Assembly: GCA_031272365.1 (NCBI GenBank)
Contig: JAISTX010000066.1
Location: forward strand, 1-64,000
Source: Eubacteriales Family XIII. Incertae Sedis bacterium
Lineage (GTDB): Bacteria > Bacillota > Clostridia > Peptostreptococcales > Anaerovoracaceae
Reading direction: 5' to 3'
Length of the DNA: 64,000 nt
A program made the translations under genes and the position numbers. Below, piece by piece: positions 1 through 64,000 of the stretch. A model generated the notes under the pieces. The model did not search any database. It had not been told where the DNA came from and saw nothing but the letters and a program-made list of their open reading frames with translations. How positions within the stretch are numbered: the first letter of the stretch is position 1; each line of letters begins with the position of its first letter.

Positions 1-120
1 CCAGTGGTGGCTATGGCGGGGAGGATATACCTGTTCCCATCTCGAACACAGCAGTCAAGCTCCCCCGCGCCGATGATACTCGGCGGGCGACCGCCCGGGA
101 AAGCAGGTCGCTGCCACACT
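1..120 (+). rRNA. rrf: 5S ribosomal RNA (5' end may be cut by the window edge)
   Basis: Conserved 5S core 'ctatggcggggaggatatacctgttcccatctcgaacacagcagtcaagctc' and 3' 'gctgccacact' pairing with the 5' end. Confidence 0.93.
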
Positions 121-166
121 TAACGCCCTCCATACGTCAAGCGTGTGGGGGGCGGCTTTGAAATAG

Positions 167-241
167 GGCCCTATGGTCAAGCGGTTAAGACACCGCCCTT
201 TCACGGCGGTAACCCGGGTTCGATTCCCGGTAGGGTCACCA
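167..241 (+). tRNA. tRNA-Glu (anticodon TTC)
   Basis: Acceptor GGCCCTA/TAGGGTC, anticodon arm CCGCC-CTTTCAC-GGCGG, T-arm CCGGG-TTCGATT-CCCGG, encoded CCA. Confidence 0.95.
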
Positions 242-247
242 GTATGA

Positions 248-282
248 AACCGTTGAAATTCAAATCATTTCAACGGTTTTTT
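248..282 (+). terminator. Rho-independent terminator after tRNA-Glu
   Basis: AACCGTTGAAAT ... ATTTCAACGGTT stem followed by a T-run. Confidence 0.85.
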
Positions 283-409
283 GGTGTCAAAATCGAATAT
301 AGATTCGAAAAATATCAATTAATTATATAGATTGTTGTTATTTTGCTCCTTTGGCGGGTATCAATTTGATAAGGCGTGTCTTTGCGCCGGGGAGAAAAGG
401 GGGATATTC

Positions 410-1078
410 ATGCGGTTAAGGAACAGCAATTTTGATTTGTGCGCGAGCTATCGCGCGGCGCTGCGTACGGCGGTGGCTGTTTTGCTTGCGCTTTTCGTCG
501 CCATGTCCTATGTCGTGCCGGCCGGCGCGGCTTGGGCGGAAGAGGCACCGCAGGCGGAGCCTGCGCCGGATGTGCAGGCCGCGGACGGGAGCATGCCAGG
601 CGGCCTCTCCGCAAATATTGAAAGCAGCAGCATCTCCGTGGACTCGCCGGCGGTTCCGACTATTATTGCGGATCCGGAATCCCTTGACTTCGGGGCGGCG
701 ACTGTCGGGGAGTTGGCCGAATTGGGCTCAGGGTACACGACGTTCTTCTGGGAGGAAAAGGACGCGGCAATCGGGGATATCCGTGGACTGCAGGGATCGG
801 ATCTCGTGTCTGTCACGGGCGATTTCGAAATCAAGAATGCCTCCCTGGAGGTGGATGGGGAAGATGTGTCCCTTCGGGTCGACGTCGTGCCTGTGTTGAC
901 GCTGGGGCCGGGGACGCACAACGGCGAGCTGACGCTGACGCTCCCGAGCGCCTATGGCAATGGTGGCAAATGGACGAAGAGCGTTTCGCTGAGCGTTACG
1001 GGATCGATCAAGATGTGTCCTGGGACGACTTCTATGGAACATTTTCCACCAACCTTGCGCGTTTCAACTCGGAAGTGA
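410..1078 (+). CDS. Secreted/surface protein, N-terminal part (probably frameshifted relative to 970..2478)
   Basis: Signal peptide MRLRNSNFDLCASYRAALRTAVAVLLALFVAMSYVVPAGAAWA; beta-rich ectodomain; runs out of frame where the next ORF picks up. Confidence 0.6.
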   Translation: MRLRNSNFDLCASYRAALRTAVAVLLALFVAMSYVVPAGAAWAEEAPQAEPAPDVQAADGSMPGGLSANIESSSISVDSPAVPTIIADPESLDFGAATVGELAELGSGYTTFFWEEKDAAIGDIRGLQGSDLVSVTGDFEIKNASLEVDGEDVSLRVDVVPVLTLGPGTHNGELTLTLPSAYGNGGKWTKSVSLSVTGSIKMCPGTTSMEHFPPTLRVSTRK

Positions 1079-2478
1079 TGAACTTTACCGTGACGCCGGC
1101 ATCGGGCACGGGGAGGTCGTTTGCGGGTACGACAATCTACTACGAGATAGAAGTCCGGTATGCGAGCAGGTCGAAGAGCGTGAAAACCTCCGGCATCATC
1201 CACGTCGCGGCGGACCACGACTACGGCGACTGGGACTGCAACCGGGACACCGGCGTCGCCACGCGCACCTGCTCCATCTGCGGGCACGCCGAGGAGGGGC
1301 ATTTCCCGACGGATCTGAGGGTCAAGGCGCGCGCGGACCATCAGGACGCGAGTGACATCGCGCTCGTCCATGGCGACGCCGCCGAGCTGGAGGTGGACGT
1401 CCTTCCGGATGCGCCGGCGGCAATCCCGTACTCGTACGGTGATGCGGATGTGGCCTTCTCGTGGTGGGTGGACGACGTGGATTTTTCCCAGGCCCACCTG
1501 GCGGACGACCTGGTGGTGAACATGGCCGGAAACGGCCTCTGGTTCATGGACGGCCAGGGCACGTTCGATGAAGAAGCAAACAACGGGGAAGGCTACTGCT
1601 GCACTGTTAGCGACATCCCGCTCACATCCGGGGCCATGGACTTTACGATCGCGCCGTCAGCCGCGCTCGCGGGCAAGACGGTGCGGTATGAGATTCTTGT
1701 CGGATACGACACAGGCGGCCTTGAGGGGAATCTCAGGGTGTATGGCGCCATCACTGTCACGCACGACTACGAGGAGGAGGTCGTCGTGAGCCCGACGTGT
1801 GAGGAAGATGGCAGCGCGACGTACATCTGCCGGGTCGTGGGCTGCGGGGATTCGCATACGGGCGTCATCCCCGCCCTCGGCCACGACTGGGGCGACTGGG
1901 AAGTGACCGCCCCCGCGACTGCGGACGCCGAGGGCGTGGAGACGCGCGTATGCGCCCGCGACCACAGCCACAAGCAGACCCGCGTGCTTGCGAAACTGGC
2001 CGGTGGCAAGGACAAAGGCGGCGGCGTGCACGAACACGCGTCGGGGTCCGGCAGCGGCGCTGCGGGCGCAAACGCGTCGGGCGGCACGTCGAGCGGCTCG
2101 TCAACGGGCGGCACGACGAGCGGGTCGTCAGCGGACGGCACGTCCGGCACGACGGCTTATTATACGGCCACAAGCGGGACGGCACGGGGTGCTGCGTCCG
2201 GCGACCTGGATTCCCGGGGCAAGCCCGGGAATGACGCGGTGGGCGATAGCGCCGGCGGCGCAGCGATCACTGGTGGCAACGACATCGAGGCGGAGCTCAT
2301 CGGTGGGCCGGCCGACCAAGGCACGGGCAGCGCGGATAGCGCGGCAAGCGCATCGCACGGAAGCGCAGGCACCCTCGCAGCCATCGCGGTAGCCGCCGCG
2401 GCAGGCCTGATCCTCCTCCTCATCTTCTGGAAACGCCGCAAGGACGGGAAAGAAGCGGGGCGCGAAACAGCCGCCTGA
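970..2478 (+). CDS. Surface protein, C-terminal part: CxxC/'GHDWGDW' repeats, Gly/Ser/Thr linker, C-terminal membrane anchor
   Basis: No signal peptide of its own; ends in TM helix AAIAVAAAAGLILLLIFWKRRK; overlaps the upstream ORF by about 108 nt in another frame. Confidence 0.6.
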   Translation: MDEERFAERYGIDQDVSWDDFYGTFSTNLARFNSEVMNFTVTPASGTGRSFAGTTIYYEIEVRYASRSKSVKTSGIIHVAADHDYGDWDCNRDTGVATRTCSICGHAEEGHFPTDLRVKARADHQDASDIALVHGDAAELEVDVLPDAPAAIPYSYGDADVAFSWWVDDVDFSQAHLADDLVVNMAGNGLWFMDGQGTFDEEANNGEGYCCTVSDIPLTSGAMDFTIAPSAALAGKTVRYEILVGYDTGGLEGNLRVYGAITVTHDYEEEVVVSPTCEEDGSATYICRVVGCGDSHTGVIPALGHDWGDWEVTAPATADAEGVETRVCARDHSHKQTRVLAKLAGGKDKGGGVHEHASGSGSGAAGANASGGTSSGSSTGGTTSGSSADGTSGTTAYYTATSGTARGAASGDLDSRGKPGNDAVGDSAGGAAITGGNDIEAELIGGPADQGTGSADSAASASHGSAGTLAAIAVAAAAGLILLLIFWKRRKDGKEAGRETAA

Positions 2479-2505
2479 CAAAGGTCGTCCAATATACAGA
2501 TATAG

Positions 2506-2536
2506 CAGCCGGCTGTTTCGACAACCGGCTGTTTTT
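2506..2536 (+). terminator. Rho-independent terminator
   Basis: CAGCCGG ... CCGGCTG stem followed by TTTTT. Confidence 0.85.
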
Positions 2537-2554
2537 CTGTATAATGTACTATAT

Positions 2555-2637
2555 GCGCGCGTGGCGGAACTGGCAGACGCGCCAGGTTTAGGTCCTGGTG
2601 GGAAACCGTGGGGGTTCGAGTCCCTCCGCGCGCACCA
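2555..2637 (+). tRNA. tRNA-Leu (anticodon TAG)
   Basis: Acceptor GCGCGCG/CGCGCGC, anticodon arm CCAGG-TTTAGGT-CCTGG, long variable arm, encoded CCA, TGTATAAT promoter just upstream. Confidence 0.95.
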
Positions 2638-2681
2638 TGAAAGGCTCGTACCATTGGAAAAATTAGCGGGAGGTCATTTTT

Positions 2682-4097
2682 ATGCCTGGAAGAAAAGTAC
2701 TGTTCACGGAAACAATCCTGCGGGACGCGCACCAGTCGCTGATCGCGACGCGCATGAAGACGGAGGAGATGCTGCCCGCGCTCGAGATCCTCGACGCGGT
2801 CGGCTACCACGCGCTCGAATGCTGGGGCGGCGCGACCTTCGACGCAAGCGTGCGCTTCCTGCACGAGGATCCGTGGGAACGGCTGCGCACCTTCCGCAAG
2901 CACATCAAGAAGACGAAGCTGCAAATGCTGCTGCGCGGCCAGAACCTGCTCGGCTACCGGAACTACGCCGACGACATGGTGGAGGAATTCGTGAACCGCT
3001 CCATCGCGAACGGCATCGACATCATCCGCATCTTCGACGCGTTCAACGACACGCGCAACCTCGAGGCCGCCATCCGCGCATGCAAGAAATACGGCGGGCA
3101 CGCGCAGGGCACGGTCGCCTACACCGTCTCGCCGGTGCACACGCCGGAGATGTTCGTGACGCTGGCGAAGCAGATCGCCGAGATGGGCGCGGACTCCGTC
3201 TGCATCAAGGACATGGCGGGCCTGCTCGACCCGTACGGCACGGTGGCGCTCGTGAAGGCCATCAAGCAGGAGGTCTCGATCCCGCTCGAGCTGCACACGC
3301 ACGCGACGAGCGGCCTCGGCGCGATGACCTACCTGAAGGCGGCGGAGGCGGGCGCGGACATCATCGACACGGCGCTGTCGCCGTTCGCGGAGGGCACGAG
3401 CCAGCCGCCGACGGAGCCGATGGTCTACGCCTTCGACCACTCGGACGGGCAGTTTGAGACGGGCCTGTCGATGGAGAAGCTCAACGAGGCGGCGCAGTAT
3501 TTCCGCCCGATCCGGGAGGCGGACATCGCGAGCGGCCTGCTCGACACGAAGCTGCTCGGCGTGGACATCAACACCCTCATCTACCAGGTCCCCGGCGGGA
3601 TGCTCTCCAACCTCGTGTCGCAGCTGAAGCAGGCGAACGCCATGGACAAATTCGAGGAGGTGCTGCAGGAGGTGCCGCGCGTGCGCGAGGACCTCGGCTA
3701 CCCGCCGCTCGTCACGCCCTCGAGCCAGATCGTCGGGACGCAGGCCGTGCTCAACGTCGTGACCGGGGAGCGCTACAAGATGGTGCCCAACGAGGTTAAG
3801 GACGTCGTGCTCGGCAAATACGGGCGCACGACCGTGCCGATCTCCGACGAGTTCGCGAAGCAGATCCTCGGGGAGCACGTCTCCGCGCGCATCACGCACC
3901 GGCCGGCGGACGACCTCGCGCCGGAGCTGGACAAGGCGAAGCGGGAGTTTGCGGAGTACATCGAGCAGCCGGAGGACGTGCTGACGGGCGCGATGTTCCC
4001 GGGCCCCGCGGTCGAGTTTTTCAAATGGCGGCTCGCGCAGAAATACGGCATCGACTCCGGGGTGCTGAACGAAGAGGACGAAGTCTACCCGATTTAG
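2682..4097 (+). CDS. Carboxyltransferase subunit (oxaloacetate decarboxylase alpha / pyruvate carboxylase subunit B family), no biotinyl domain
   Basis: LFTETILRDAHQSLIATRMKTEEMLP, GIDIIRIFDAFND, CIKDMAGLLDPY, LHTHATSG; SD ggagg before ATG. Confidence 0.92.
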   Translation: MPGRKVLFTETILRDAHQSLIATRMKTEEMLPALEILDAVGYHALECWGGATFDASVRFLHEDPWERLRTFRKHIKKTKLQMLLRGQNLLGYRNYADDMVEEFVNRSIANGIDIIRIFDAFNDTRNLEAAIRACKKYGGHAQGTVAYTVSPVHTPEMFVTLAKQIAEMGADSVCIKDMAGLLDPYGTVALVKAIKQEVSIPLELHTHATSGLGAMTYLKAAEAGADIIDTALSPFAEGTSQPPTEPMVYAFDHSDGQFETGLSMEKLNEAAQYFRPIREADIASGLLDTKLLGVDINTLIYQVPGGMLSNLVSQLKQANAMDKFEEVLQEVPRVREDLGYPPLVTPSSQIVGTQAVLNVVTGERYKMVPNEVKDVVLGKYGRTTVPISDEFAKQILGEHVSARITHRPADDLAPELDKAKREFAEYIEQPEDVLTGAMFPGPAVEFFKWRLAQKYGIDSGVLNEEDEVYPI

Positions 4098-4115
4098 AAA
4101 TGATAATAAATGGCG

Positions 4116-5486
4116 TCAGCCGAGCGCCTTCTCGGCGGCCGAGATCTGCTCTTTCACCCGCGCTTCGGAGGTGCCCCCATAGGAGCGCTTTTGGTTCATG
4201 CAGGCCAGGAGGCCTATGCGCTCGAAAAAGTCCTCCTCGAAGGCCGGGCTGATCTGCTGCAGGAGCGGGAGCCCCACGTCTTCCAGCGCGATGCCTTTTT
4301 CCACGCAGTATGCGACGAGCTTGCCAATGACCTCGTGTGCCTCCCGGAAGGGGACGCCCTTGGCCACGAGATAGTCGGCGGCGTCGGTGGCGTTCATGAA
4401 CCCCTGCTTCGCGGCCTCCGCCATCGCGCCCGCGTTCACCGTCATCGTCGTGATGATGCCGGTGAAGGCCGTGAGGCAGCCCGACAGGGTGGCGGCCGCG
4501 TCGAAGAGCGGCTCCTTGTCCTCCTGCATGTCCTTGTTGTAGGCGAGCGGCAGCCCCTTCATGACCGTGAGGATGGCCATGAGGTCGCCGTAGACCCGGC
4601 CCGTCTTGCCGCGGATGAGCTCGGCCATGTCGGGGTTTTTCTTTTGGGGCATGATGGAGGAGCCCGTGCTGAAGGCGTCGTCCATCGTCACGAAGCCAAA
4701 CTCCTGCGCGCTCCACAGGACCAGCTCCTCGCAGCACCGGGACAGGTGCATCATGCACAGGGCGGCGGCGGAGATGAACTCGACCGCGAAATCCCGGTCG
4801 GAGACCGCATCCATTGCGTTCGCCGTGACCTCGGGGAAGCCGAGCAGGTCCGCCGTCAGCCGGCGGTCGGTCTCGTACGAGACGCCCGCGAGGGCGCCCG
4901 ACCCGAGCGGCAGCGCGTCCGCCCGCTTGTACACGTCCCACAGCCGGTCCGCGTCGCGCGTGAACATCTGGTACCACGCGAGCATGTGGAAGCCGAAGGA
5001 CACGGGCTGCGCGTGCTGCAGGTGCGTGTAGCCGGGCATCAGCGTGCCCGTGTGCGCCTTCGCGAGCGACACCAGGGCCGCCCGCACGCCCCGCAGCAGC
5101 GCCGCCGTTTCAAGGATCTCGTTTTTGAGCCACAGCCGCACGTCCGTCGCGACCTGGTCGTTGCGGCTGCGCGCCGTGTGCAGCCGCTTCGCGGGCGCGC
5201 CGATCTTCTCCGTGAGCAGCGTCTCGACGTTCATGTGGATGTCCTCGGCGTCGACGGAAAACGCCACGTCGCCGGCCTCGATCGCCTCGAGGATCTCCGT
5301 CAGGCCGGACTCGATGGCGGAGGCGTCTTCTGCCGAAAGGATGCCGCACGACGCGAGCATCTTCGCGTGCGCGATGCTGCCCGCGATGTCCTCCTTGTAG
5401 AGGATCTGGTCAAACGGGATCGAGGCGGCCCACGCCGCCGTGCCCTCGTCCATATCCTTGCTGAACCGTCCGCCCCAAAGCTTCAC
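4116..5486 (-). CDS. argH: Argininosuccinate lyase
   Basis: MKLWGGRFSKDMDE..., GSSIMPQKKNPDMAELIRGKTGR signature. Confidence 0.97.
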   Translation of the reverse strand: MKLWGGRFSKDMDEGTAAWAASIPFDQILYKEDIAGSIAHAKMLASCGILSAEDASAIESGLTEILEAIEAGDVAFSVDAEDIHMNVETLLTEKIGAPAKRLHTARSRNDQVATDVRLWLKNEILETAALLRGVRAALVSLAKAHTGTLMPGYTHLQHAQPVSFGFHMLAWYQMFTRDADRLWDVYKRADALPLGSGALAGVSYETDRRLTADLLGFPEVTANAMDAVSDRDFAVEFISAAALCMMHLSRCCEELVLWSAQEFGFVTMDDAFSTGSSIMPQKKNPDMAELIRGKTGRVYGDLMAILTVMKGLPLAYNKDMQEDKEPLFDAAATLSGCLTAFTGIITTMTVNAGAMAEAAKQGFMNATDAADYLVAKGVPFREAHEVIGKLVAYCVEKGIALEDVGLPLLQQISPAFEEDFFERIGLLACMNQKRSYGGTSEARVKEQISAAEKALG

Positions 5487-5513
5487 CGGTAGCTCCTTTC
5501 TTTCCGTGGGCCG

Positions 5514-6734
5514 TTATTTTTTCCGGCCCTTGCCCTTCGCTTTCTGCATCGCGCGGATCTTCATCGACAGGCTGAACAGATTGATGAAGCCCTCCGCGTC
5601 CTTCTGGTTGTACACCTCGTCCTCGCCGAACGTCGCAAACTCCTCGCTGTACAGCGAGGCGGGCGCCTTCGTGGCGCAGGGCAGGGCGTTGCCCTTGTAG
5701 AGCTCCACGCGCACCGTCCCCGTCACGACCTCCTGCGTCACGTCGACGAAGGCGTCGATCGCCTCGCGCAGCGGCGTGAACCACCGCCCGTCGTAGACGA
5801 GCTGCGCGTACCGCCGCGCCAGCTGGCCCTTTTCGTAGAGCGTCTCGCGGTCGAGCACGAGCTTCTCGAGCGCCTTGTGCGCGTTCATGATGATCGTGCC
5901 GCCCGGCGTCTCGTACACGCCCCGCGACTTCATGCCGACGAGCCGGTTCTCGACGATGTCGATCGTGCCGACGCCGTGCTTGCCGCCGATCTTGTTGAGC
6001 TCCGCGACGAGCTTCGCGGGCTTCATCTTCTGCCCGTTCAGCGCGACCGGCACGCCCTTGACGAAGTCGATCTCGATGAAGGCCGGCTTGTCTGGCGCCT
6101 TCTCGATCGGCTTGCTCATGACGTGCACGTTGTCCGGGTGCATCTCCCACGGGTCCTCGAGGTTTCCGCCCTCGTGGCTGATATGCCACAGGTTTTGGTC
6201 GCGGCTCCAGATCTTCTTCGCGGACTGCTCCAGCGGGATCTTGTGCTGCTTCGCGTAGGCCAGCAGGTCCTCGCGCGACTTGAAGTCCCAGATGCGCCAG
6301 GGCGCGATGATCTTGATCGACGGGTCGAGCGCGTGGATCGTCGACTCGAACCGCACCTGGTCGTTGCCCTTGCCCGTCGCGCCGTGCGCGATGTACTTCG
6401 CGCCTTCCTTCTGCGCGATCTCCACGAGCTTCTGCGCGATGAGCGGCCGCGCCATCGACGTGCCGAGCAGGTAGTCGTCCTCGTAGACGGCCCCCGCCTT
6501 CACGACCGGCCAGATATACCCCGTCACAAACTCGTCCTTCAGGTCGAGGATGTAGCATTTGTCCGCGCCCGTCGCGTAGGCCTTCTTCTCGATATATTTG
6601 AAATCGTCGTCCTGCCCGACGTCCCCGTCGGCCGCGATGACCTCCGCGTCGTAGTTTTCCTTCAGCCACGTCAAAATGATCGACGTGTCCAACCCGCCCG
6701 AATACGCGAGTACGATCTTCTCTTTCTTCGCCAT
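5514..6734 (-). CDS. argG: Argininosuccinate synthase
   Basis: [26 protein letters not shown] aaggaggg upstream. Confidence 0.97.
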
Positions 6735-6808
6735 GCTTTCCCTCCTTGCCGGATGCAATACACAATAGAAAGAAGTCTATCACTACGCAAGATCAAAAGC
6801 AAGCAATT

Positions 6809-6846
6809 ATTGCATATTTATACATAATAATTTATAATTATGCATT
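6809..6846. promoter_or_regulatory. Putative tandem ARG boxes (ArgR operator)
   Basis: ATTGCATATTTATACATA (6809-6826) and AATTTATAATTATGCATT (6829-6846), two 18-bp boxes separated by 2 bp upstream of argGH. Confidence 0.6.
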
Positions 6847-6890
6847 TTGCGTTTGCGGCTTAAAGTAGCTTTAATGCTTGCCGGGCGTTG

Positions 6891-6899
6891 TGGTATACT
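6891..6899 (+). promoter_or_regulatory. Extended -10 element TGG-TATACT, 6 nt before MCP ATG
   Basis: TGGTATACT then ggcatc then ATG (6906). Confidence 0.6.
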
Positions 6900-6905
6900 G
6901 GCATC

Positions 6906-8924
6906 ATGAGAAATAAGGGGTCTCTCAGGAAAACCATCATGACTTCGATGATTGTGCTTGTGCTGCTCGTGGCAGGGGTGCTTGGCGTGTCCGGCACGAT
7001 CACCAGGTACTACGAAGCGTCCGAGAACATCAACCGCCTGCAGGAGACGGCTTGCGCGGCGTACGCGCAGGGCATCGACCAATACCTCACGATGCTGGCC
7101 GCGGACGCGGAGACGATCGCGCTGTCCGGGGCGATCACGCAGGCCTCCAAATCGCAGGAGGAACGGCAGCGCGAGATAGGGCGCATCTTCTCGGCGCGGG
7201 GCGACGTCGCATCGCTTTACACGGTCGGCGCGGACGGCATAGCGGTCAACGACGCGGAAGAGGAGGACATCGGGGAGGATTATTCGAACGAGCCCTTCTT
7301 CCTCGAGGGGATGGCGCACGAGGGCGTGCACATCGACGTGCCGTCCTACGACCAGTGGAACGACTCGGTCACGATGACGGTCACCTACCGGCTGGACAAT
7401 GTGGACGGCTTCTCTGGCCTCGTCTGCCTCGACGTGGCCTACGACGTGGTGCGCGACCTGACGACGTCGAACGCGCTGGGCGAGACCGGCTACAATTTCC
7501 TCGTGGACACGGGCGGCATCGTGGTGGCGCACCCGGACGAGCGGGTCGTGATCGACGAGAGCCCGGCCACCTCGGTCGTCGGCGGCAGCGAGCAGGCGGA
7601 GGCGTTCGTCGAGGACATGCTCAGGATGGACAGTGCGAAGAGCGGCGACTTGGTGATCGACGGGGAGCGGGTGCGGCTGTTCTCCGACACGATCCCGGCC
7701 ACGGGGTGGAAATACGTCTCCGTCATCAAGGTGGACGAGTTCATGGGGCGGTTCCTCGCCCAGCTGCGCTCGATCCTGGTCATCACCGCGGTCCTCATCC
7801 TCGTGGCGGTCTGGATCGCGCTCGTGATGAGCCGCCGGATCGCGCAGCCGATCTCCGCGATGCGCGCCCGTCTGGAGCAGCTCGCGCAGGGGGATCTGCT
7901 GTCGCCGCTGCCGAAGCTGACCGCGCCTTCGCGGACGGAGGTCGGGGTGCTCTACGCGTCCATGGAGACATCGCTGTCGTCCATCAGCGCCTATGTGCAG
8001 GACATCACGCTGCGGCTGGGGCGGCTCGCCGCCGGGGATCTGCGCGGGGATCCCGGCCCGCCCCCCCGGGACGGGGCAGGCCGGGCGCCGGCCATCGACT
8101 ACATCGGCGACTACGAGCCGATCCAGCGGAGCATCGAGGCGCTGCGCGCCTCCCTCGGCGGCTTCTTCGCGAAGACGGGCGAGGCGGCGAAGCTCATCGC
8201 GGACACGTCCGTGCAGATGGCCTCCGCCTCGGAGGAGCTCTCCGGCAGCACGGTCGAGCAGGCGGCGGCGATCGACCGCATCGACAAGCGCTTCGAAGGG
8301 ATCAAGGACTCCCTCCTGCAGACGGCGGGCGGCGCTTCGGACACGCTGGAAAAGACCGTGCGCACGAAGGGCGAGCTCGCCCGCAGCCACGAGGAGATGG
8401 GGCGGCTCATGGATTCCATGCGGGAGATCGGGGAGGCGTCCGACGCGGTCCTCAAGATCATCAAGGACATCGACGACATCGCCTTCCTTTCGTCCATCCT
8501 CTCCCTGAACGCGGCGATCGAGGCGGCGCGGGCGGGCGCCCACGGCAAGGGGTTCGCGGTCGTGGCGGAGGAGGTGCGCGAGCTCGCGGGCAAGAGCGCC
8601 GAGTCAGCGCAGTACACGGAGAGCCTGCTCACGAACGTGCAGGAGGCGGCCTCGAAAGGCCGCGACATCGCGCAGTCGGTCTGGGACCAGATCGACGGCG
8701 TGTCCACGCTGCTCGGATCCGTGACGTCGCTCATCGAGGAGATCGAGGCGACGGTCGGGAAACAGGCCGCGGCGGCTGGCGAGATCTACACGGAGCTGGG
8801 GCGCCTGAACATGCTCGTGCAAACCGACAGCGCGATGAGCGAGCAGACGGCCGGCGCCAGCGTGGAGCTGTCCACGCGCGTCACCGAGCTCGAGCAGGAG
8901 ATGTCGTATTTCAAGACAAAATAA
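6906..8924 (+). CDS. Methyl-accepting chemotaxis protein (Cache-like sensor, HAMP, MCP signalling domain)
   Basis: N-terminal TM, extracellular sensor, second TM, HAMP, and hairpin core DIAFLSSILSLNAAIEAARAGAHGKGFAVVAEEVRELAGKSAESA. Confidence 0.95.
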   Translation: MRNKGSLRKTIMTSMIVLVLLVAGVLGVSGTITRYYEASENINRLQETACAAYAQGIDQYLTMLAADAETIALSGAITQASKSQEERQREIGRIFSARGDVASLYTVGADGIAVNDAEEEDIGEDYSNEPFFLEGMAHEGVHIDVPSYDQWNDSVTMTVTYRLDNVDGFSGLVCLDVAYDVVRDLTTSNALGETGYNFLVDTGGIVVAHPDERVVIDESPATSVVGGSEQAEAFVEDMLRMDSAKSGDLVIDGERVRLFSDTIPATGWKYVSVIKVDEFMGRFLAQLRSILVITAVLILVAVWIALVMSRRIAQPISAMRARLEQLAQGDLLSPLPKLTAPSRTEVGVLYASMETSLSSISAYVQDITLRLGRLAAGDLRGDPGPPPRDGAGRAPAIDYIGDYEPIQRSIEALRASLGGFFAKTGEAAKLIADTSVQMASASEELSGSTVEQAAAIDRIDKRFEGIKDSLLQTAGGASDTLEKTVRTKGELARSHEEMGRLMDSMREIGEASDAVLKIIKDIDDIAFLSSILSLNAAIEAARAGAHGKGFAVVAEEVRELAGKSAESAQYTESLLTNVQEAASKGRDIAQSVWDQIDGVSTLLGSVTSLIEEIEATVGKQAAAAGEIYTELGRLNMLVQTDSAMSEQTAGASVELSTRVTELEQEMSYFKTK

Positions 8925-9012
8925 AAGAACCGGGAGACACATCCGGCTCTCTTGCGCATTGGAACTTCTGCGCGCGGCGGCTTCTTGAAGCCGCCTTGTG
9001 GGGTGGGTGAGT

Positions 9013-9459
9013 TTAGGCTTCGGCTGGCTCCTCGGCTGCCGCTTCGTCAGCTGCTTCCGCCGCAGGCTCCGCCGTGGCGACGGGCTCGGCTTCCGTAGCA
9101 GCCTCGGCGGCGGGCTCGGCCTCGATGACAGGCTCTGCCGGCGCTGCGGGCTCGGCCGCTTTCACGGGCTTTGCCTTCGCGGGCGCCTGGTCCACGCCGA
9201 AAACGGTGTTGAAGCGCTGCGTGAGGCGCGATACCTTGCGGCTCGCGGCGTTCTTGTGGATCGTCCCCTTCGCGGCAGCCTGCCTGAGCTTTTTCTCGGC
9301 CTTGGCAAGTTGCTCCTTCGCCGCTTCCTTGTCCTCGCCCGCGACGGCCAGGTCGAATGACTTGAACACGTCCTTCAGGCGCGACTTGATGCGGCGGTTG
9401 CGCGCGGTCTTGACCTTGATCACGCTGATGCGCTTCTTTGCGGATTTGATGTTTGCCAC
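9013..9459 (-). CDS. rpsT: 30S ribosomal protein S20 with long acidic Ala/Glu/Pro C-terminal extension
   Basis: GTG start; (V)[34 protein letters not shown]...; about 57-aa low-complexity tail. Confidence 0.92.
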
Positions 9460-9596
9460 TGATTCACCCCTCTTTCTGTGTGTGCATGGCAATTGCGGAA
9501 GCGGCCCTATGCCGCCCTCACAAAAACAAACGCAACCATTATTTTATGCCAAATAGGGGCGTATTGCAAGCGGTTTTTGCTATTCGGAGGAAGGAG

Positions 9597-9618
9597 GGCG
9601 GATGCTGGCGCATCCGCC
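9597..9618. repeat. Palindrome GGCGGATGC-TGGC-GCATCCGCC upstream of lepA
   Basis: 9-bp perfect arms, 4-nt loop; related palindrome at 49945-49962. Confidence 0.7.
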
Positions 9619-9625
9619 TTTTGAA

Positions 9626-9634
9626 TGGTATACT
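9626..9634 (+). promoter_or_regulatory. Extended -10 element TGG-TATACT, 7 nt before lepA ATG
   Basis: TGGTATACT then atggctc then ATG (9642). Confidence 0.55.
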
Positions 9635-9641
9635 ATGGCTC

Positions 9642-11450
9642 ATGAGCAAGCAGGACCTGATACGCAATTTTTCCATCATTGCGCATATCGATCATGGCAA
9701 GTCGACGTTGGCGGACCGGATACTGGAGTACACGGGGGCGGTCGCGAAGAGGGACATGCGGGAGCAATTCCTCGACAATATGGACCTGGAGCGGGAGCGC
9801 GGCATCACGATCAAGCTGCAGACCTCGCGGCTGGAGTACAAGGCAAGCGACGGGCAGACGTATGTGCTGAACCTCATCGACACGCCGGGCCACGTGGACT
9901 TCACCTACGAGGTGAGCCGCAGCCTCGCGGCGTGCGAGGGCGCGGTGCTCGTCGTGGACGCGACGCAGGGGGTAGAGGCCCAGACGCTCGCCAACGTCTA
10001 CCTCGCGATGAACGAGGACCTGGAGATCCTGCCCGTGCTGAACAAGATCGACCTCGCGAGCGCCGAGCCGGACCGCGTGAAGGCCGAGATCGAGGACCTC
10101 ATCGGCATCGACACGGAGGGCGCACCGCTCATCTCCGCGAAGGAGGGCATCGGCATCGGCGATGTGCTCGAGGATGTCGTGAAGAACGTGCCCGCGCCGA
10201 AGGGCGACCCGGACGGGCGGCTGAAGGCGCTCATCTTCGACAGCTACTACGACAACTACCGAGGCGTCGTGATCTACGCGCGCGTCTTCGACGGCACCGT
10301 CCGGCGCGGCGACATCATCCGCCTCATGAACACGGGGCGCGACTACGAGGTGACCGAGGTCGGCGTGTACGCGCCGCAGCCGCAGGAGACGGAGGCGCTC
10401 TCGGCCGGCGAGGTCGGGTTCATCTCCGCGAGCATCAAGCACGTGGCGGACGCCCGCGTCGGCGACACCGTCACGATCGCCTCCGCGCCCGCGGACGCCC
10501 CGCTCAAAGGCTACAAGAAAGCGCAGCCGATGGTCTACTGCGGCATCTACCCGGCCGAAGGCGAGAAATACGAGAGCGTCAAGGATGCGATCGAGAAGCT
10601 GCAGGTCAACGACGCGGCGTTTCACTTCGAGCCCGAGACGTCGACCGCGCTCGGCTACGGCTTCCGCTGCGGCTTCCTCGGCTTGCTGCATATGGAGATC
10701 ATCGTCGAGCGGCTGGAGCGGGAGTTCGACCTCTCCATCATCACCACGTCGCCGAGCGTCATCTACAAAGTACTTTTACAGGGCGGCGCGGAGGAGATGA
10801 TCCAGAACCCGTCGAACCTGCCCGACCCGGCCGAGATCGACCACATCGAAGAGCCCATCGTGAAGGCGGACATCATGATCCCGAAGGAGTACGTGGGCGC
10901 GATCATGGATCTGTGCCAGGACCGGCGCGGCACGATGCTGCACATGGAGTACGTGACGGAGACGCGCGTGCTGCTGCACTACGAGCTGCCGCTCAACGAG
11001 GTCATCTACGACTTCTTCGACGCGCTGAAGTCAAAGACGCGCGGCTACGGGTCGCTCGACTACGAGTTTGTGCGCTACCAGACGAGCAAGATCGTCAAGC
11101 TCGACATCCTGCTCAACAAGGAGCCCGTCGACGCCTTCTCGATGCTCGTGCACGAGTCGAAGGCCTACGCGCGCGGGCGCTTCGTGTGCGAGAAGCTCAA
11201 GGAGATCATCCCCAGGCACCAGTTCGAGGTCCCGATCCAGGCGAGCATCGGGCAGAAGGTCATCGCGCGCGCGACCGTGAAGGCCTACCGCAAGGACGTC
11301 ATCGCGAAGTGCTACGGCGGCGACATCAGCCGCAAGAAGAAGCTGCTCGAGAAGCAGAAAGAGGGGAAGAAGCGCATGCGGCAGTTCGGCTCGGTCGAGG
11401 TCCCGCAGGAAGCGTTCACCGCCGTGCTGAAGTACGACGAGAACAAATAG
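9642..11450 (+). CDS. lepA: Elongation factor 4 (LepA GTPase)
   Basis: [34 protein letters not shown]; LepA-type C-terminus. Confidence 0.97.
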
Positions 11451-11501
11451 TGGGGATGTGGGAAGGAATGTATCGTTTGCTCAAAAGTAGGGAGGAATCA
11501 A

Positions 11502-13718
11502 ATGGTGAAAAGGAATAACAATTTGCGGCTGGCGCTCACGCTCGCGCTCATGCTGGCGACGCTCGCATTCGGCTTTGCCGGGTGCAAGGACCAGGGCGGG
11601 TCTTCGGCTGCGCCCGGGGGGTCCTCTGCGCCGGTGGAAGAGCCCGAGGCGGCCCCGGTGGCGGAGGAATACCGCGCGTTCGTGGAGGCCGTCGACACCG
11701 ATTGGGCCTACGACCTCGCCGTGGAGGTCTGCGAGGGCGCGGACTACCAGGACAACGAGCTGGGCGACCGGCAGGCGGGCTCGGACGCGGAGCACCGCAC
11801 GGCGGACAAGATCGCGTCCGTCATGGAGGAGATCGGCCTTGAGGGCGTGACGAAGGATCCGGTCGCGGTCGACCGCATCCAGGCGAACGGCTCGTCCGTG
11901 ACGGTGGACGGCGTGGAGGGCGAGATCGTGCTGCACGCCTACCAGACCGTCGGCACGCCGGAGGGCGGCCTCGAGGCGGAGATCGTCGACGCCGGCGAGG
12001 GCACGATCTGGGACTACGAGGACCTGGACGTGGAGGGCAAGATCGTCCTCATCGACATCGACCAGTGGGAAAATTGGTGGATCGGCACGCCGGCCACCCA
12101 GGCGCTGGAGCTCGGCGCGGCTGCGCTGATCGCCAACAACGTCTCTGGCTTCTCCGAGGTCGCCACCGACGCGTACAACGCCAACGACTTCTGCGGCCCG
12201 GCGGACCTGCCGACCGTGAGCATCACGCAGGACGACGCGGCCAGGATCCGCGAGGCGATGACGGACGGGGTCGTGGGCGCGAAGCTCGTCGTCGGCAATG
12301 ATTATTCGAAGGGCGGTGGCGAGAGCTACAACGTCTATGGGCGCATCCCCGGCAAGGACAGCAGCGAGGCCATCCTGTTCGGCGCGCATTACGACGCGTA
12401 TTTCCAGGGCTTCCAGGACGATACGATCGCGTGGACGGGCGTGCTCGCGATCGCGAAGGCGATGATCGACTCGGGCTACACGCCGCAGCGCGACATCATC
12501 TTCATGTGCCACGGCGCCGAGGAATGGGGCGAGGCGGACACAAACTACGACTGGGCAATCGGCTCGTACCGGCAGATCACCGAGGCGCACCCGGACTGGC
12601 AAGGCAAGCTGGTCTCGTTCATCAACTTCGAGCTTTCGGCGTACGAGTTCGCCGACTACACGTATACGAACAGCTCGCCGGAAAGCTACGGGATGCTGGC
12701 CATGTTCACGGAGGCGGAGGGGACGCCGAAGCCGGACGGCGTGTACGCGGGCGGCATCCTCACGGATGGCTTCCAGACGTACACCTACGACGACTCGTTC
12801 TCCTACTACGTGGCGGGCGTGCCGTCGTTCATCAATGGCATGCTGCTCGACGTGCAGGCGGAGGAGCCGGACAAATTCCCGTTCTATTATGAGATCTACC
12901 ACACAAACTATGACACGAAGGAGACGTACAACGAGGCGGTCTTCGACTGGCAACTGAAATTTTACGGGTCGCTCGGCATCCACATCGACCTGATGCCGGC
13001 CGTGGAGCTCGACTTCACGGGCGAGACGGCGCGGCTCACCGAGGCGCTGGACGCGGATTCGGCCGCGGCGGCGGGGCTCACGGAAGAGGAAATCGCCGCG
13101 TACACGGACGCGGTGGCGGCCTTCGACGAGGCAGCGAACACGCTCGCGATGAAGACGGCGTCCATCAACGAGCGCTACGCGCAGGCGGAGACGGACGAGG
13201 AGAAGGCGGCGCTCTACGAAGAGGCGAAGCCGCTCAACGAGGCGAACCTCGCGCTGTTCAAGAAGACCGTGGACGGGCTGCTCGGGCTGGAGGCGGAGAC
13301 GCCCATCGTGCCGCACGAATGGTTCCTGCACAACGTGCTGCTGATCGACGAGACGGTCGGCTACCTCGAGGAGGGCGACGTGGTGAGCGCGGCGGACGAG
13401 ACCGGCTGGCAGGTCAACGGCGGCGGCGAGTGGTACGCGATGAACTTCTCCGAGGAGACGGCGGCGCACGGCGACGGCGCCTACCTCGGCACGTACGCGT
13501 CGCTCAACTGGGGCACGGGCAAGACCTACGAGTTTGCGGACGTCTCGGATGCGACGCGCAGCATCACGGAGCGCTACGAGGAAGAGGGCGGCGACTACGC
13601 GGCGGAGATCGCGATCTACACGGCGGCGCGCGAATCCCAGGCGGCGCTCCTGAAGGCGAAGCTCGCGGAGGAGGCCGCGCTGCTGGAGGCGCTCGCGGAG
13701 GAGATGCGGGCCTTATAG
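11502..13718 (+). CDS. Lipoprotein, M28-family metallopeptidase with PA-like insert
   Basis: Lipobox LAFGFAGC; ILFGAHYDAY, CHGAEEWGEADTNYDWAIGS. Confidence 0.88.
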   Translation: MVKRNNNLRLALTLALMLATLAFGFAGCKDQGGSSAAPGGSSAPVEEPEAAPVAEEYRAFVEAVDTDWAYDLAVEVCEGADYQDNELGDRQAGSDAEHRTADKIASVMEEIGLEGVTKDPVAVDRIQANGSSVTVDGVEGEIVLHAYQTVGTPEGGLEAEIVDAGEGTIWDYEDLDVEGKIVLIDIDQWENWWIGTPATQALELGAAALIANNVSGFSEVATDAYNANDFCGPADLPTVSITQDDAARIREAMTDGVVGAKLVVGNDYSKGGGESYNVYGRIPGKDSSEAILFGAHYDAYFQGFQDDTIAWTGVLAIAKAMIDSGYTPQRDIIFMCHGAEEWGEADTNYDWAIGSYRQITEAHPDWQGKLVSFINFELSAYEFADYTYTNSSPESYGMLAMFTEAEGTPKPDGVYAGGILTDGFQTYTYDDSFSYYVAGVPSFINGMLLDVQAEEPDKFPFYYEIYHTNYDTKETYNEAVFDWQLKFYGSLGIHIDLMPAVELDFTGETARLTEALDADSAAAAGLTEEEIAAYTDAVAAFDEAANTLAMKTASINERYAQAETDEEKAALYEEAKPLNEANLALFKKTVDGLLGLEAETPIVPHEWFLHNVLLIDETVGYLEEGDVVSAADETGWQVNGGGEWYAMNFSEETAAHGDGAYLGTYASLNWGTGKTYEFADVSDATRSITERYEEEGGDYAAEIAIYTAARESQAALLKAKLAEEAALLEALAEEMRAL

Positions 13719-13726
13719 GAATAGCG

Positions 13727-14914
13727 ATGAAATACGCGGTCCGGCAGGAGGGGAAGAGGGCGCTTGGGCTGTATGTCCATATCCCGTTTTGCGTGCGGAA
13801 ATGCCGCTACTGCGACTTCTGCTCCCTGCCGGTCCAGGACCCGGACCTGCACAAGGAATACGTGCGCAAGCTGACGACGGAGATCACCTTGAAGCGGAAG
13901 CTGTTCCCGGCGCACGAGGTGGATTCGATCTATTTCGGGGGCGGCACGCCGTCGTCGATCGACCCTTCGCTGATCGAGGGGCTGATCGACGCGGCGGTCG
14001 CTCGCTACCCGGTCGCGGACGACTGCGAGATCACGCTCGAGGCCAACCCGGGGTCGCTCACGGACAAATCGCTCCGGGCCTACAAGGCGATGGGCGTGAA
14101 CCGCATGAGCATCGGCGTGCAGTCCTTCCAGGACAAGCAGCTGGAATTCCTCGGGCGCATCCACACGGCGGAGGAAGCTTTGCTGAGCTGCCTGGGGGCG
14201 GAGGCGGCCGGCTTTTGCAATATTTCAATCGACCTGATCTTCGGCGTCCCCGGGCAGGCGCACAATGACTGGCTGTACAGCCTCGATATCGCGCGCCAGC
14301 TGCCGGTGCAGCACATCTCGTTCTACTCGCTGCAGATCGAGGAGGGCACGCCGCTCCACGCCGACGTGGAAGCGGGGCGCGTGGAGCCGGTGGAAGACAT
14401 CGAGGACAGGCTCATGTACCACCTCGCGATCCGGTTCCTCCGCGACAAGGGCTACCAGCATTATGAGATCAGCAACTGCGCGCTCCCCGGCTTCGAATCC
14501 CGGCACAACATGAAGTACTGGTCGATGGAAGACTACGCGGGCTTCGGCCTCGGGGCGCATTCCTACGTCACGAAGTACACCAAGGACGGGCGCCCGCGCG
14601 GGCTTCGGCTCGCAAACACCGAGCGGCTCGGCGACTACCTCGCGGCGCGGGACGCCTACTCGATGCTCGACGCGATGCACGAGAACACGGTGGGCGACCA
14701 GCTCAGCGAGTACGTCTTCCTGGGGCTGCGGCGCACGGCGGGCATCGACCTGGCGCATTTCAAGGAGGTGTTCGGCAGCGATTTCTGGGAAAAATACGGC
14801 GAGGAGACGTCGAAGCTGATCCAGCAGGGGCTGCTGGAGCGCAGCGACGAGCGCCTCAAGCTGACCGAAAGGGGGCTCGACGTGGCCAACCGCGTGTTCT
14901 CGGAATACGTATGA
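13727..14914 (+). CDS. hemW: Radical SAM HemW-family protein
   Basis: GLYVHIPFCVRKCRYCDF; YFGGGTPSSI; HYEISNCALPGFESRHNMKYW. Confidence 0.94.
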   Translation: MKYAVRQEGKRALGLYVHIPFCVRKCRYCDFCSLPVQDPDLHKEYVRKLTTEITLKRKLFPAHEVDSIYFGGGTPSSIDPSLIEGLIDAAVARYPVADDCEITLEANPGSLTDKSLRAYKAMGVNRMSIGVQSFQDKQLEFLGRIHTAEEALLSCLGAEAAGFCNISIDLIFGVPGQAHNDWLYSLDIARQLPVQHISFYSLQIEEGTPLHADVEAGRVEPVEDIEDRLMYHLAIRFLRDKGYQHYEISNCALPGFESRHNMKYWSMEDYAGFGLGAHSYVTKYTKDGRPRGLRLANTERLGDYLAARDAYSMLDAMHENTVGDQLSEYVFLGLRRTAGIDLAHFKEVFGSDFWEKYGEETSKLIQQGLLERSDERLKLTERGLDVANRVFSEYV

Positions 14915-14920
14915 CCCTGC

Positions 14921-16570
14921 ATGAAGAGAAATAGCAATAACAATCATCGGAATGCCATCCGGCTCGAGGAGATGAGGGTTTCGCTCGTGCTGAAGAGCCT
15001 GCTCGTGGGCGCCTGCACGGGCGGCTGCGTGGCCGCCTACCGGTGGCTGCTCATGGGGATCGAGTCGGGCCTGGACGCCGTGTACGAGGGCCTGCGCGCG
15101 GAGCCGGGGCGGTTGCCCCTGTGGGCGCTCGCGACGGCAGGCATCGGGCTGGCCGTCGGCGCGATCGCCGCGAAAAACCGCATGGCCTCCGGGAGCGGGA
15201 TCCCGCAGGTGACGGGCCTCATCCGCGGGTATTTCCGCTACGATTGGCTCCGTGTGCTGCTCGCGAAGTTTTTCGGCGGGGCGCTCGCCTTCTGCGCGGG
15301 GGCGGCCCTCGGTCGCGAGGGCCCATCCATCCAGATGGGCGCCTGCATCGCGGACGGGCTCGGCGGCGGGATCGCCTCCTCGCGCACGGAGCGGAAGGTG
15401 CTCATCGCGGGGGGCGCGAGCGCGGGTCTGGCGGCGGCGTTCGGCGCGCCGCTCGCGGGCGTCCTCTTCGCCTTCGAGGAGATCTTCCGGTATCTGTCGC
15501 CGGCGCTCCTCCTCGCGACGACGGTGGCCGCGATGTCGGCAGACTACGTGACCAACTGGGTCTTCGGCATGGAGCCCGTCTTCGACATCCCGGTGCCCGA
15601 GGCGTTGCCGCTTCGGCTCTACGGCTTGCTCATCGCGCTCGGCGTCCTGCTCGGCGTCTTCGGCGCGGTGTACAACCGCGCCCTGATCGGCGTGCAGCAG
15701 GGCTATGCGGGGCTGTGGCGGCGCCTCTGCTTGCTGCCCGTAGCTGCGAGCGCGCGGCGCGCGAGGGCGGGCATGACGCGGCTTTCCGCATTCCTGGCCT
15801 GGTGCAAGCCCGCGCCCGTCTTCCTGCTCGCGCTCCCGATCGGGATGCTGCTGCCCGCCGCGCTTGGCAGCGGCACGGCCGCGCTCGGGCAGATCGGCCC
15901 GGCCGCCGGCCTCGGCCTGCTGGCGGCGCTGCTCCTGGTCCGCTTCGCCTTCTCCGTCACGAGCTTCGCCTCCGGGTCGCCCGGCGGGATCTTCCTGCCG
16001 CTGCTGATCCTCGGCGCGCTCGTAGGCGGCCTGTTCGCCACGGCCTGCGTACAGCTCTTCGGCGTCGACCCCGTTTTCTACAACAACTTCGTCGTGATGG
16101 CGATGGCCGGCGCCTTCGCGGCGATCGTGCGCGCGCCCATCACGGGCATCGTCCTGCTCACGGAGATGACGGGCTCGTTCACCCACCTGCTGCCGATCAC
16201 CGTCGTGAGCATCTGTGCCTATGTGACGGCGGAGGTGCTGAAGAGCGCGCCCGTCTACGAGTCTTTGCTCAAGGGCTTCCTCGGCGGGGCGGCGAAGGAC
16301 GGCGGGGACGGCGGCGGGGACGGCGGCGGGGATTCCGGCGCCCACATCATGCTGCAGGCCGTCGTCCACCTCGGGTCGCGGGCGGCGGGCCGCGCGGTCA
16401 AAGACCTGTCCCTGCCGCAGGGCTGCCTGCTCGTCGCCGTCACGCGCGGCGGCCGGGACATCGTCCCCTCGGGCGCGACCGTTTTGCGCGAAAGCGACCG
16501 CGTCCTCATCCTCTGCGACCGCAGCAAGGAGGCGAAGCTGCGCCGCGCCCTGGACGAAACCTTCTGCTGA
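14921..16570 (+). CDS. ClC-family chloride channel/antiporter with C-terminal TrkA-C-like domain
   Basis: GSGIPQV, GREGPSIQMGA, GSPGGIFLPLLILGALVG; C-terminal SLPQGCLLVAVTRGGRDIVPSGATVLRESDRVLIL. Confidence 0.94.
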   Translation: MKRNSNNNHRNAIRLEEMRVSLVLKSLLVGACTGGCVAAYRWLLMGIESGLDAVYEGLRAEPGRLPLWALATAGIGLAVGAIAAKNRMASGSGIPQVTGLIRGYFRYDWLRVLLAKFFGGALAFCAGAALGREGPSIQMGACIADGLGGGIASSRTERKVLIAGGASAGLAAAFGAPLAGVLFAFEEIFRYLSPALLLATTVAAMSADYVTNWVFGMEPVFDIPVPEALPLRLYGLLIALGVLLGVFGAVYNRALIGVQQGYAGLWRRLCLLPVAASARRARAGMTRLSAFLAWCKPAPVFLLALPIGMLLPAALGSGTAALGQIGPAAGLGLLAALLLVRFAFSVTSFASGSPGGIFLPLLILGALVGGLFATACVQLFGVDPVFYNNFVVMAMAGAFAAIVRAPITGIVLLTEMTGSFTHLLPITVVSICAYVTAEVLKSAPVYESLLKGFLGGAAKDGGDGGGDGGGDSGAHIMLQAVVHLGSRAAGRAVKDLSLPQGCLLVAVTRGGRDIVPSGATVLRESDRVLILCDRSKEAKLRRALDETFC

Positions 16571-16626
16571 GGCCGCCGGCGCCCACTCACATAAGCGAAA
16601 TCTGCCCCCGGGGGCGCGCAATACAC

Positions 16627-16687
16627 GGAACAGGTTCGAAATCGGTCGAAAAACCGGGTGTTTTGCTACCAAATCGCAACCTGTTCC
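16627..16687. repeat. 61-bp palindromic element, copy A
   Basis: GGAACAGGTT ... AACCTGTTCC termini; same length and layout as 31654-31714. Confidence 0.75.
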
Positions 16688-16796
16688 GGGAGCTGCGCCG
16701 CGAGCGCGGCGGCGGCGTTCAAGGTCGGCAGGCGGGATGTTATTGAAACAAGGGAAAGAAATGTGGTAAACGGAGCGAATTTTGGGTAAATAGTAT

Positions 16797-16825
16797 TTGA
16801 CACCACCCGTCAAGGGTGGTATTCT
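16797..16825 (+). promoter_or_regulatory. SigA-type promoter of the hrcA operon
   Basis: TTGACA - 17 bp - TATTCT. Confidence 0.8.
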
Positions 16826-16836
16826 TTGGACAGGCG

Positions 16837-16863
16837 TTAGCACTCACCATGCGAGAGTGCTAA
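16837..16863. promoter_or_regulatory. CIRCE element (HrcA operator)
   Basis: TTAGCACTC-N9-GAGTGCTAA, exact consensus. Confidence 0.97.
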
Positions 16864-16884
16864 CAGAACAGGTGAAATGCAAGC

Positions 16885-17673
16885 ATGATGGAATTGACGG
16901 AAAGAAAACTGAAAATCTTGCAGGCGATCATCTCGGACTTCATCGTGAACGCGGAGCCCGTGGGGTCGCGGACGCTTGCATACAGGCTCGACATGGGCCT
17001 GTCGCCTGCGACGATCCGCAACGAAATGGCAGACCTCGAGGAGATGGGGTATCTCTACCATCCCCACACGAGTTCGGGCCGGGTTCCGACGGATCGCGCC
17101 TACCGGCTCTACGTGAACCGGCTCATGGACAAATACGAGCTCGACCAGGCAGAGAAGCTGCGCATCCGCAAGGCGCTGCGCGGCAATATACGCGAGCTCG
17201 AAAAAACCGTTCGGCATGCATCGGAGTTGCTCTCGGAGCTGACGAACCTGACAAGCTTTGCTACGCTCGAGGAGGATATGCGGGATATGAGTCTGTTTCT
17301 GCAGGGCATGACGCGCATCTTCGCCCACCCCGAGTACAGCACGATTGAGCAGGCGCGTTCGTTCCTGGAGATGCTTGACGACCGGGAACCGCTCACGACT
17401 GCGCTAGCTGAGCGGCCGGAGGGGCTGTCCGTCACGATCGGGGACGAGAATTCGTCGAACATCGCGCCGGGGTCCAGCATCATCACGGCGACCTACCACG
17501 TGGACGGCCATCTCGTCGGCAAGCTCGGCGTCATCGGCCCGACGCGGATGCGCTACGGCAAGGTCGCTTCGGTGATCGAATACATGTCAGACAATCTGGA
17601 GCGGACGTTCAAGATGATTGACGATGGAAAGGAATCAGGGGAGAATGGCGAAGACGAAGAAGGACGTGGTTGA
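16885..17673 (+). CDS. hrcA: Heat-inducible transcription repressor HrcA (short form)
   Basis: MELTERKLKILQAIISDFIVNAEPVGSRTLA...LSPATIRNEMADLEEMGYL; downstream of CIRCE. Confidence 0.95.
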   Translation: MMELTERKLKILQAIISDFIVNAEPVGSRTLAYRLDMGLSPATIRNEMADLEEMGYLYHPHTSSGRVPTDRAYRLYVNRLMDKYELDQAEKLRIRKALRGNIRELEKTVRHASELLSELTNLTSFATLEEDMRDMSLFLQGMTRIFAHPEYSTIEQARSFLEMLDDREPLTTALAERPEGLSVTIGDENSSNIAPGSSIITATYHVDGHLVGKLGVIGPTRMRYGKVASVIEYMSDNLERTFKMIDDGKESGENGEDEEGRG

Positions 17674-18262
17674 AGCAGTGATACAAGAACAAGCAGAGAA
17701 GGCTGCCGAGGAAGCCGCCAAGTTCGCGGCTGAGGCGGAAGAGGCAAAGCGCCGTGCGGAAGCGGAGACGCGGGAAGCGCGGGCGTCGGCGGGGGTGCCG
17801 GAAAACGGCTTCCCGGAGATCCGCGGGCAAGGGGACGGCGACGAGGAAAGCGCGGAAGTGCGGTTCCTGCGGCTCGCAGCGGATTTCCAAAACTACCGGA
17901 CGCGCACGGAGCGGGAGCGTTTCGAGCGGTACACGGAGGGCAAAAAGGACTTCGCGGCGGACCTGCTCGCGGTGCTCGACAACTTCGACCGCGCCCTCGT
18001 GAAGGAGGCGGCGGAGAACACGGACCCGCAGTTTTTCGAGGGCATGGAGATGATCCTGCGGCAGTTCCAGGACGTGCTCGCGAAGAACGGCGTGAAGGAG
18101 ATCCCCGCGCTCGGCGCGGACTTCGACCCCAACATGCACCACGCGGTCATGATGGAGGCGTCGAAGGCCTTCGGCAGCGGCAAAGTGAGCGAGGTGCTCC
18201 AGAAGGGGTACGCGCTCGGCGACAAGGTCCTCCGGCCGGCAATGGTCAAGGTGGCGGAGTAG
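17645..18262 (+). CDS. grpE: Nucleotide exchange factor GrpE
   Basis: ADFQNYRTRTERERFERY..., NPNMHHAVMME-like region; between hrcA and dnaK. Confidence 0.93.
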   Translation: MAKTKKDVVEAVIQEQAEKAAEEAAKFAAEAEEAKRRAEAETREARASAGVPENGFPEIRGQGDGDEESAEVRFLRLAADFQNYRTRTERERFERYTEGKKDFAADLLAVLDNFDRALVKEAAENTDPQFFEGMEMILRQFQDVLAKNGVKEIPALGADFDPNMHHAVMMEASKAFGSGKVSEVLQKGYALGDKVLRPAMVKVAE

Positions 18263-18264
18263 AA

Positions 18265-18306
18265 GTGAGAATTGAGAATTGAGAATTGAGAATTGAGAAG
18301 TGAGAT
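18265..18306. repeat. TTGAGAA heptamer array
   Basis: gtgagaattgagaattgagaattgagaattgagaagtgagata directly after grpE stop. Confidence 0.85.
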
Positions 18307-18375
18307 AGGTGATAGGCGTTGGACAATAGACAACGTGTATTATAGAAAAATGGTACTTAAAGGAGACTGAGAAAA

Positions 18376-20268
18376 ATGGGAAAAGTAATCGGAATTGACT
18401 TGGGCACAACGAACTCGTGCGTAGCGGTGCTGGAGGGTGGCGAGCCGGTCGTCATCCCCAATGCAGAGGGGAATCGCACGACCCCATCGGTTGTCGGTTT
18501 TGCGAAAAATGGCGAGCGGCTCGTCGGCGAGACGGCGAAGCGGCAGGCGATCACGAACCCGGAGCGCACGATCAGCTCGATCAAGCGCGAGATGGGCACG
18601 GACTACAAAGTGGAGATCGACGGCAAGTCCTACACGCCGCAGGACATCAGCGCGATGATCCTGACGAAGCTGAAAGAGGACGCGGAGGCCTACCTCGGCG
18701 AGAAGGTGACCGAGGCGGTCATCACCGTGCCGGCGTATTTTGCGGACAGCCAGAAGCAGGCGACGAAGGACGCGGGCAAGATCGCGGGCCTCGACGTCAA
18801 GCGCATCATCAACGAGCCGACAGCGGCCTCGCTCGCCTACGGCCTCGAGAAGGACGACTCGCACAAGATCCTGGTCTACGACCTCGGCGGCGGCACGTTC
18901 GACGTTTCGATCCTCGAGCTCGGGGACGGCGTCTTCGAGGTGCTCGCGACGAACGGCAACAACAGGCTCGGCGGCGACGACTTCGACGACGTGGTCATGA
19001 ACTACATCGCGGACCAGTTTGCCAAGGAGAACGGCGTGGACCTGCGCGCGGACCGGATGGCGCTGCAAAGGCTCAAGGAGGCGGCTGAGAAGGCGAAGAA
19101 GGAGCTCTCCGGGCAGCAGACGACGAGCATCAACCTGCCGTTCATCACGGTCACGGACGCGGGCCCGCTACACCTGAACATGGACATCACGCGCGCGAAG
19201 TTCGACCAGCTCACGCAGCATCTGGTCCAGAAGACGATCGAGCCGATGAAGAAGGCGATGGCCGACGCGGGCGTCACGAACGCGGACATCGGCAAAGTCG
19301 TGCTGGTCGGCGGCTCGACGCGCATCCCGGCCGTGCAGGCGGCGGTGAAGGAGATCACGGGCAAGGACCCGTTCAAGGGCATCAACCCCGACGAGTGCGT
19401 GGCGATCGGCGCCGCGATCCAGGCGGGCGTGCTGACGGGCGAGGTGCACGACGTGCTGCTGCTCGACGTCACGCCGCTGTCGCTGTCGATCGAGACGCTC
19501 GGCGGCGTGGCGACGCGCCTCATCGAGCGCAACACCCGGATCCCGACGAAGAAGAGCCAGGTCTTCTCGACGGCCTCGGACAACCAGCCGACCGTGGACA
19601 TCCACGTCATGCAGGGCGAGCGCGAAATGGCCGCCGGCAACATCACGCTCGGGCGCTTCCAGCTCACGGGCATCCTGCCGGCGCCCCGGGGCGTGCCGCA
19701 GATCGAGGTGACGTTTGACATCGACGCCAACGGCATCGTCAACGTCACGGCGAAGGACCTCGGCACCGGGAAGGTGCAGAGCATCACGATCACGTCTTCG
19801 AACAAGCTGTCCGAGGACGAGATCAACGCGAAGGTCAAAGAGGCGGAGCAGTTTGCCGAGGAGGACAAGAAGCGCAAAGAGGAGATCGAGATCAAGAACA
19901 ACGCCGAGCAGCTCATCTACAGCACGGAGAAGACGCTGGCCGACCTCGGCCCGAACGTGACCGAGGAGGACAAGGCGCGCGTGAACGCGAAGAAGGACGA
20001 GCTGCAGACCGCGCTGAACGCCGGCAACATCGAGGACATCAAGGCGAAGATGAACGCAGTCGAGGAGGAGTTCCACGCGCTCTCCGCCAAGATGTACCAG
20101 CAGGCGCAGCAGGGCGGCGGCGAAGCGGGCCCGGACGGCGCGGGCGCCTACGGCGGCACGCCGGGCGCGGACGGCTTCGGCACGGGCGCGGAGGCGCCGA
20201 AGGGGCCGGCGGACGAAAACATCGTCGACGCGGAGTTCGAGGTCGTCGATGAAGACGAAAAAAACTAA
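18376..20268 (+). CDS. dnaK: Molecular chaperone DnaK
   Basis: [40 protein letters not shown]. Confidence 0.98.
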
Positions 20269-20285
20269 AGAATTGAGAGCATACC

Positions 20286-21479
20286 TTGGCCGAGAAAAAA
20301 GACTACTATGACGTATTGGGCCTGAAGAAGGGCGCTACGGAGGATGAGATCAAAAAGGCCTTCCGCAAGAAGGCCATGGAGTACCATCCCGACAAAAACC
20401 CCGGCGACAAGGAGGCCGAGGAGCGGTTCAAGGAGATCAACGAGGCCTACGGCATCCTCTCCGACAAGGAGAAGAAGGATCTCTACGACCGCTTCGGCCA
20501 TGCCGGCGTCGACCCGAATTCGGGGTTTGGCGCCGGCGGCTTCGGCGGTTTTGGCGGCTTCGGCGGCAGCGGCGCCGGCGGTTCCTACGGGGGGGATTTC
20601 AGCGACATCTTCGGGGACCTCTTCGGCAGCGTCTTCGGCGGCGCGGCGGGCGGCGCGGGGCGCGGGAGCGCCAAGCAGAACGGGCCGCGCAAAGGCCGCG
20701 ACCTCCAGCAGGGGATGCGCATCACGTTCAAGGACGCCGCCTTCGGCACAAAGAAAAAGATCCGCCTGAAGCGGCAGTCCGACTGCCCCGCCTGCCAGGG
20801 CACGGGCGCAAAGAACGGGACGGCGAAGCATACCTGCGAGACCTGCCACGGCTCCGGCCAGGTGCAGACGCAGCAGCGCACGCCGTTCGGCTCGTTCACG
20901 AGCATCGGCCCCTGCCCCACCTGCGGCGGCAAGGGCATCATCATCGAGACGCCGTGCCCCGAATGCAATGGCTCGGGCAAGGTGGTCAAGGAGGTCACGC
21001 TCAACGTCGACATCCCGGCCGGCGTGGACAACGACTCCGTCATCCCCCTCCGGGGGCAGGGCGAGCCGGGCACGAACGGCGGGCCCTCCGGCGACCTGTA
21101 CATCATCCTGCAGGTGGAGCCGCACGAGGTCTTCCAGCGGCAGGGGGACGACCTGCACCTGGAAATACCGATCACGTTCGACCAAGCGGCGCTCGGGACG
21201 ACGATCGTCGTGCCGACGCTCACAGAGAAGGTGAGCTACAAGGTGCCGCCGGGCACGCAGCCGAACACGCTGTTCCGGCTGAAGGGCAAGGGCGTCAAAT
21301 CCGTGCGCGGCAACCGCTACGGCGACCTGTACGTGAAGGTCATCCTCGAGGTGCCGACGAAGCTCACGAAGGAGCAGCAGAAGGCGCTCAAGGAGCTCGG
21401 GGAGAAGCTCGGGCCCGAGGCGTACGCGCGGCGCAGCACGTTCAGCAAACTGTTTGACAAGCTCTGGGGCAGCGACTGA
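20286..21479 (+). CDS. dnaJ: Chaperone DnaJ (TTG start)
   Basis: J-domain HPDKNPGD; four CxxCxGxG zinc motifs. Confidence 0.97.
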
Positions 21480-21502
21480 TGGGGCCTAGGGGGGAAGGCG
21501 CT

Positions 21503-22174
21503 ATGGACAAGAAACGGCTCGCATCCATGATGGACCACACGCTACTGAAAGCGGACGCGACGGACGCGCAGATCGAAGCGCTCTGCGCGGAGGCTGCAGC
21601 CATCGGCGCGGCGTCCGTCTGCGTCAACTCGGCGCGCGTGGCGCTGGCGAAGCGGCTGCTGGCCGGCAGCGGCGTGCTCGTGGACACGGTCGTCGGTTTC
21701 CCGCTCGGCGCGAACACGCCCGAGGTGAAGGCCTTTGAGGCGAAGGACGCGATCGCGCGCGGCGCGGACGAGGTGGACATGGTGATCAACATCGGCGCGC
21801 TGAAGTCCGGGGACGAGGCGCTCGTCCAGCAAGACATCCAGGCCGTCGTCGGGGCGGCGCAGGGCGCGACCGTCAAGGTCATCCTGGAAACTTGTTATTT
21901 GAATGATGAAGAAATAACGGCCGCTTGCCGGCTCGCTTTGGAAGCGGGCGCGGATTTCGTGAAGACGTCGACGGGCTTCGGCACGGGCGGCGCGACGGCG
22001 GAGGACGTGCGGCTCATGCGCAGCGCCGTGGGGGATCGCATGAAGATCAAGGCGAGCGGCGGCATCCGGGACTACGCCGCCGCGATGGAGATGGTGGCCG
22101 CGTCCGCCGACCGGCTCGGCGTGTCCGCGAGCCTCGCGATCCTCGAAGGCGCCCCGGAAACCCCCGAAATCTGA
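21503..22174 (+). CDS. deoC: Deoxyribose-phosphate aldolase
   Basis: [42 protein letters not shown]. Confidence 0.95.
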
Positions 22175-23529
22175 TGTTTGACCTGATCGTCGACCACGCG
22201 TGGATCCTGTCGTCCGAGCGGGGCTACGAGCCCTATACGGGCGCGGTCTGCGTGACGGGCGGCCGCATCGAGGCCGTGGTAGACGATGAGGATCCGGCCG
22301 GCGCGCCGCGCGCCGGCTTTTCCGCGTCCGACGCGCGGGAATACATTGACGCCCGGGGGCGGATCCTGCTGCCGGGGCTCGTCAACGCCCACTGCCACGG
22401 CGACATGGCGTTTGCGAAGGGCTTCGGCGACGGCTTGACGCTGAAGGAGCAGATCGAGGCCTTCGCCGGCCACAGCTGGTTTCACGCGTATATCACGGAC
22501 GAGGACCGCATCGCGTCGCGGGCGCACACCTACCTCGAGGCGCTGCTCAGCGGCACGACCTGCATCCTGGAAAACATGTACTGGTCGCTCGGCCCGCGCT
22601 CGGCGGAGATCGTGCGGAAGGCCGGCATCCGCGCGGCGCTGTGCGAGGACGTGCGGCGCGATTTCACAGATCCGGAAAACCTGCTGCCCCCAGAGGAGAT
22701 GGAAGCGTTTGCGCGCGCCTGCGAGGCGGACGGCATCGTGCCCGTGTTCGCGGGCGTGGCGGAGGAGGATTTCTCCCCGGGCCTGCTGGCAAAGATCGCG
22801 GAGCGTTTTTCCGCGCTGCCGGTGCACACGACCTCGCACGTCGCGGAGACGACGTGGCGCGTGGACAACGCGCTGCGCGTGATGGGCGAGCGGCCTGTGC
22901 AGACCATGGATCGGTATGGGCTCATCACGGAGCGCTATATCGGCTCGCACGCGGTCTGGCTCGACGACGAAGACATCGCGGCGCTGGCGCGGCGCGGCGC
23001 GAGCGTGGCCAGCACGCCGGTCTGCGAGCTCAAGATCGGCGACGGGCTCGCGCCTGTCCCGAAGCTGCTTGCGGCGGGCGTGAACGTCGCGCTTGGGACG
23101 GACGGCGCGGTATGGGACAATACGAACGACCTGTTCCGCCAGATGAAATGCATGGCGATCGCGCACAATACGCCGAACGCGCCGCGGCAGATTTCCGCGC
23201 GCCAGGCGCTCGATATGGCGACCGTGGGCGGCGCGCGGGCGCTCGGGCTCGCGGGGGAGATCGGCACGATCGAGGCCGGGAAGGCGGCGGATTTCATCCT
23301 GATCGACCCAGGGCGGCCGCATATGCAGCCGCTGCGGCCCGGGAAGGGCGGCAATATGGCCTCGGCCGTCGTCTACTGCGCGACGGGCCGCGACGTCTGC
23401 GATGTGTTTGTGCGCGGGCGGCATCTTGTGCAAGGCGGCGCGCTGGATACGCCCGGGGGCCTCGATGCCGCCGAGGTCATGGAAGCGCTGCGCGAAACCG
23501 CGGAGCGTGTGTCAAAGGCTGTGGAATGA
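22174..23529 (+). CDS. Amidohydrolase (TrzA/SAH-deaminase-like)
   Basis: GRILLPGLVNAHCHGDMAF; ATG overlaps deoC TGA; ALGTDGAVWDNTNDLF. Confidence 0.88.
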   Translation: MFDLIVDHAWILSSERGYEPYTGAVCVTGGRIEAVVDDEDPAGAPRAGFSASDAREYIDARGRILLPGLVNAHCHGDMAFAKGFGDGLTLKEQIEAFAGHSWFHAYITDEDRIASRAHTYLEALLSGTTCILENMYWSLGPRSAEIVRKAGIRAALCEDVRRDFTDPENLLPPEEMEAFARACEADGIVPVFAGVAEEDFSPGLLAKIAERFSALPVHTTSHVAETTWRVDNALRVMGERPVQTMDRYGLITERYIGSHAVWLDDEDIAALARRGASVASTPVCELKIGDGLAPVPKLLAAGVNVALGTDGAVWDNTNDLFRQMKCMAIAHNTPNAPRQISARQALDMATVGGARALGLAGEIGTIEAGKAADFILIDPGRPHMQPLRPGKGGNMASAVVYCATGRDVCDVFVRGRHLVQGGALDTPGGLDAAEVMEALRETAERVSKAVE

Positions 23530-24306
23530 GGGGGCGCGGTTTCGGTAGGTCGTGACGTACCGGAAGCCGTGCGCGCGCAGGATGTCCTCGCCTTCCTTGA
23601 TGAACGCGCCCACGTACCGGGCTTCGTGGGCGTCTGAGCCGATGGTGACGATCTCGCCGCCGAGCTCCCGGTAGAGCGCCAGGATGGCGGGCGTCGGCGT
23701 GCCGTGGTCCGCCATGCCGTAGCGGAAGGTGGAGACGTTGAGCTCGATGCCCTTGCCGTCCCCGATGGCCTGCAGCAGGATCTCCCGGACCGTGTCCATA
23801 TACAGCCCTGCGGGCGCATAGCTGTCCATATATCGGTCGATCACGTTGAGGTGGCCGAGCACGTCGTAGTTTTTGTACTGCCGGATGCAGGTGAGCAGGG
23901 CGGTGAAATACTCTTCCACGATCTCCTGCTGCGTCCGCCCCCTGAGGAATTCCGGGGTGTGGATCGGCGCGCGCGCCGTGTGGTGCACGGAGGCGATCAC
24001 GAAGTCGAACGGGAAGCCGGAGAGCGTCTCCTCGCAGACGGCGAGCCCCTCGCCCTCGATGAGCCCGATCTCGATGCCCTTGGCGAACGAGAGCTTCCCG
24101 GCGCAGGTCCGCTCCGCGCCTGCCAGCGCCGCTTCGTAGGCGGGCAGGTCGAGCACCCACGGGTATTCGTCGTCGTAGTAGAAGGGGTCGAAATGGTCCG
24201 TGACCGCAATCCCGTCGAGCCCTTTTTTCATCGCGGTGGCGAGGACTTCGTCGAGGGTTGATCTCGCGTCGTCCGAGAAACTGGTGTGAATATGGTAGTC
24301 AAACAT
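23512..24306 (-). CDS. PHP-domain histidinol-phosphatase-like protein
   Basis: MFDYHIHTSFSDDARSTLDEVL..., GIAVTDHFD, SVHH, LGHLNVIDRY. Confidence 0.88.
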   Translation of the reverse strand: MFDYHIHTSFSDDARSTLDEVLATAMKKGLDGIAVTDHFDPFYYDDEYPWVLDLPAYEAALAGAERTCAGKLSFAKGIEIGLIEGEGLAVCEETLSGFPFDFVIASVHHTARAPIHTPEFLRGRTQQEIVEEYFTALLTCIRQYKNYDVLGHLNVIDRYMDSYAPAGLYMDTVREILLQAIGDGKGIELNVSTFRYGMADHGTPTPAILALYRELGGEIVTIGSDAHEARYVGAFIKEGEDILRAHGFRYVTTYRNRAPSFHSL

Positions 24307-24320
24307 GTTATCATTATAGC
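24307..24320. promoter_or_regulatory. Bidirectional extended -10 promoter for PHP phosphatase (-) and polA (+)
   Basis: + strand TGT-TATCAT-N6-ATG; - strand TGC-TATAAT-N6-ATG; -10 elements overlap within the 14-bp gap. Confidence 0.6.
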
Positions 24321-27032
24321 ATGAACGGGAAAATCATGATCATAGACGGCAACAGCCTCGTCTTCCGCGCGTACTACGCGATGCAAAACCCGATGGTGAC
24401 GAGCAAGGGCGTGTACACGCAGGCCGTGTTCGGGTTCCTGAACATGCTGCACAAGGCGCTCGCCGACAACCCTGCGGACTATATCGCGGCTTGCTTCGAC
24501 CGCAAGGCGCCGACGTTCCGGCACCTCGAGTACGCGGCGTACAAGGCCGGGCGGCAGAAGACGCCGGACGAGCTGGCCATGCAGGTGCCTTACATCAAGG
24601 ACATCCTCTGTGCCATGCACGTCGCGGTGCTCGAGATGGACGGCTTCGAGGCGGACGACCTCATCGGCACGGTCGCGAAGCGCGCGGAGGCCGAGGGGCT
24701 GACCGCGCTCATCATCACGGGCGACCGCGACCAGCTGCAGCTCGCGAGCGAGCGGACGAGCGTGCTGATCACGAAGAAGGGCGTCTCGGAGTTCGAGCTG
24801 AGCACGCCCGCGTCGATGCTCGAGAAATACGGCTTCCCGGCGGCGCAGTTCGTGGACTACAAGGCGCTGATGGGCGACGCGTCGGACAATATCCCGGGCC
24901 TGCCGGGCGTCGGCGAGAAGACGGCGGCGAAGCTCATCTGCCAGTTCGGGACGGTGGAAAACCTCCTCGCGCACGCGGACGAGGTGACGCCGCCGCGCAT
25001 CCGCGGCATCGTGGAGGAGAATGCGCAGCTCGCGACGATGAGCAAGCGGCTTGCGACGATCGTGACCGACGTGCCCGTGGAGGTGGACTTTGCGGCGATG
25101 CGCGTGCGGGCCTGGGACGTGCCGAAGCTGCGCCAGATCTACACGGAGCTCGAGTTCCGCATGTTTTTGAAGCGTTTGGACGAGCAGGCGGCGCAGTACG
25201 CGGGCGAGGTGCCGGGGGCGGACGGGTTGCCGAAGGTGGACGGGCAGCCGAAGGCGGCTGCCCCTACGTGTCCGCTGGAAACCATCACCGTTGACTCAAT
25301 GGATGCCTTGGAAACGTTGAAAAATGCGCTTTCCGACGCCGAAACCGCCGTCCTGAAACTCTTTGGCGGCGAGGACCACGTCCACCCGCCGGAGGTTTAC
25401 GCAATATTCCTTCTTGTAAATAATAATTTTTACTGCGTCGACACCCGGAACAGCGGCGAACTGCTGCGAAAAGCCGCCGATTTGCTGCTGGATGCGGACG
25501 TCCGCTACGCCGGGTATGGCCTCCAAAGCGACCTGTACAAGCTCAAGACGCTGCGCGGCGGCGGATCTTTGATCGGCAGGGTGGCCGACGACGTCCAGAT
25601 CGCGCACTACCTGCTCGCGCCGTCGAACGGGGGCGCGACGCTCGCGCAGGTGTTGCTCGGGGACCTTGGGGTAGAAGTGCCGGAGCCGCCGAAGCTCGAG
25701 GGCGGCCTGCTGCTCATGCCATTTGACGAGATCCGGGCGTACGGCGCGGCGTTTTGCGCGGCGGTGCAGGCGCTCGCACCCGTCCTGCGCGAAAAACTCG
25801 CGGCGGAAGGCCAGCTGAAGCTGTACGAGGAGGTGGAGCTGCCGCTCGCCGCCACGCTCGCGGAGACCGAGGTGAACGGATTCGCCTTCGACGCGGGGGC
25901 GTTGACGGAGATCGACCGCGGCATCATCGCGCGCGTGGAGGAGCTGACGGAGGGCATCACGGAGCTGGCCGGCGAGGCGTTCAACATCAACTCGCCGAAA
26001 CAGCTCGGCGAGATATTATTCGAAAAAATCGGGCTGCCCGGCGGCAAGAAGAACAAAAACGGGTATTCGACGAGCGCGGACGTGCTCGAGAAGCTGCGCG
26101 GGGCGCACCCGATCATCCCCCTCGTGCTCGAGTACCGGACGCTGACGAAGCTGAAGAGCACGTATATCGACGGGCTGCCGGCGTTCGTGGGCGCGGACGG
26201 GCGCATCCGGGCGCACCTCCGGCAGACGGTGGCGGCGACGGGGCGGCTGTCGTGCACGGACCCGAACCTGCAAAACATCCCGGTCCGGCAGGAGCTCGGG
26301 CGGACGCTGCGCAAGGCCTTCGTGCCGGGCGGGCCGGGCCTGGTGCTGATGGGGGCGGACTATTCGCAGATCGAGCTGCGCGTGCTGGCGCATTTTTCGG
26401 AGGATCCGGCGCTCCTGGGCGATTTCCGCAGCGGCGCGGACATCCACAGCCGGACGGCGGCGCGCGTGTTCGGGGTGGAGCCGGACGCGGTGACGCTCGA
26501 GCAGCGCAGCGCGGCGAAGGCTGTCAATTTCGGCATCATCTACGGCATGAGCGGCTTCGGGCTGTCGGAGAACCTGTCGATCACGCGCAAGGACGCGGAG
26601 CGGTTCATCGGCGACTATTTCGCGCAGCACGCGCGCGTGAAGGCGTGGCTCGACGCGCAGATCGCGGCGGCGAAGGCGCTCGGCTACACGACGACGATCC
26701 TCGGGCGCCGGCGCGCGATCCCGGAGATCCACGCGTCGCAGTACATGGTGCGGCAGATGGGCGAGCGGCTCGCGATGAACTCGCCCGTGCAGGGCAGCGC
26801 GGCGGACATCATCAAGGTGGCGATGAACCGCGTGCACGCGCGGCTGGAGAAGGAGGGGCTCGCGGCGCGGCTCATCCTCCAGGTGCACGACGAGCTAATC
26901 CTCGAGGTGCCGGTGGGCGAAGTGGACGCGGCGGCGCGGGTGCTCCAGGAAGAGATGGAGGGCGCCGTGGAGCTGCGGGTGCCGCTGGTCGCGGAGATCA
27001 AGACCGGCGGGAGCTGGTTTGAGCTGAAATGA
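24321..27032 (+). CDS. polA: DNA polymerase I
   Basis: 5' nuclease MIIDGNSLVFRAYYAM; polymerase motifs DPNLQNIPVRQELGRTLRKAF, YSQIELRVLAH, VHDELILEVP. Confidence 0.97.
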   Translation: MNGKIMIIDGNSLVFRAYYAMQNPMVTSKGVYTQAVFGFLNMLHKALADNPADYIAACFDRKAPTFRHLEYAAYKAGRQKTPDELAMQVPYIKDILCAMHVAVLEMDGFEADDLIGTVAKRAEAEGLTALIITGDRDQLQLASERTSVLITKKGVSEFELSTPASMLEKYGFPAAQFVDYKALMGDASDNIPGLPGVGEKTAAKLICQFGTVENLLAHADEVTPPRIRGIVEENAQLATMSKRLATIVTDVPVEVDFAAMRVRAWDVPKLRQIYTELEFRMFLKRLDEQAAQYAGEVPGADGLPKVDGQPKAAAPTCPLETITVDSMDALETLKNALSDAETAVLKLFGGEDHVHPPEVYAIFLLVNNNFYCVDTRNSGELLRKAADLLLDADVRYAGYGLQSDLYKLKTLRGGGSLIGRVADDVQIAHYLLAPSNGGATLAQVLLGDLGVEVPEPPKLEGGLLLMPFDEIRAYGAAFCAAVQALAPVLREKLAAEGQLKLYEEVELPLAATLAETEVNGFAFDAGALTEIDRGIIARVEELTEGITELAGEAFNINSPKQLGEILFEKIGLPGGKKNKNGYSTSADVLEKLRGAHPIIPLVLEYRTLTKLKSTYIDGLPAFVGADGRIRAHLRQTVAATGRLSCTDPNLQNIPVRQELGRTLRKAFVPGGPGLVLMGADYSQIELRVLAHFSEDPALLGDFRSGADIHSRTAARVFGVEPDAVTLEQRSAAKAVNFGIIYGMSGFGLSENLSITRKDAERFIGDYFAQHARVKAWLDAQIAAAKALGYTTTILGRRRAIPEIHASQYMVRQMGERLAMNSPVQGSAADIIKVAMNRVHARLEKEGLAARLILQVHDELILEVPVGEVDAAARVLQEEMEGAVELRVPLVAEIKTGGSWFELK
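25242..25268. repeat. REP-like palindrome inside polA (GGGCAGCCG-AAGG-CGGCTGCCC-CTACG)
   Basis: Perfect 9-bp arms plus the CCCCTACG tail shared with repeats at 27.2-27.7 kb. Confidence 0.7.
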
Positions 27033-27038
27033 ATCGGT

Positions 27039-28328
27039 ATGAAAACGGAGCGATCAAAGCGCAAGCCTATACGGATTCCGGAATTTGATTATTCGCAAAA
27101 CGGATCCTATTTCATCACGATATGCACAAAGGATCAGGAATGCTTTTTCGGACAAATCACAGGGTCGGATGGCACCCGTCCCGCCGTAGGGGCGGATGGC
27201 AATCCGCCCGAAGGCAATCCGCCCGCCCATACAGTGCTGTCCACTTGTGGTGAGATCGTAAAACAGGAAATCGAACGGTTGCCGGAAATACGCAAGGAAA
27301 TACGCGTGGAAAAATACGTTATCATGCCGAACCACATACATATGATCGTGTCAATCGTGGGGGGTGATGGCGATTGCCCCGTGAATGGTCAATCGGGTTG
27401 GCGGGCGGATTGCCATCCGCCCCTACGGCAGGGGGATGGTCATCGGCGGGCGGATTGCCAGCCGCCCCTACGGCGGTCGATACCGAATATGGTGCAGGGG
27501 TTGAAGGGGGCGGTAACGCGGCGTATGGGGTTTTCGGTGTGGCAGCGGTCGTTTTACGATCATGTGATCCGCGATGAGAAGGATTTTTTGCGCATATGGG
27601 CGTATATTGAAAATAATCCGTTGAAGTGGGAGTTGGATGAGTATTTTCGGCGGGGGGAGTGCCATCCGGGTTTGCGGGCGGAGTGCCATCCGCCCCTACG
27701 GCAAGGGGGGTGCCATCCGGATGTGCGATGGATGCGGAAGGTTGGGATTACTGGCGGGATTGGGGCCGGGAAGTCGGAGGTCACGGACTATCTGCTTGCG
27801 CGGGGGTATACTGTCGTGGATGCGGACGAGCTCGCGCGGGAGGCTACGGCGCCGGGGCAGCCTGCGCTACGGGAGATCCGCGCGGCGTTCGGGGACGGCG
27901 TGTTTGTGCCGAAGCCGGAAGCCGGCGCGCCGGATGTGCTTGACCGGAAGGCGCTCGCCGAAGTCGTCTTCGCGGACGCGGACGCCCGCGCCCGGCTTGA
28001 AGCCATCGTCCACCGCGAAGTCGAACAGCGCATCCGCGAGGCCGACTACGGCGGCCAGAAGCTCGTCTTTTTCTCGATCCCCTTGCTGTTCGAAACGCAG
28101 TCCGAAAACGAGTACGACGAGGTTTGGCTCGTCACGGCAGACGAAGACATCCGCATCGAACGGGCCTGCGCCCGCGACGGCGAGAGCCCGGAAGCCATCC
28201 GGTCTCGCATCAAGGCCCAAATGCCGGAATCCGAGAAACGAGCGCGAGCCGATATCATTATCGAAAACAACGGTTCAATAGCGGATCTCAAAAATCAAAT
28301 AGAGTCCATCCTCAGCACCCATCAATAA
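27039..28328 (+). CDS. coaE: REP-associated (IS200-like, Y1/HUH) transposase fused in frame to dephospho-CoA kinase
   Basis: N-terminal half NGSYFITICTK, VEKYVIMPNHIHMIV (HUH), WQRSFYDHVIRDEKDFLRIWAYIENNPLKWELDEY; C-terminal half from Met at 27732 MRKVGITGGIGAGKSEVTDYLLARGYTVVDADELARE (CoaE); no stop between. Confidence 0.85.
   Translation: MKTERSKRKPIRIPEFDYSQNGSYFITICTKDQECFFGQITGSDGTRPAVGADGNPPEGNPPAHTVLSTCGEIVKQEIERLPEIRKEIRVEKYVIMPNHIHMIVSIVGGDGDCPVNGQSGWRADCHPPLRQGDGHRRADCQPPLRRSIPNMVQGLKGAVTRRMGFSVWQRSFYDHVIRDEKDFLRIWAYIENNPLKWELDEYFRRGECHPGLRAECHPPLRQGGCHPDVRWMRKVGITGGIGAGKSEVTDYLLARGYTVVDADELAREATAPGQPALREIRAAFGDGVFVPKPEAGAPDVLDRKALAEVVFADADARARLEAIVHREVEQRIREADYGGQKLVFFSIPLLFETQSENEYDEVWLVTADEDIRIERACARDGESPEAIRSRIKAQMPESEKRARADIIIENNGSIADLKNQIESILSTHQ
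27185..27210 (+). repeat. REP-like repeat CCGTAGGGGCGGATGGCAATCCGCCC
   Basis: Palindromic; same family as the next three, opposite orientation. Confidence 0.8.
27403..27428 (-). repeat. REP-like repeat GGGCGGATTGCCATCCGCCCCTACGG
   Basis: Reverse complement of family consensus. Confidence 0.8.
27448..27473 (-). repeat. REP-like repeat GGGCGGATTGCCAGCCGCCCCTACGG
   Basis: One mismatch to the copy at 27403. Confidence 0.8.
27676..27701 (-). repeat. REP-like repeat GGGCGGAGTGCCATCCGCCCCTACGG at the transposase/CoaE junction
   Basis: One mismatch to the copy at 27403; flanked by partial copies GTGCCATCCG at 27659 and 27710. Confidence 0.8.
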
Positions 28329-28346
28329 TTCTCAATTCTCAATTCT
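28327..28346. repeat. TTGAGAA heptamer array (reverse orientation)
   Basis: aattctcaattctcaattct between convergent stop codons. Confidence 0.8.
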
Positions 28347-30702
28347 AACGCACCGGGCAAACGCCACCCTCACAGCCATCATTGCCGATATCGAGCTCCG
28401 TCTCTTCCTTTTCGTATTTCGAGATCAGCGACGGGATGAAGGGCTTCATGGCCGCGCGGCGCTGCTCGTACTCCTCGGCCGTGATCTCCTCATAGGGCAT
28501 CAGGTCGTAAAACGAGTCGTCGAGCGAGAGGAAGGTCACGCCGAGGACGTCGTCCCAGTTGTCCCAGACCCACTGCTCGACGGCTTCCCACTCGCCCTCG
28601 CGCACGTGCACCGTGATCGAGCAGTTGTGGTCGACGTAGTGCTCCATGAACATCTTGTAGATCTCGAGCTGCTCGACGGCCGAGACCTGCGCCTTGATCT
28701 TGCCCTCCGGCGCTTTCACGGGGAATTCGACGACCTTGACGGTCGCGGTCGCCTTGTGCTGGCCGACCTCGGGGTAGACCGGGTAGCCGAGATCCTCGCA
28801 GACCTTCGCGAGCGGGTCCTGCGCCGAGATGCGGATGCGCCGCACGTAGTAGGGCGCGTGCGAGAAGTGCACGCCGGAGGACACGACCGGCAAAAGCGAC
28901 AGCGTGCCCTCGGGCTTCACAGTCGTCACGAGCAGCGGCTCGGGCAGGCCGAGCTCGGCCGCGTACTCGCGCGCCGCCTTGTGCGCCGCCTCGCGCAGAT
29001 CCTCCAGCAGCTGCTCCTGCGCCGCCTGGTCCAGCCCCACCGCGTTCACCATGTCCTGCCAGCCCGTCAGCGAGCAGCCTACCAGCCGGTCGCGGTGCTG
29101 CACCGCGTTCCACTCGGGGATCTCCAGCTCCGTGCACGTCATGCGGTAGCCCGCGCGCGCGGACAGGCGCTGCGCCGCGAGCAGCCCGGCGCGGTCGAGC
29201 GCGCCGTCCGCGCCGACGAAGGCCATCACGTTGACCGTCGTCAGGTTGCACAGCCCCTTGCTGTCCAGAAGGATCTCCGCGCACGGGTTGACGCCGCAGA
29301 AATTGGGGCGGCGCTTCTTGCCGGCCTCCTCGTTGACCCAGCCCGGCTCGCCGCTGTAGCGCATCTGCTGGAAATGCCGGTTGAGGAAGGCGCGGTCGGG
29401 TTTGTGCGCATAATAGATCGAGTTGTTGCTCATCATGCGGTGGCTGAGCTCTGGGTCGATGACCCATTGCTCGTCGACCTTCTTGTACAGCTCGCTCTTG
29501 GCCGCGATCGTCTCCTCGTCGTCCTGGTCGACGAGGCAGATCTCCGCCGTGCGCCGCACGCCGCCGACGACGACGTTCTCGCCGACGATGTTGGCCAGGT
29601 CGAGGCAGTCGATCGGCTGCAGCTTGATCTTGTCCGCCGAGGCCTGCCGCGTCTGCGCCTTCTCGAAGACGCGCACGATCTTCTGGAACATGTTCTTCAT
29701 GCTCTGGTGCCCCGAGGCCGTGCCGCCGAACGTGGCCAGCCGGTCGCCCTTCGGGCGCACGTGGTCGTAGTTGAGGATGACGGTCGTGATCTTGCGGTAT
29801 TCCGCCGACCAGAAGACGCGGAAGAAATAATCAAGCGACTGCACCCACCCCTCCTTGCTGTCGCCAATCGTAATCTTGACCGTGTCGCCGTGCGTGAACT
29901 CCAGAGAGGTCGAGTCCTGCCGGAGCGTGCGCAAGATCGGCGTGTAGCTCTCGTGGATCACCTCGACGCCGGGGCGGATCGGCGGCAGCTTCTCGACATC
30001 GCTCTTCAGCACGCGCACGCCGACGCCCGCGCCGACCATGAGCAGGTAGAAGATGTCGCGGTAGGCCGCGAAGCTGTCGATGACCTGGAAGGCGCAGTTG
30101 AAGTTTGCCATCGGGTAGTACTTCGACACGTCCGTGCTGCCGACCCAGAAGGTGCGCCCGGACAGGAACTGCTTCAGCGAGAAGATGTTTTCGTACAGCT
30201 GCTCCGCCTCCGCCTTGCTCGTCGGCACGAGCGAGCAGTTGTACTCGACCGCGCGCCGCACCGTCTCCCACCAGTATTCGCGGCGCTTCTCCTCGGGCAT
30301 CCAGCGCGAGTAGGTGCGGTAGTAGACGAACGAGCCGAGCTGGTTCATCGGGGAGGGCAGGTGCTTGTAGTGGCTCACGAACTCCTCGGACAGGATGCGC
30401 CCGTCGCGCCGTTTGCGCGCGTCCCTGGTCTTGTCGCGCTCGTACCGGTAGATGATGAATTTTTTCGCGGCCTGCTTGCAGCCGTTCTCCATGAGGAAGT
30501 CCTCGACGAGGTCCTGGATGTCCTCGACGTTGACGTCGCGCGGGCTGCGCTCGACCTGCTCGCCGACCTGCCGCGCGATGTCCGCCGCGAGCTGCCGGTC
30601 GACGCCCTGCGTCGTCTCCAGCATCGCGTTCTCGATGGCGGTCAGAATCTTCGCGCCGCTGTATTCCACCAAGGTGCCGTCACGCTTGACTACTTTCTTC
30701 AT
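28345..30702 (-). CDS. Adenosylcobalamin-dependent (class II) ribonucleoside-triphosphate reductase
   Basis: NPCAEILLDSKGLCNLTTVNV, TTVKPEGTLSLL, C-terminal CEGGVCPVR Cys pair; ATP-cone-like N-terminus. Confidence 0.93.
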   Translation of the reverse strand: MKKVVKRDGTLVEYSGAKILTAIENAMLETTQGVDRQLAADIARQVGEQVERSPRDVNVEDIQDLVEDFLMENGCKQAAKKFIIYRYERDKTRDARKRRDGRILSEEFVSHYKHLPSPMNQLGSFVYYRTYSRWMPEEKRREYWWETVRRAVEYNCSLVPTSKAEAEQLYENIFSLKQFLSGRTFWVGSTDVSKYYPMANFNCAFQVIDSFAAYRDIFYLLMVGAGVGVRVLKSDVEKLPPIRPGVEVIHESYTPILRTLRQDSTSLEFTHGDTVKITIGDSKEGWVQSLDYFFRVFWSAEYRKITTVILNYDHVRPKGDRLATFGGTASGHQSMKNMFQKIVRVFEKAQTRQASADKIKLQPIDCLDLANIVGENVVVGGVRRTAEICLVDQDDEETIAAKSELYKKVDEQWVIDPELSHRMMSNNSIYYAHKPDRAFLNRHFQQMRYSGEPGWVNEEAGKKRRPNFCGVNPCAEILLDSKGLCNLTTVNVMAFVGADGALDRAGLLAAQRLSARAGYRMTCTELEIPEWNAVQHRDRLVGCSLTGWQDMVNAVGLDQAAQEQLLEDLREAAHKAAREYAAELGLPEPLLVTTVKPEGTLSLLPVVSSGVHFSHAPYYVRRIRISAQDPLAKVCEDLGYPVYPEVGQHKATATVKVVEFPVKAPEGKIKAQVSAVEQLEIYKMFMEHYVDHNCSITVHVREGEWEAVEQWVWDNWDDVLGVTFLSLDDSFYDLMPYEEITAEEYEQRRAAMKPFIPSLISKYEKEETELDIGNDGCEGGVCPVR

Positions 30703-30733
30703 TTATCCTTACCTCATATTCCATGCGAGAGGG

Positions 30734-30779
30734 TACAACGTATTGTGCTCCTGAACGAAACGAAACACATTATATAGTA
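30734..30779. promoter_or_regulatory. Putative tandem NrdR boxes upstream of the RNR gene
   Basis: TACAACGTATTGTGCT (30734-30749) and AACACATTATATAGTA (30764-30779), about 30 bp centre to centre. Confidence 0.5.
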
Positions 30780-30914
30780 GCTCCGGCGTCAGTTCAATAC
30801 GTGGAACGTAGAATTTTAATGAATTTTTCTTCATAAAAAGAGGAGTGTTTCAATCCACATAAACGGGGTATGAGTAGGGTAGCGCACACAGCGCAGGAAA
30901 GGCGGAGATTTTCA

Positions 30915-31625
30915 ATGATACGTTACATCGACCACACGAAAATGGGGCGCGGGCAGCACGGATGGCTGGACAGCCACTTCCACTTCTCGTTCGCGGAGTA
31001 TTTCAACCCGGACAACATCCAGTTCGGCGACCTGCGCGTCATCAACGACGACATGGTCATGCCGGGCACGGGGTTCCCGACCCACCCGCACCGCGATATG
31101 GAGATCCTCTCGTACGTCGTCTCGGGCGCGCTGACGCACGGCGACAGCATGGGCAACGAGCAGACGCTCACGCGCGGCCAGGTGCAGTATATGAGCGCGG
31201 GCACGGGCGTGACGCACAGCGAGTTCAACCTCGGCAGCGAGGTGCTGCGCTTCCTGCAGATCTGGATCCTGCCGGACGCGGCGGGCTACGAGCCGAACTA
31301 CGGCGACTACCGCTTCGCGTTCGAGGACCGCGTCGGCAAATGGCTGCCGATCGCGACGTCGGTGGGGAATGAGAAAAGCGAAGCGCCGATCCGCATCCAC
31401 CAGGACATGAACGTGTTCGCGACGGTGGTGCGCGCGGGCGGCGAGGAAAGCTTCGCGGTAGGAGAGGGGCGGCAGGCCTATATGGTGCTCATCGAGGGTG
31501 AGGCCGAGGTGAACGGCGTGAAGCTGGGGGCGCGCGACGCGCTCGAGATCACCGAGGAGGACATCACGATCCACGCCGGCAAGGACGCCCACGTACTCAT
31601 CCTCGAGATGCAAAAGCAGGCGTAA
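30915..31625 (+). CDS. Pirin-family protein
   Basis: GTGFPTHPHRDMEILSYVVSGALTHGDSMGNEQTLTRGQVQYMSAGTGVTHSEFN. Confidence 0.95.
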   Translation: MIRYIDHTKMGRGQHGWLDSHFHFSFAEYFNPDNIQFGDLRVINDDMVMPGTGFPTHPHRDMEILSYVVSGALTHGDSMGNEQTLTRGQVQYMSAGTGVTHSEFNLGSEVLRFLQIWILPDAAGYEPNYGDYRFAFEDRVGKWLPIATSVGNEKSEAPIRIHQDMNVFATVVRAGGEESFAVGEGRQAYMVLIEGEAEVNGVKLGARDALEITEEDITIHAGKDAHVLILEMQKQA

Positions 31626-31653
31626 CTTTATTATTCAATAGCAGGCAACTGGC

Positions 31654-31714
31654 GGAACAGGTTGCGATTTGGTCAAAAAACGGGCGGTTTTCTTGCCAAA
31701 TTGCAACCTGTTCC
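31654..31714. repeat. 61-bp palindromic element, copy B
   Basis: GGAACAGGTTGCGATTTGG ... CCAAATTGCAACCTGTTCC, 19-bp arms with one G/T mismatch. Confidence 0.8.
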
Positions 31715-31815
31715 GTGTGTTGCCAGTTTTGTCGCTGGCCACGCCGGCTTCTCTCTGTGGTAGAATTGCATCAGGCATTGTCGTGGAAGGCGGCGCGAGG
31801 GCGCGGGGAGAGCGG

Positions 31816-32232
31816 ATGGAGATCAAAATACGCGCGAAGGCGGCCGGGAGCAGACGCCCGGCGATCGAGCTCAAATCTTTTGAAATAACGGACGGCCTGC
31901 GGACGTCGGACGCGCTCGTCGAGGACGTCGTGCGCCGGAATGTGCGCGCCTACAACGCAGCGGATGTGGACGCGCCGCTGCTCCGGTGGCTCGCGCCCGG
32001 CGAGATCGAGGACGGGGCGGCGCTCGGCAAGGTCGGGTTCGGCGACCGGAAAAACGAGCGGCAGCAGGACGAGGACGAGGCGGTCGGCGTCGCGCTGCAG
32101 GCGTACCGGGACGGGCTGTTCAAGCTGCTGGTCGGCGAGGACGATGTGGAGAGCGGGGCGGAGGTGCGGCTCGAGGAGGGGGCGGTGGTGACCTTCCTCC
32201 GGCTCGTGCTGCTCGCGGGGAGGATGTGGTGA
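31816..32232 (+). CDS. Small hypothetical protein, coupled to DUF4132-like gene
   Basis: 138 aa; SD ggggag; TGA overlaps the ATG of the next gene (ATGA). Confidence 0.75.
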   Translation: MEIKIRAKAAGSRRPAIELKSFEITDGLRTSDALVEDVVRRNVRAYNAADVDAPLLRWLAPGEIEDGAALGKVGFGDRKNERQQDEDEAVGVALQAYRDGLFKLLVGEDDVESGAEVRLEEGAVVTFLRLVLLAGRMW

Positions 32233-35200
32233 TGAAGGGCATTTTCGGGAAGAAACGGGGCGGCGGCGAGCTCGCGGCGCTGGTCGAAACGGTGGCGAAG
32301 GAGGGCGCGCGCAACGCGGAATCCCTGAACGCGCTCATGGCTGCGCTGTTTGGGAAGGGGGGGCGGACGCTGGAGCAGATCTGGGAAGAAGACCTCCGGG
32401 CGCCGGTCGGACGGTTGGCCGGCGCAGCCCTGGCCGAAAAGACCGGCAAGGTCATGAAGCGGATGACGATGCACGCTGCGTCCCTGTCCGTTCATCGGCG
32501 CAGCTTCCGAAGCCAGGACGCCAACTTTTACGTGATGCAGGTCCGCATGCTGCTCGGCGTCGTCTTCGGCTATGGCAGGCTGTGGGCCGGCGGCCGGACG
32601 CCGGCCGACTATCTCGGTGCGGCATCCTGCCCGGAGGCGGCGGCGGAGCAGGATCGGAAGCAGCTGATGCAAAGCCCCATCCTGGGCTCCTTCCTGGCAC
32701 TGGAGATCGACGAGGGCAATGCGGCCGTGATGGAGAAGATCGAAGACGCCGCGCTAGGCGACAACAATGTGGTGCTGTTTTCCTATCCGATCATCCACGC
32801 GATCGTCAAGAGCTCGGATCCGAAGATGCATGAATTGCTGATGCAGATGCTGCTCGCGGCGCGGCTGCAGGAAGGGCTCCGCCAGGCTATCCTCGAAAAC
32901 GCGGACGCCGGGACGCTGGACTGCTTCAGGAAAATCGTACGCTGCGTGCTGGAAAACGACCTGCTGCGTTACTCGGCGGCCATGCGCGCCGCGATGACCT
33001 GGTTTGGGATCGGCTATAGCGCTGCGGACCGGCGGCAGGTGGAGAAGCTCGCCACGCTCGGCTTGGCGTGCCTCGAGGACGCGGGGGTGCGGGCGCGGCT
33101 GCTGGAAAGCAGGGATACGCTTGAATTTTACGCGGCGCTCTGGGCGACGGCCACGAACGAGGGCGCGGATGTGGCGGGCGCGATTCGAAAGGCTATGGCG
33201 TCGGGCGACAAACTGCGGCAGATGGTGGCGCTGGAATTTGCCGAGCGCATCGAGAACCCGGTATTCCGGACGCAGCTGGCACATGAATTCCTGCCGGGCT
33301 GCGACGCGGACCTGCTTGCGTTTGTGCTGCCGAACCTTGTGTATGCGGGATACCGCTACTATGCATCCCCCCGCGGGAGGGCTGACTGGTCGCCGGAAGT
33401 TTGGAAAGAAGAGCTCAGGGCCGGAAAGGGCGCCTGGGCGGGCAACCGGGTGCTTGGTTTCATGGAGGAGGGGCGCCGGGCGCAGGTGTTCGACATGCTT
33501 GCGGCCATGCTGGCCAAATTGCCAAAGGGCGGCCACCGGGTGAAAGGCAGCCCCTTCCCATGGACGGAAAAGGAGGCGACGCGCGAGGCCGTCGTGGCAA
33601 GGCTGAACGCGCTCGCCGCCTTCGGGATCGGCAGGGATCCGGCGGAAGCCTTCATGGACTTGGCGGATTACCTGGACGCGGGCGCGAAAGAAACGACCCT
33701 GTTGGCTTGGATGGAGATCCCGAAAAACAGCCGGGAGAAAGGGTTCCTTTCGGATTGCCTTTCGGACAAATCCATATCCGTGCGCGAAACGGCGCTCGAT
33801 GTCTACAAGCGGATGGAACTGGGCGACGGGGACATACGGAAGCTCTCCGCGCTGCTCGCGCTCAAGTCGCCAGGGGTGCGCCGCCGCGTTGTGGATATCC
33901 TTTTGTCGCTCTACACGCCGAAGGCGATGGAGGCGGCCGGCCGGCTGCTTGCGGAGCAGAATGCGAACAGCCGGTGCGGGGGGCTGGACGTCCTGACGCA
34001 GCTCGTCCGGCAGGGGCGTGCGGACGCGGCAGGCGCTTTGGCGGCGCTGGAGCGTCTGCCCGGTGCGGTCACGCCGGAGGAGGAGGTCTTGGTCGGTGAA
34101 GTGCGCGCCTTGCTCGGGGCCTGTGCCGGCGATGGGCAGCAGGAGGCTGCCCCTGATTCCGCTTCCGGCGGGGCGTACACCCTTGACAACGGGCTCGGCG
34201 GCCTGTGGGATCCGGGCTATGCGCCAGCGTTTGACGAAAGCGGAATCCCGCCCATCCTCCCCGCCGAAGAATGCGCTTCCATGTTTGATTTTGACGAGCG
34301 GCGCGTGCTCGCCATCTGGGGCGACCTGCTGGAGCGGATTGCGGCGCACCGCGATTTTGCGTATGTGGTGACCTACCGCAGCGGGCGGCGCGAGGACCGC
34401 GTGTTTGGGGCCGGCGGGGCAAGCGGGCTGGGCATGGATCCGATCGTCCTGGATTGGGGCAAGGCGGAAATCTACGCGGCGGACAACATCGTGCTCGCGG
34501 ATGTGTGGCGGGACTGGATGGATAGTAACCGCGCCACGGCGCGGGACTTGTCCCTGCTGCGCTTCTTGGATGCCGTCCGGCCGAGCGGGAAGCCGTTCTA
34601 CGATTTCCTGGGCCGCCGGGACAATGCCGCCTGGCTGACGGAAGGGGCGTGCCGCTTTTGCGAGGAGGTTTTCAGCGCGGGCCGCGTAAGGCAGCTCCTG
34701 GGCAAAATGAGCGCGCTTCCTCAGGCGGCGTATCTGGGGCTTGGCTTTGAAGTCACGCGGGCGGTCTTTCAGGCGATGCTGCCGGCCGAGGCGCGTTTTG
34801 CGCCCGCGTACACGGATTTGCAGCGCGTATTCGCCAGCCGCTCTTCGGGGTTTTGGTCCGAAATGATTATGAAAGAACCCGAACAGCAAGGCCAGAATGC
34901 TTACCATGTGAACAGCCCCCTCTACAAGAAGACGATGGCGGAGCTGCCGGAGATCGCCCACCTGCTCCGCGTCCTCATGCAGGCGTCGCAGGAAAACGAC
35001 ACGCTGTTCACGGGCTTCCTGGCGGCGGACTACCGGTTTGGGCAGCTGAAGGGGGAGGAGGGGGCAGGCAAGAGCGCGTATGAGGCATGGCGCAAGCATA
35101 CCCCCCGCACGATCCTGCGCACGAAATGGGATGTCTGCCGCGCCGTGATGGCGGGCTTGCTGCAAAAGGACGAGCTGTACCGCGCCATCGTGGAGGAAGA

Positions 35201-37403
35201 CGGGATGGCCGACACGGCCAAGCCGGTGCTGACAGGCGATGCGCAGGGGGATGCCAGAAAGACGCTGATGCACGAGGCGGCTTGCGAGGTGGCCGCGCGC
35301 GTCATCGACGTCGAGCTGCGGCGCGGCGACACCCCGACCGAGGTGACCGGGCTCGCGGGCCGGATCAAGCGGCACGAGGGCGCGGGGACGTTCGCCCGCA
35401 TCCTCTTCGCGCTCGGCGGGAATGTGCTCGTCCGCGGCTACCTGTGGAACGAGCGGACGAAAGCCGGCGTGCTGAGCTCCCTGCTGCGTGCGTGCGTCCC
35501 GGCGGCGGGCGACACGGTGGAGACGCTCCGCGAAGCCCTGTGCGGCAAGGTGGGCGAGAAGCGGCTGCTCGATGCGGCGATGTACGCGCCGCCCTGGCTC
35601 CACCTCGTCTCGGAGCTGCTCGGGTGGGAGGGCCTCGAGAGCGCGGCCTGGTATTTCCACGCCCACGTCAACGACCGGTTCTCGGCGGAAAAGGAGACGG
35701 AGGTCGCGCGGTGGTCGCCGATCACGCCACAGGAATTCAACGACGGGGCGTTTGACGCGTTCTGGTTCCATGAAGCCTACCGGACGCTCGGGCCGAAGCG
35801 GTTCAAAATCCTGTACGACTGCGCCAAATACATCGCCTCCGGCGCGGGGCACCGGCGGGCGCAGATCTACGCGGACGCGACGCTCGGCCGGTTTGAGGCC
35901 GGCGCGTTCGGCGAGGAGGTGAAGGCGCGCCGGAGCCAGATGAAGCTCATGGCGTACGGCCTCATCCCGCTGGCCGAGGGCGAGGCGCGGGAACAGGATC
36001 TGCTCGCAAGGTACCAGTTTTTGCAGGAGTTCCTTGCGCAAAGCAAGCAGTTCGGCGCGATGCGGCGCGCGAGCGAGGCGAAGGCCGTGCGCGTGGCCAT
36101 GGACAACCTCGCGCGCAACGCCGGGTACCGCGACACGATCCGGTTCACATGGAAGATGGAGGGCGCGATCGCCGCGTCGTACGCGGCCTATTTTGAGCCG
36201 CACGACCTGGAGGGCTATGCCGTGCGGGTTTCCGTGGCCGAGGACGGCACGGCGGCCCTGCTCGCCGAGAAGGGCGGGAAGGCCCTGAAGTCGCTCCCGG
36301 CCGCCCTGAAAAAAGACCCCTACGTCGTCCAGGCCAAGGCGGTCGCCGCGTCTTTGAAGGAGCAGCACCGCCGCGCGCGCACGAGCCTCGAGAGGGCGAT
36401 GGCGGAAGGGGATGTCTTCGAGTGGGGCGAGCTGGAAAGCCTGTCAGCCCATCCTGTTATTGGGCCGATGGTGGCGAGGCTGGTGTTTGTCGATGCCGGG
36501 GGCGAAGCCGGGGCGGGGGGCGCAGGCGATGCCGCGCCGCCGCGCGTGTTCTTCGCATCGGAGGCCCCCCGGGGCGGCCTTCCCGGGGGCGGCGTGCGCA
36601 TCGCGCACCCCTACGACCTTTTCCGGTCGGGCCGGTGGAGCGAGCTGCAGCGCAAGGCCTTCGAGGAGCGGATCGTCCAGCCGTTCAAGCAGATCTTCCG
36701 CGAGCTCTACCTGCCCGGCGAGGACGAGCGCGCCGAGCGCACGGTCTCGCGCCGCTACGCAGGGCACCAGGTCCAGCCGCAGCGCACGGTCGGCCTGCTC
36801 AAGGCGAGGGGGTGGACGGTGGACTATGACGAGGGGCTCCAGCGCGTCTACTACAAGGAGAACTTGATCGCGGAGCTGTACGCGGCCGCGGACTGGTTCT
36901 CGCCGGCCGAGATCGAGCCGCCGACGCTGGAATACGTGGCCTTTTTTGACCGGAAAACGCGGCAGGCGGTGCCCCTGGAGCAAATCCCGCCGGTCGTGTT
37001 CTCCGAGGCCATGCGCGACGTGGACCTGGTCGTCAGCGTGGCGCACGCGGGCGACGTGGACCCGGAGGCGAGCCTCTCGACGATCGAAATGCGCGCGGTC
37101 ATCGCCACCGAGTGCATCCGCCTCCTGGGGGTTGAAAACGCGCGCGTGGACGGGCGTTTCATCCGCATCGACGGCGCGCTGGGGGAATACGCGCTGCATC
37201 TGGGGAGCGGCGGCGTGCAGATGATGGGGCGCGGGGCGATCCAAATCCTCGCCGTGCCGGGTCAGCACCGTGGCCGGGTGTTCCTGCCGTTCCTCGACGA
37301 CAACCCGCGCACGGCGGAGATCCTCTCCAAAATGCTGCTGCTCGCCGATGACAAAAAGATCAAGGATCCCGCCATCCTGCAGCAGATCAAGGGTTGTCCT
37401 TGA
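32232..37403 (+). CDS. Giant DUF4132/MolR-like protein (about 1723 aa)
   Basis: HEAT-like helical N-terminus; C-terminal RYAGHQVQPQRTVGLLKARGW...PPVVFSEAMRDVDLVVSVAHAGDVDPE. Confidence 0.78.
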   Translation: MKGIFGKKRGGGELAALVETVAKEGARNAESLNALMAALFGKGGRTLEQIWEEDLRAPVGRLAGAALAEKTGKVMKRMTMHAASLSVHRRSFRSQDANFYVMQVRMLLGVVFGYGRLWAGGRTPADYLGAASCPEAAAEQDRKQLMQSPILGSFLALEIDEGNAAVMEKIEDAALGDNNVVLFSYPIIHAIVKSSDPKMHELLMQMLLAARLQEGLRQAILENADAGTLDCFRKIVRCVLENDLLRYSAAMRAAMTWFGIGYSAADRRQVEKLATLGLACLEDAGVRARLLESRDTLEFYAALWATATNEGADVAGAIRKAMASGDKLRQMVALEFAERIENPVFRTQLAHEFLPGCDADLLAFVLPNLVYAGYRYYASPRGRADWSPEVWKEELRAGKGAWAGNRVLGFMEEGRRAQVFDMLAAMLAKLPKGGHRVKGSPFPWTEKEATREAVVARLNALAAFGIGRDPAEAFMDLADYLDAGAKETTLLAWMEIPKNSREKGFLSDCLSDKSISVRETALDVYKRMELGDGDIRKLSALLALKSPGVRRRVVDILLSLYTPKAMEAAGRLLAEQNANSRCGGLDVLTQLVRQGRADAAGALAALERLPGAVTPEEEVLVGEVRALLGACAGDGQQEAAPDSASGGAYTLDNGLGGLWDPGYAPAFDESGIPPILPAEECASMFDFDERRVLAIWGDLLERIAAHRDFAYVVTYRSGRREDRVFGAGGASGLGMDPIVLDWGKAEIYAADNIVLADVWRDWMDSNRATARDLSLLRFLDAVRPSGKPFYDFLGRRDNAAWLTEGACRFCEEVFSAGRVRQLLGKMSALPQAAYLGLGFEVTRAVFQAMLPAEARFAPAYTDLQRVFASRSSGFWSEMIMKEPEQQGQNAYHVNSPLYKKTMAELPEIAHLLRVLMQASQENDTLFTGFLAADYRFGQLKGEEGAGKSAYEAWRKHTPRTILRTKWDVCRAVMAGLLQKDELYRAIVEEDGMADTAKPVLTGDAQGDARKTLMHEAACEVAARVIDVELRRGDTPTEVTGLAGRIKRHEGAGTFARILFALGGNVLVRGYLWNERTKAGVLSSLLRACVPAAGDTVETLREALCGKVGEKRLLDAAMYAPPWLHLVSELLGWEGLESAAWYFHAHVNDRFSAEKETEVARWSPITPQEFNDGAFDAFWFHEAYRTLGPKRFKILYDCAKYIASGAGHRRAQIYADATLGRFEAGAFGEEVKARRSQMKLMAYGLIPLAEGEAREQDLLARYQFLQEFLAQSKQFGAMRRASEAKAVRVAMDNLARNAGYRDTIRFTWKMEGAIAASYAAYFEPHDLEGYAVRVSVAEDGTAALLAEKGGKALKSLPAALKKDPYVVQAKAVAASLKEQHRRARTSLERAMAEGDVFEWGELESLSAHPVIGPMVARLVFVDAGGEAGAGGAGDAAPPRVFFASEAPRGGLPGGGVRIAHPYDLFRSGRWSELQRKAFEERIVQPFKQIFRELYLPGEDERAERTVSRRYAGHQVQPQRTVGLLKARGWTVDYDEGLQRVYYKENLIAELYAAADWFSPAEIEPPTLEYVAFFDRKTRQAVPLEQIPPVVFSEAMRDVDLVVSVAHAGDVDPEASLSTIEMRAVIATECIRLLGVENARVDGRFIRIDGALGEYALHLGSGGVQMMGRGAIQILAVPGQHRGRVFLPFLDDNPRTAEILSKMLLLADDKKIKDPAILQQIKGCP
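34134..34154. repeat. Possible diverged REP-like palindrome inside the DUF4132 gene
   Basis: GGGCAGC-AGGAG-GCTGCCC-CT. Confidence 0.4.
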
Positions 37404-38958
37404 ACGCGACGACCGTCTCCGCGATCGTCCGCCCGTCCACCTCGTACACGCCGCCTTCGCGCGGCGTCTTCTTCAGGTCGCAGAAGCTGAGCAGCCAGCC
37501 CTTCGCGTGGCCGAGGATGCCGAGGTATTCCGCGAGCTGCGCGATGCCTTCCTGCTCGTATGCTTCGCCGCGCCATAGTTTCAGCTCGACGATCTGCTCC
37601 TCCCCGCCGAAAAAAACGCGGATGTCCATGCGCCTGTCCCCGCGCGTCTCCGGCTCGACCGCGTAATGCCCCGCGCCGTTGATGATGGGCTTGAGGAAGG
37701 ACAGGAAGAGCAGCCGCGCGTTCGTCTCGATGAACCCCGAGTCCCGGTCGCGGTACTCCGTGCTCATGAAATGCGCGAAGCGGCTCATGACGGTGTCCAT
37801 GTTGAGCCTGCCGTTCTTGATGAACAGGGAGCTTTCCGTGGAAACGCCCCGCACGGGCTCCTTGCGGCTGAATACCGAGATAAAATAATTTGTAATCTTG
37901 GTTTCGAAGATCACATTCGCGATGCGCAAGTCCCGCTCGTCCTCTTTGAGTATCCCGTACATCAACCCGATGCTGATCGGCAAATCGCCGCGATCAAACG
38001 GCGGCTTGGAGCCTTCCAGCAGCATCCGCTCCAGCATTCTGCCCAATTCGGGATAACCCTGGATGTTCTTGATCAGGTCGTCAAACAGTGTATTGTCTTC
38101 TCCCAGAAGGCGTTTTTCCGCCTCGTCCACCCCCCGCGCCGTCCAGTCCAAGGAGCCCTCGTCGATCATCTTGCACAGCTTGCTCACGAGGAACGGGTAG
38201 CCGTCCGAGTAGAAATAGATGCGCTCCGCCACGGCGTCCGCGTCCATGCCGGTGGCGTGGTCCGCCTCGTACGCGCGGAGCATCCCGGCGATCTCGCCCG
38301 CCGCGAAGCTCATGTCCACCGTGAACTCCGCCGCGATGTTCCACGGGCTGTTGACGCCGCTGTGCTCTTCCGGGCGGATCTTGCGCTTCAGGTTTTTGAT
38401 GTCCGTCACGCCCGCGAGGATGACGCTCTGGAACGTGTCCGCGCTGCCCGTCTCGCGGGAGATGTACATATCCCGGAGCATGCCGAGGAACGCGTTGAAC
38501 ACCTGGAAATTTGTCGCCATGTCTACCTCGTCGATCATGAGCACGACGGGCTTCCCCGAAGCCGCGCAAAAGGCTGAAATCCGGCTGCGCAAATAATTTG
38601 TCGGCGATTCATCCTCACGCGCAGCATCCCAGATATCGGCCAGAGCCTGGTCTTCTGGCGCCACGGCATACGCGATATCTTGGCGCACGGAATTCGCAAA
38701 ATGCGCAAGCGAGTCAAAATAATCATCCCTGCCCTCAAAGCTAAGCCGCAGCACAAGGCATTCATCCGCCAGCGCCCGCTCCAGCAGGAACAGCGTCGTC
38801 GTCTTCCCGTACTGCCGCGGCCGGTTGATCGTGAAATACTCCCCCCGGTCGATGTAGTCGCGCACGATGGTGCGGAGCTTCGGCCCCGTGTCGACCATAT
38901 AGTGCTTGCCGGGTATGCAAGGCCCCGTGATATTGAAATACTTCGCCCTCTCGTTCAT
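37387..38958 (-). CDS. AAA-ATPase-like protein with C-terminal PD-(D/E)XK nuclease-like domain
   Basis: FTINRPRQYGKTTTLFLLERAL (Walker A), VVLMIDEVD (Walker B), C-terminal RRMDIRVFFGGEEQIVELKLWRGEAY. Confidence 0.88.
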   Translation of the reverse strand: MNERAKYFNITGPCIPGKHYMVDTGPKLRTIVRDYIDRGEYFTINRPRQYGKTTTLFLLERALADECLVLRLSFEGRDDYFDSLAHFANSVRQDIAYAVAPEDQALADIWDAAREDESPTNYLRSRISAFCAASGKPVVLMIDEVDMATNFQVFNAFLGMLRDMYISRETGSADTFQSVILAGVTDIKNLKRKIRPEEHSGVNSPWNIAAEFTVDMSFAAGEIAGMLRAYEADHATGMDADAVAERIYFYSDGYPFLVSKLCKMIDEGSLDWTARGVDEAEKRLLGEDNTLFDDLIKNIQGYPELGRMLERMLLEGSKPPFDRGDLPISIGLMYGILKEDERDLRIANVIFETKITNYFISVFSRKEPVRGVSTESSLFIKNGRLNMDTVMSRFAHFMSTEYRDRDSGFIETNARLLFLSFLKPIINGAGHYAVEPETRGDRRMDIRVFFGGEEQIVELKLWRGEAYEQEGIAQLAEYLGILGHAKGWLLSFCDLKKTPREGGVYEVDGRTIAETVVAFKDNP

Positions 38959-38964
38959 GAGAAG

Positions 38965-38973
38965 AGTATAACA
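38965..38973 (-). promoter_or_regulatory. Extended -10 element TGT-TATACT, 6 nt before the AAA gene ATG
   Basis: - strand TGTTATACT-CTTCTC-ATG. Confidence 0.55.
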
Positions 38974-38983
38974 GAAATCCAGC

Positions 38984-39289
38984 CTACTTTAATAGCGCAA
39001 TCGTCTCCGCAACATAGCGCCGGAACGCCTCTATATAGACGGCCGTGTCGAGATTGATGGCCACGCCGGAGCAGCCTTTGTTCAAATAATCCACGCCGGC
39101 CGCGATATTTGCGGCGTAGGCGAAGCACGGCTTCCCGCTCGATTTGCAAGCCTGGATGATCCTGCCGACCGCCCCCGCAAATTCCGGGCTTTCAAACTGC
39201 GCGGGCTTCCCGATGGCGATGGACAGGTCGTAGGGCCCGATGAATACCCCATCCACGCCGTCCATGGCGGCGATCTCTTCGATATCCAA
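38984..39289 (-). pseudogene. C-terminal remnant of HpcH/HpaI (2-keto-3-deoxy acid) aldolase
   Basis: DGVFIGPYDLSIAIGKP...ACKSSGKPCFAYAANIAAGVDYLNKGCSGVAINLDTAVY; only about 100 aa. Confidence 0.75.
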
Positions 39290-39300
39290 GAGCGTTATCT

Positions 39301-39572
39301 CAAATCGAAACCGGTGAAAAGCAAAAATGGTATTCTATCGCATTTATTTGGATCGGCATTATGATCAGTATTCCTACACTGATGGGCGGCGCTACCTTGT
39401 CAAATTACTTCGAAATGCCCATGGTTGTGACGGTTTCCTTGATTGGCTTTGGCGTTTGCGCGGTCGTCCTCGGTTTTTCCGGCTGCCTGGGCAGCGACTT
39501 GGGCATCCCTTCCGTCGCGGCCAGCGCAAAGGGGTTTGGGGAAATCGGAACCCGTGTGATCGTTTCGCTCTT
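39301..39572 (+). pseudogene. N-terminal remnant of an NCS1/cytosine-permease-like transporter
   Basis: In-frame QIETGEKQKWYSIAFIWIGIMISIPTLMGGATLSNYFEMP...GCLGSDLGIPSVAASAKGFGEIGTRVIVSLL, then loss of homology. Confidence 0.6.
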
Positions 39573-40067
39573 GAACACGATGTCTGCAAGCGCTTTCTTT
39601 TTCGGCGCAGGCGGGTTCTTTTCCGGAAACCCCACGGTCAGGATGAACTCCGGGCGGATATGCTCCGGCGTTTTGAGAATCCTTGCGATCCCATCCGCGT
39701 TGAACGATTTCAAAACGCAGATGCCCAGCCCCAGTGCGGTGGCGGCGATCATCATATTCTCCGCGGCCATGGAGGCGTCCATGACGGACAGCTCGTCCCT
39801 GCCGAATGCCCCGGCGCGCTCAAAAGCAAGCTCCTTGTCTGTGCAAATGATGATGGCCAGCGGTGGGACGGACATCATGCCCGGGCTGAACGCCGCGATG
39901 TTTTTCAGCCTCGTCCCGTCCTTGACGACGCAGAACAGCCATGGCTGGATATTGCTCCCGGAGGGCGCCCACCTTCCGCTCTCCAAAATGTCCTGGACCA
40001 TTTCGTCGGGGACGGGGGCGTTTGTGTAGGCCCGGACGCTGCGGCGGTTCATGATTGCTTCAAGCAT
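39405..40067 (-). CDS. Nitroreductase-family protein (C-terminal about 55 codons antisense to the permease remnant)
   Basis: MLEAIMNRRSVRAYTNAPVPDEMVQDILESGRWAPSGSNIQPWLF...ILTVGFPEKNPPAPKKK. Confidence 0.85.
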   Translation of the reverse strand: MLEAIMNRRSVRAYTNAPVPDEMVQDILESGRWAPSGSNIQPWLFCVVKDGTRLKNIAAFSPGMMSVPPLAIIICTDKELAFERAGAFGRDELSVMDASMAAENMMIAATALGLGICVLKSFNADGIARILKTPEHIRPEFILTVGFPEKNPPAPKKKALADIVFKSETITRVPISPNPFALAATEGMPKSLPRQPEKPRTTAQTPKPIKETVTTMGISK

Positions 40068-40118
40068 GCTCGTCTCCTCTGGTGCTATTTTTAGGTTGGA
40101 ATCTGAAAGGATGGAGAT

Positions 40119-41141
40119 ATGACAAAACGCGTAAATCTATTGAACGACTACAATTCGCCCGCGCACCCCTGCGTCCTCGAGGCGATTGCCCGCGCGTCGG
40201 GGGACAAGTTTGTCGGCTACGGCGAAGACGGGGAATCGGACGCGGCAAGAGCGGCGCTCCGGTCGCTGCTGCGTTCGCCGGACGCGGACATTCATTTCCT
40301 GGTCGGCGGCACGCAGGCGAACCTGACGGCCATCGGGGCCTTCCTGCGCCCGCACGAGGCCGTGATCGCGCCCGCGTCCGCGCACATCAACACGCACGAA
40401 ACGGGTGCTGTTGAAGCGACCGGGCACAAGATACTGACCGTTGACAGGCCGGACGGGAAGATAGGCCCTGCGGACGTCCAGGGGATCATGGGCCTGCATG
40501 GGGACGAGCACATGGTGAAACCGCGGCTGCTCTTCATCTCCCAGTCGACCGAGTTCGGCACCGTCTACACAAAAGCGGAGCTGGCCGCTCTGCGCGATGT
40601 ATGCGATAACAATCACCTCTACCTGTATATCGACGGCGCGCGCCTCGGATACGCGCTGACTGCGGAGAAATGCGATTTCGAACTCCCCGAGCTGTGCCGG
40701 ATCGCGGACGCGTTCTATATCGGCGGCACGAAGAACGGGCTGCTGTTCGGCGAGGCGCTCGTCCTCTGCAACCCGAGCCTCCGGGATGATTTCCGGTACC
40801 ATATGAAGCAGCGCGGGGGGCTGCTGGCGAAGGGGTATCTGCTGGGCATCCAATTTCAGGCGCTTTTCAACGACGATCTGTACTTCAAAATGGCCCGCCA
40901 CGCAAACGAGATGGCGCAGCGGCTGCACCAGCTGCTGGCGGCCTCCGGCTATGCCTTTGAAATCGATACGGAGTCCAACCAGCTGTTCCCGATTGTGCGG
41001 AAACAGGACATCCCCCTTTTGGAGGAGCAGATCCTCTTCAACCGTTGGAATGCCCTGGACGGGGATCGGGCATCCATCCGCCTGATCACGACGTGGAACA
41101 CGACGGAGCAGGAGATACAGGAGGCCGCCAGGATTCTATGA
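40119..41141 (+). CDS. Threonine-aldolase-like PLP enzyme
   Basis: LLNDYNSPAHPCVLEAIARASGDKFVGYGED, HFLVGGTQANLTAIGA, YIDGARLGYAL, YIGGTKNGLLFGEA. Confidence 0.9.
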   Translation: MTKRVNLLNDYNSPAHPCVLEAIARASGDKFVGYGEDGESDAARAALRSLLRSPDADIHFLVGGTQANLTAIGAFLRPHEAVIAPASAHINTHETGAVEATGHKILTVDRPDGKIGPADVQGIMGLHGDEHMVKPRLLFISQSTEFGTVYTKAELAALRDVCDNNHLYLYIDGARLGYALTAEKCDFELPELCRIADAFYIGGTKNGLLFGEALVLCNPSLRDDFRYHMKQRGGLLAKGYLLGIQFQALFNDDLYFKMARHANEMAQRLHQLLAASGYAFEIDTESNQLFPIVRKQDIPLLEEQILFNRWNALDGDRASIRLITTWNTTEQEIQEAARIL

Positions 41142-41437
41142 GGGACTACCATTTTGCAAGGCGGATGGATTGCGTCGGCGTCAGCGCCGTCCGTGAAATC
41201 CTGAAGCTGATGGCCGACCCCGAGATCATTTCGTTCGGTGGCGGGTGCCCCGCCGAAGACACGTTCGAGCCCGTCGTGATCCGGCGGATCCTGGGGGAAC
41301 TCCTGGTTTCCCGGCCAAATGAAATGCTCCAGTACGGCGTGACGGAGGGCTGGATGCCGCTACGGGAAGCGTTCGTTGAGCATGTCGCCGCGCCGAAAGG
41401 GCTTTCGCTACTGAAACCCAAAAAAGAAGCTTTATAG
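41138..41437 (+). pseudogene. N-terminal fragment of class I/II aminotransferase
   Basis: ILKLMADPEIISFGGGCPAEDTFEP...MLQYGVTEGWMPLREAF then stop; about 300 aa missing. Confidence 0.8.
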
Positions 41438-41635
41438 CCCTCAATCAAGGCAAACAAAAGATTGTCAAATCGTTGAAAAATAGCGGTTTTTTTAAATTCG
41501 ATTAGCTGAGATGTGGTGACCTTCTTGGTCAAATCGGATGGAATGCATGAGTATAGAACAATTGTTGCGAATATATGTTGACTATCCTTCAAAACCATGA
41601 TATCCTTCTGGAAGGTTGTGAAAGGAGGACTGCAC

Positions 41636-42523
41636 ATGGAATACACAACAAAACAAAGAGAACACGAGCTGCTTTCGCTGAAATGGGACTATGTTTTCAA
41701 ACAGGTCATGTGAGATCCATCGATCGCGGAATCGCTTGCGGATTTTCTGTCCGCCACGTTGGATGTGCCCGCTGAGGAGTTTGCGGAGCTCACCGCGATT
41801 GATCCGCAGCAAAATCGCAGATTCAAGGGGGACAAGCTCTCCATCCTTGACGTCAAGGTTAAGACACAGGATGGGAAGATGATCGACATTGAGATCCAGC
41901 GTGAACACGTAAAAGCGATGAATGAACGGGCGGTATACCTCAACGCGAGGATGCTGTCTGACCAGTTGAAAAGAAGTCAAAACTATGCGAAACTGAAAAA
42001 AGTGGTAAGCATCGTGATCGCGGATTTTGATATGGTTCGAAACGGTGCCTATCACAATCGTTTCTTCATGCACGATCCGGTGACGGGGAGCACGCTGTCG
42101 GACATCATGCAGATTGACGTGCTGTCTTTGCCGAATGTGCCGGATGTGGATGACAAGAGCAGCCTCTGGGCATGGCTCAGGGTCATCGAAGGAAAGGACG
42201 AAAAGGAGATGGAAGAGATCGCGGAAAAGAACCCGCATATCGGGAAGGTGGTCATGCGTCTGGCGGAGATGAGCGAGGACGAGGCAGAGCGCGAGATGGC
42301 GTTCCGGCAGGAGACGTTTCGGCGGGATATGGTCGCGCGGGCGGAATATGTGAAAGACGAGGCACGTGCGGAAGGCCTTGCGGAAGGGCTTGCGGAAGGA
42401 CGCGCGGAAGGACGAGCGGAAAATGCCGAAGCCGTCGCTCGTCGCATGAAGGCTGACGATTTGGCTGTAGAGCAGATCGCAAAATACACGGGCTTGGAAA
42501 TAGACGAAATAGAGAGATTATAA
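41636..42523 (+). pseudogene. Rpn/PD-(D/E)XK-family transposase-like nuclease with in-frame TGA
   Basis: MEYTTKQREHELLSLKWDYVFKQVM*DPSIAESLADFLSATLDVPAEEF...FKGDKLSILDVKVKTQDGKMIDIEIQ...; TGA at 41711-41713. Confidence 0.8.
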
Positions 42524-42718
42524 CCTGACGTGACAGCTTTTGAGATTTCGAAAAACAGGGGAGCTCCTCAGGAAACCTTAGTGAGCAGGGAAAAAGCTCC
42601 GTAATGTGCTTGTGACCGGGAACAAGAAACACTATCCTGACGAGAGATAGATCGCTGCCAGGGCGGATTTTGACGCGGGCTTATACGAGAGGATATAGAG
42701 AACATTCGCAAACATGTG

Positions 42719-42747
42719 TTGACAAACGCGTTTTCCTATGGAATAAT
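42719..42747 (+). promoter_or_regulatory. Promoter TTGACA-N17-AATAAT (TGG extended -10), 6 nt before ATG
   Basis: TTGACA aacgcgttttcctatgg AATAAT aaccgc ATG. Confidence 0.75.
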
Positions 42748-42753
42748 AACCGC

Positions 42754-44205
42754 ATGGAAGGCGTTTTGTTTGAAAAACTTTCCGTGCTTGGGGAAGGCGC
42801 CAAATACGATGTGTCGTGCTCCTCGAGCGGGGCGGACCGGAGCAATATCGGGCGGCTCGGCAATGCGGCCTGCGCGGGCATCTGCCATTCATGGACGGCG
42901 GACGGGCGGTGCGTGTCCCTGCTCAAGGTGCTGCTGTCGAACGACTGTGCCTATGACTGCAAGTTTTGCGTGAACCGGCGTTCGGCGGACGTGAAGCGGT
43001 GCACGTTCGAGCCGAGGGAGCTGGCGGACCTGACGATGGAGTTTTACCGGCGCAACTACATCGAGGGGCTGTTTCTGAGCTCGGCCGTGGTGGGGTCGCC
43101 GGACCGCACCGTGGAGCTGATGTACGCGTGCCTGTGGATCCTGCGCGAGGTGTACGGGTTTTGCGGCTACATCCACGCCAAGGTCATCCCCGGGGTGTCG
43201 CCGGAGCTGCTCACGCAGATCGGGCTCGTGAGCGACCGGCTGTCCGTCAATATGGAGTTCCCCTCGGAGGAGAGCCTCTCGCGCCTCGCGCCGCAAAAGA
43301 AGCCGCGGTCGATCTTCTCGCCGATGCGGCAGATCACGCAGACGCAGATGGAGCAAAAGACGCTGAAGGCGACGGGCAATATGGCTCGTCTGCGGCCGGC
43401 GGGGCTGGATTGCGGGGCCGGGGACGGGTGCCTCGCGGACGCGCGAGAGGCGGTAGGCGAGGACGGGGATCCTGTGGGGCCGCGCGCGGCGGCCAGCGGG
43501 GGTGGCTTGCGCGCGGGCCCGGGCGAGGGCGCAGGGCAGGGCGCGGCCATCGTGCGCGACCGGCGGCGGCGCGCCTACCGCGAGCGGTTTGCCCCTGCTG
43601 GGCAGACGACGCAGATGATCGTCGGCGCTTCGCCCGAGACGGATCTTGAGATCGTGACGCTCTCGGAGGCGCTGTACCGGCGGTATTCGATGAAGCGCGT
43701 GTATTTTTCCGCCTACATCCCCGTGGCGGAGGGGCCGGAGCTGCCCTCGCTGCTCACGCCGCCGCCGCTTCGGCGCGAGCACCGGCTGTACCAGGCGGAC
43801 TGGCTGATGCGGTTCTACGGCTTCCGCGCGGACGAGATCCTGACGGCGGACCACCCCAATCTGGACGTCGACCTCGACCCGAAGGTGGTGTGGGCGCTGC
43901 GCAACCTGGACCTGTTCCCGGTCGAGGTCAACCGGGCTTCCGAGGAGGAGCTGCTGCGCATCCCCGGCGTGGGCAACACCTCGGTCTACCGCATCCTGCG
44001 GCAGCGCCGCATCGCGCCCGTGGGCTACGACGACTTGAAGAAGATGGGGGTGGTGCTGAAGCGCGCGCGGTTCTTCCTGACGGCGAATGGCAAATACTAC
44101 GGGGACGGCGCGTGGGACCCGTGCAGCTTGCGGGAGAAGCTGTCCCCCGTGAGCCCCCAGATATCCCTGTTCGAGGCGGCCACGGGTGAACTATCTGTAC
44201 GATGA
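42754..44205 (+). CDS. Putative DNA modification/repair radical SAM protein with HhH-like C-terminus
   Basis: LLSNDCAYDCKFCVNRRS; FAPAGQTTQMIVGASPETDLEI; VNRASEEELLRIPGVGNTSVYRI. Confidence 0.9.
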   Translation: MEGVLFEKLSVLGEGAKYDVSCSSSGADRSNIGRLGNAACAGICHSWTADGRCVSLLKVLLSNDCAYDCKFCVNRRSADVKRCTFEPRELADLTMEFYRRNYIEGLFLSSAVVGSPDRTVELMYACLWILREVYGFCGYIHAKVIPGVSPELLTQIGLVSDRLSVNMEFPSEESLSRLAPQKKPRSIFSPMRQITQTQMEQKTLKATGNMARLRPAGLDCGAGDGCLADAREAVGEDGDPVGPRAAASGGGLRAGPGEGAGQGAAIVRDRRRRAYRERFAPAGQTTQMIVGASPETDLEIVTLSEALYRRYSMKRVYFSAYIPVAEGPELPSLLTPPPLRREHRLYQADWLMRFYGFRADEILTADHPNLDVDLDPKVVWALRNLDLFPVEVNRASEEELLRIPGVGNTSVYRILRQRRIAPVGYDDLKKMGVVLKRARFFLTANGKYYGDGAWDPCSLREKLSPVSPQISLFEAATGELSVR

Positions 44206-44923
44206 CACCTTCGAGGGGTTCCTGACCTGCGTGTGGCACCACTGGCGCACGGGGAAGGCCGACGGGATCTTCTCGAACAACGGCGCCTACCAGCTGGATC
44301 TGCTGCACTATGCGCAGACCGTGGAGACGGACGGGCGGAAGGCGGAGGCGGTGGCGGAGGCGATCATGCGCAAGATCTCGCGCTGGGACGCGGAGCGCAT
44401 CTACCGCGTCTTCCTCACGGACGAGCCAGAGAAGGAGATGAAGCTGCTGTCGTACATCCGCCTCGGGTTCAAGGAGGGGCCGAAGATCCGGCTCTTGCAC
44501 GGCCACCCCGTCGTCGCGCCGGTGCAGAAGGCGGAGTACCGCTTCGGCGCGGAGGTGCACCGGCTGTGCGGCCTCGTGCGGTTCTCTGAGCTGGACGGCG
44601 GGACGCTGTTTGCGCGGATCGAGCCGGACAACGACGTGCTCGCCCACCTCGCGCCGCATTTCGCGGACCGCTTCAAGAGCGAGCCGTTTTTGATCCATGA
44701 CGCGCGGCGCGGCAAAGCGCTGTTTGCCTACGAGCGCCGGTGGGAGGTCGCGCCGTTTGACGAGGGGGCGTACCTGCGGTTCAGCGGGGGGGAGGCGCAG
44801 ATCCGCCAGCTGTGGAAGGAGTACCACGCGGTCATGGCGACGAAGGAGCGGCTCAACCCGAAGCTGCAGCGGCAGTTCATGCCGGCGCGTTACCACAAAT
44901 ACCTGACGGAGATGCAGCCGTGA
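44186..44923 (+). CDS. DUF4130/TIGR03915-type partner of the radical SAM protein (GTG start)
   Basis: YDDTFEGFLTCVWHHW; overlaps the end of the radical SAM gene; RRWEVAPFDEGAYL. Confidence 0.85.
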   Translation: MNYLYDDTFEGFLTCVWHHWRTGKADGIFSNNGAYQLDLLHYAQTVETDGRKAEAVAEAIMRKISRWDAERIYRVFLTDEPEKEMKLLSYIRLGFKEGPKIRLLHGHPVVAPVQKAEYRFGAEVHRLCGLVRFSELDGGTLFARIEPDNDVLAHLAPHFADRFKSEPFLIHDARRGKALFAYERRWEVAPFDEGAYLRFSGGEAQIRQLWKEYHAVMATKERLNPKLQRQFMPARYHKYLTEMQP

Positions 44924-45057
44924 CCGGGCCATCCGTTCGGATGAAAATGCGCCGCGGAATTTTGTCCTGGCGTCGGGCGTGAAAACCGCCGCCAATCCCC
45001 CGTCTGTGGTAGAATTACAAGTACGTTATTCTATACAGAGAGGGAGATGACAATACA

Positions 45058-46833
45058 ATGAAGCAATTGATGTCGGGCAACGAGGCGGTTGCGCGCGGCC
45101 TCTACGAGGCGGGCGTGCGTTTCGCCTCGGCTTATCCGGGCACGCCGAGCACGGAGATTCTCGAGGAGCTGCCGCAGTACAAGGACGTGCTGTACTGCGA
45201 GTGGGCGCCCAATGAGAAGGTGGCGGCGGAGGCGGCCTACGGGGCGTCGATGGCGGGGGCGCGCTCCGTGTGCGCGATGAAGCACGTCGGGCTGAACGTG
45301 GCGGCCGACCCCGTCTTCACGGCGGCGTACAACGGTGTCGGGGGCGGTTTCGTGATCATTTCGGCGGACGACCCGGGCATGCACAGCTCGCAGAACGAGC
45401 AGGACAACCGGCACTATGCCAAGGCCGCGAAGATGCCGATGCTCGAGCCTTCGGACAGCGCCGAGTGCCTGGCCTTCACGCGGGCGGCGTTCGAGATTTC
45501 GGAGCTGTTCGATACGCCGGTGCTGCTGCGCATGACGACGCGCGTCTGCCATTCGAAGAGCCTCGTCGAGACAGGGGATCGCGCGGAGCAGCCCGTGAAG
45601 CGTTATGAGAAGGACATCGAGAAGTTTGTGGCGACGCCGGCGAACGCGATCAAACACCACCCGCAGGTGGAGGCGCGCATGGAATCGCTCGCCTCGTACT
45701 CGGACAACTGCCCGCTCAACTATGAGGAGCCGGGGGGCGGCGCGGTCGGCGTGGTCGCGGCGGGGGTGGCTTACCAGTACGCGCGCGAGGCGTTCCCTGC
45801 GGGCACGGGGTTTTTCAAGGTCGGCATGAGCTGGCCGATGCCTATCTCCCGCATCCGGGCGTTTGCGCAGACGGTGGAGAAGCTGTACGTAGTGGAGGAG
45901 CTTGATCCGTTCATGGAGGAGGCGCTTTTGGCGGCGGGGATCGCGTGCACCGGCAAATCGGTGATCCCACCGGTCATGGAGCTGAACCCGCAGATCGTGC
46001 GGGAGGCCGTGTTCGGCTGCGCGCCGGCCGTGACGGAGGTGGGCGCGCAGCCCGCGCCGAGGCCGCCCGTGCTCTGCCCGGGCTGCCCGCACCGGGGCTT
46101 TTTCTACACGCTGTCCAAGCGCAAGGACGCGGTCGTGTGCGGCGACATCGGGTGCTATACGCTCGGCAGCGCGCCGCCGCTCAACTCCATCGAGAGCTGC
46201 GTCTGCATGGGCGGGGGCTTCACGGTCGCGGCCGGGATGGCGAAGGTGTTTGAGCAGGTGGGCGACGAGCGCATCGTGTTCGGCGTGATGGGCGACTCGA
46301 CCTTCCTGCACAGCGGCATCACGGGCGCGTGCGAGATCGTCTACAACGGGGCGAAGCTCATCCCCTGCGTGCTCGACAACAGCATCACGGCGATGACGGG
46401 CCAGCAGCAGAACCCCGCGACGGGGCGCACGCTGATGGGCGCGCCCGCGCCGGCGGTTTCGATCGAGAGCGTGCTGACGGCCTGCGGTTTCGGGCGCGTC
46501 ATCACGGTGGACCCGCAGGATCTGGGCGCGATGCAGGCGGCTGTCGACGAGGCGGTCGAGAGCGTGGGCGCCGGCATCCGTACGGCTATTATTACAAAAA
46601 GATCGTGCTTGCTCATCAAGGGGCTGCCGCTGGAGCGGGGGCTGTGCCGGGTGGACCCGGAAAAATGCAAGGCGTGCAAGATGTGCACGAAGGTCGGCTG
46701 CCCGTCGGTGTATATGGGCGAGGAGGCGGCGGAGATCGACGCGGCGCTCTGCTCGGGCTGCACGGTATGCAAGCAGGTGTGCCCGTTCGAGGCGATCGAG
46801 GAAGTGCGGCCGCAGACGGTCGGGTATTTTTAA
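45058..46833 (+). CDS. iorA: Indolepyruvate ferredoxin oxidoreductase alpha subunit
   Basis: MSGNEAVARGLYEAGVRFASAYPGTPSTEI; C-terminal CKACKMCTKVGCPS and CSGCTVCKQVCP clusters. Confidence 0.96.
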   Translation: MKQLMSGNEAVARGLYEAGVRFASAYPGTPSTEILEELPQYKDVLYCEWAPNEKVAAEAAYGASMAGARSVCAMKHVGLNVAADPVFTAAYNGVGGGFVIISADDPGMHSSQNEQDNRHYAKAAKMPMLEPSDSAECLAFTRAAFEISELFDTPVLLRMTTRVCHSKSLVETGDRAEQPVKRYEKDIEKFVATPANAIKHHPQVEARMESLASYSDNCPLNYEEPGGGAVGVVAAGVAYQYAREAFPAGTGFFKVGMSWPMPISRIRAFAQTVEKLYVVEELDPFMEEALLAAGIACTGKSVIPPVMELNPQIVREAVFGCAPAVTEVGAQPAPRPPVLCPGCPHRGFFYTLSKRKDAVVCGDIGCYTLGSAPPLNSIESCVCMGGGFTVAAGMAKVFEQVGDERIVFGVMGDSTFLHSGITGACEIVYNGAKLIPCVLDNSITAMTGQQQNPATGRTLMGAPAPAVSIESVLTACGFGRVITVDPQDLGAMQAAVDEAVESVGAGIRTAIITKRSCLLIKGLPLERGLCRVDPEKCKACKMCTKVGCPSVYMGEEAAEIDAALCSGCTVCKQVCPFEAIEEVRPQTVGYF

Positions 46834-46855
46834 TTGAGAATTGAGGATTGAGAAT
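46833..46855. repeat. TTGAGAA heptamer array
   Basis: aattgagaattgaggattgagaa directly after iorA stop. Confidence 0.8.
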
Positions 46856-46875
46856 TTTTTTTGGAGGCGTGTGAA

Positions 46876-47466
46876 TTGGATACGATGAATGTAATGTTGG
46901 TGGGCGTCGGCGGACAGGGCGCGATCCTGACGAGCCGCATCCTGACGCAGGGGCTGATCCGCGCGGGGTTCGACGTGAAGATGAGCGAGGTGCACGGCAT
47001 GGCGCAGCGCGGCGGGAGCGTGTCGACGCAGGTGCGCTACGGCGAGAAGGTGTATTCGCCGCTGTTCGGGAAGGGCGCGGGGGACGTGATGGTCGCGTTC
47101 GAGCGTATGGAGGCGCTGCGGTACGCGGCGTTCCTGAAGCCGGGCGGGCTGGCGGTCGTGAACGACTACCGCATCACGCCAATGAGCGTGGCGGCGGGCG
47201 GCGCGAGCTACCCGGAGGACGCGGTCGGGGCGATGGCGGAGAAGTTCCGCACGGTGGCTGTGAAGGCCGGGGACATCGCGGTCGAGCTTGGCAACGCGCG
47301 CTGCATGAACGTGGTGCTGTTCGGGGCGCTCGCGCGGGCGCTCGGGCTCACGGATCTGCCCGGCGTGGACTGGGAGGAGGTCGTGCGGAGCGTGGTGCCG
47401 GAGAAGCTGGTGGAGCTGAATTTGGCGGCTTACAAGGCCGGCCTTGCGGCTGGGATTGAGAATTGA
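46876..47466 (+). CDS. iorB: Indolepyruvate ferredoxin oxidoreductase beta subunit (TTG start likely)
   Basis: VMLVGVGGQGAILTSRILTQGL...SEVHGMAQRGGSVSTQVR. Confidence 0.94.
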   Translation: MDTMNVMLVGVGGQGAILTSRILTQGLIRAGFDVKMSEVHGMAQRGGSVSTQVRYGEKVYSPLFGKGAGDVMVAFERMEALRYAAFLKPGGLAVVNDYRITPMSVAAGGASYPEDAVGAMAEKFRTVAVKAGDIAVELGNARCMNVVLFGALARALGLTDLPGVDWEEVVRSVVPEKLVELNLAAYKAGLAAGIEN

Positions 47467-47472
47467 GAATTG
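47455..47472. repeat. TTGAGAA heptamer array overlapping iorB stop
   Basis: attgagaattgagaattg; encodes the C-terminal IEN*. Confidence 0.8.
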
Positions 47473-47527
47473 TTTATGGGTGATTTTTGTTGGGGTGGAA
47501 GATGGCTTTGATGGGTGATGAGTTTTG

Positions 47528-48586
47528 ATGGATGTTGTTCGGGTTGAATTGGGGGCATCCGCCTATGATGTGGTGATTTCCGAGGGGCTTTTTGCGGGGG
47601 GTTCCTGGCGCGCCTTGTTGGAAGGGCTGGCCGCTGATGGCGGGCCTCCCTTTTTTGTCAGCGACGAGCATGTCTGGCGGCTTTACGGGGATTTGTTTGA
47701 CGGGTTCGGCTCGGCTGTAGTCGCGCCCGGGGAGGAGCACAAAACGCTGGCCGATTTGAGCGCGCTCTTTGATGCTTTTGCTTCGTCGCGGCTTTCGCGC
47801 GGGGGGCTTGTGGTCGCGTTCGGCGGCGGGGTGGTCGGCGATATGGCCGGTTTCGCGGCGGCGTGCTGGATGCGCGGCGTGCGCTTCTGCCAGATCCCGA
47901 CGACGCTGCTCGCGATGGTCGATTCGTCGGTGGGCGGCAAGACGGCCGTCGACATCCCGGCGGGCAAGAATCTCGTCGGCGCGTTCCACCAGCCTTCGCT
48001 CGTGTTGTGCGACCCCGCGTTCCTCGCGACGCTGCCGGAGCGCGAAATCCGCTCCGGGATGGCGGAGGTGGTCAAGACCGGGGCGATTGCGTCGGAGGCT
48101 CTGTTCGGCCAGGTTGCCGCGTCGGCTGCGGCTGCGGCTGCCGCTTCCGTTTCCGCTTCCCTGATCGCGGCGTGCATCCGTTTCAAGGCCGGCGTCGTCG
48201 CGGAGGACGAGCGGGAGGGGGGGCTGCGAAAGATCCTCAATTTCGGGCACACCTTCGGGCACGCGATCGAGGTCAAATACGGCTTTTCCAGGTACACGCA
48301 CGGGGAGGCTGTCGCGGCAGGCATGCGCCTGGCGGCGGCGCTCGGCGAGCGGCTCGGCGTTACGGAGAAGGGCACGGCGGCGCGCCTCGGGGAGGTGTTG
48401 GACGCGTGCGGGCTGAAGGCGCGGGAATCTGCGGAAGGGCTGCTCCCGTATATGCGCGGCGACAAGAAGTCTTCCGCGGACGGCGTGGATCTCGTGCTGC
48501 TGAAGCGCATCGGGGAGCCGGCCGTCACGCCGCTTTCCTTCGCTGCGCTGGAGGACGCGCTGGACGGGGGGCTGGCGCCCGCATGA
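47528..48586 (+). CDS. aroB: 3-dehydroquinate synthase
   Basis: GGGVVGDMAGFAAACWMRGVRFCQIPTTLLAMVDSSVGGKTAVD; LNFGHTFGHAIE. Confidence 0.96.
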   Translation: MDVVRVELGASAYDVVISEGLFAGGSWRALLEGLAADGGPPFFVSDEHVWRLYGDLFDGFGSAVVAPGEEHKTLADLSALFDAFASSRLSRGGLVVAFGGGVVGDMAGFAAACWMRGVRFCQIPTTLLAMVDSSVGGKTAVDIPAGKNLVGAFHQPSLVLCDPAFLATLPEREIRSGMAEVVKTGAIASEALFGQVAASAAAAAAASVSASLIAACIRFKAGVVAEDEREGGLRKILNFGHTFGHAIEVKYGFSRYTHGEAVAAGMRLAAALGERLGVTEKGTAARLGEVLDACGLKARESAEGLLPYMRGDKKSSADGVDLVLLKRIGEPAVTPLSFAALEDALDGGLAPA

Positions 48587-49917
48587 CGGCGTCGTCCCCG
48601 TTTTTGCCTGCGGAGTTGGTCATCGACCGCTTCCCCTCCGGCACGGTGCGCGTGCCGCCTTCCAAGAGCCTGTCGCACCGCGCGGCGATCTGCGCGGCGC
48701 TCGCCGGCGGCGAAGCCGCCGGGGCGGTGGTGCGGGGGCTCGGCGACTCCGAGGACATCCGGGCGACGGTGCGCGGGATTGCGCGGATTGTTTCCCGTGA
48801 TGACGGGCAGCCGGTCGACTGCGGGGAGTCCGGCTCGACGCTGCGGTTCCTGATCCCCCTCGCGGCGATGGCCGGCGGCGCGTGGCGTTTCACGGGGCGG
48901 GGGCGGCTCCTGGAGCGGCCTTTGCAGGTCTACGCGGACGTCTTCCGTGCCCACGGCGGAGAGGGTTCTTATTTTATTCAAGAAGACGGGGAGGTGCGCG
49001 TGCGGGGGCCGCTGCTGCCCGGGGACTACCTCCTGCCGGGCGACGTCAGCTCGCAGTTTTTGACGGGGCTTTTGCTGGCGCTGCCGCTCGCGGCGGGGGA
49101 CAGCCGGTTGTCGCTCACGTCGGCGGCGGAGTCGGCGGACTACGTGCGGCTCACGGTGGACGTGATGCGGGCGTTCGGGGTGCGGGCGAACGAGGAGCGC
49201 GCGGCCGGGCAGGGCGCAGGCGCGGATGCCGATGCGGGAACTGCGGCTTCGGAGATGCGTGCTGATGCCAGTACAGAGGCTGCGGGACTTGAGACCCTTG
49301 CTTGCGGAGATGCGGTTGTGGCGGCGGATGGCTACCGGATCCCCGGCGGGCAGGCGTACGCGCCCGCTGCGTATACGGTCGAGGGCGACTGGTCGCAGGC
49401 GGCGTTCTTCCTGTGCGCGGCGGCGCTCGGCCGCGACGTGCGGGTGGAAGGGCTGCGGCCGGACAGCCACCAGGGCGACCGCCGGGCGGCGGCGCTCGTG
49501 GAGGCCATCCGCACGGGGCAGGGCACTGTCATCGACTGCCGGGACATCCCGGATCTGGTGCCGCCGCTGGCGGCGCTGGCCTGCTATGCGCGGGGGGTCA
49601 CGCGGTTCGTGAACGCGGGGCGGCTGCGCATCAAGGAGAGCGACCGGCTCGCCGCGCTCGCGCAGGAGCTTTCAAACCTCGGGGCGGGCGTGCGGGAGGA
49701 GGGCGACGCGCTCGTGGTCGCGGGCGTCGGGGACGGCCAGTCACCCACGGGCAGTGGCTTGCCGGGCGGCCGGGCCGACGCGCACGGCGACCACCGCATC
49801 GCGATGGCCGTGGCCGTGGCGGCGATCGGCTGCCGGAACCCCGTCCGCCTGACAGGCGCGGACAGCGTTGCCAAATCCTACCCCCATTTCTGGGAGGACT
49901 TCCTGAAGGCGCGCTGA
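48583..49917 (+). CDS. aroA: 3-phosphoshikimate 1-carboxyvinyltransferase (EPSP synthase)
   Basis: PPSKSLSHRAAI, CGESGSTLRFLIPLA, LPGDVSSQFLTGLL, RIKESDRLAALA, HGDHRIAMA. Confidence 0.95.
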   Translation: MTASSPFLPAELVIDRFPSGTVRVPPSKSLSHRAAICAALAGGEAAGAVVRGLGDSEDIRATVRGIARIVSRDDGQPVDCGESGSTLRFLIPLAAMAGGAWRFTGRGRLLERPLQVYADVFRAHGGEGSYFIQEDGEVRVRGPLLPGDYLLPGDVSSQFLTGLLLALPLAAGDSRLSLTSAAESADYVRLTVDVMRAFGVRANEERAAGQGAGADADAGTAASEMRADASTEAAGLETLACGDAVVAADGYRIPGGQAYAPAAYTVEGDWSQAAFFLCAAALGRDVRVEGLRPDSHQGDRRAAALVEAIRTGQGTVIDCRDIPDLVPPLAALACYARGVTRFVNAGRLRIKESDRLAALAQELSNLGAGVREEGDALVVAGVGDGQSPTGSGLPGGRADAHGDHRIAMAVAVAAIGCRNPVRLTGADSVAKSYPHFWEDFLKAR

Positions 49918-49944
49918 AAAGTGCGGCCCGGTTGAAAAGGTTGC

Positions 49945-49962
49945 CGGATGCTTGCGCATCCG
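49945..49962. repeat. Palindrome CGGATGC-TTGC-GCATCCG
   Basis: Same core as the palindrome upstream of lepA. Confidence 0.6.
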
Positions 49963-49980
49963 CCGAATGATTTGATTTTT

Positions 49981-50128
49981 GGATTCCGGGTCAGCGGTAG
50001 AGTGCAGCGCTTTAGCGCGTTGCAGACCTACCCGGCAGCTTGCTGCCGTTGGTAGGTCGCATTCGAGGATTGCGCGGCTTTAGCCGCAATGCAATCTACC
50101 GTGGCACTCTACCGCTGACCCGGAATCC
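49981..50128. repeat. 148-bp cruciform element with 25-bp perfect terminal inverted repeats
   Basis: GGATTCCGGGTCAGCGGTAGAGTGC (49981-50005) and exact reverse complement (50104-50128); three internal hairpins. Confidence 0.92.
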
Positions 50129-50146
50129 ATGCTCCAATCAAAGCCA

Positions 50147-50199
50147 GGCGCGCGGAGGCGCGGCTGGCAACCACTCATCTGACAGCGCGGCAGGCAACC
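50147..50199 (+). repeat. 53-bp direct repeat, copy 1
   Basis: 48/53 identical to 50428-50480. Confidence 0.85.
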
Positions 50200-50248
50200 A
50201 CTCAAGCGGGTTTTCTCATGCCGTGCAGCAAATCCGGCGTTCCGTGGC

Positions 50249-50380
50249 CAAAAAACGCCGGGATGTGCAGATTCCCAAGGCGCAGGGCGCGATTTTTGTC
50301 ATAAAGCGAAAACCCGTATCACGTACACGTCGTTTTCCGGGATATTGCCGTGCACAGGATGCACATCCCGCCATTTTTTG
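50249..50380. repeat. 132-bp element with 21-bp inverted repeats
   Basis: CAAAAAACGCCGGGATGTGCA (50249-50269) vs TGCACATCCCGCCATTTTTTG (50360-50380), 19/21 complementary. Confidence 0.8.
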
Positions 50381-50427
50381 TCCACAGAAAGGGCGTTTTG
50401 CTGACAGGCGGCGGTGGCAGCATGGAC

Positions 50428-50480
50428 GGCGCGCGGGGGCGCGGCGGGCAACCACTCATCTGGCAGCGCGGCGGGCATCC
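50428..50480 (+). repeat. 53-bp direct repeat, copy 2
   Basis: GGCGCGCGGGGGCGCGGCGGGCAACCACTCATCTGGCAGCGCGGCGGGCATCC. Confidence 0.85.
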
Positions 50481-50485
50481 GCACC

Positions 50486-51028
50486 CTACGGTGCCGGCCG
50501 GTCGAAGAAGACGGACTTGCCGGAGGCTGACAGCGGGAGGCCCACGATCATCTTGTACTCCCCGAGCAGCCCGAGGCTCGCCGCCGCCTGGCCGATCGAG
50601 AGCATCATGCGGTTGTCGACGCGGGCGTCCGCCGCGAGCGACGCGGCCGAGCCGAGCGCGATCCCGAGGTCCATGGCCGTGAAGGCGCACGCCGCGCCCG
50701 CCTTCGCGCAGGCCGCGCAGTCCGCGAAGCCGCAGAGCCGGCATATCTCGTTCAGCCCGCGCACCTGGTATTTCGCCCCAATGAGCACGACGGCTTCGCT
50801 CGCGTCCACGCCCGCCGCATCCCGGCAGAAGAACCCCCCCGCCTCGCCGAGCGCCTCGCCGACCTTGCGCATCTCCGCCGCGAGCCGGTCCTTGTCCTCG
50901 CCCGTGAGGACGGCCGTCTCGAGGTGGTCGACGCCGCAGGCCTTCGGAGCCGTCCGCGCGGCCGCGCACATGCTGTAGGCGAGGTTTACAATGGCCGATT
51001 GCTCGGCGGTTTTCGAATCAACAAACAT
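50486..51028 (-). CDS. DUF2148 ferredoxin-domain protein
   Basis: ARTAPKACGVDHLETAVLTGEDKDRLAAEM..., ICRLCGFADCAACAKAGAACAF. Confidence 0.85.
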   Translation of the reverse strand: MFVDSKTAEQSAIVNLAYSMCAAARTAPKACGVDHLETAVLTGEDKDRLAAEMRKVGEALGEAGGFFCRDAAGVDASEAVVLIGAKYQVRGLNEICRLCGFADCAACAKAGAACAFTAMDLGIALGSAASLAADARVDNRMMLSIGQAAASLGLLGEYKMIVGLPLSASGKSVFFDRPAP

Positions 51029-51195
51029 AGGTCATCCCTCCTGTCTTCAGCAGCCTTGGTTTGATTCAATTTTATCATAAAAAAAATCAACAAATTCTAT
51101 AAAAAATGTTGAACATTTGCATCCGATTTGATGTATAATGGAGCTGCATTTTGGGATATTGCCGGTTTTCATAAATACATAGCAGGAGAAATGCC

Positions 51196-53379
51196 ATGCA
51201 AAAGAACTCTTATCTTTGGCGTTGCGCTGTTTGCGTGATTGTTGTCGCGCTGCCTTGTGCGTTGCTGCCCAGGATGAAATTGCTGCCGGCAAACGCCGCG
51301 GCGGCGCCCCGGGGGGCGTCGGATTTCAACGCGTTGCAATTGCCGGAAGAAGGCGCCTCCTCTGAACCGGCAGAAGAAAACCAGGCGCTGCTGGAAGCGG
51401 TCAACGCGGCGGAGGAAGCGAGGGCGGATGCAGCGGACGCAAGGTCGGAGTTGCAGGAGCTGTCAAGCGAAATGGTTGACATCAAAAAGGAGATAGCCGC
51501 GCTGAAAACCGAGCTAAGAACGCTAAGGGGCGGTCAAGCAGAGGCATCCATCCATGATGGCGTCATCCCGGGCCTCGGCAAGGCGAACTTCCCGGAGATC
51601 GACGGTAGCACGGCCTGCCAGCCACTGATCGCAGCGCTCTACGCAGCGGCCTGCGGCGTGGACAAAGAAGCGGCGGAGGCCGCTATCGCGGTAAGCGGCA
51701 CGAACGCGGCATGGAATCAAATGAATCCATACAGCGAGGACAGCGCCAACAAGCTCATCATAGCCTACGAACCGCAGGGCGGGGTGCCGAAAGCCGGCGT
51801 GCAGTCCAGCCCCCTCGGCCGTGACGGGCTTGTATTCCTGACTGGGAAAAGCAACCCGGTGGGCAGCTTGACCGCGGAGCAGCTGAAAGACATCTACGCC
51901 GGGCGCACTGTGGACTGGTCAAAGGTCGGGGGCGAAGCCGGGCCAATCACGGCATACCAGCGGAACCCGGAGAGCGGCAGCCATGTGATGCTGCTGAAAT
52001 GCCTCATGGGGGAGGAAACGCTCACGGAACCCCCCTCTGAGGAATTGATAGCAGAGATGGCCGGGTTGATCAACGTTGTCTCGGAATTTGAAGGCGGCGG
52101 GGATGCCATCGGCTATTCCGTTTACTACTATGCGGACCAGATGTACGCGGCGCCGGGCATCAAGATGCTCGCGGTGGATGGCGTGGCGCCCACAACCGAT
52201 TCCATCGCGGACGGCACGTACCCGCTGACAAACGATTTCCATATGGCGCTTCTGGACAAGGCGCCGGAAGGCTGTTCTGCCCGCCTGCTGTACGATTGGC
52301 TGCTCACGCCGGAGGGGGCGGCTTTGCTGGAAGAAAACGGGTATGTGCCTGTGGCGAAATCAGCAGCATCCGCCCGAAAGATCGAAGTCCCCGAGGAAGT
52401 CGCCGCCCGCGCCGCAGAGGCGGAGCCGATAGAAGGCCCGCACTCGGAATGGCTGTATCAGATCAATCGCGCAAGCGACACCTACACGATTTCCGGCTAT
52501 GAAAATGAAGGGAAACATGATACCTGGAGCGGTGCCTCGGGAAAAACATATTCGACGATTGTCGACCACGAGGGGAATATCATCTTTGAAGGCGAAAATT
52601 TCAATCGAATCTACAATGAGTCTGCCACAGATGTGATTGCCATTTCGCAAAAGAACCTCAAAGGTGAAATCACCAGATCGAGGCTGTACTCTGTCACAGG
52701 CAAACTGCTCCGTGATTGGGAAGCCGTAGACTACACAGGCGGGCCGTTGCATTTCCTCATGGCTGTTGAGTGGGATGAAGGCGCGCGAAAGGATTTTTAT
52801 AGACTGGTTGACCCCTCCACCGGGAAACGGGCGAACGATTTCAAGCTGTACCGCTATGGATACTATTGGCCTGACCGATATGACTATATCTACACGGACG
52901 ATGGTGGCTTTGTTGCGATGTCTTTCCCTTCTGATGGAGAAGATGCCGGCCCAGTCGTGAAATTTGATGCAAATGGAAAACCTGTTCCTTTCAAAGAGGG
53001 GGAGGCGTCAGACAAATCTGTGCTCGAGCATGGAATGGACGATCCGATGTCACCCTTGGACTACTATAAGCAATATACCAATTCAGATGAAAGCGCCGAC
53101 TCCGAATCGATCGCCTACGAGGCAATCCTATCGAAATGGGCCGAGAATACGGGCGTTACCGTTTACTTCGATAGCAACAGCATGCCCCGTTATTTCACTT
53201 CGGGCCAAGGCACCGTTGACATCTACGGCATGGACGGAAAGCTCCGAATCGCCAATGTGGTCGTGGAAGAATATGCTCCGGACCGCCTCGTCGCCGTGAA
53301 GGACGGGTGGCACGGGCTCATGGACCTGGACGGCAACTGGCTCTACAAAGAGAGCGTGTACAGCGTGCTGATGGATTGA
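51196..53379 (+). CDS. Membrane-anchored PstS-like/WG-like protein, paralogue 1
   Basis: N-terminal hydrophobic helix, coiled coil, IDGSTACQPLIAALY...GRDGLVFLTGKSNPVGSLTAEQLKDIYAGRTVDWSKVGG, C-terminal HGLMDLDGNWLYKESVY. Confidence 0.82.
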   Translation: MQKNSYLWRCAVCVIVVALPCALLPRMKLLPANAAAAPRGASDFNALQLPEEGASSEPAEENQALLEAVNAAEEARADAADARSELQELSSEMVDIKKEIAALKTELRTLRGGQAEASIHDGVIPGLGKANFPEIDGSTACQPLIAALYAAACGVDKEAAEAAIAVSGTNAAWNQMNPYSEDSANKLIIAYEPQGGVPKAGVQSSPLGRDGLVFLTGKSNPVGSLTAEQLKDIYAGRTVDWSKVGGEAGPITAYQRNPESGSHVMLLKCLMGEETLTEPPSEELIAEMAGLINVVSEFEGGGDAIGYSVYYYADQMYAAPGIKMLAVDGVAPTTDSIADGTYPLTNDFHMALLDKAPEGCSARLLYDWLLTPEGAALLEENGYVPVAKSAASARKIEVPEEVAARAAEAEPIEGPHSEWLYQINRASDTYTISGYENEGKHDTWSGASGKTYSTIVDHEGNIIFEGENFNRIYNESATDVIAISQKNLKGEITRSRLYSVTGKLLRDWEAVDYTGGPLHFLMAVEWDEGARKDFYRLVDPSTGKRANDFKLYRYGYYWPDRYDYIYTDDGGFVAMSFPSDGEDAGPVVKFDANGKPVPFKEGEASDKSVLEHGMDDPMSPLDYYKQYTNSDESADSESIAYEAILSKWAENTGVTVYFDSNSMPRYFTSGQGTVDIYGMDGKLRIANVVVEEYAPDRLVAVKDGWHGLMDLDGNWLYKESVYSVLMD

Positions 53380-53419
53380 AGGAAAAATAACCGGATGGGT
53401 AAAGAGGAGGTTTGCAAAG

Positions 53420-55666
53420 ATGATGAAAACGGTTTGGCGGCGGGTGGCCGGGTGCGCGATTCTGGTGGCGGTGTTCGCCTTTTTCCTGTGGCTGTCCTCG
53501 CTTTCTTTTGAGGCTTACGGGCATGCCACTTCCCCGGCCGCTTCGGACACCGAAGGGTTGCAGCTTCAAAACGAAAGCGATGTGCCCGAAACGAACGAAG
53601 GGGAGCCCGGGGCGTCGGGCGACGTGGCCGTGCTGGAAGAGGAGATGGAGGCGCTGGAGGCGGACATCGCCGCGCTGGAACGCTTGCAGACCTTGGGCGA
53701 TGTGGCTGCGCGCGCGGAGGAGGAGACGGAGCAGGCCAACGTGACCACGCGGGAAGTGCGGTCCTTGCTCCTGGAGATAGAAAACGCCTTGGCGGATCTG
53801 CGGAACCCGTCGAGCGCCGCCGCGCCGGCGCCGGCCGCGCAGGATGGCGTTATCCCGGGCATCACAAAGGAAAACTTCCCTGTGATCGACGGCAGCACGG
53901 CCTGCCAGCCGCTGATCGCGGCGCTCTACGCGGCGGCATGCGGGGTGGATCGGGAAACGGCGGCGTCGATGATCACCGTGAGCGGCACGAGCAGCGCCTG
54001 GAAGGGGATCGCCAACAGCGATGCGGACATCATCCTCGCCTACGAGCCGGACAGCGGATTCCAGAAGGGCAGGGCGGCGGCCATCGGGCGGGACGGCCTC
54101 GTCTTCCTGACCGGGAAGGCCAACCCCGTGAAGGGCCTGACCTCGGCGCAGCTGAGGGACATCTACGCCGGGCGCACCACGGACTGGTCGCAGGTCGGCG
54201 GCGCGTCCGGGCCGATCACGGCCTACCAGCGCAACGCGGACAGCGGCAGCCAGGTGATGCTGACCAAATGCCTCATGCAGGGGGAGGCGCCGATGGACCC
54301 GCCGTCCGAGATGGTGGTGGGCGCCATGGACTATATGCTGGAGCTGCTGGATTTTGACGCGGGCGGGGGCTCCATCGGCTATTCCGTCTACTACTACGCG
54401 AACAAGATGTACGAGGCGCCGAACGTCAAGATGCTCGCCGTGGACGGCGTCCTGCCGAGCAGCGAGACGATCGCGGACGGCACCTACCCCTTGACAAACG
54501 ACTTCTACGTGGCCGTCCGCCCGAATCTGGAGGAGGGGGATCCGGCCCGCCTGCTGTACGACTGGCTGCAGTCGCCGGAGGGGGCGGCGCTGCTCGAGGA
54601 ATGCGGCTACGTGCCGACCCGGCAGACGTCCGGCGCCGCCGGCGCAAGCGGGCGTGTCGAAGTACCAAAGGAGGTGGCGGAAGCGGCTGCGGCGGCAGAG
54701 CCCATCAAGGGCGCGCACCCGGAATGGCTGTTTCAGATCGTGCAGCCCGTTCAGGATGTGACGAAATACTATATCAGGAGTTCAACGATCGTCGACCATG
54801 AAGGGAATGTTGTGCTGAGCGGCAGGGGGCTGTCCATTATTGTCAATGTGGACAATACGAAGGCCTTGGCCATAGCGCAGGAGCAGATCTTCGAACAGGA
54901 GGATGAGAACGGCGAGATAGACTATGATTTCAAATCACGGCTCTACTCGATCAAGGGCAAATTGCTGCGCGACTGGGAGGCTGTGGAATACAGATCCGGG
55001 CCGGGGCGGTTTGTGCTGGTAAACAAGAAAATGGGGTCAGTCGGATGCACCCTGCTGGATCCAATCACGGGCGAAGTGCCGGACACAGGCCTGATTTTCG
55101 ATAAAGTCTTGGCTGGAGACGGCCCTGTTTTTGTCTTGACAGATGATGGCGGCTTCTATGCCCAATTGCAACACTCCGAAGAGGACGGGGTGGAATACGA
55201 ATCCATCATGAAATATGACAAGGACGGGAATGCAGAGCCCCCAGAGAAAGGCGGCTATTACAACAAAGACGATTTGGACTGGCCGGATGACGTATCGATC
55301 ACGCAAGAGAATTTAGCCGAAGGTTCTTGGATGGATTTGGCGCAGCAGATGGAAGAGAGTTTGTACATCGTCCCGGCTTTCCGGAACTATCTGGAGGGGT
55401 ATTCCAACCTTGCAATGTATTTCGGAAACGATCAATCCCCGCGGTATATCCTTCAGGATTTGGAGAAAACCACGGGTTACGGATACCGTTATTGCAATGT
55501 ATACAAAATGAATGGGGAACGCATCGCGGACAATGTTTACTCGGATGACTTCGGCACATTCGCCCCGGATCGGCTTGTCGTGTATGATGACGGCTACCAC
55601 GGCCTCATGGACCTGGACGGCAACTGGGTATACAAGGAGAGCGTCTACACGGCATTGATGGATTGA
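53420..55666 (+). CDS. Membrane-anchored PstS-like/WG-like protein, paralogue 2
   Basis: Same architecture: VIDGSTACQPLIAALYAAACGVD...GLTSAQLRDIYAGRTTDWSQVGG...GLMDLDGNWVYKESVYTALMD. Confidence 0.82.
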   Translation: MMKTVWRRVAGCAILVAVFAFFLWLSSLSFEAYGHATSPAASDTEGLQLQNESDVPETNEGEPGASGDVAVLEEEMEALEADIAALERLQTLGDVAARAEEETEQANVTTREVRSLLLEIENALADLRNPSSAAAPAPAAQDGVIPGITKENFPVIDGSTACQPLIAALYAAACGVDRETAASMITVSGTSSAWKGIANSDADIILAYEPDSGFQKGRAAAIGRDGLVFLTGKANPVKGLTSAQLRDIYAGRTTDWSQVGGASGPITAYQRNADSGSQVMLTKCLMQGEAPMDPPSEMVVGAMDYMLELLDFDAGGGSIGYSVYYYANKMYEAPNVKMLAVDGVLPSSETIADGTYPLTNDFYVAVRPNLEEGDPARLLYDWLQSPEGAALLEECGYVPTRQTSGAAGASGRVEVPKEVAEAAAAAEPIKGAHPEWLFQIVQPVQDVTKYYIRSSTIVDHEGNVVLSGRGLSIIVNVDNTKALAIAQEQIFEQEDENGEIDYDFKSRLYSIKGKLLRDWEAVEYRSGPGRFVLVNKKMGSVGCTLLDPITGEVPDTGLIFDKVLAGDGPVFVLTDDGGFYAQLQHSEEDGVEYESIMKYDKDGNAEPPEKGGYYNKDDLDWPDDVSITQENLAEGSWMDLAQQMEESLYIVPAFRNYLEGYSNLAMYFGNDQSPRYILQDLEKTTGYGYRYCNVYKMNGERIADNVYSDDFGTFAPDRLVVYDDGYHGLMDLDGNWVYKESVYTALMD

Positions 55667-55687
55667 TGGAAGGATAGGAGAATCGAA

Positions 55688-58024
55688 ATGTTGACGAAAT
55701 CGGTTTGGCGGCGGTGCGCCGGTGTCGCGGTAATAGCCGCAGTGGTGTGCCTGATCATCGGCGCTGCGTCGCTCCCTTTGGCGGCACGGGCTCCCCAGGC
55801 CTCGCGGGCCCCCTACTCAACTTCGGTCCTCGATTGGGCGCCGCCCCCGGATACCGGCGTCGCGGCCGGCGCAGCGGATGCGGGGCAGGCGCCGCCGGAG
55901 CAGGGGGATCTGGTAGCGCTGGAGGCGGAGCTTGCGGCGCTGAAGGAGAGGGTCGCCGCGCTGGATGGCGCGGACAGCGCGTATGAAGCCGTGACGCACG
56001 CGCAGCAGGCGGCGAAAGAGGCGGCCGAGTCCGCGCAGGCAACGAAGTCGCTGCTGGAGGATGTGAAAAGCTACCTGAAGGAATTGAGTGCCGCAGAGGG
56101 CGATACGCAGGAAATAATGCCCATTCAGGACGGTGCCATCCCGGGCCTCGGCAAAGCGAACTTCCCCGTGATCGATGGCAGCACGGCCTGCCAGCCGCTG
56201 ATCACAGCCCTCTACATGGCGGCCTGCGGGGTGGATGCGGAAACGGCGGAGGCGGCGGTTTCAACCAATGGCACAAGCGCCGCATGGAAGGGGGTCGACC
56301 CTTCGGCCGGAAATGCCTCGGCCGACATCATACTCGCCTACGAGCCGGAGGGCGGGGTGCCGGAAAATGGCGTGGAGTCGGTTCCGATCGGGCGGGACGG
56401 CCTCGTCTTCATCACCGGCAAAAACAACACCGTGAAGAGCCTGGCCGCGGACCAGCTCCGGGGCATCTACGCCGGCCGCATCACGGACTGGTCGGAAGTC
56501 GGCGGCGCGGCACAGCCAATCATGGCCTACCAGCGCAACACGGACAGCGGCAGCCACGCGATGCTGCTGAAATGCCTCATGCAGGGCGAAACCCTGGCCG
56601 ACCCCCCGTCCGAGATGGTGGCGGGCTCCATGGACTATATGCTGTCCCTGCTGGACTTCGACGCCGCAGGGGACTCGCTCGGCTATTCCGTCTACTACTA
56701 CGCGGACAAGATGTACGAGGCCCCGAACGTCAAGATGCTCGCCGTGGACGGCGTCGCGCCCTCCAACAAGACGATCGCGGACGGCTCCTACCCGCTGACG
56801 AGCGACTTCTATCTTGCCATCCGGAAGGACGCGGGCAAGAACGCCCCGGCGCGCCTGCTGTACGACTGGCTGCGGACGCCGGAGGGAGCGGCACTGCTTG
56901 AGGAATGCGGCTATGTGCCGGTGGCCCAGGACGCCACGGCTCCGGCGACCGAGGTCGGCTCTGCGGCCGATGGGCAAAGCGGCAGGATCGACATCCCGCC
57001 GGAGGTAGCCGAAGCCGCCGCCTCCGCCGCGCCCGTGAAAGGCGCGCACCCGGAGTGGCTGTTCCAGATCAACCGGCCATCGGATATTCTCAGCTCGACT
57101 TACAGCTATAGCCTGTTTTCCACCATCGTCAACCATGAAGGGGATGTCGTCATGAGCGGCAATAGCCTGTCCATTATTCAGGGCACCGATGGCGCGACAG
57201 CGATTGCGCAGCAGAAGCTCTTTGAGCAGACGGACGAGTCCGGCACAGTAAACTACAAGGAAGGCGAGACAAACTACGTCTTCAAATCGCGGCTCTATTC
57301 AGTCAAAGGCAAGCTCCTCGTCGACTGGGAGGAGGTGAGTTATGAAAACGGGCCAGGCCGGTTTGTCATGGTGCAAGAATATAAGAATAATAACAGAGTA
57401 TTCACGCTGCTCGACCCGATTACAATGACTCGTCCAAATACCGGTGACTTGGGCTATACGTTACCAATGATCAGCAGTGAGTTTAATTTTGTCAAGGCAG
57501 AGGATGGCGGTTTCTATGCTAGATTGGCCACACCGAATGGGGGGAGAGAAGGTGCAATTATAAAATTTGATAAGAATGCAAACCCCATTCCTCCAGCGGA
57601 GGGTGAGTCCTATGATGATTCCATTATGAGCAACAGTACTGCATACACGGAGAAGGAAGAAGGTCAGGCCGAAGATCCTGTGTACAAGGCTGCGTCGAAT
57701 ATGGGCGATGGATTGTACTGCATCCCAACAATGGATTTGCCTGGTTTTGGTCATGCAATCTATTTCGACGACGCGGCTCCCCGCTACATCCTCCAGGAAC
57801 AGCCGAAAGCCGGCTTCGAACCGATCGGTGTGGAAGAGGCCTACAACCTGTACAACATGTCCGGCGAGCTCATGGCCGAGGGCATCCGCTTCATACTCCC
57901 CCTTGAATACGAATGCCTCGCCCCGGACCGCCTCCTCGTCGTGAAGGACGGCTACCACGGCCTCATGGACCCGGGCGGCAACTGGGTCTACAAGGAAAGC
58001 ATCTTCAAAGCACTGGCGGATTAG
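55688..58024 (+). CDS. Membrane-anchored PstS-like/WG-like protein, paralogue 3
   Basis: Same architecture: VIDGSTACQPLITALYMAACGVD...SLAADQLRGIYAGRITDWSEVGG...GLMDPGGNWVYKESIFKALAD. Confidence 0.82.
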   Translation: MLTKSVWRRCAGVAVIAAVVCLIIGAASLPLAARAPQASRAPYSTSVLDWAPPPDTGVAAGAADAGQAPPEQGDLVALEAELAALKERVAALDGADSAYEAVTHAQQAAKEAAESAQATKSLLEDVKSYLKELSAAEGDTQEIMPIQDGAIPGLGKANFPVIDGSTACQPLITALYMAACGVDAETAEAAVSTNGTSAAWKGVDPSAGNASADIILAYEPEGGVPENGVESVPIGRDGLVFITGKNNTVKSLAADQLRGIYAGRITDWSEVGGAAQPIMAYQRNTDSGSHAMLLKCLMQGETLADPPSEMVAGSMDYMLSLLDFDAAGDSLGYSVYYYADKMYEAPNVKMLAVDGVAPSNKTIADGSYPLTSDFYLAIRKDAGKNAPARLLYDWLRTPEGAALLEECGYVPVAQDATAPATEVGSAADGQSGRIDIPPEVAEAAASAAPVKGAHPEWLFQINRPSDILSSTYSYSLFSTIVNHEGDVVMSGNSLSIIQGTDGATAIAQQKLFEQTDESGTVNYKEGETNYVFKSRLYSVKGKLLVDWEEVSYENGPGRFVMVQEYKNNNRVFTLLDPITMTRPNTGDLGYTLPMISSEFNFVKAEDGGFYARLATPNGGREGAIIKFDKNANPIPPAEGESYDDSIMSNSTAYTEKEEGQAEDPVYKAASNMGDGLYCIPTMDLPGFGHAIYFDDAAPRYILQEQPKAGFEPIGVEEAYNLYNMSGELMAEGIRFILPLEYECLAPDRLLVVKDGYHGLMDPGGNWVYKESIFKALAD

Positions 58025-58063
58025 CACTCCCCCAGAAAGCTCTGCTTTTCTTCACTTGGCCAC

Positions 58064-59143
58064 TCACACCAGCGCCCACGGCATGGTTGCCCAGACGAGG
58101 ATCTTGGCGATGCGGTCTTCGCCCGGCAAAGCGAGGAAGGCGATGTTGATGCCGTCTTTGTGGAAGATCGCCGCGCTATAGCCGGCTGCCTCCAGTTCGG
58201 ACTGCGCGTACAAGGCGTGCTTTTGCGACATGAAGACCGTCTCCGCCTCCCCGTCCTCATACCCGTAGGCGGCCATCGCGGCCCGCGCGTCCGCAAGCGG
58301 ATCCCCTGTGCCCACGCCGAACACATGGCCGCCGGATTCCAGGACAACGTGCGAGGCAACGTAGCCATCCTTGCCGGGCGTGGGGTTGTCGCGGAAGTAG
58401 TAGCAAACGCCATACACGGCGCCGCTCCCGTCCGTCAGGGCGCGGGCGTCTTCGCTGGAGAACACTTCGATATAATGCTCCCGGTTGTACGCCGTGAAGG
58501 CGCTCATCCTCGTCGGCCAGCCATGGCTCGAATGCTGGAAGAGCGGTACATCGAAACTGCATCCCTGGTTGATTTCCTCAACCGTCGCGTAGTCTTCCTC
58601 GTCGGCGGAATCGCTGGAGAAGAAGTAGAAGCGCCAAATCGTCCCGGCCTGCGTGTCGAGCAGAAACGCAATCCGTACGCTACCCTTGCGGAATTGCCGG
58701 AAGAAAGGCACTGCGGAAGGTTCTTCCTCATAGCCTCTGGCGCTCATCGCCTCGTCGATGCCGGCGCTGCCCCCGCCTATGGCCAGCCCAAAGATTTCGC
58801 CGTCCTCTGCGGAGGCCACCATCATGACTGCCCGCTGCGCTCGATCGCCATACCAGTGCTCGGCAGGTGCGAAACTCGCCCGGGCGGCAGGCCCTCCGTC
58901 CGCGCCCGGAATGTCCAGGATGTCCCAACCTTCGACAGCATCGTCCAGCTCGCCCGGCGTGGACACGAGAAGGGCGACGCCAAGGTCGCTATGGTCGCCA
59001 AGCTCCCGCGCCGCCGCTTTCTGCGCCACCTGTTTCAATGCCACTGCAGGCCACATATCCGCGAATGGAAAAGTGCCGCAGCACCCGGTGAGGGTCACCA
59101 CCAGCGCCAATACCAGCGCCGTGCACAAGGCCAGCCTCCTCAT
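58064..59143 (-). CDS. Lipoprotein, paralogue 1 (internally duplicated module)
   Basis: MRRLALCTALVLALVVTLTGC lipobox; ATGA overlap with upstream paralogue. Confidence 0.8.
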   Translation of the reverse strand: MRRLALCTALVLALVVTLTGCCGTFPFADMWPAVALKQVAQKAAARELGDHSDLGVALLVSTPGELDDAVEGWDILDIPGADGGPAARASFAPAEHWYGDRAQRAVMMVASAEDGEIFGLAIGGGSAGIDEAMSARGYEEEPSAVPFFRQFRKGSVRIAFLLDTQAGTIWRFYFFSSDSADEEDYATVEEINQGCSFDVPLFQHSSHGWPTRMSAFTAYNREHYIEVFSSEDARALTDGSGAVYGVCYYFRDNPTPGKDGYVASHVVLESGGHVFGVGTGDPLADARAAMAAYGYEDGEAETVFMSQKHALYAQSELEAAGYSAAIFHKDGINIAFLALPGEDRIAKILVWATMPWALV

Positions 59144-60276
59144 GGCGAAATCTCCGATGCCCAGACGAGGATCTTGGTGATGCGGTCTTGGCCCGGCGAA
59201 GCGAGGAAGGCGATGTTGATGCCGTCTTTGTGGAAGATCGCCGCGCTATAGCCGGCAGCTTCCAGCTCGGACTGCGCGGACAAGGCGTGCTCCTCAGACG
59301 GGAAAACCGTCTCCCCCTCCGCGTACCTGTAGGCGGCCATCGCCGCGCGCGCATCCGCAAGCGTGTCCCCGATGCCCACGCCAAACACATGGCCGCCGGC
59401 CTCCAGCACGACGTGCGAGGCAACAGTGCCGATGGAGTGGTAGTAGATACACAGGTAGTAGTAGCAAACGCCATATACCGTGCCGTTCCCGTCCATCAGG
59501 GCGTAGGCAAGGGCGCTGGCGGGCATGGCGGCGTTGTCTTTCGGGTCGTAGCCGGCGGTGAAGGCCTCCAGATCCGTAGGCCAGCCATGGCTCGAATGCT
59601 GGAGGAGCGGCATTTTGAAATTGCAGCCCTGCCGGATTTCCTGCACAGCCGCTTGGATGCTTTCCTCCGGGTAGTCCTCTCTCTTCAATTTATAGCCAAA
59701 GAATAGGTCATCCGGTGAGCGGAAGTAACCGTTGGACGGTGACAGGAAAAAGATGTAGAAGCGCCAAATCGTCCCGGCCTGCGCGTCGAGGAAAAACGCG
59801 ATGTGCACGCCCGCCTTGCGGTATAGCCGGCAATAGGGCATCTCGCTCGGTTCTTCTTCGAAGCCTCTGGCGGCCATCGCTTCGGCGACGCCGTCGCTGC
59901 TCCCGCCCGTGGCCAGCCCGAAGATTTCTGCGCCCTCTGCGGGGACCACTATGTCGACTTCCCGCTGCGCCCTGCAATCGTGCGCAGGGGAAAACCTCGC
60001 CCAGATGGCCGCCTCGCCGTCCGCGCCCGTCACATCCATGTAGTCCCAGCCTTCTACGTCCTCGGAAAGCCCATCGGGCATGGGCTCGAGGAAGGCAACG
60101 CCGAGGTCGCTGCCGGCGTTGAGCTCCTGCGCCGCCGCTTCCCGCGCCTGCGCTGTGACCGCCATCGCCGTGTTTGCCGGCGGGTCGGCGCCGCAGGCCG
60201 CAAGCGGCAGGGCCAGCATCGCGCACAAGGCCGGCATGCCGAAGGCATTTATTGTTCGATATTTTCTGTGTCTCAT
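59140..60276 (-). CDS. Lipoprotein, paralogue 2 (internally duplicated module)
   Basis: MRHRKYRTINAFGMPALCAMLALPLAAC lipobox; collinear with paralogue 1. Confidence 0.8.
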   Translation of the reverse strand: MRHRKYRTINAFGMPALCAMLALPLAACGADPPANTAMAVTAQAREAAAQELNAGSDLGVAFLEPMPDGLSEDVEGWDYMDVTGADGEAAIWARFSPAHDCRAQREVDIVVPAEGAEIFGLATGGSSDGVAEAMAARGFEEEPSEMPYCRLYRKAGVHIAFFLDAQAGTIWRFYIFFLSPSNGYFRSPDDLFFGYKLKREDYPEESIQAAVQEIRQGCNFKMPLLQHSSHGWPTDLEAFTAGYDPKDNAAMPASALAYALMDGNGTVYGVCYYYLCIYYHSIGTVASHVVLEAGGHVFGVGIGDTLADARAAMAAYRYAEGETVFPSEEHALSAQSELEAAGYSAAIFHKDGINIAFLASPGQDRITKILVWASEISP

Positions 60277-60380
60277 ATAGAAGGAAACCTCTCCATGCGT
60301 GATATCATTACATGCGAGAAGCCACTGTATCATCCACTTTGTATTATGATATAATACATCGTTCAAACGGGAGGTTTGAG

Positions 60381-61466
60381 ATGAACAGCTTTGGGGAACG
60401 ATTTCGGGTGACGATTTTTGGAGAATCGCACGGCGCCGGGGTGGGCGTGGTGGTGGATGGCATGCCCGCCGGCTACAAGATCGACTCGGTGCATATCGCG
60501 TATGAGCTGAGCCGGCGCGCGCCGGGGCACAGCCCCTTTTCGACGGAGCGCGTGGAGGCGGACGAGGCAGAGGTCGTCTCCGGCGTCGTCGGCGGCGTGT
60601 CGACGGGCGCGCCGATCGCATGCATTATTTGGAATACGGACACGCGCCCGGGGGACTACCGGGCGGAGCTGCGCCCGGGCCAGGCGGACTGGACGGCGCT
60701 GTTGAAATACAAGGGGTTCGACGACCGGCGCGGGGGCGGGCGGTTTTCGGGCCGGCTCACGGCGGGGCTCGTGTTCGCTGGCGCGCTCGCCAAGCAGGTG
60801 CTCGCGCGGCGGGGCGTGGAGATCTGCGGGCGCATCAAGGCGATCGGCGGGGACTCGGACGACATCGACCTGTCGGAGACCGTCGCCCGGCCGGACACGC
60901 GCGTCATGCTGCGGCACATCGCCCACAAGCGGTTCCCGTGCGCCGACGAGGTCGAAGAGGAGTTCACGGGCACGATCCTTTTGGCGAAGGACGAGATGGA
61001 TTCCGTCGGCGGCGTCGTCGAGACGGTGTGCTTCGAGCTGCCCGGCGGCGTGGGCGAGCCGTTCTTCGCCTCCCTCGAGAGCCACATCGCCAGGATGCTG
61101 TTCTCCGTGCCGGCCGTGAAGGGCGTGGAGTTTGGCAGCGGGTTTCACATCGCGGACCTGCTCGGGAGCGAGGCCAACGACCCGATCGTGTTCCGCGACG
61201 GGAAGCTGGCCAGCATCACCAACAACAACGGCGGCATCCTCGGCGGCATCTCCAACGGGATGCCCATCATCGTCCGCGCGGCGATCAAGCCGACGCCGAC
61301 GATCGGCATCGTGCAGCGGACGGTCGACCCCCGCACGATGGAGGAGACCGTGACCGCGTTCGGCGGAAGGCACGACCCGTGCATCGTGCCGCGCGCGGTG
61401 CCCGTGGTGGAGTCGGCGGTGGCGCTCGCTGTGCTGGACCTCATGATGGTCGGGGGATTTGCTTGA
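60381..61466 (+). CDS. aroC: Chorismate synthase
   Basis: MNSFGERFRVTIFGESHGAGVGVVVDGMPAG; GRFSGRLTAGLVFAGALAKQ; SD gggagg. Confidence 0.97.
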   Translation: MNSFGERFRVTIFGESHGAGVGVVVDGMPAGYKIDSVHIAYELSRRAPGHSPFSTERVEADEAEVVSGVVGGVSTGAPIACIIWNTDTRPGDYRAELRPGQADWTALLKYKGFDDRRGGGRFSGRLTAGLVFAGALAKQVLARRGVEICGRIKAIGGDSDDIDLSETVARPDTRVMLRHIAHKRFPCADEVEEEFTGTILLAKDEMDSVGGVVETVCFELPGGVGEPFFASLESHIARMLFSVPAVKGVEFGSGFHIADLLGSEANDPIVFRDGKLASITNNNGGILGGISNGMPIIVRAAIKPTPTIGIVQRTVDPRTMEETVTAFGGRHDPCIVPRAVPVVESAVALAVLDLMMVGGFA

Positions 61467-62002
61467 GGGGGCAGAGGGGCACCGTGCTGATCGGGATGCC
61501 GGGGAGCGGCAAAACAGAGCTCGGCCGGCAGGCTGCCGGGATTTTGTCCTTGCCTTTCTTGGACGCGGATGCGATGATAGAGGGGCAGGAAGGGATGACG
61601 ATCGCGGGGATCTTCGACCGCGTAGGGGAAGAAGGATTCCGCAAACTGGAGACGGAAACGCTACGGGGCTTGCTGGACGGGGCGGCGCCTGAAGGCGCGG
61701 GGGCTTTCGTGCTGGCCACCGGGGGCGGCGTCGTGACGCGGGCAGAAAACCGCAGCATACTGACCGCATTGGGCCGGGTGGTGTACATCCGGCGGGGGAT
61801 CGAGGCAATAGCATCCTCTGTTGCGTACGGCGGCACACGCCCGCTGCTCGGCAATCAGGATATGTTATTCAAATTGTGGGCGGCGCGCAGGCCGCTGTAT
61901 GAAGATTGGGCGGAGGACACCTTCGCCGTGGTGGAGGGCGAGGCGATCGGCGAAGCGGCCACGCGCCTGGCGGAGCTTATCGCAGAACGGGGACAACAAT
62001 GA
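61463..62002 (+). CDS. aroK: Shikimate kinase (TTG start overlapping aroC TGA)
   Basis: TVLIGMPGSGKTELGRQAAGILSLPFLDADAMIE; FVLATGGGVVTR; GTRPLL. Confidence 0.92.
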   Translation: MRGQRGTVLIGMPGSGKTELGRQAAGILSLPFLDADAMIEGQEGMTIAGIFDRVGEEGFRKLETETLRGLLDGAAPEGAGAFVLATGGGVVTRAENRSILTALGRVVYIRRGIEAIASSVAYGGTRPLLGNQDMLFKLWAARRPLYEDWAEDTFAVVEGEAIGEAATRLAELIAERGQQ

Positions 62003-63141
62003 ACGACGCGGAAAGAATGAAGAGTGATGCAAAGGTGCGGCAGCTGCGGATTGCGCTGGCGGTCGTGATCGTCATCGCGGTGGTGCTCGGCATCCTGCTC
62101 GGGACGAGGAGCACCAAGAGCGCCGAGGCGGGCGGCAGCAGCGGCAGCGCCGAGCCGGCGCCCATCGAGACGACGTGGCTGGCGGCGGGCGAGCCGCTGG
62201 CGTCGGTGAACGGCGTGGTCATCGGCAGCGACGTCGTGAGCGGCGTGGTATCGATGTATGAGTATATGAGCTACGGGATGTTCATCGAGGATTACTACGA
62301 AGACTCGGCCAACGGCATGACAGAGGCGGACTACAACGACCAAAAATTGATTTCTGTCAATGACATTCTCGTCAACTTCTTCGTGCCCACGGAGGTGCTG
62401 TCGCAGCATTTCGAGTACAAGGATATGCTGTCGGACGAGACGAAGGCCGAGATCGAGGAGGAAATGGCCAACGTATACACGGACGAAACGGCGACGGCGG
62501 AGTTGAGCGCGCACGGCGTGACCGAGGAAATGGTGCGGTTCTACCTCGACTCGGTGGCGCTCATGGACGTGTTCCGGACGGAGACGATGGAGACGAACCC
62601 CGTCACGGATGCGGAGGTCCAGGCGTTCTACGACGAGAACCCGGACTACTTCGTGGTGCCGATGAGCTTCGAGGCGAGCCACATCCTTATCGAGGACGCG
62701 GAACACACGCCGGAGAAGCTGGCGGAGATCGAGGCCATCCTCGCGCGGGTGCAGGCGGGCGAGGATTTCGCCGAGCTCGCGAAGGAGTACAGCGAGGACT
62801 CGGGCAGCGCGGCGAATGGCGGCGAGCTCGGCTCCTTCTCCGAGGGGGACATGGTCGAGCCGTTTGAGGAGGCGTGCAAGGCGCTGAACCCCGGCGAGGT
62901 CTCGGGCATCGTGGAGACGGACTACGGCTACCACATCATCAAACTCACCTCGAAGACGGACGCGGGCGTCACGCCGGTCGAGGACGTGAGCGAGAGCATC
63001 AAGGAATACCTCGCCGACGAGAAGGCGACCGAGGCCCTGAACGCGCTCGTGGATGCGGCGGACATCGAGTATTTCGGCGTGACCGTGCCGGAGACGGGCC
63101 TGCCGCCGGTGTCGCTCGAGGAACTGGCGGTCGCGCAATAA
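61999..63141 (+). CDS. Membrane-anchored parvulin-type peptidylprolyl isomerase (PrsA/SurA-like)
   Basis: N-terminal TM; FEASHILIEDAEHTPEKLAEIEAIL...GGELGSFSEGDMVEPFEEACKALNPGEVSGIVETDYGYHIIKL. Confidence 0.92.
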   Translation: MNDAERMKSDAKVRQLRIALAVVIVIAVVLGILLGTRSTKSAEAGGSSGSAEPAPIETTWLAAGEPLASVNGVVIGSDVVSGVVSMYEYMSYGMFIEDYYEDSANGMTEADYNDQKLISVNDILVNFFVPTEVLSQHFEYKDMLSDETKAEIEEEMANVYTDETATAELSAHGVTEEMVRFYLDSVALMDVFRTETMETNPVTDAEVQAFYDENPDYFVVPMSFEASHILIEDAEHTPEKLAEIEAILARVQAGEDFAELAKEYSEDSGSAANGGELGSFSEGDMVEPFEEACKALNPGEVSGIVETDYGYHIIKLTSKTDAGVTPVEDVSESIKEYLADEKATEALNALVDAADIEYFGVTVPETGLPPVSLEELAVAQ

Positions 63142-63974
63142 TGGGCCGACGCGCTTACTGCCTCATAGGGGATCCGGTGGCGCATTCGCTGTCGCCGCTG
63201 CTCCACGGGACGGCATTCGCGCTGCTCGGCGCGGACGCTGTTTACGAGAAAATCCGCGTCGCGCCCGAATCCCTCGAAGATTTTGTGGCAGAAGGCGCGT
63301 TTGACGGCTATAATATAACCATACCGCACAAGGAGCGCGTCATCCCCCTGCTCGATGAGCTGGCAGGCGATGCGCTTGCTGCGGGGGCGGTCAACACGGC
63401 CGTCCGCGATGGCGGGAAGACGGTTGGCTACAACACAGACATGGAAGGGCTGCTGCTCGCGCTGCGCGGGCAGGGGCGCGGCTACGCGGGCAGCGTGGTG
63501 TGCGTGCTCGGCACGGGCGGCGCGGCGCGCGGGTGCGCGAAGAAGGCGGCGCTGGAAGGCGCGCGGGACGTGCGCATCGTGGGCCGCAGCCGCGAGAAGG
63601 CGGAAGGCATTTTGCCCGGTGCCTACGCGGGGCCGCTCTCGGAAGAGGCGGTGCGCGGCGCGGACATCTTCGTGAACGCGACGCCGCTCGGGATGGCCGG
63701 CTATGCGGAGGATTTCGCGGACACCGCGTTCCTCGGCGGGCTGCCGGCGCACGCGCTCGTCTACGACTGCGTGTACACGCCCCGTGAGACGACGCTCGTC
63801 CGTGCGGCGCGGGCGCGAGGGCTGTCGGCGGAGTCCGGGCTGTCCATGCTCGTGTGGCAAGGGCTGCTCAGCGAGGCCCTTTGGGGGGTCGCTGGAAGGG
63901 ACGCTTTGCTGGGCGGTGAGTTGTACCAAGAGGTTTTTGGCGTATTGGATGAAAAATTGAGAATTGAGAACTGA
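63141..63974 (+). CDS. aroE: Shikimate dehydrogenase
   Basis: CLIGDPVAHSLSPLLHGTAF, GYNITIPHKE, GAVNTAVRDGGKTVGYNTDMEGL, VLGTGGAARG. Confidence 0.95.
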   Translation: MGRRAYCLIGDPVAHSLSPLLHGTAFALLGADAVYEKIRVAPESLEDFVAEGAFDGYNITIPHKERVIPLLDELAGDALAAGAVNTAVRDGGKTVGYNTDMEGLLLALRGQGRGYAGSVVCVLGTGGAARGCAKKAALEGARDVRIVGRSREKAEGILPGAYAGPLSEEAVRGADIFVNATPLGMAGYAEDFADTAFLGGLPAHALVYDCVYTPRETTLVRAARARGLSAESGLSMLVWQGLLSEALWGVAGRDALLGGELYQEVFGVLDEKLRIEN

Positions 63975-63980
63975 GAATTG
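63956..63980. repeat. TTGAGAA heptamer array overlapping aroE stop
   Basis: attgagaattgagaactgagaattg; encodes the C-terminal IEN*. Confidence 0.8.
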
Positions 63981-64000
63981 ATTATTGTTGTAAGTGAACA

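Follow-up and report, generated by a model that had tools for sequence, protein, structure and literature searches.

Tandem genes joining an orphan PstS-like binding domain to a WG/DUF5046-type domain: a possible transporter-independent surface module in an Anaerovoracaceae bacterium

Three tandem genes encode fusion proteins with predicted surface exposure

What do three adjacent genes for PstS-like proteins do when no ABC transporter genes lie beside them? This question is raised by a 64,000-nucleotide stretch of contig JAISTX010000066.1 from a gut-type member of the Anaerovoracaceae (Clostridia), which is referred to here as the window. An earlier note, made from the letters alone, had described three tandem paralogues composed of an N-terminal membrane helix, a coiled coil, a PstS-type periplasmic-binding domain (PBP) and a WG-like C-terminal domain, and had suggested a ligand-sensing or scavenging surface system. 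The three open reading frames (ORFs) were recovered exactly, together with every motif quoted for them, and comprise the following features.

51196..53379, + strand: fusion gene 1, 727 aa (TM/signal helix, coiled coil, PBP, WG/DUF5046-type domain)
51370..51525, + strand: coiled coil of gene 1 (residues 59-110; heptad pattern, helix in a low-confidence model)
51553..52359, + strand: PBP (PstS-like) domain of gene 1, about residues 120-388
52429..53376, + strand: WG/DUF5046-type domain of gene 1 (independent partner profile, two ends: E 2.2e-10 and 4.7e-17)
53420..55666, + strand: fusion gene 2, 748 aa, architecture as gene 1
53837..54625, + strand: PBP domain of gene 2, about residues 140-402
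54716..55663, + strand: WG/DUF5046-type domain of gene 2 (profile E 1.6e-20 and 2.2e-14; model pLDDT 73, pTM 0.75)
55688..58024, + strand: fusion gene 3, 778 aa, architecture as gene 1
56150..56929, + strand: PBP domain of gene 3, about residues 155-414
57044..58021, + strand: WG/DUF5046-type domain of gene 3 (profile E 1.6e-17 and 1e-15)

Spacers of 40 and 21 bp separate the genes, and a Shine-Dalgarno-like AGGAG precedes each ORF. Copies 2 and 3 share 46% identity with copy 1. Among the three copies, identity amounts to 25-27% in the N-terminal linker and coil, 63-72% in the PBP and 38-50% in the C-terminal region, and falls to 20-32% in the middle of the C-terminal domain. The proposal of greatest divergence in the C-terminal domains is therefore only partly right: they vary more than the PBP, but the linker and coil are the most divergent part of the proteins.

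Each protein contains a single hydrophobic segment, located at the N-terminus, and none past residue 45. A heptad stretch of 49 residues with hydrophobic residues in 14 of 14 a/d positions was detected in the product of gene 1, and the pattern is weaker in copies 2 and 3. Residues 59-110 of gene 1 form a helix in the full-length model, which was computed from a three-row alignment and is of low confidence (pLDDT 33.7). All three binding domains match PBP_like_2 above the Pfam cut-off (E 3e-19, 2.9e-24 and 2.3e-24 for genes 1, 2 and 3), and their nearest solved structures are phosphate-binding proteins, e.g. 4q8r and 4gd5. No ABC permease or ATPase gene was identified among the adjacent ORFs of the window, as had been noted before, and the possibility of ABC genes hidden beside the array was rejected, none being seen there. 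Taken as a whole, these features are best explained, with about an even chance of being correct, by predicted surface-exposed PBP-propeller-like fusions that are membrane-anchored or secreted and lack a sizeable cytoplasmic part; the placement of the binding domain outside of the cell is supported.

Kinship of the C-terminal domain with WG/DUF5046 proteins

Pfam searches detected no WG (WG_beta_rep) match in the three window proteins, and their DUF5046 matches remained below the cut-off (E 0.003-0.14; 11.9-17.4 bits vs. 25). Relatives were more informative. A profile constructed only from separate partner genes, which are described below, matched the first part of the window domains with E 1.6e-20, 1.6e-17 and 2.2e-10 and the last part with E 2e-14 to 5e-17. 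As the iterated version of this profile drifted onto signal peptides, a fixed profile was used from which the N-terminal signal region had been cut off. Within the aligned partner family, DUF5046 was found in 21 of 25 and WG_beta_rep in 8 of 25 members at E<=0.01, and some of these matches exceed the curated cut-offs. Because a profile free of window sequences yields E-values of 1e-10 to 1e-20 and members of the family pass the Pfam cut-offs, the C-terminal domain is, on the basis of profile kinship, truly WG/DUF5046-related. The WG-like assignment is thereby upheld through relatives and not through Pfam matches of the window proteins themselves; the contrary outcome envisaged in the earlier note, a domain unrelated to WG repeats, was not observed. 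Although homologous to WG_beta_rep (PF14903) and DUF5046 (PF16465) by the independent profile, the window copies differ in lying under the Pfam cut-offs, in following a PBP and in being shortened in the middle. Most of the middle of the long partner form, which spans about 440 model positions, has no counterpart in the window domains; in length they resemble the short partners of about 300 aa, e.g. L096 and L085.

An AlphaFold model of the gene-2 domain (see the feature list for its scores) is mostly beta. Nine PDB structures matched this model with E<1e-3 and all of them are of the propeller type, including the methylamine dehydrogenase (MADH) heavy chain, AADH, AztD, NirN and tetrathionate hydrolase. 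Since the TM-scores to these solved propellers are weak, at most 0.35, a beta-propeller-like fold is regarded as likely and not as proven. Among the papers searched, none mentioned DUF5046, and those listed for WG repeats did not concern these bacterial proteins.

The binding domains belong to a clade distinct from PstS

The gene neighborhood of related binding proteins was compared in 61 related genomes by relating matches of the window profile (PBP part, down to 29.7 bits) to pstA/C-type matches of TIGR00974; a small number of weak matches that were fragments or second pieces of one gene were excluded. None of the 19 matches above 95 bits was located near pstA/C, compared with every one of the 39 matches scoring 29.7 to 82 bits, which lie within 2.5 kb of such genes; the 95-bit cut was chosen after the gap between 99.6 and 81.9 bits had been seen, the match lists were combined by hand and some contigs are short. 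Both kinds of PBP occur at separate places in the genomes G016, G004, G036, G038, G049, G018 and G002. In a maximum-likelihood tree, 16 true PstS proteins stand apart from 48 clade members with support values of 100/99, in the presence of long branches. The loop sequence R-x3-SGS[QH] is found in 84 of 99 clade members and in 0 of 16 PstS proteins, most of which carry R-x3-SGT. TIGR02136 matches the window proteins with 78.7-98.3 bits, below its curated cut-off of 206.6. Searches with the E. coli Pst proteins at the loci of the module returned weak PstA/C matches only.

Sequence and gene order set the PBP clade apart from true PstS and show it to be unlinked to Pst genes. The close homologues are located outside of ABC operons and not, as the alternative in the earlier note would have it, as PstS components within them, and both the anatomy described there and the inference that import is not the role of these proteins are largely supported. 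The likeness to PstS (TIGR02136/PF12849) consists of the periplasmic-binding fold, the N-terminal GST motif and the anion-binding loop R-x3-SG-[ST], both motifs being retained in the PBP; the differences are the separate clade, an SGS[QH] instead of an SGT loop, the missing pst linkage, the TIGR02136 score and the fused C-terminal partner domain. A looser form of the loop, R/K-x3-[SAT]G-[STA], is kept in 98 of 99 clade members. The residues of the anion loop and the GST motif are phosphate contacts in PstS structures, and phosphate is a candidate ligand from the motif only.

The genome of the window contains six PBP_like_2 matches and two PHO4 (PiT) carriers. Neither pstA or pstB over cut-off nor a Na/Pi cotransporter was found in this assembly, which is 89% complete and from which a Pst transporter could be missing.

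Separate gene pairs and the probable origin of the fusions

The search for the domain combination uncovered, in addition to another fusion, many separate adjacent gene pairs that the earlier note had overlooked. The window's genome itself contains such a pair: on contig C66, a gene for a 544-aa lipoprotein-like protein directly precedes a separate PBP lipoprotein gene. Its product shares the linker and the C-terminal end with the window proteins, and the separate PBP contains no stretch matching the coiled coil of gene 1. The same gene order is present in a relative, the Clostridiales MAG G016 (record WRMW01000001). From 80 loci gathered by PBP patterns, 74 PBP genes were delineated. A partner-family gene is located directly upstream on the same strand of 28 of these 74 genes, which is not a clade-wide rate of pairing as the loci were sampled by similarity to the window, and 13 of 74 carry C-terminal extensions of at least 200 aa.

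The PBP-WG fusion at L135 is independent of those in the window (Pfam WG E 6.5e-10; hhalign E 2.5e-7), and L125 of Lachnoclostridium phytofermentans is probably another one, based on an hhalign match with E 5e-4 and a probability of 33%. Extensions of the L079/L086/L104 type did not match the partner profile significantly and were not counted as WG fusions. The C-terminal profile detected only this genome and G016 among 200 genomes of the window's family (2/200), and DUF5046 was found only in the window's genome among 200 genomes of the order. Most paired examples originate from Firmicutes outside of this family, within which the partner is rare. A contig scan with the three-copy alignment identified no relatives and the broader alignment A4 did; none were found on viral contigs, and plasmids contained distant PBP matches only.

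Several other arrangements were observed. At L102:3-5846 and L111:1-5844, four to five DUF5046-type genes in tandem directly precede a PBP gene. L054:684-2873 (- strand), which comes from a genome of the same genus as the window, encodes a PBP joined to a NADase-translocation F5/8-type C domain. At L056:5993-7795 (+ strand), a PBP is located behind an N-terminal propeller-like region. In several genomes of the window's family, lipoproteins of 520-600 aa with DUF3298 or weak PdaC similarity are encoded after or beside the PBP (L057:6228-7802, L058:6693-8342, L061:7620-9431 and L062:2836-4572). These lipoproteins possibly represent a second kind of recurrent PBP partner. On either side of the module, no third component was found to recur beside PBP and WG/DUF5046-type partner.

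In the tree, the three window copies group most closely with one another and are adjoined by the C66 copy and L071. The order of domains in the window, PBP first and propeller second, is the reverse of the separate gene pair. As the two parts exist as separate adjacent genes on C66, in G016 and in many Firmicutes, the window genes appear to be fusions of a pre-existing pair that were later triplicated. The simplest history starts from a partner-PBP pair whose parts were fused in the opposite order and acquired the coiled coil, after which two duplications took place.

A possible function without a dedicated transporter

The recurrent pairing of PBP and propeller suggests an interplay between the two domains. 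In the proposed mechanism, the surface PBP would bind a small anion (phosphate, a phosphorylated metabolite or an oxyanion metabolite), the coiled coils would bundle copies of the protein and ligand-driven closure of the PBP would alter the way in which the PBP contacts the propeller. Such a module could then sense, buffer or hand on its ligand without an ABC transporter of its own. A transporter-independent surface module, made of an orphan PstS-like PBP and a dedicated WG/DUF5046 propeller-like partner, is the reading favored here, and the sequence comparisons leave it roughly evenly balanced between right and wrong. Its wider form is put forward more tentatively: orphan clade and propeller may constitute a widespread two-part extracellular receptor of Firmicutes that works apart from transporters and currently bears a phosphate-uptake name, and which in the window would be fused and oligomerized by coiled coils to give three receptors with different propeller faces.

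A different possibility is that the propeller passes a nutrient to the PBP, or the reverse, and thereby feeds a carrier or ABC transporter encoded elsewhere. The constant pairing of the two domains fits such a ligand hand-off, which has a precedent in the transfer of zinc from the beta-propeller protein AztD to the solute-binding protein AztC (PMC6689063). AztD is also among the best structural matches of the C-terminal model, but this match is weak and holds for propellers generally. The resemblance is an analogy and not membership: both systems would pair a propeller-like protein with a solute-binding protein outside of the cytoplasm, whereas the window module belongs to another class of solute-binding proteins and is not accompanied by aztAB-like transporter genes. 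Given that a transporter gene is absent at the loci, hand-off is considered unlikely. It is likewise improbable that the proteins are pure surface scaffolds or adhesins in which the PBP fold serves as a structural or protein-binding module devoid of a small-molecule ligand. Fusion of a PBP relative to the F5/8-type C domain, pairing of others with PdaC/DUF3298-like lipoproteins and the pronounced variability in the middle of the C-terminal domain would suit this role; the pocket loop conserved clade-wide would be unexpected in it. The idea of an ordinary PstS with an extra domain that supplies phosphate to an ABC importer, Pst or another, encoded at an unlinked locus draws on the PBP_like_2 fold, on the phosphate-binding nearest structures and on pst operons elsewhere in the genomes of several relatives, but is very unlikely in view of the separate clade, the pst-linked PstS that relatives with a pst operon carry of their own, the lack of pstA/pstB over cut-off in the window's genome and TIGR02136 scores of 79-98 bits against 206.6.

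The large PstS-like clade, which occurs in gut and rumen Firmicutes and in E. coli isolates, appears to lie outside of phosphate import. If the propeller-paired receptor is real, phosphate-uptake annotations of its members, and inferences drawn from them, would be wrong. A common, undescribed surface module would become testable, with the window genes providing a single-chain version of the pair.

A relative in Escherichia coli and the surroundings of the array

A tractable relative exists in E. coli: in isolate H15, a PBP of the orphan clade is encoded between glgP and glpD (L161:3882-5390) and is followed by three hypothetical genes. The intact protein scores 300.9 bits with the clade profile, compared with 15.0 bits for E. 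coli PstS (best single domain), and its RefSeq name is 'PstS family phosphate ABC transporter substrate-binding protein'. A 2-kb stretch with this gene is held to at least 80% in 1,760 of 5,426 complete E. coli genomes; K-12 contains only the remnant yzgL at this place (NC_000913 3563724-3564005). The protein is of the same orphan PBP type as those in the window but differs in its anchor of about six TM-like segments, in the lack of a WG domain and in the three genes without functional names that follow it.

According to the ORF reading, positions 47525-63974 of the window contain the array, a DUF2148 gene and two lipoprotein-like ORFs within a run of aromatic-amino-acid genes, with aroB and aroA before and aroC, aroK, a parvulin-type isomerase gene and aroE after. 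The two lipoprotein-like ORFs (58064-60129, - strand) are adjacent paralogues that are convergent with the array and match no Pfam family. The third-position GC content of the three fusion genes is 0.68-0.79, compared with 0.81-0.92 for most of their neighbors.
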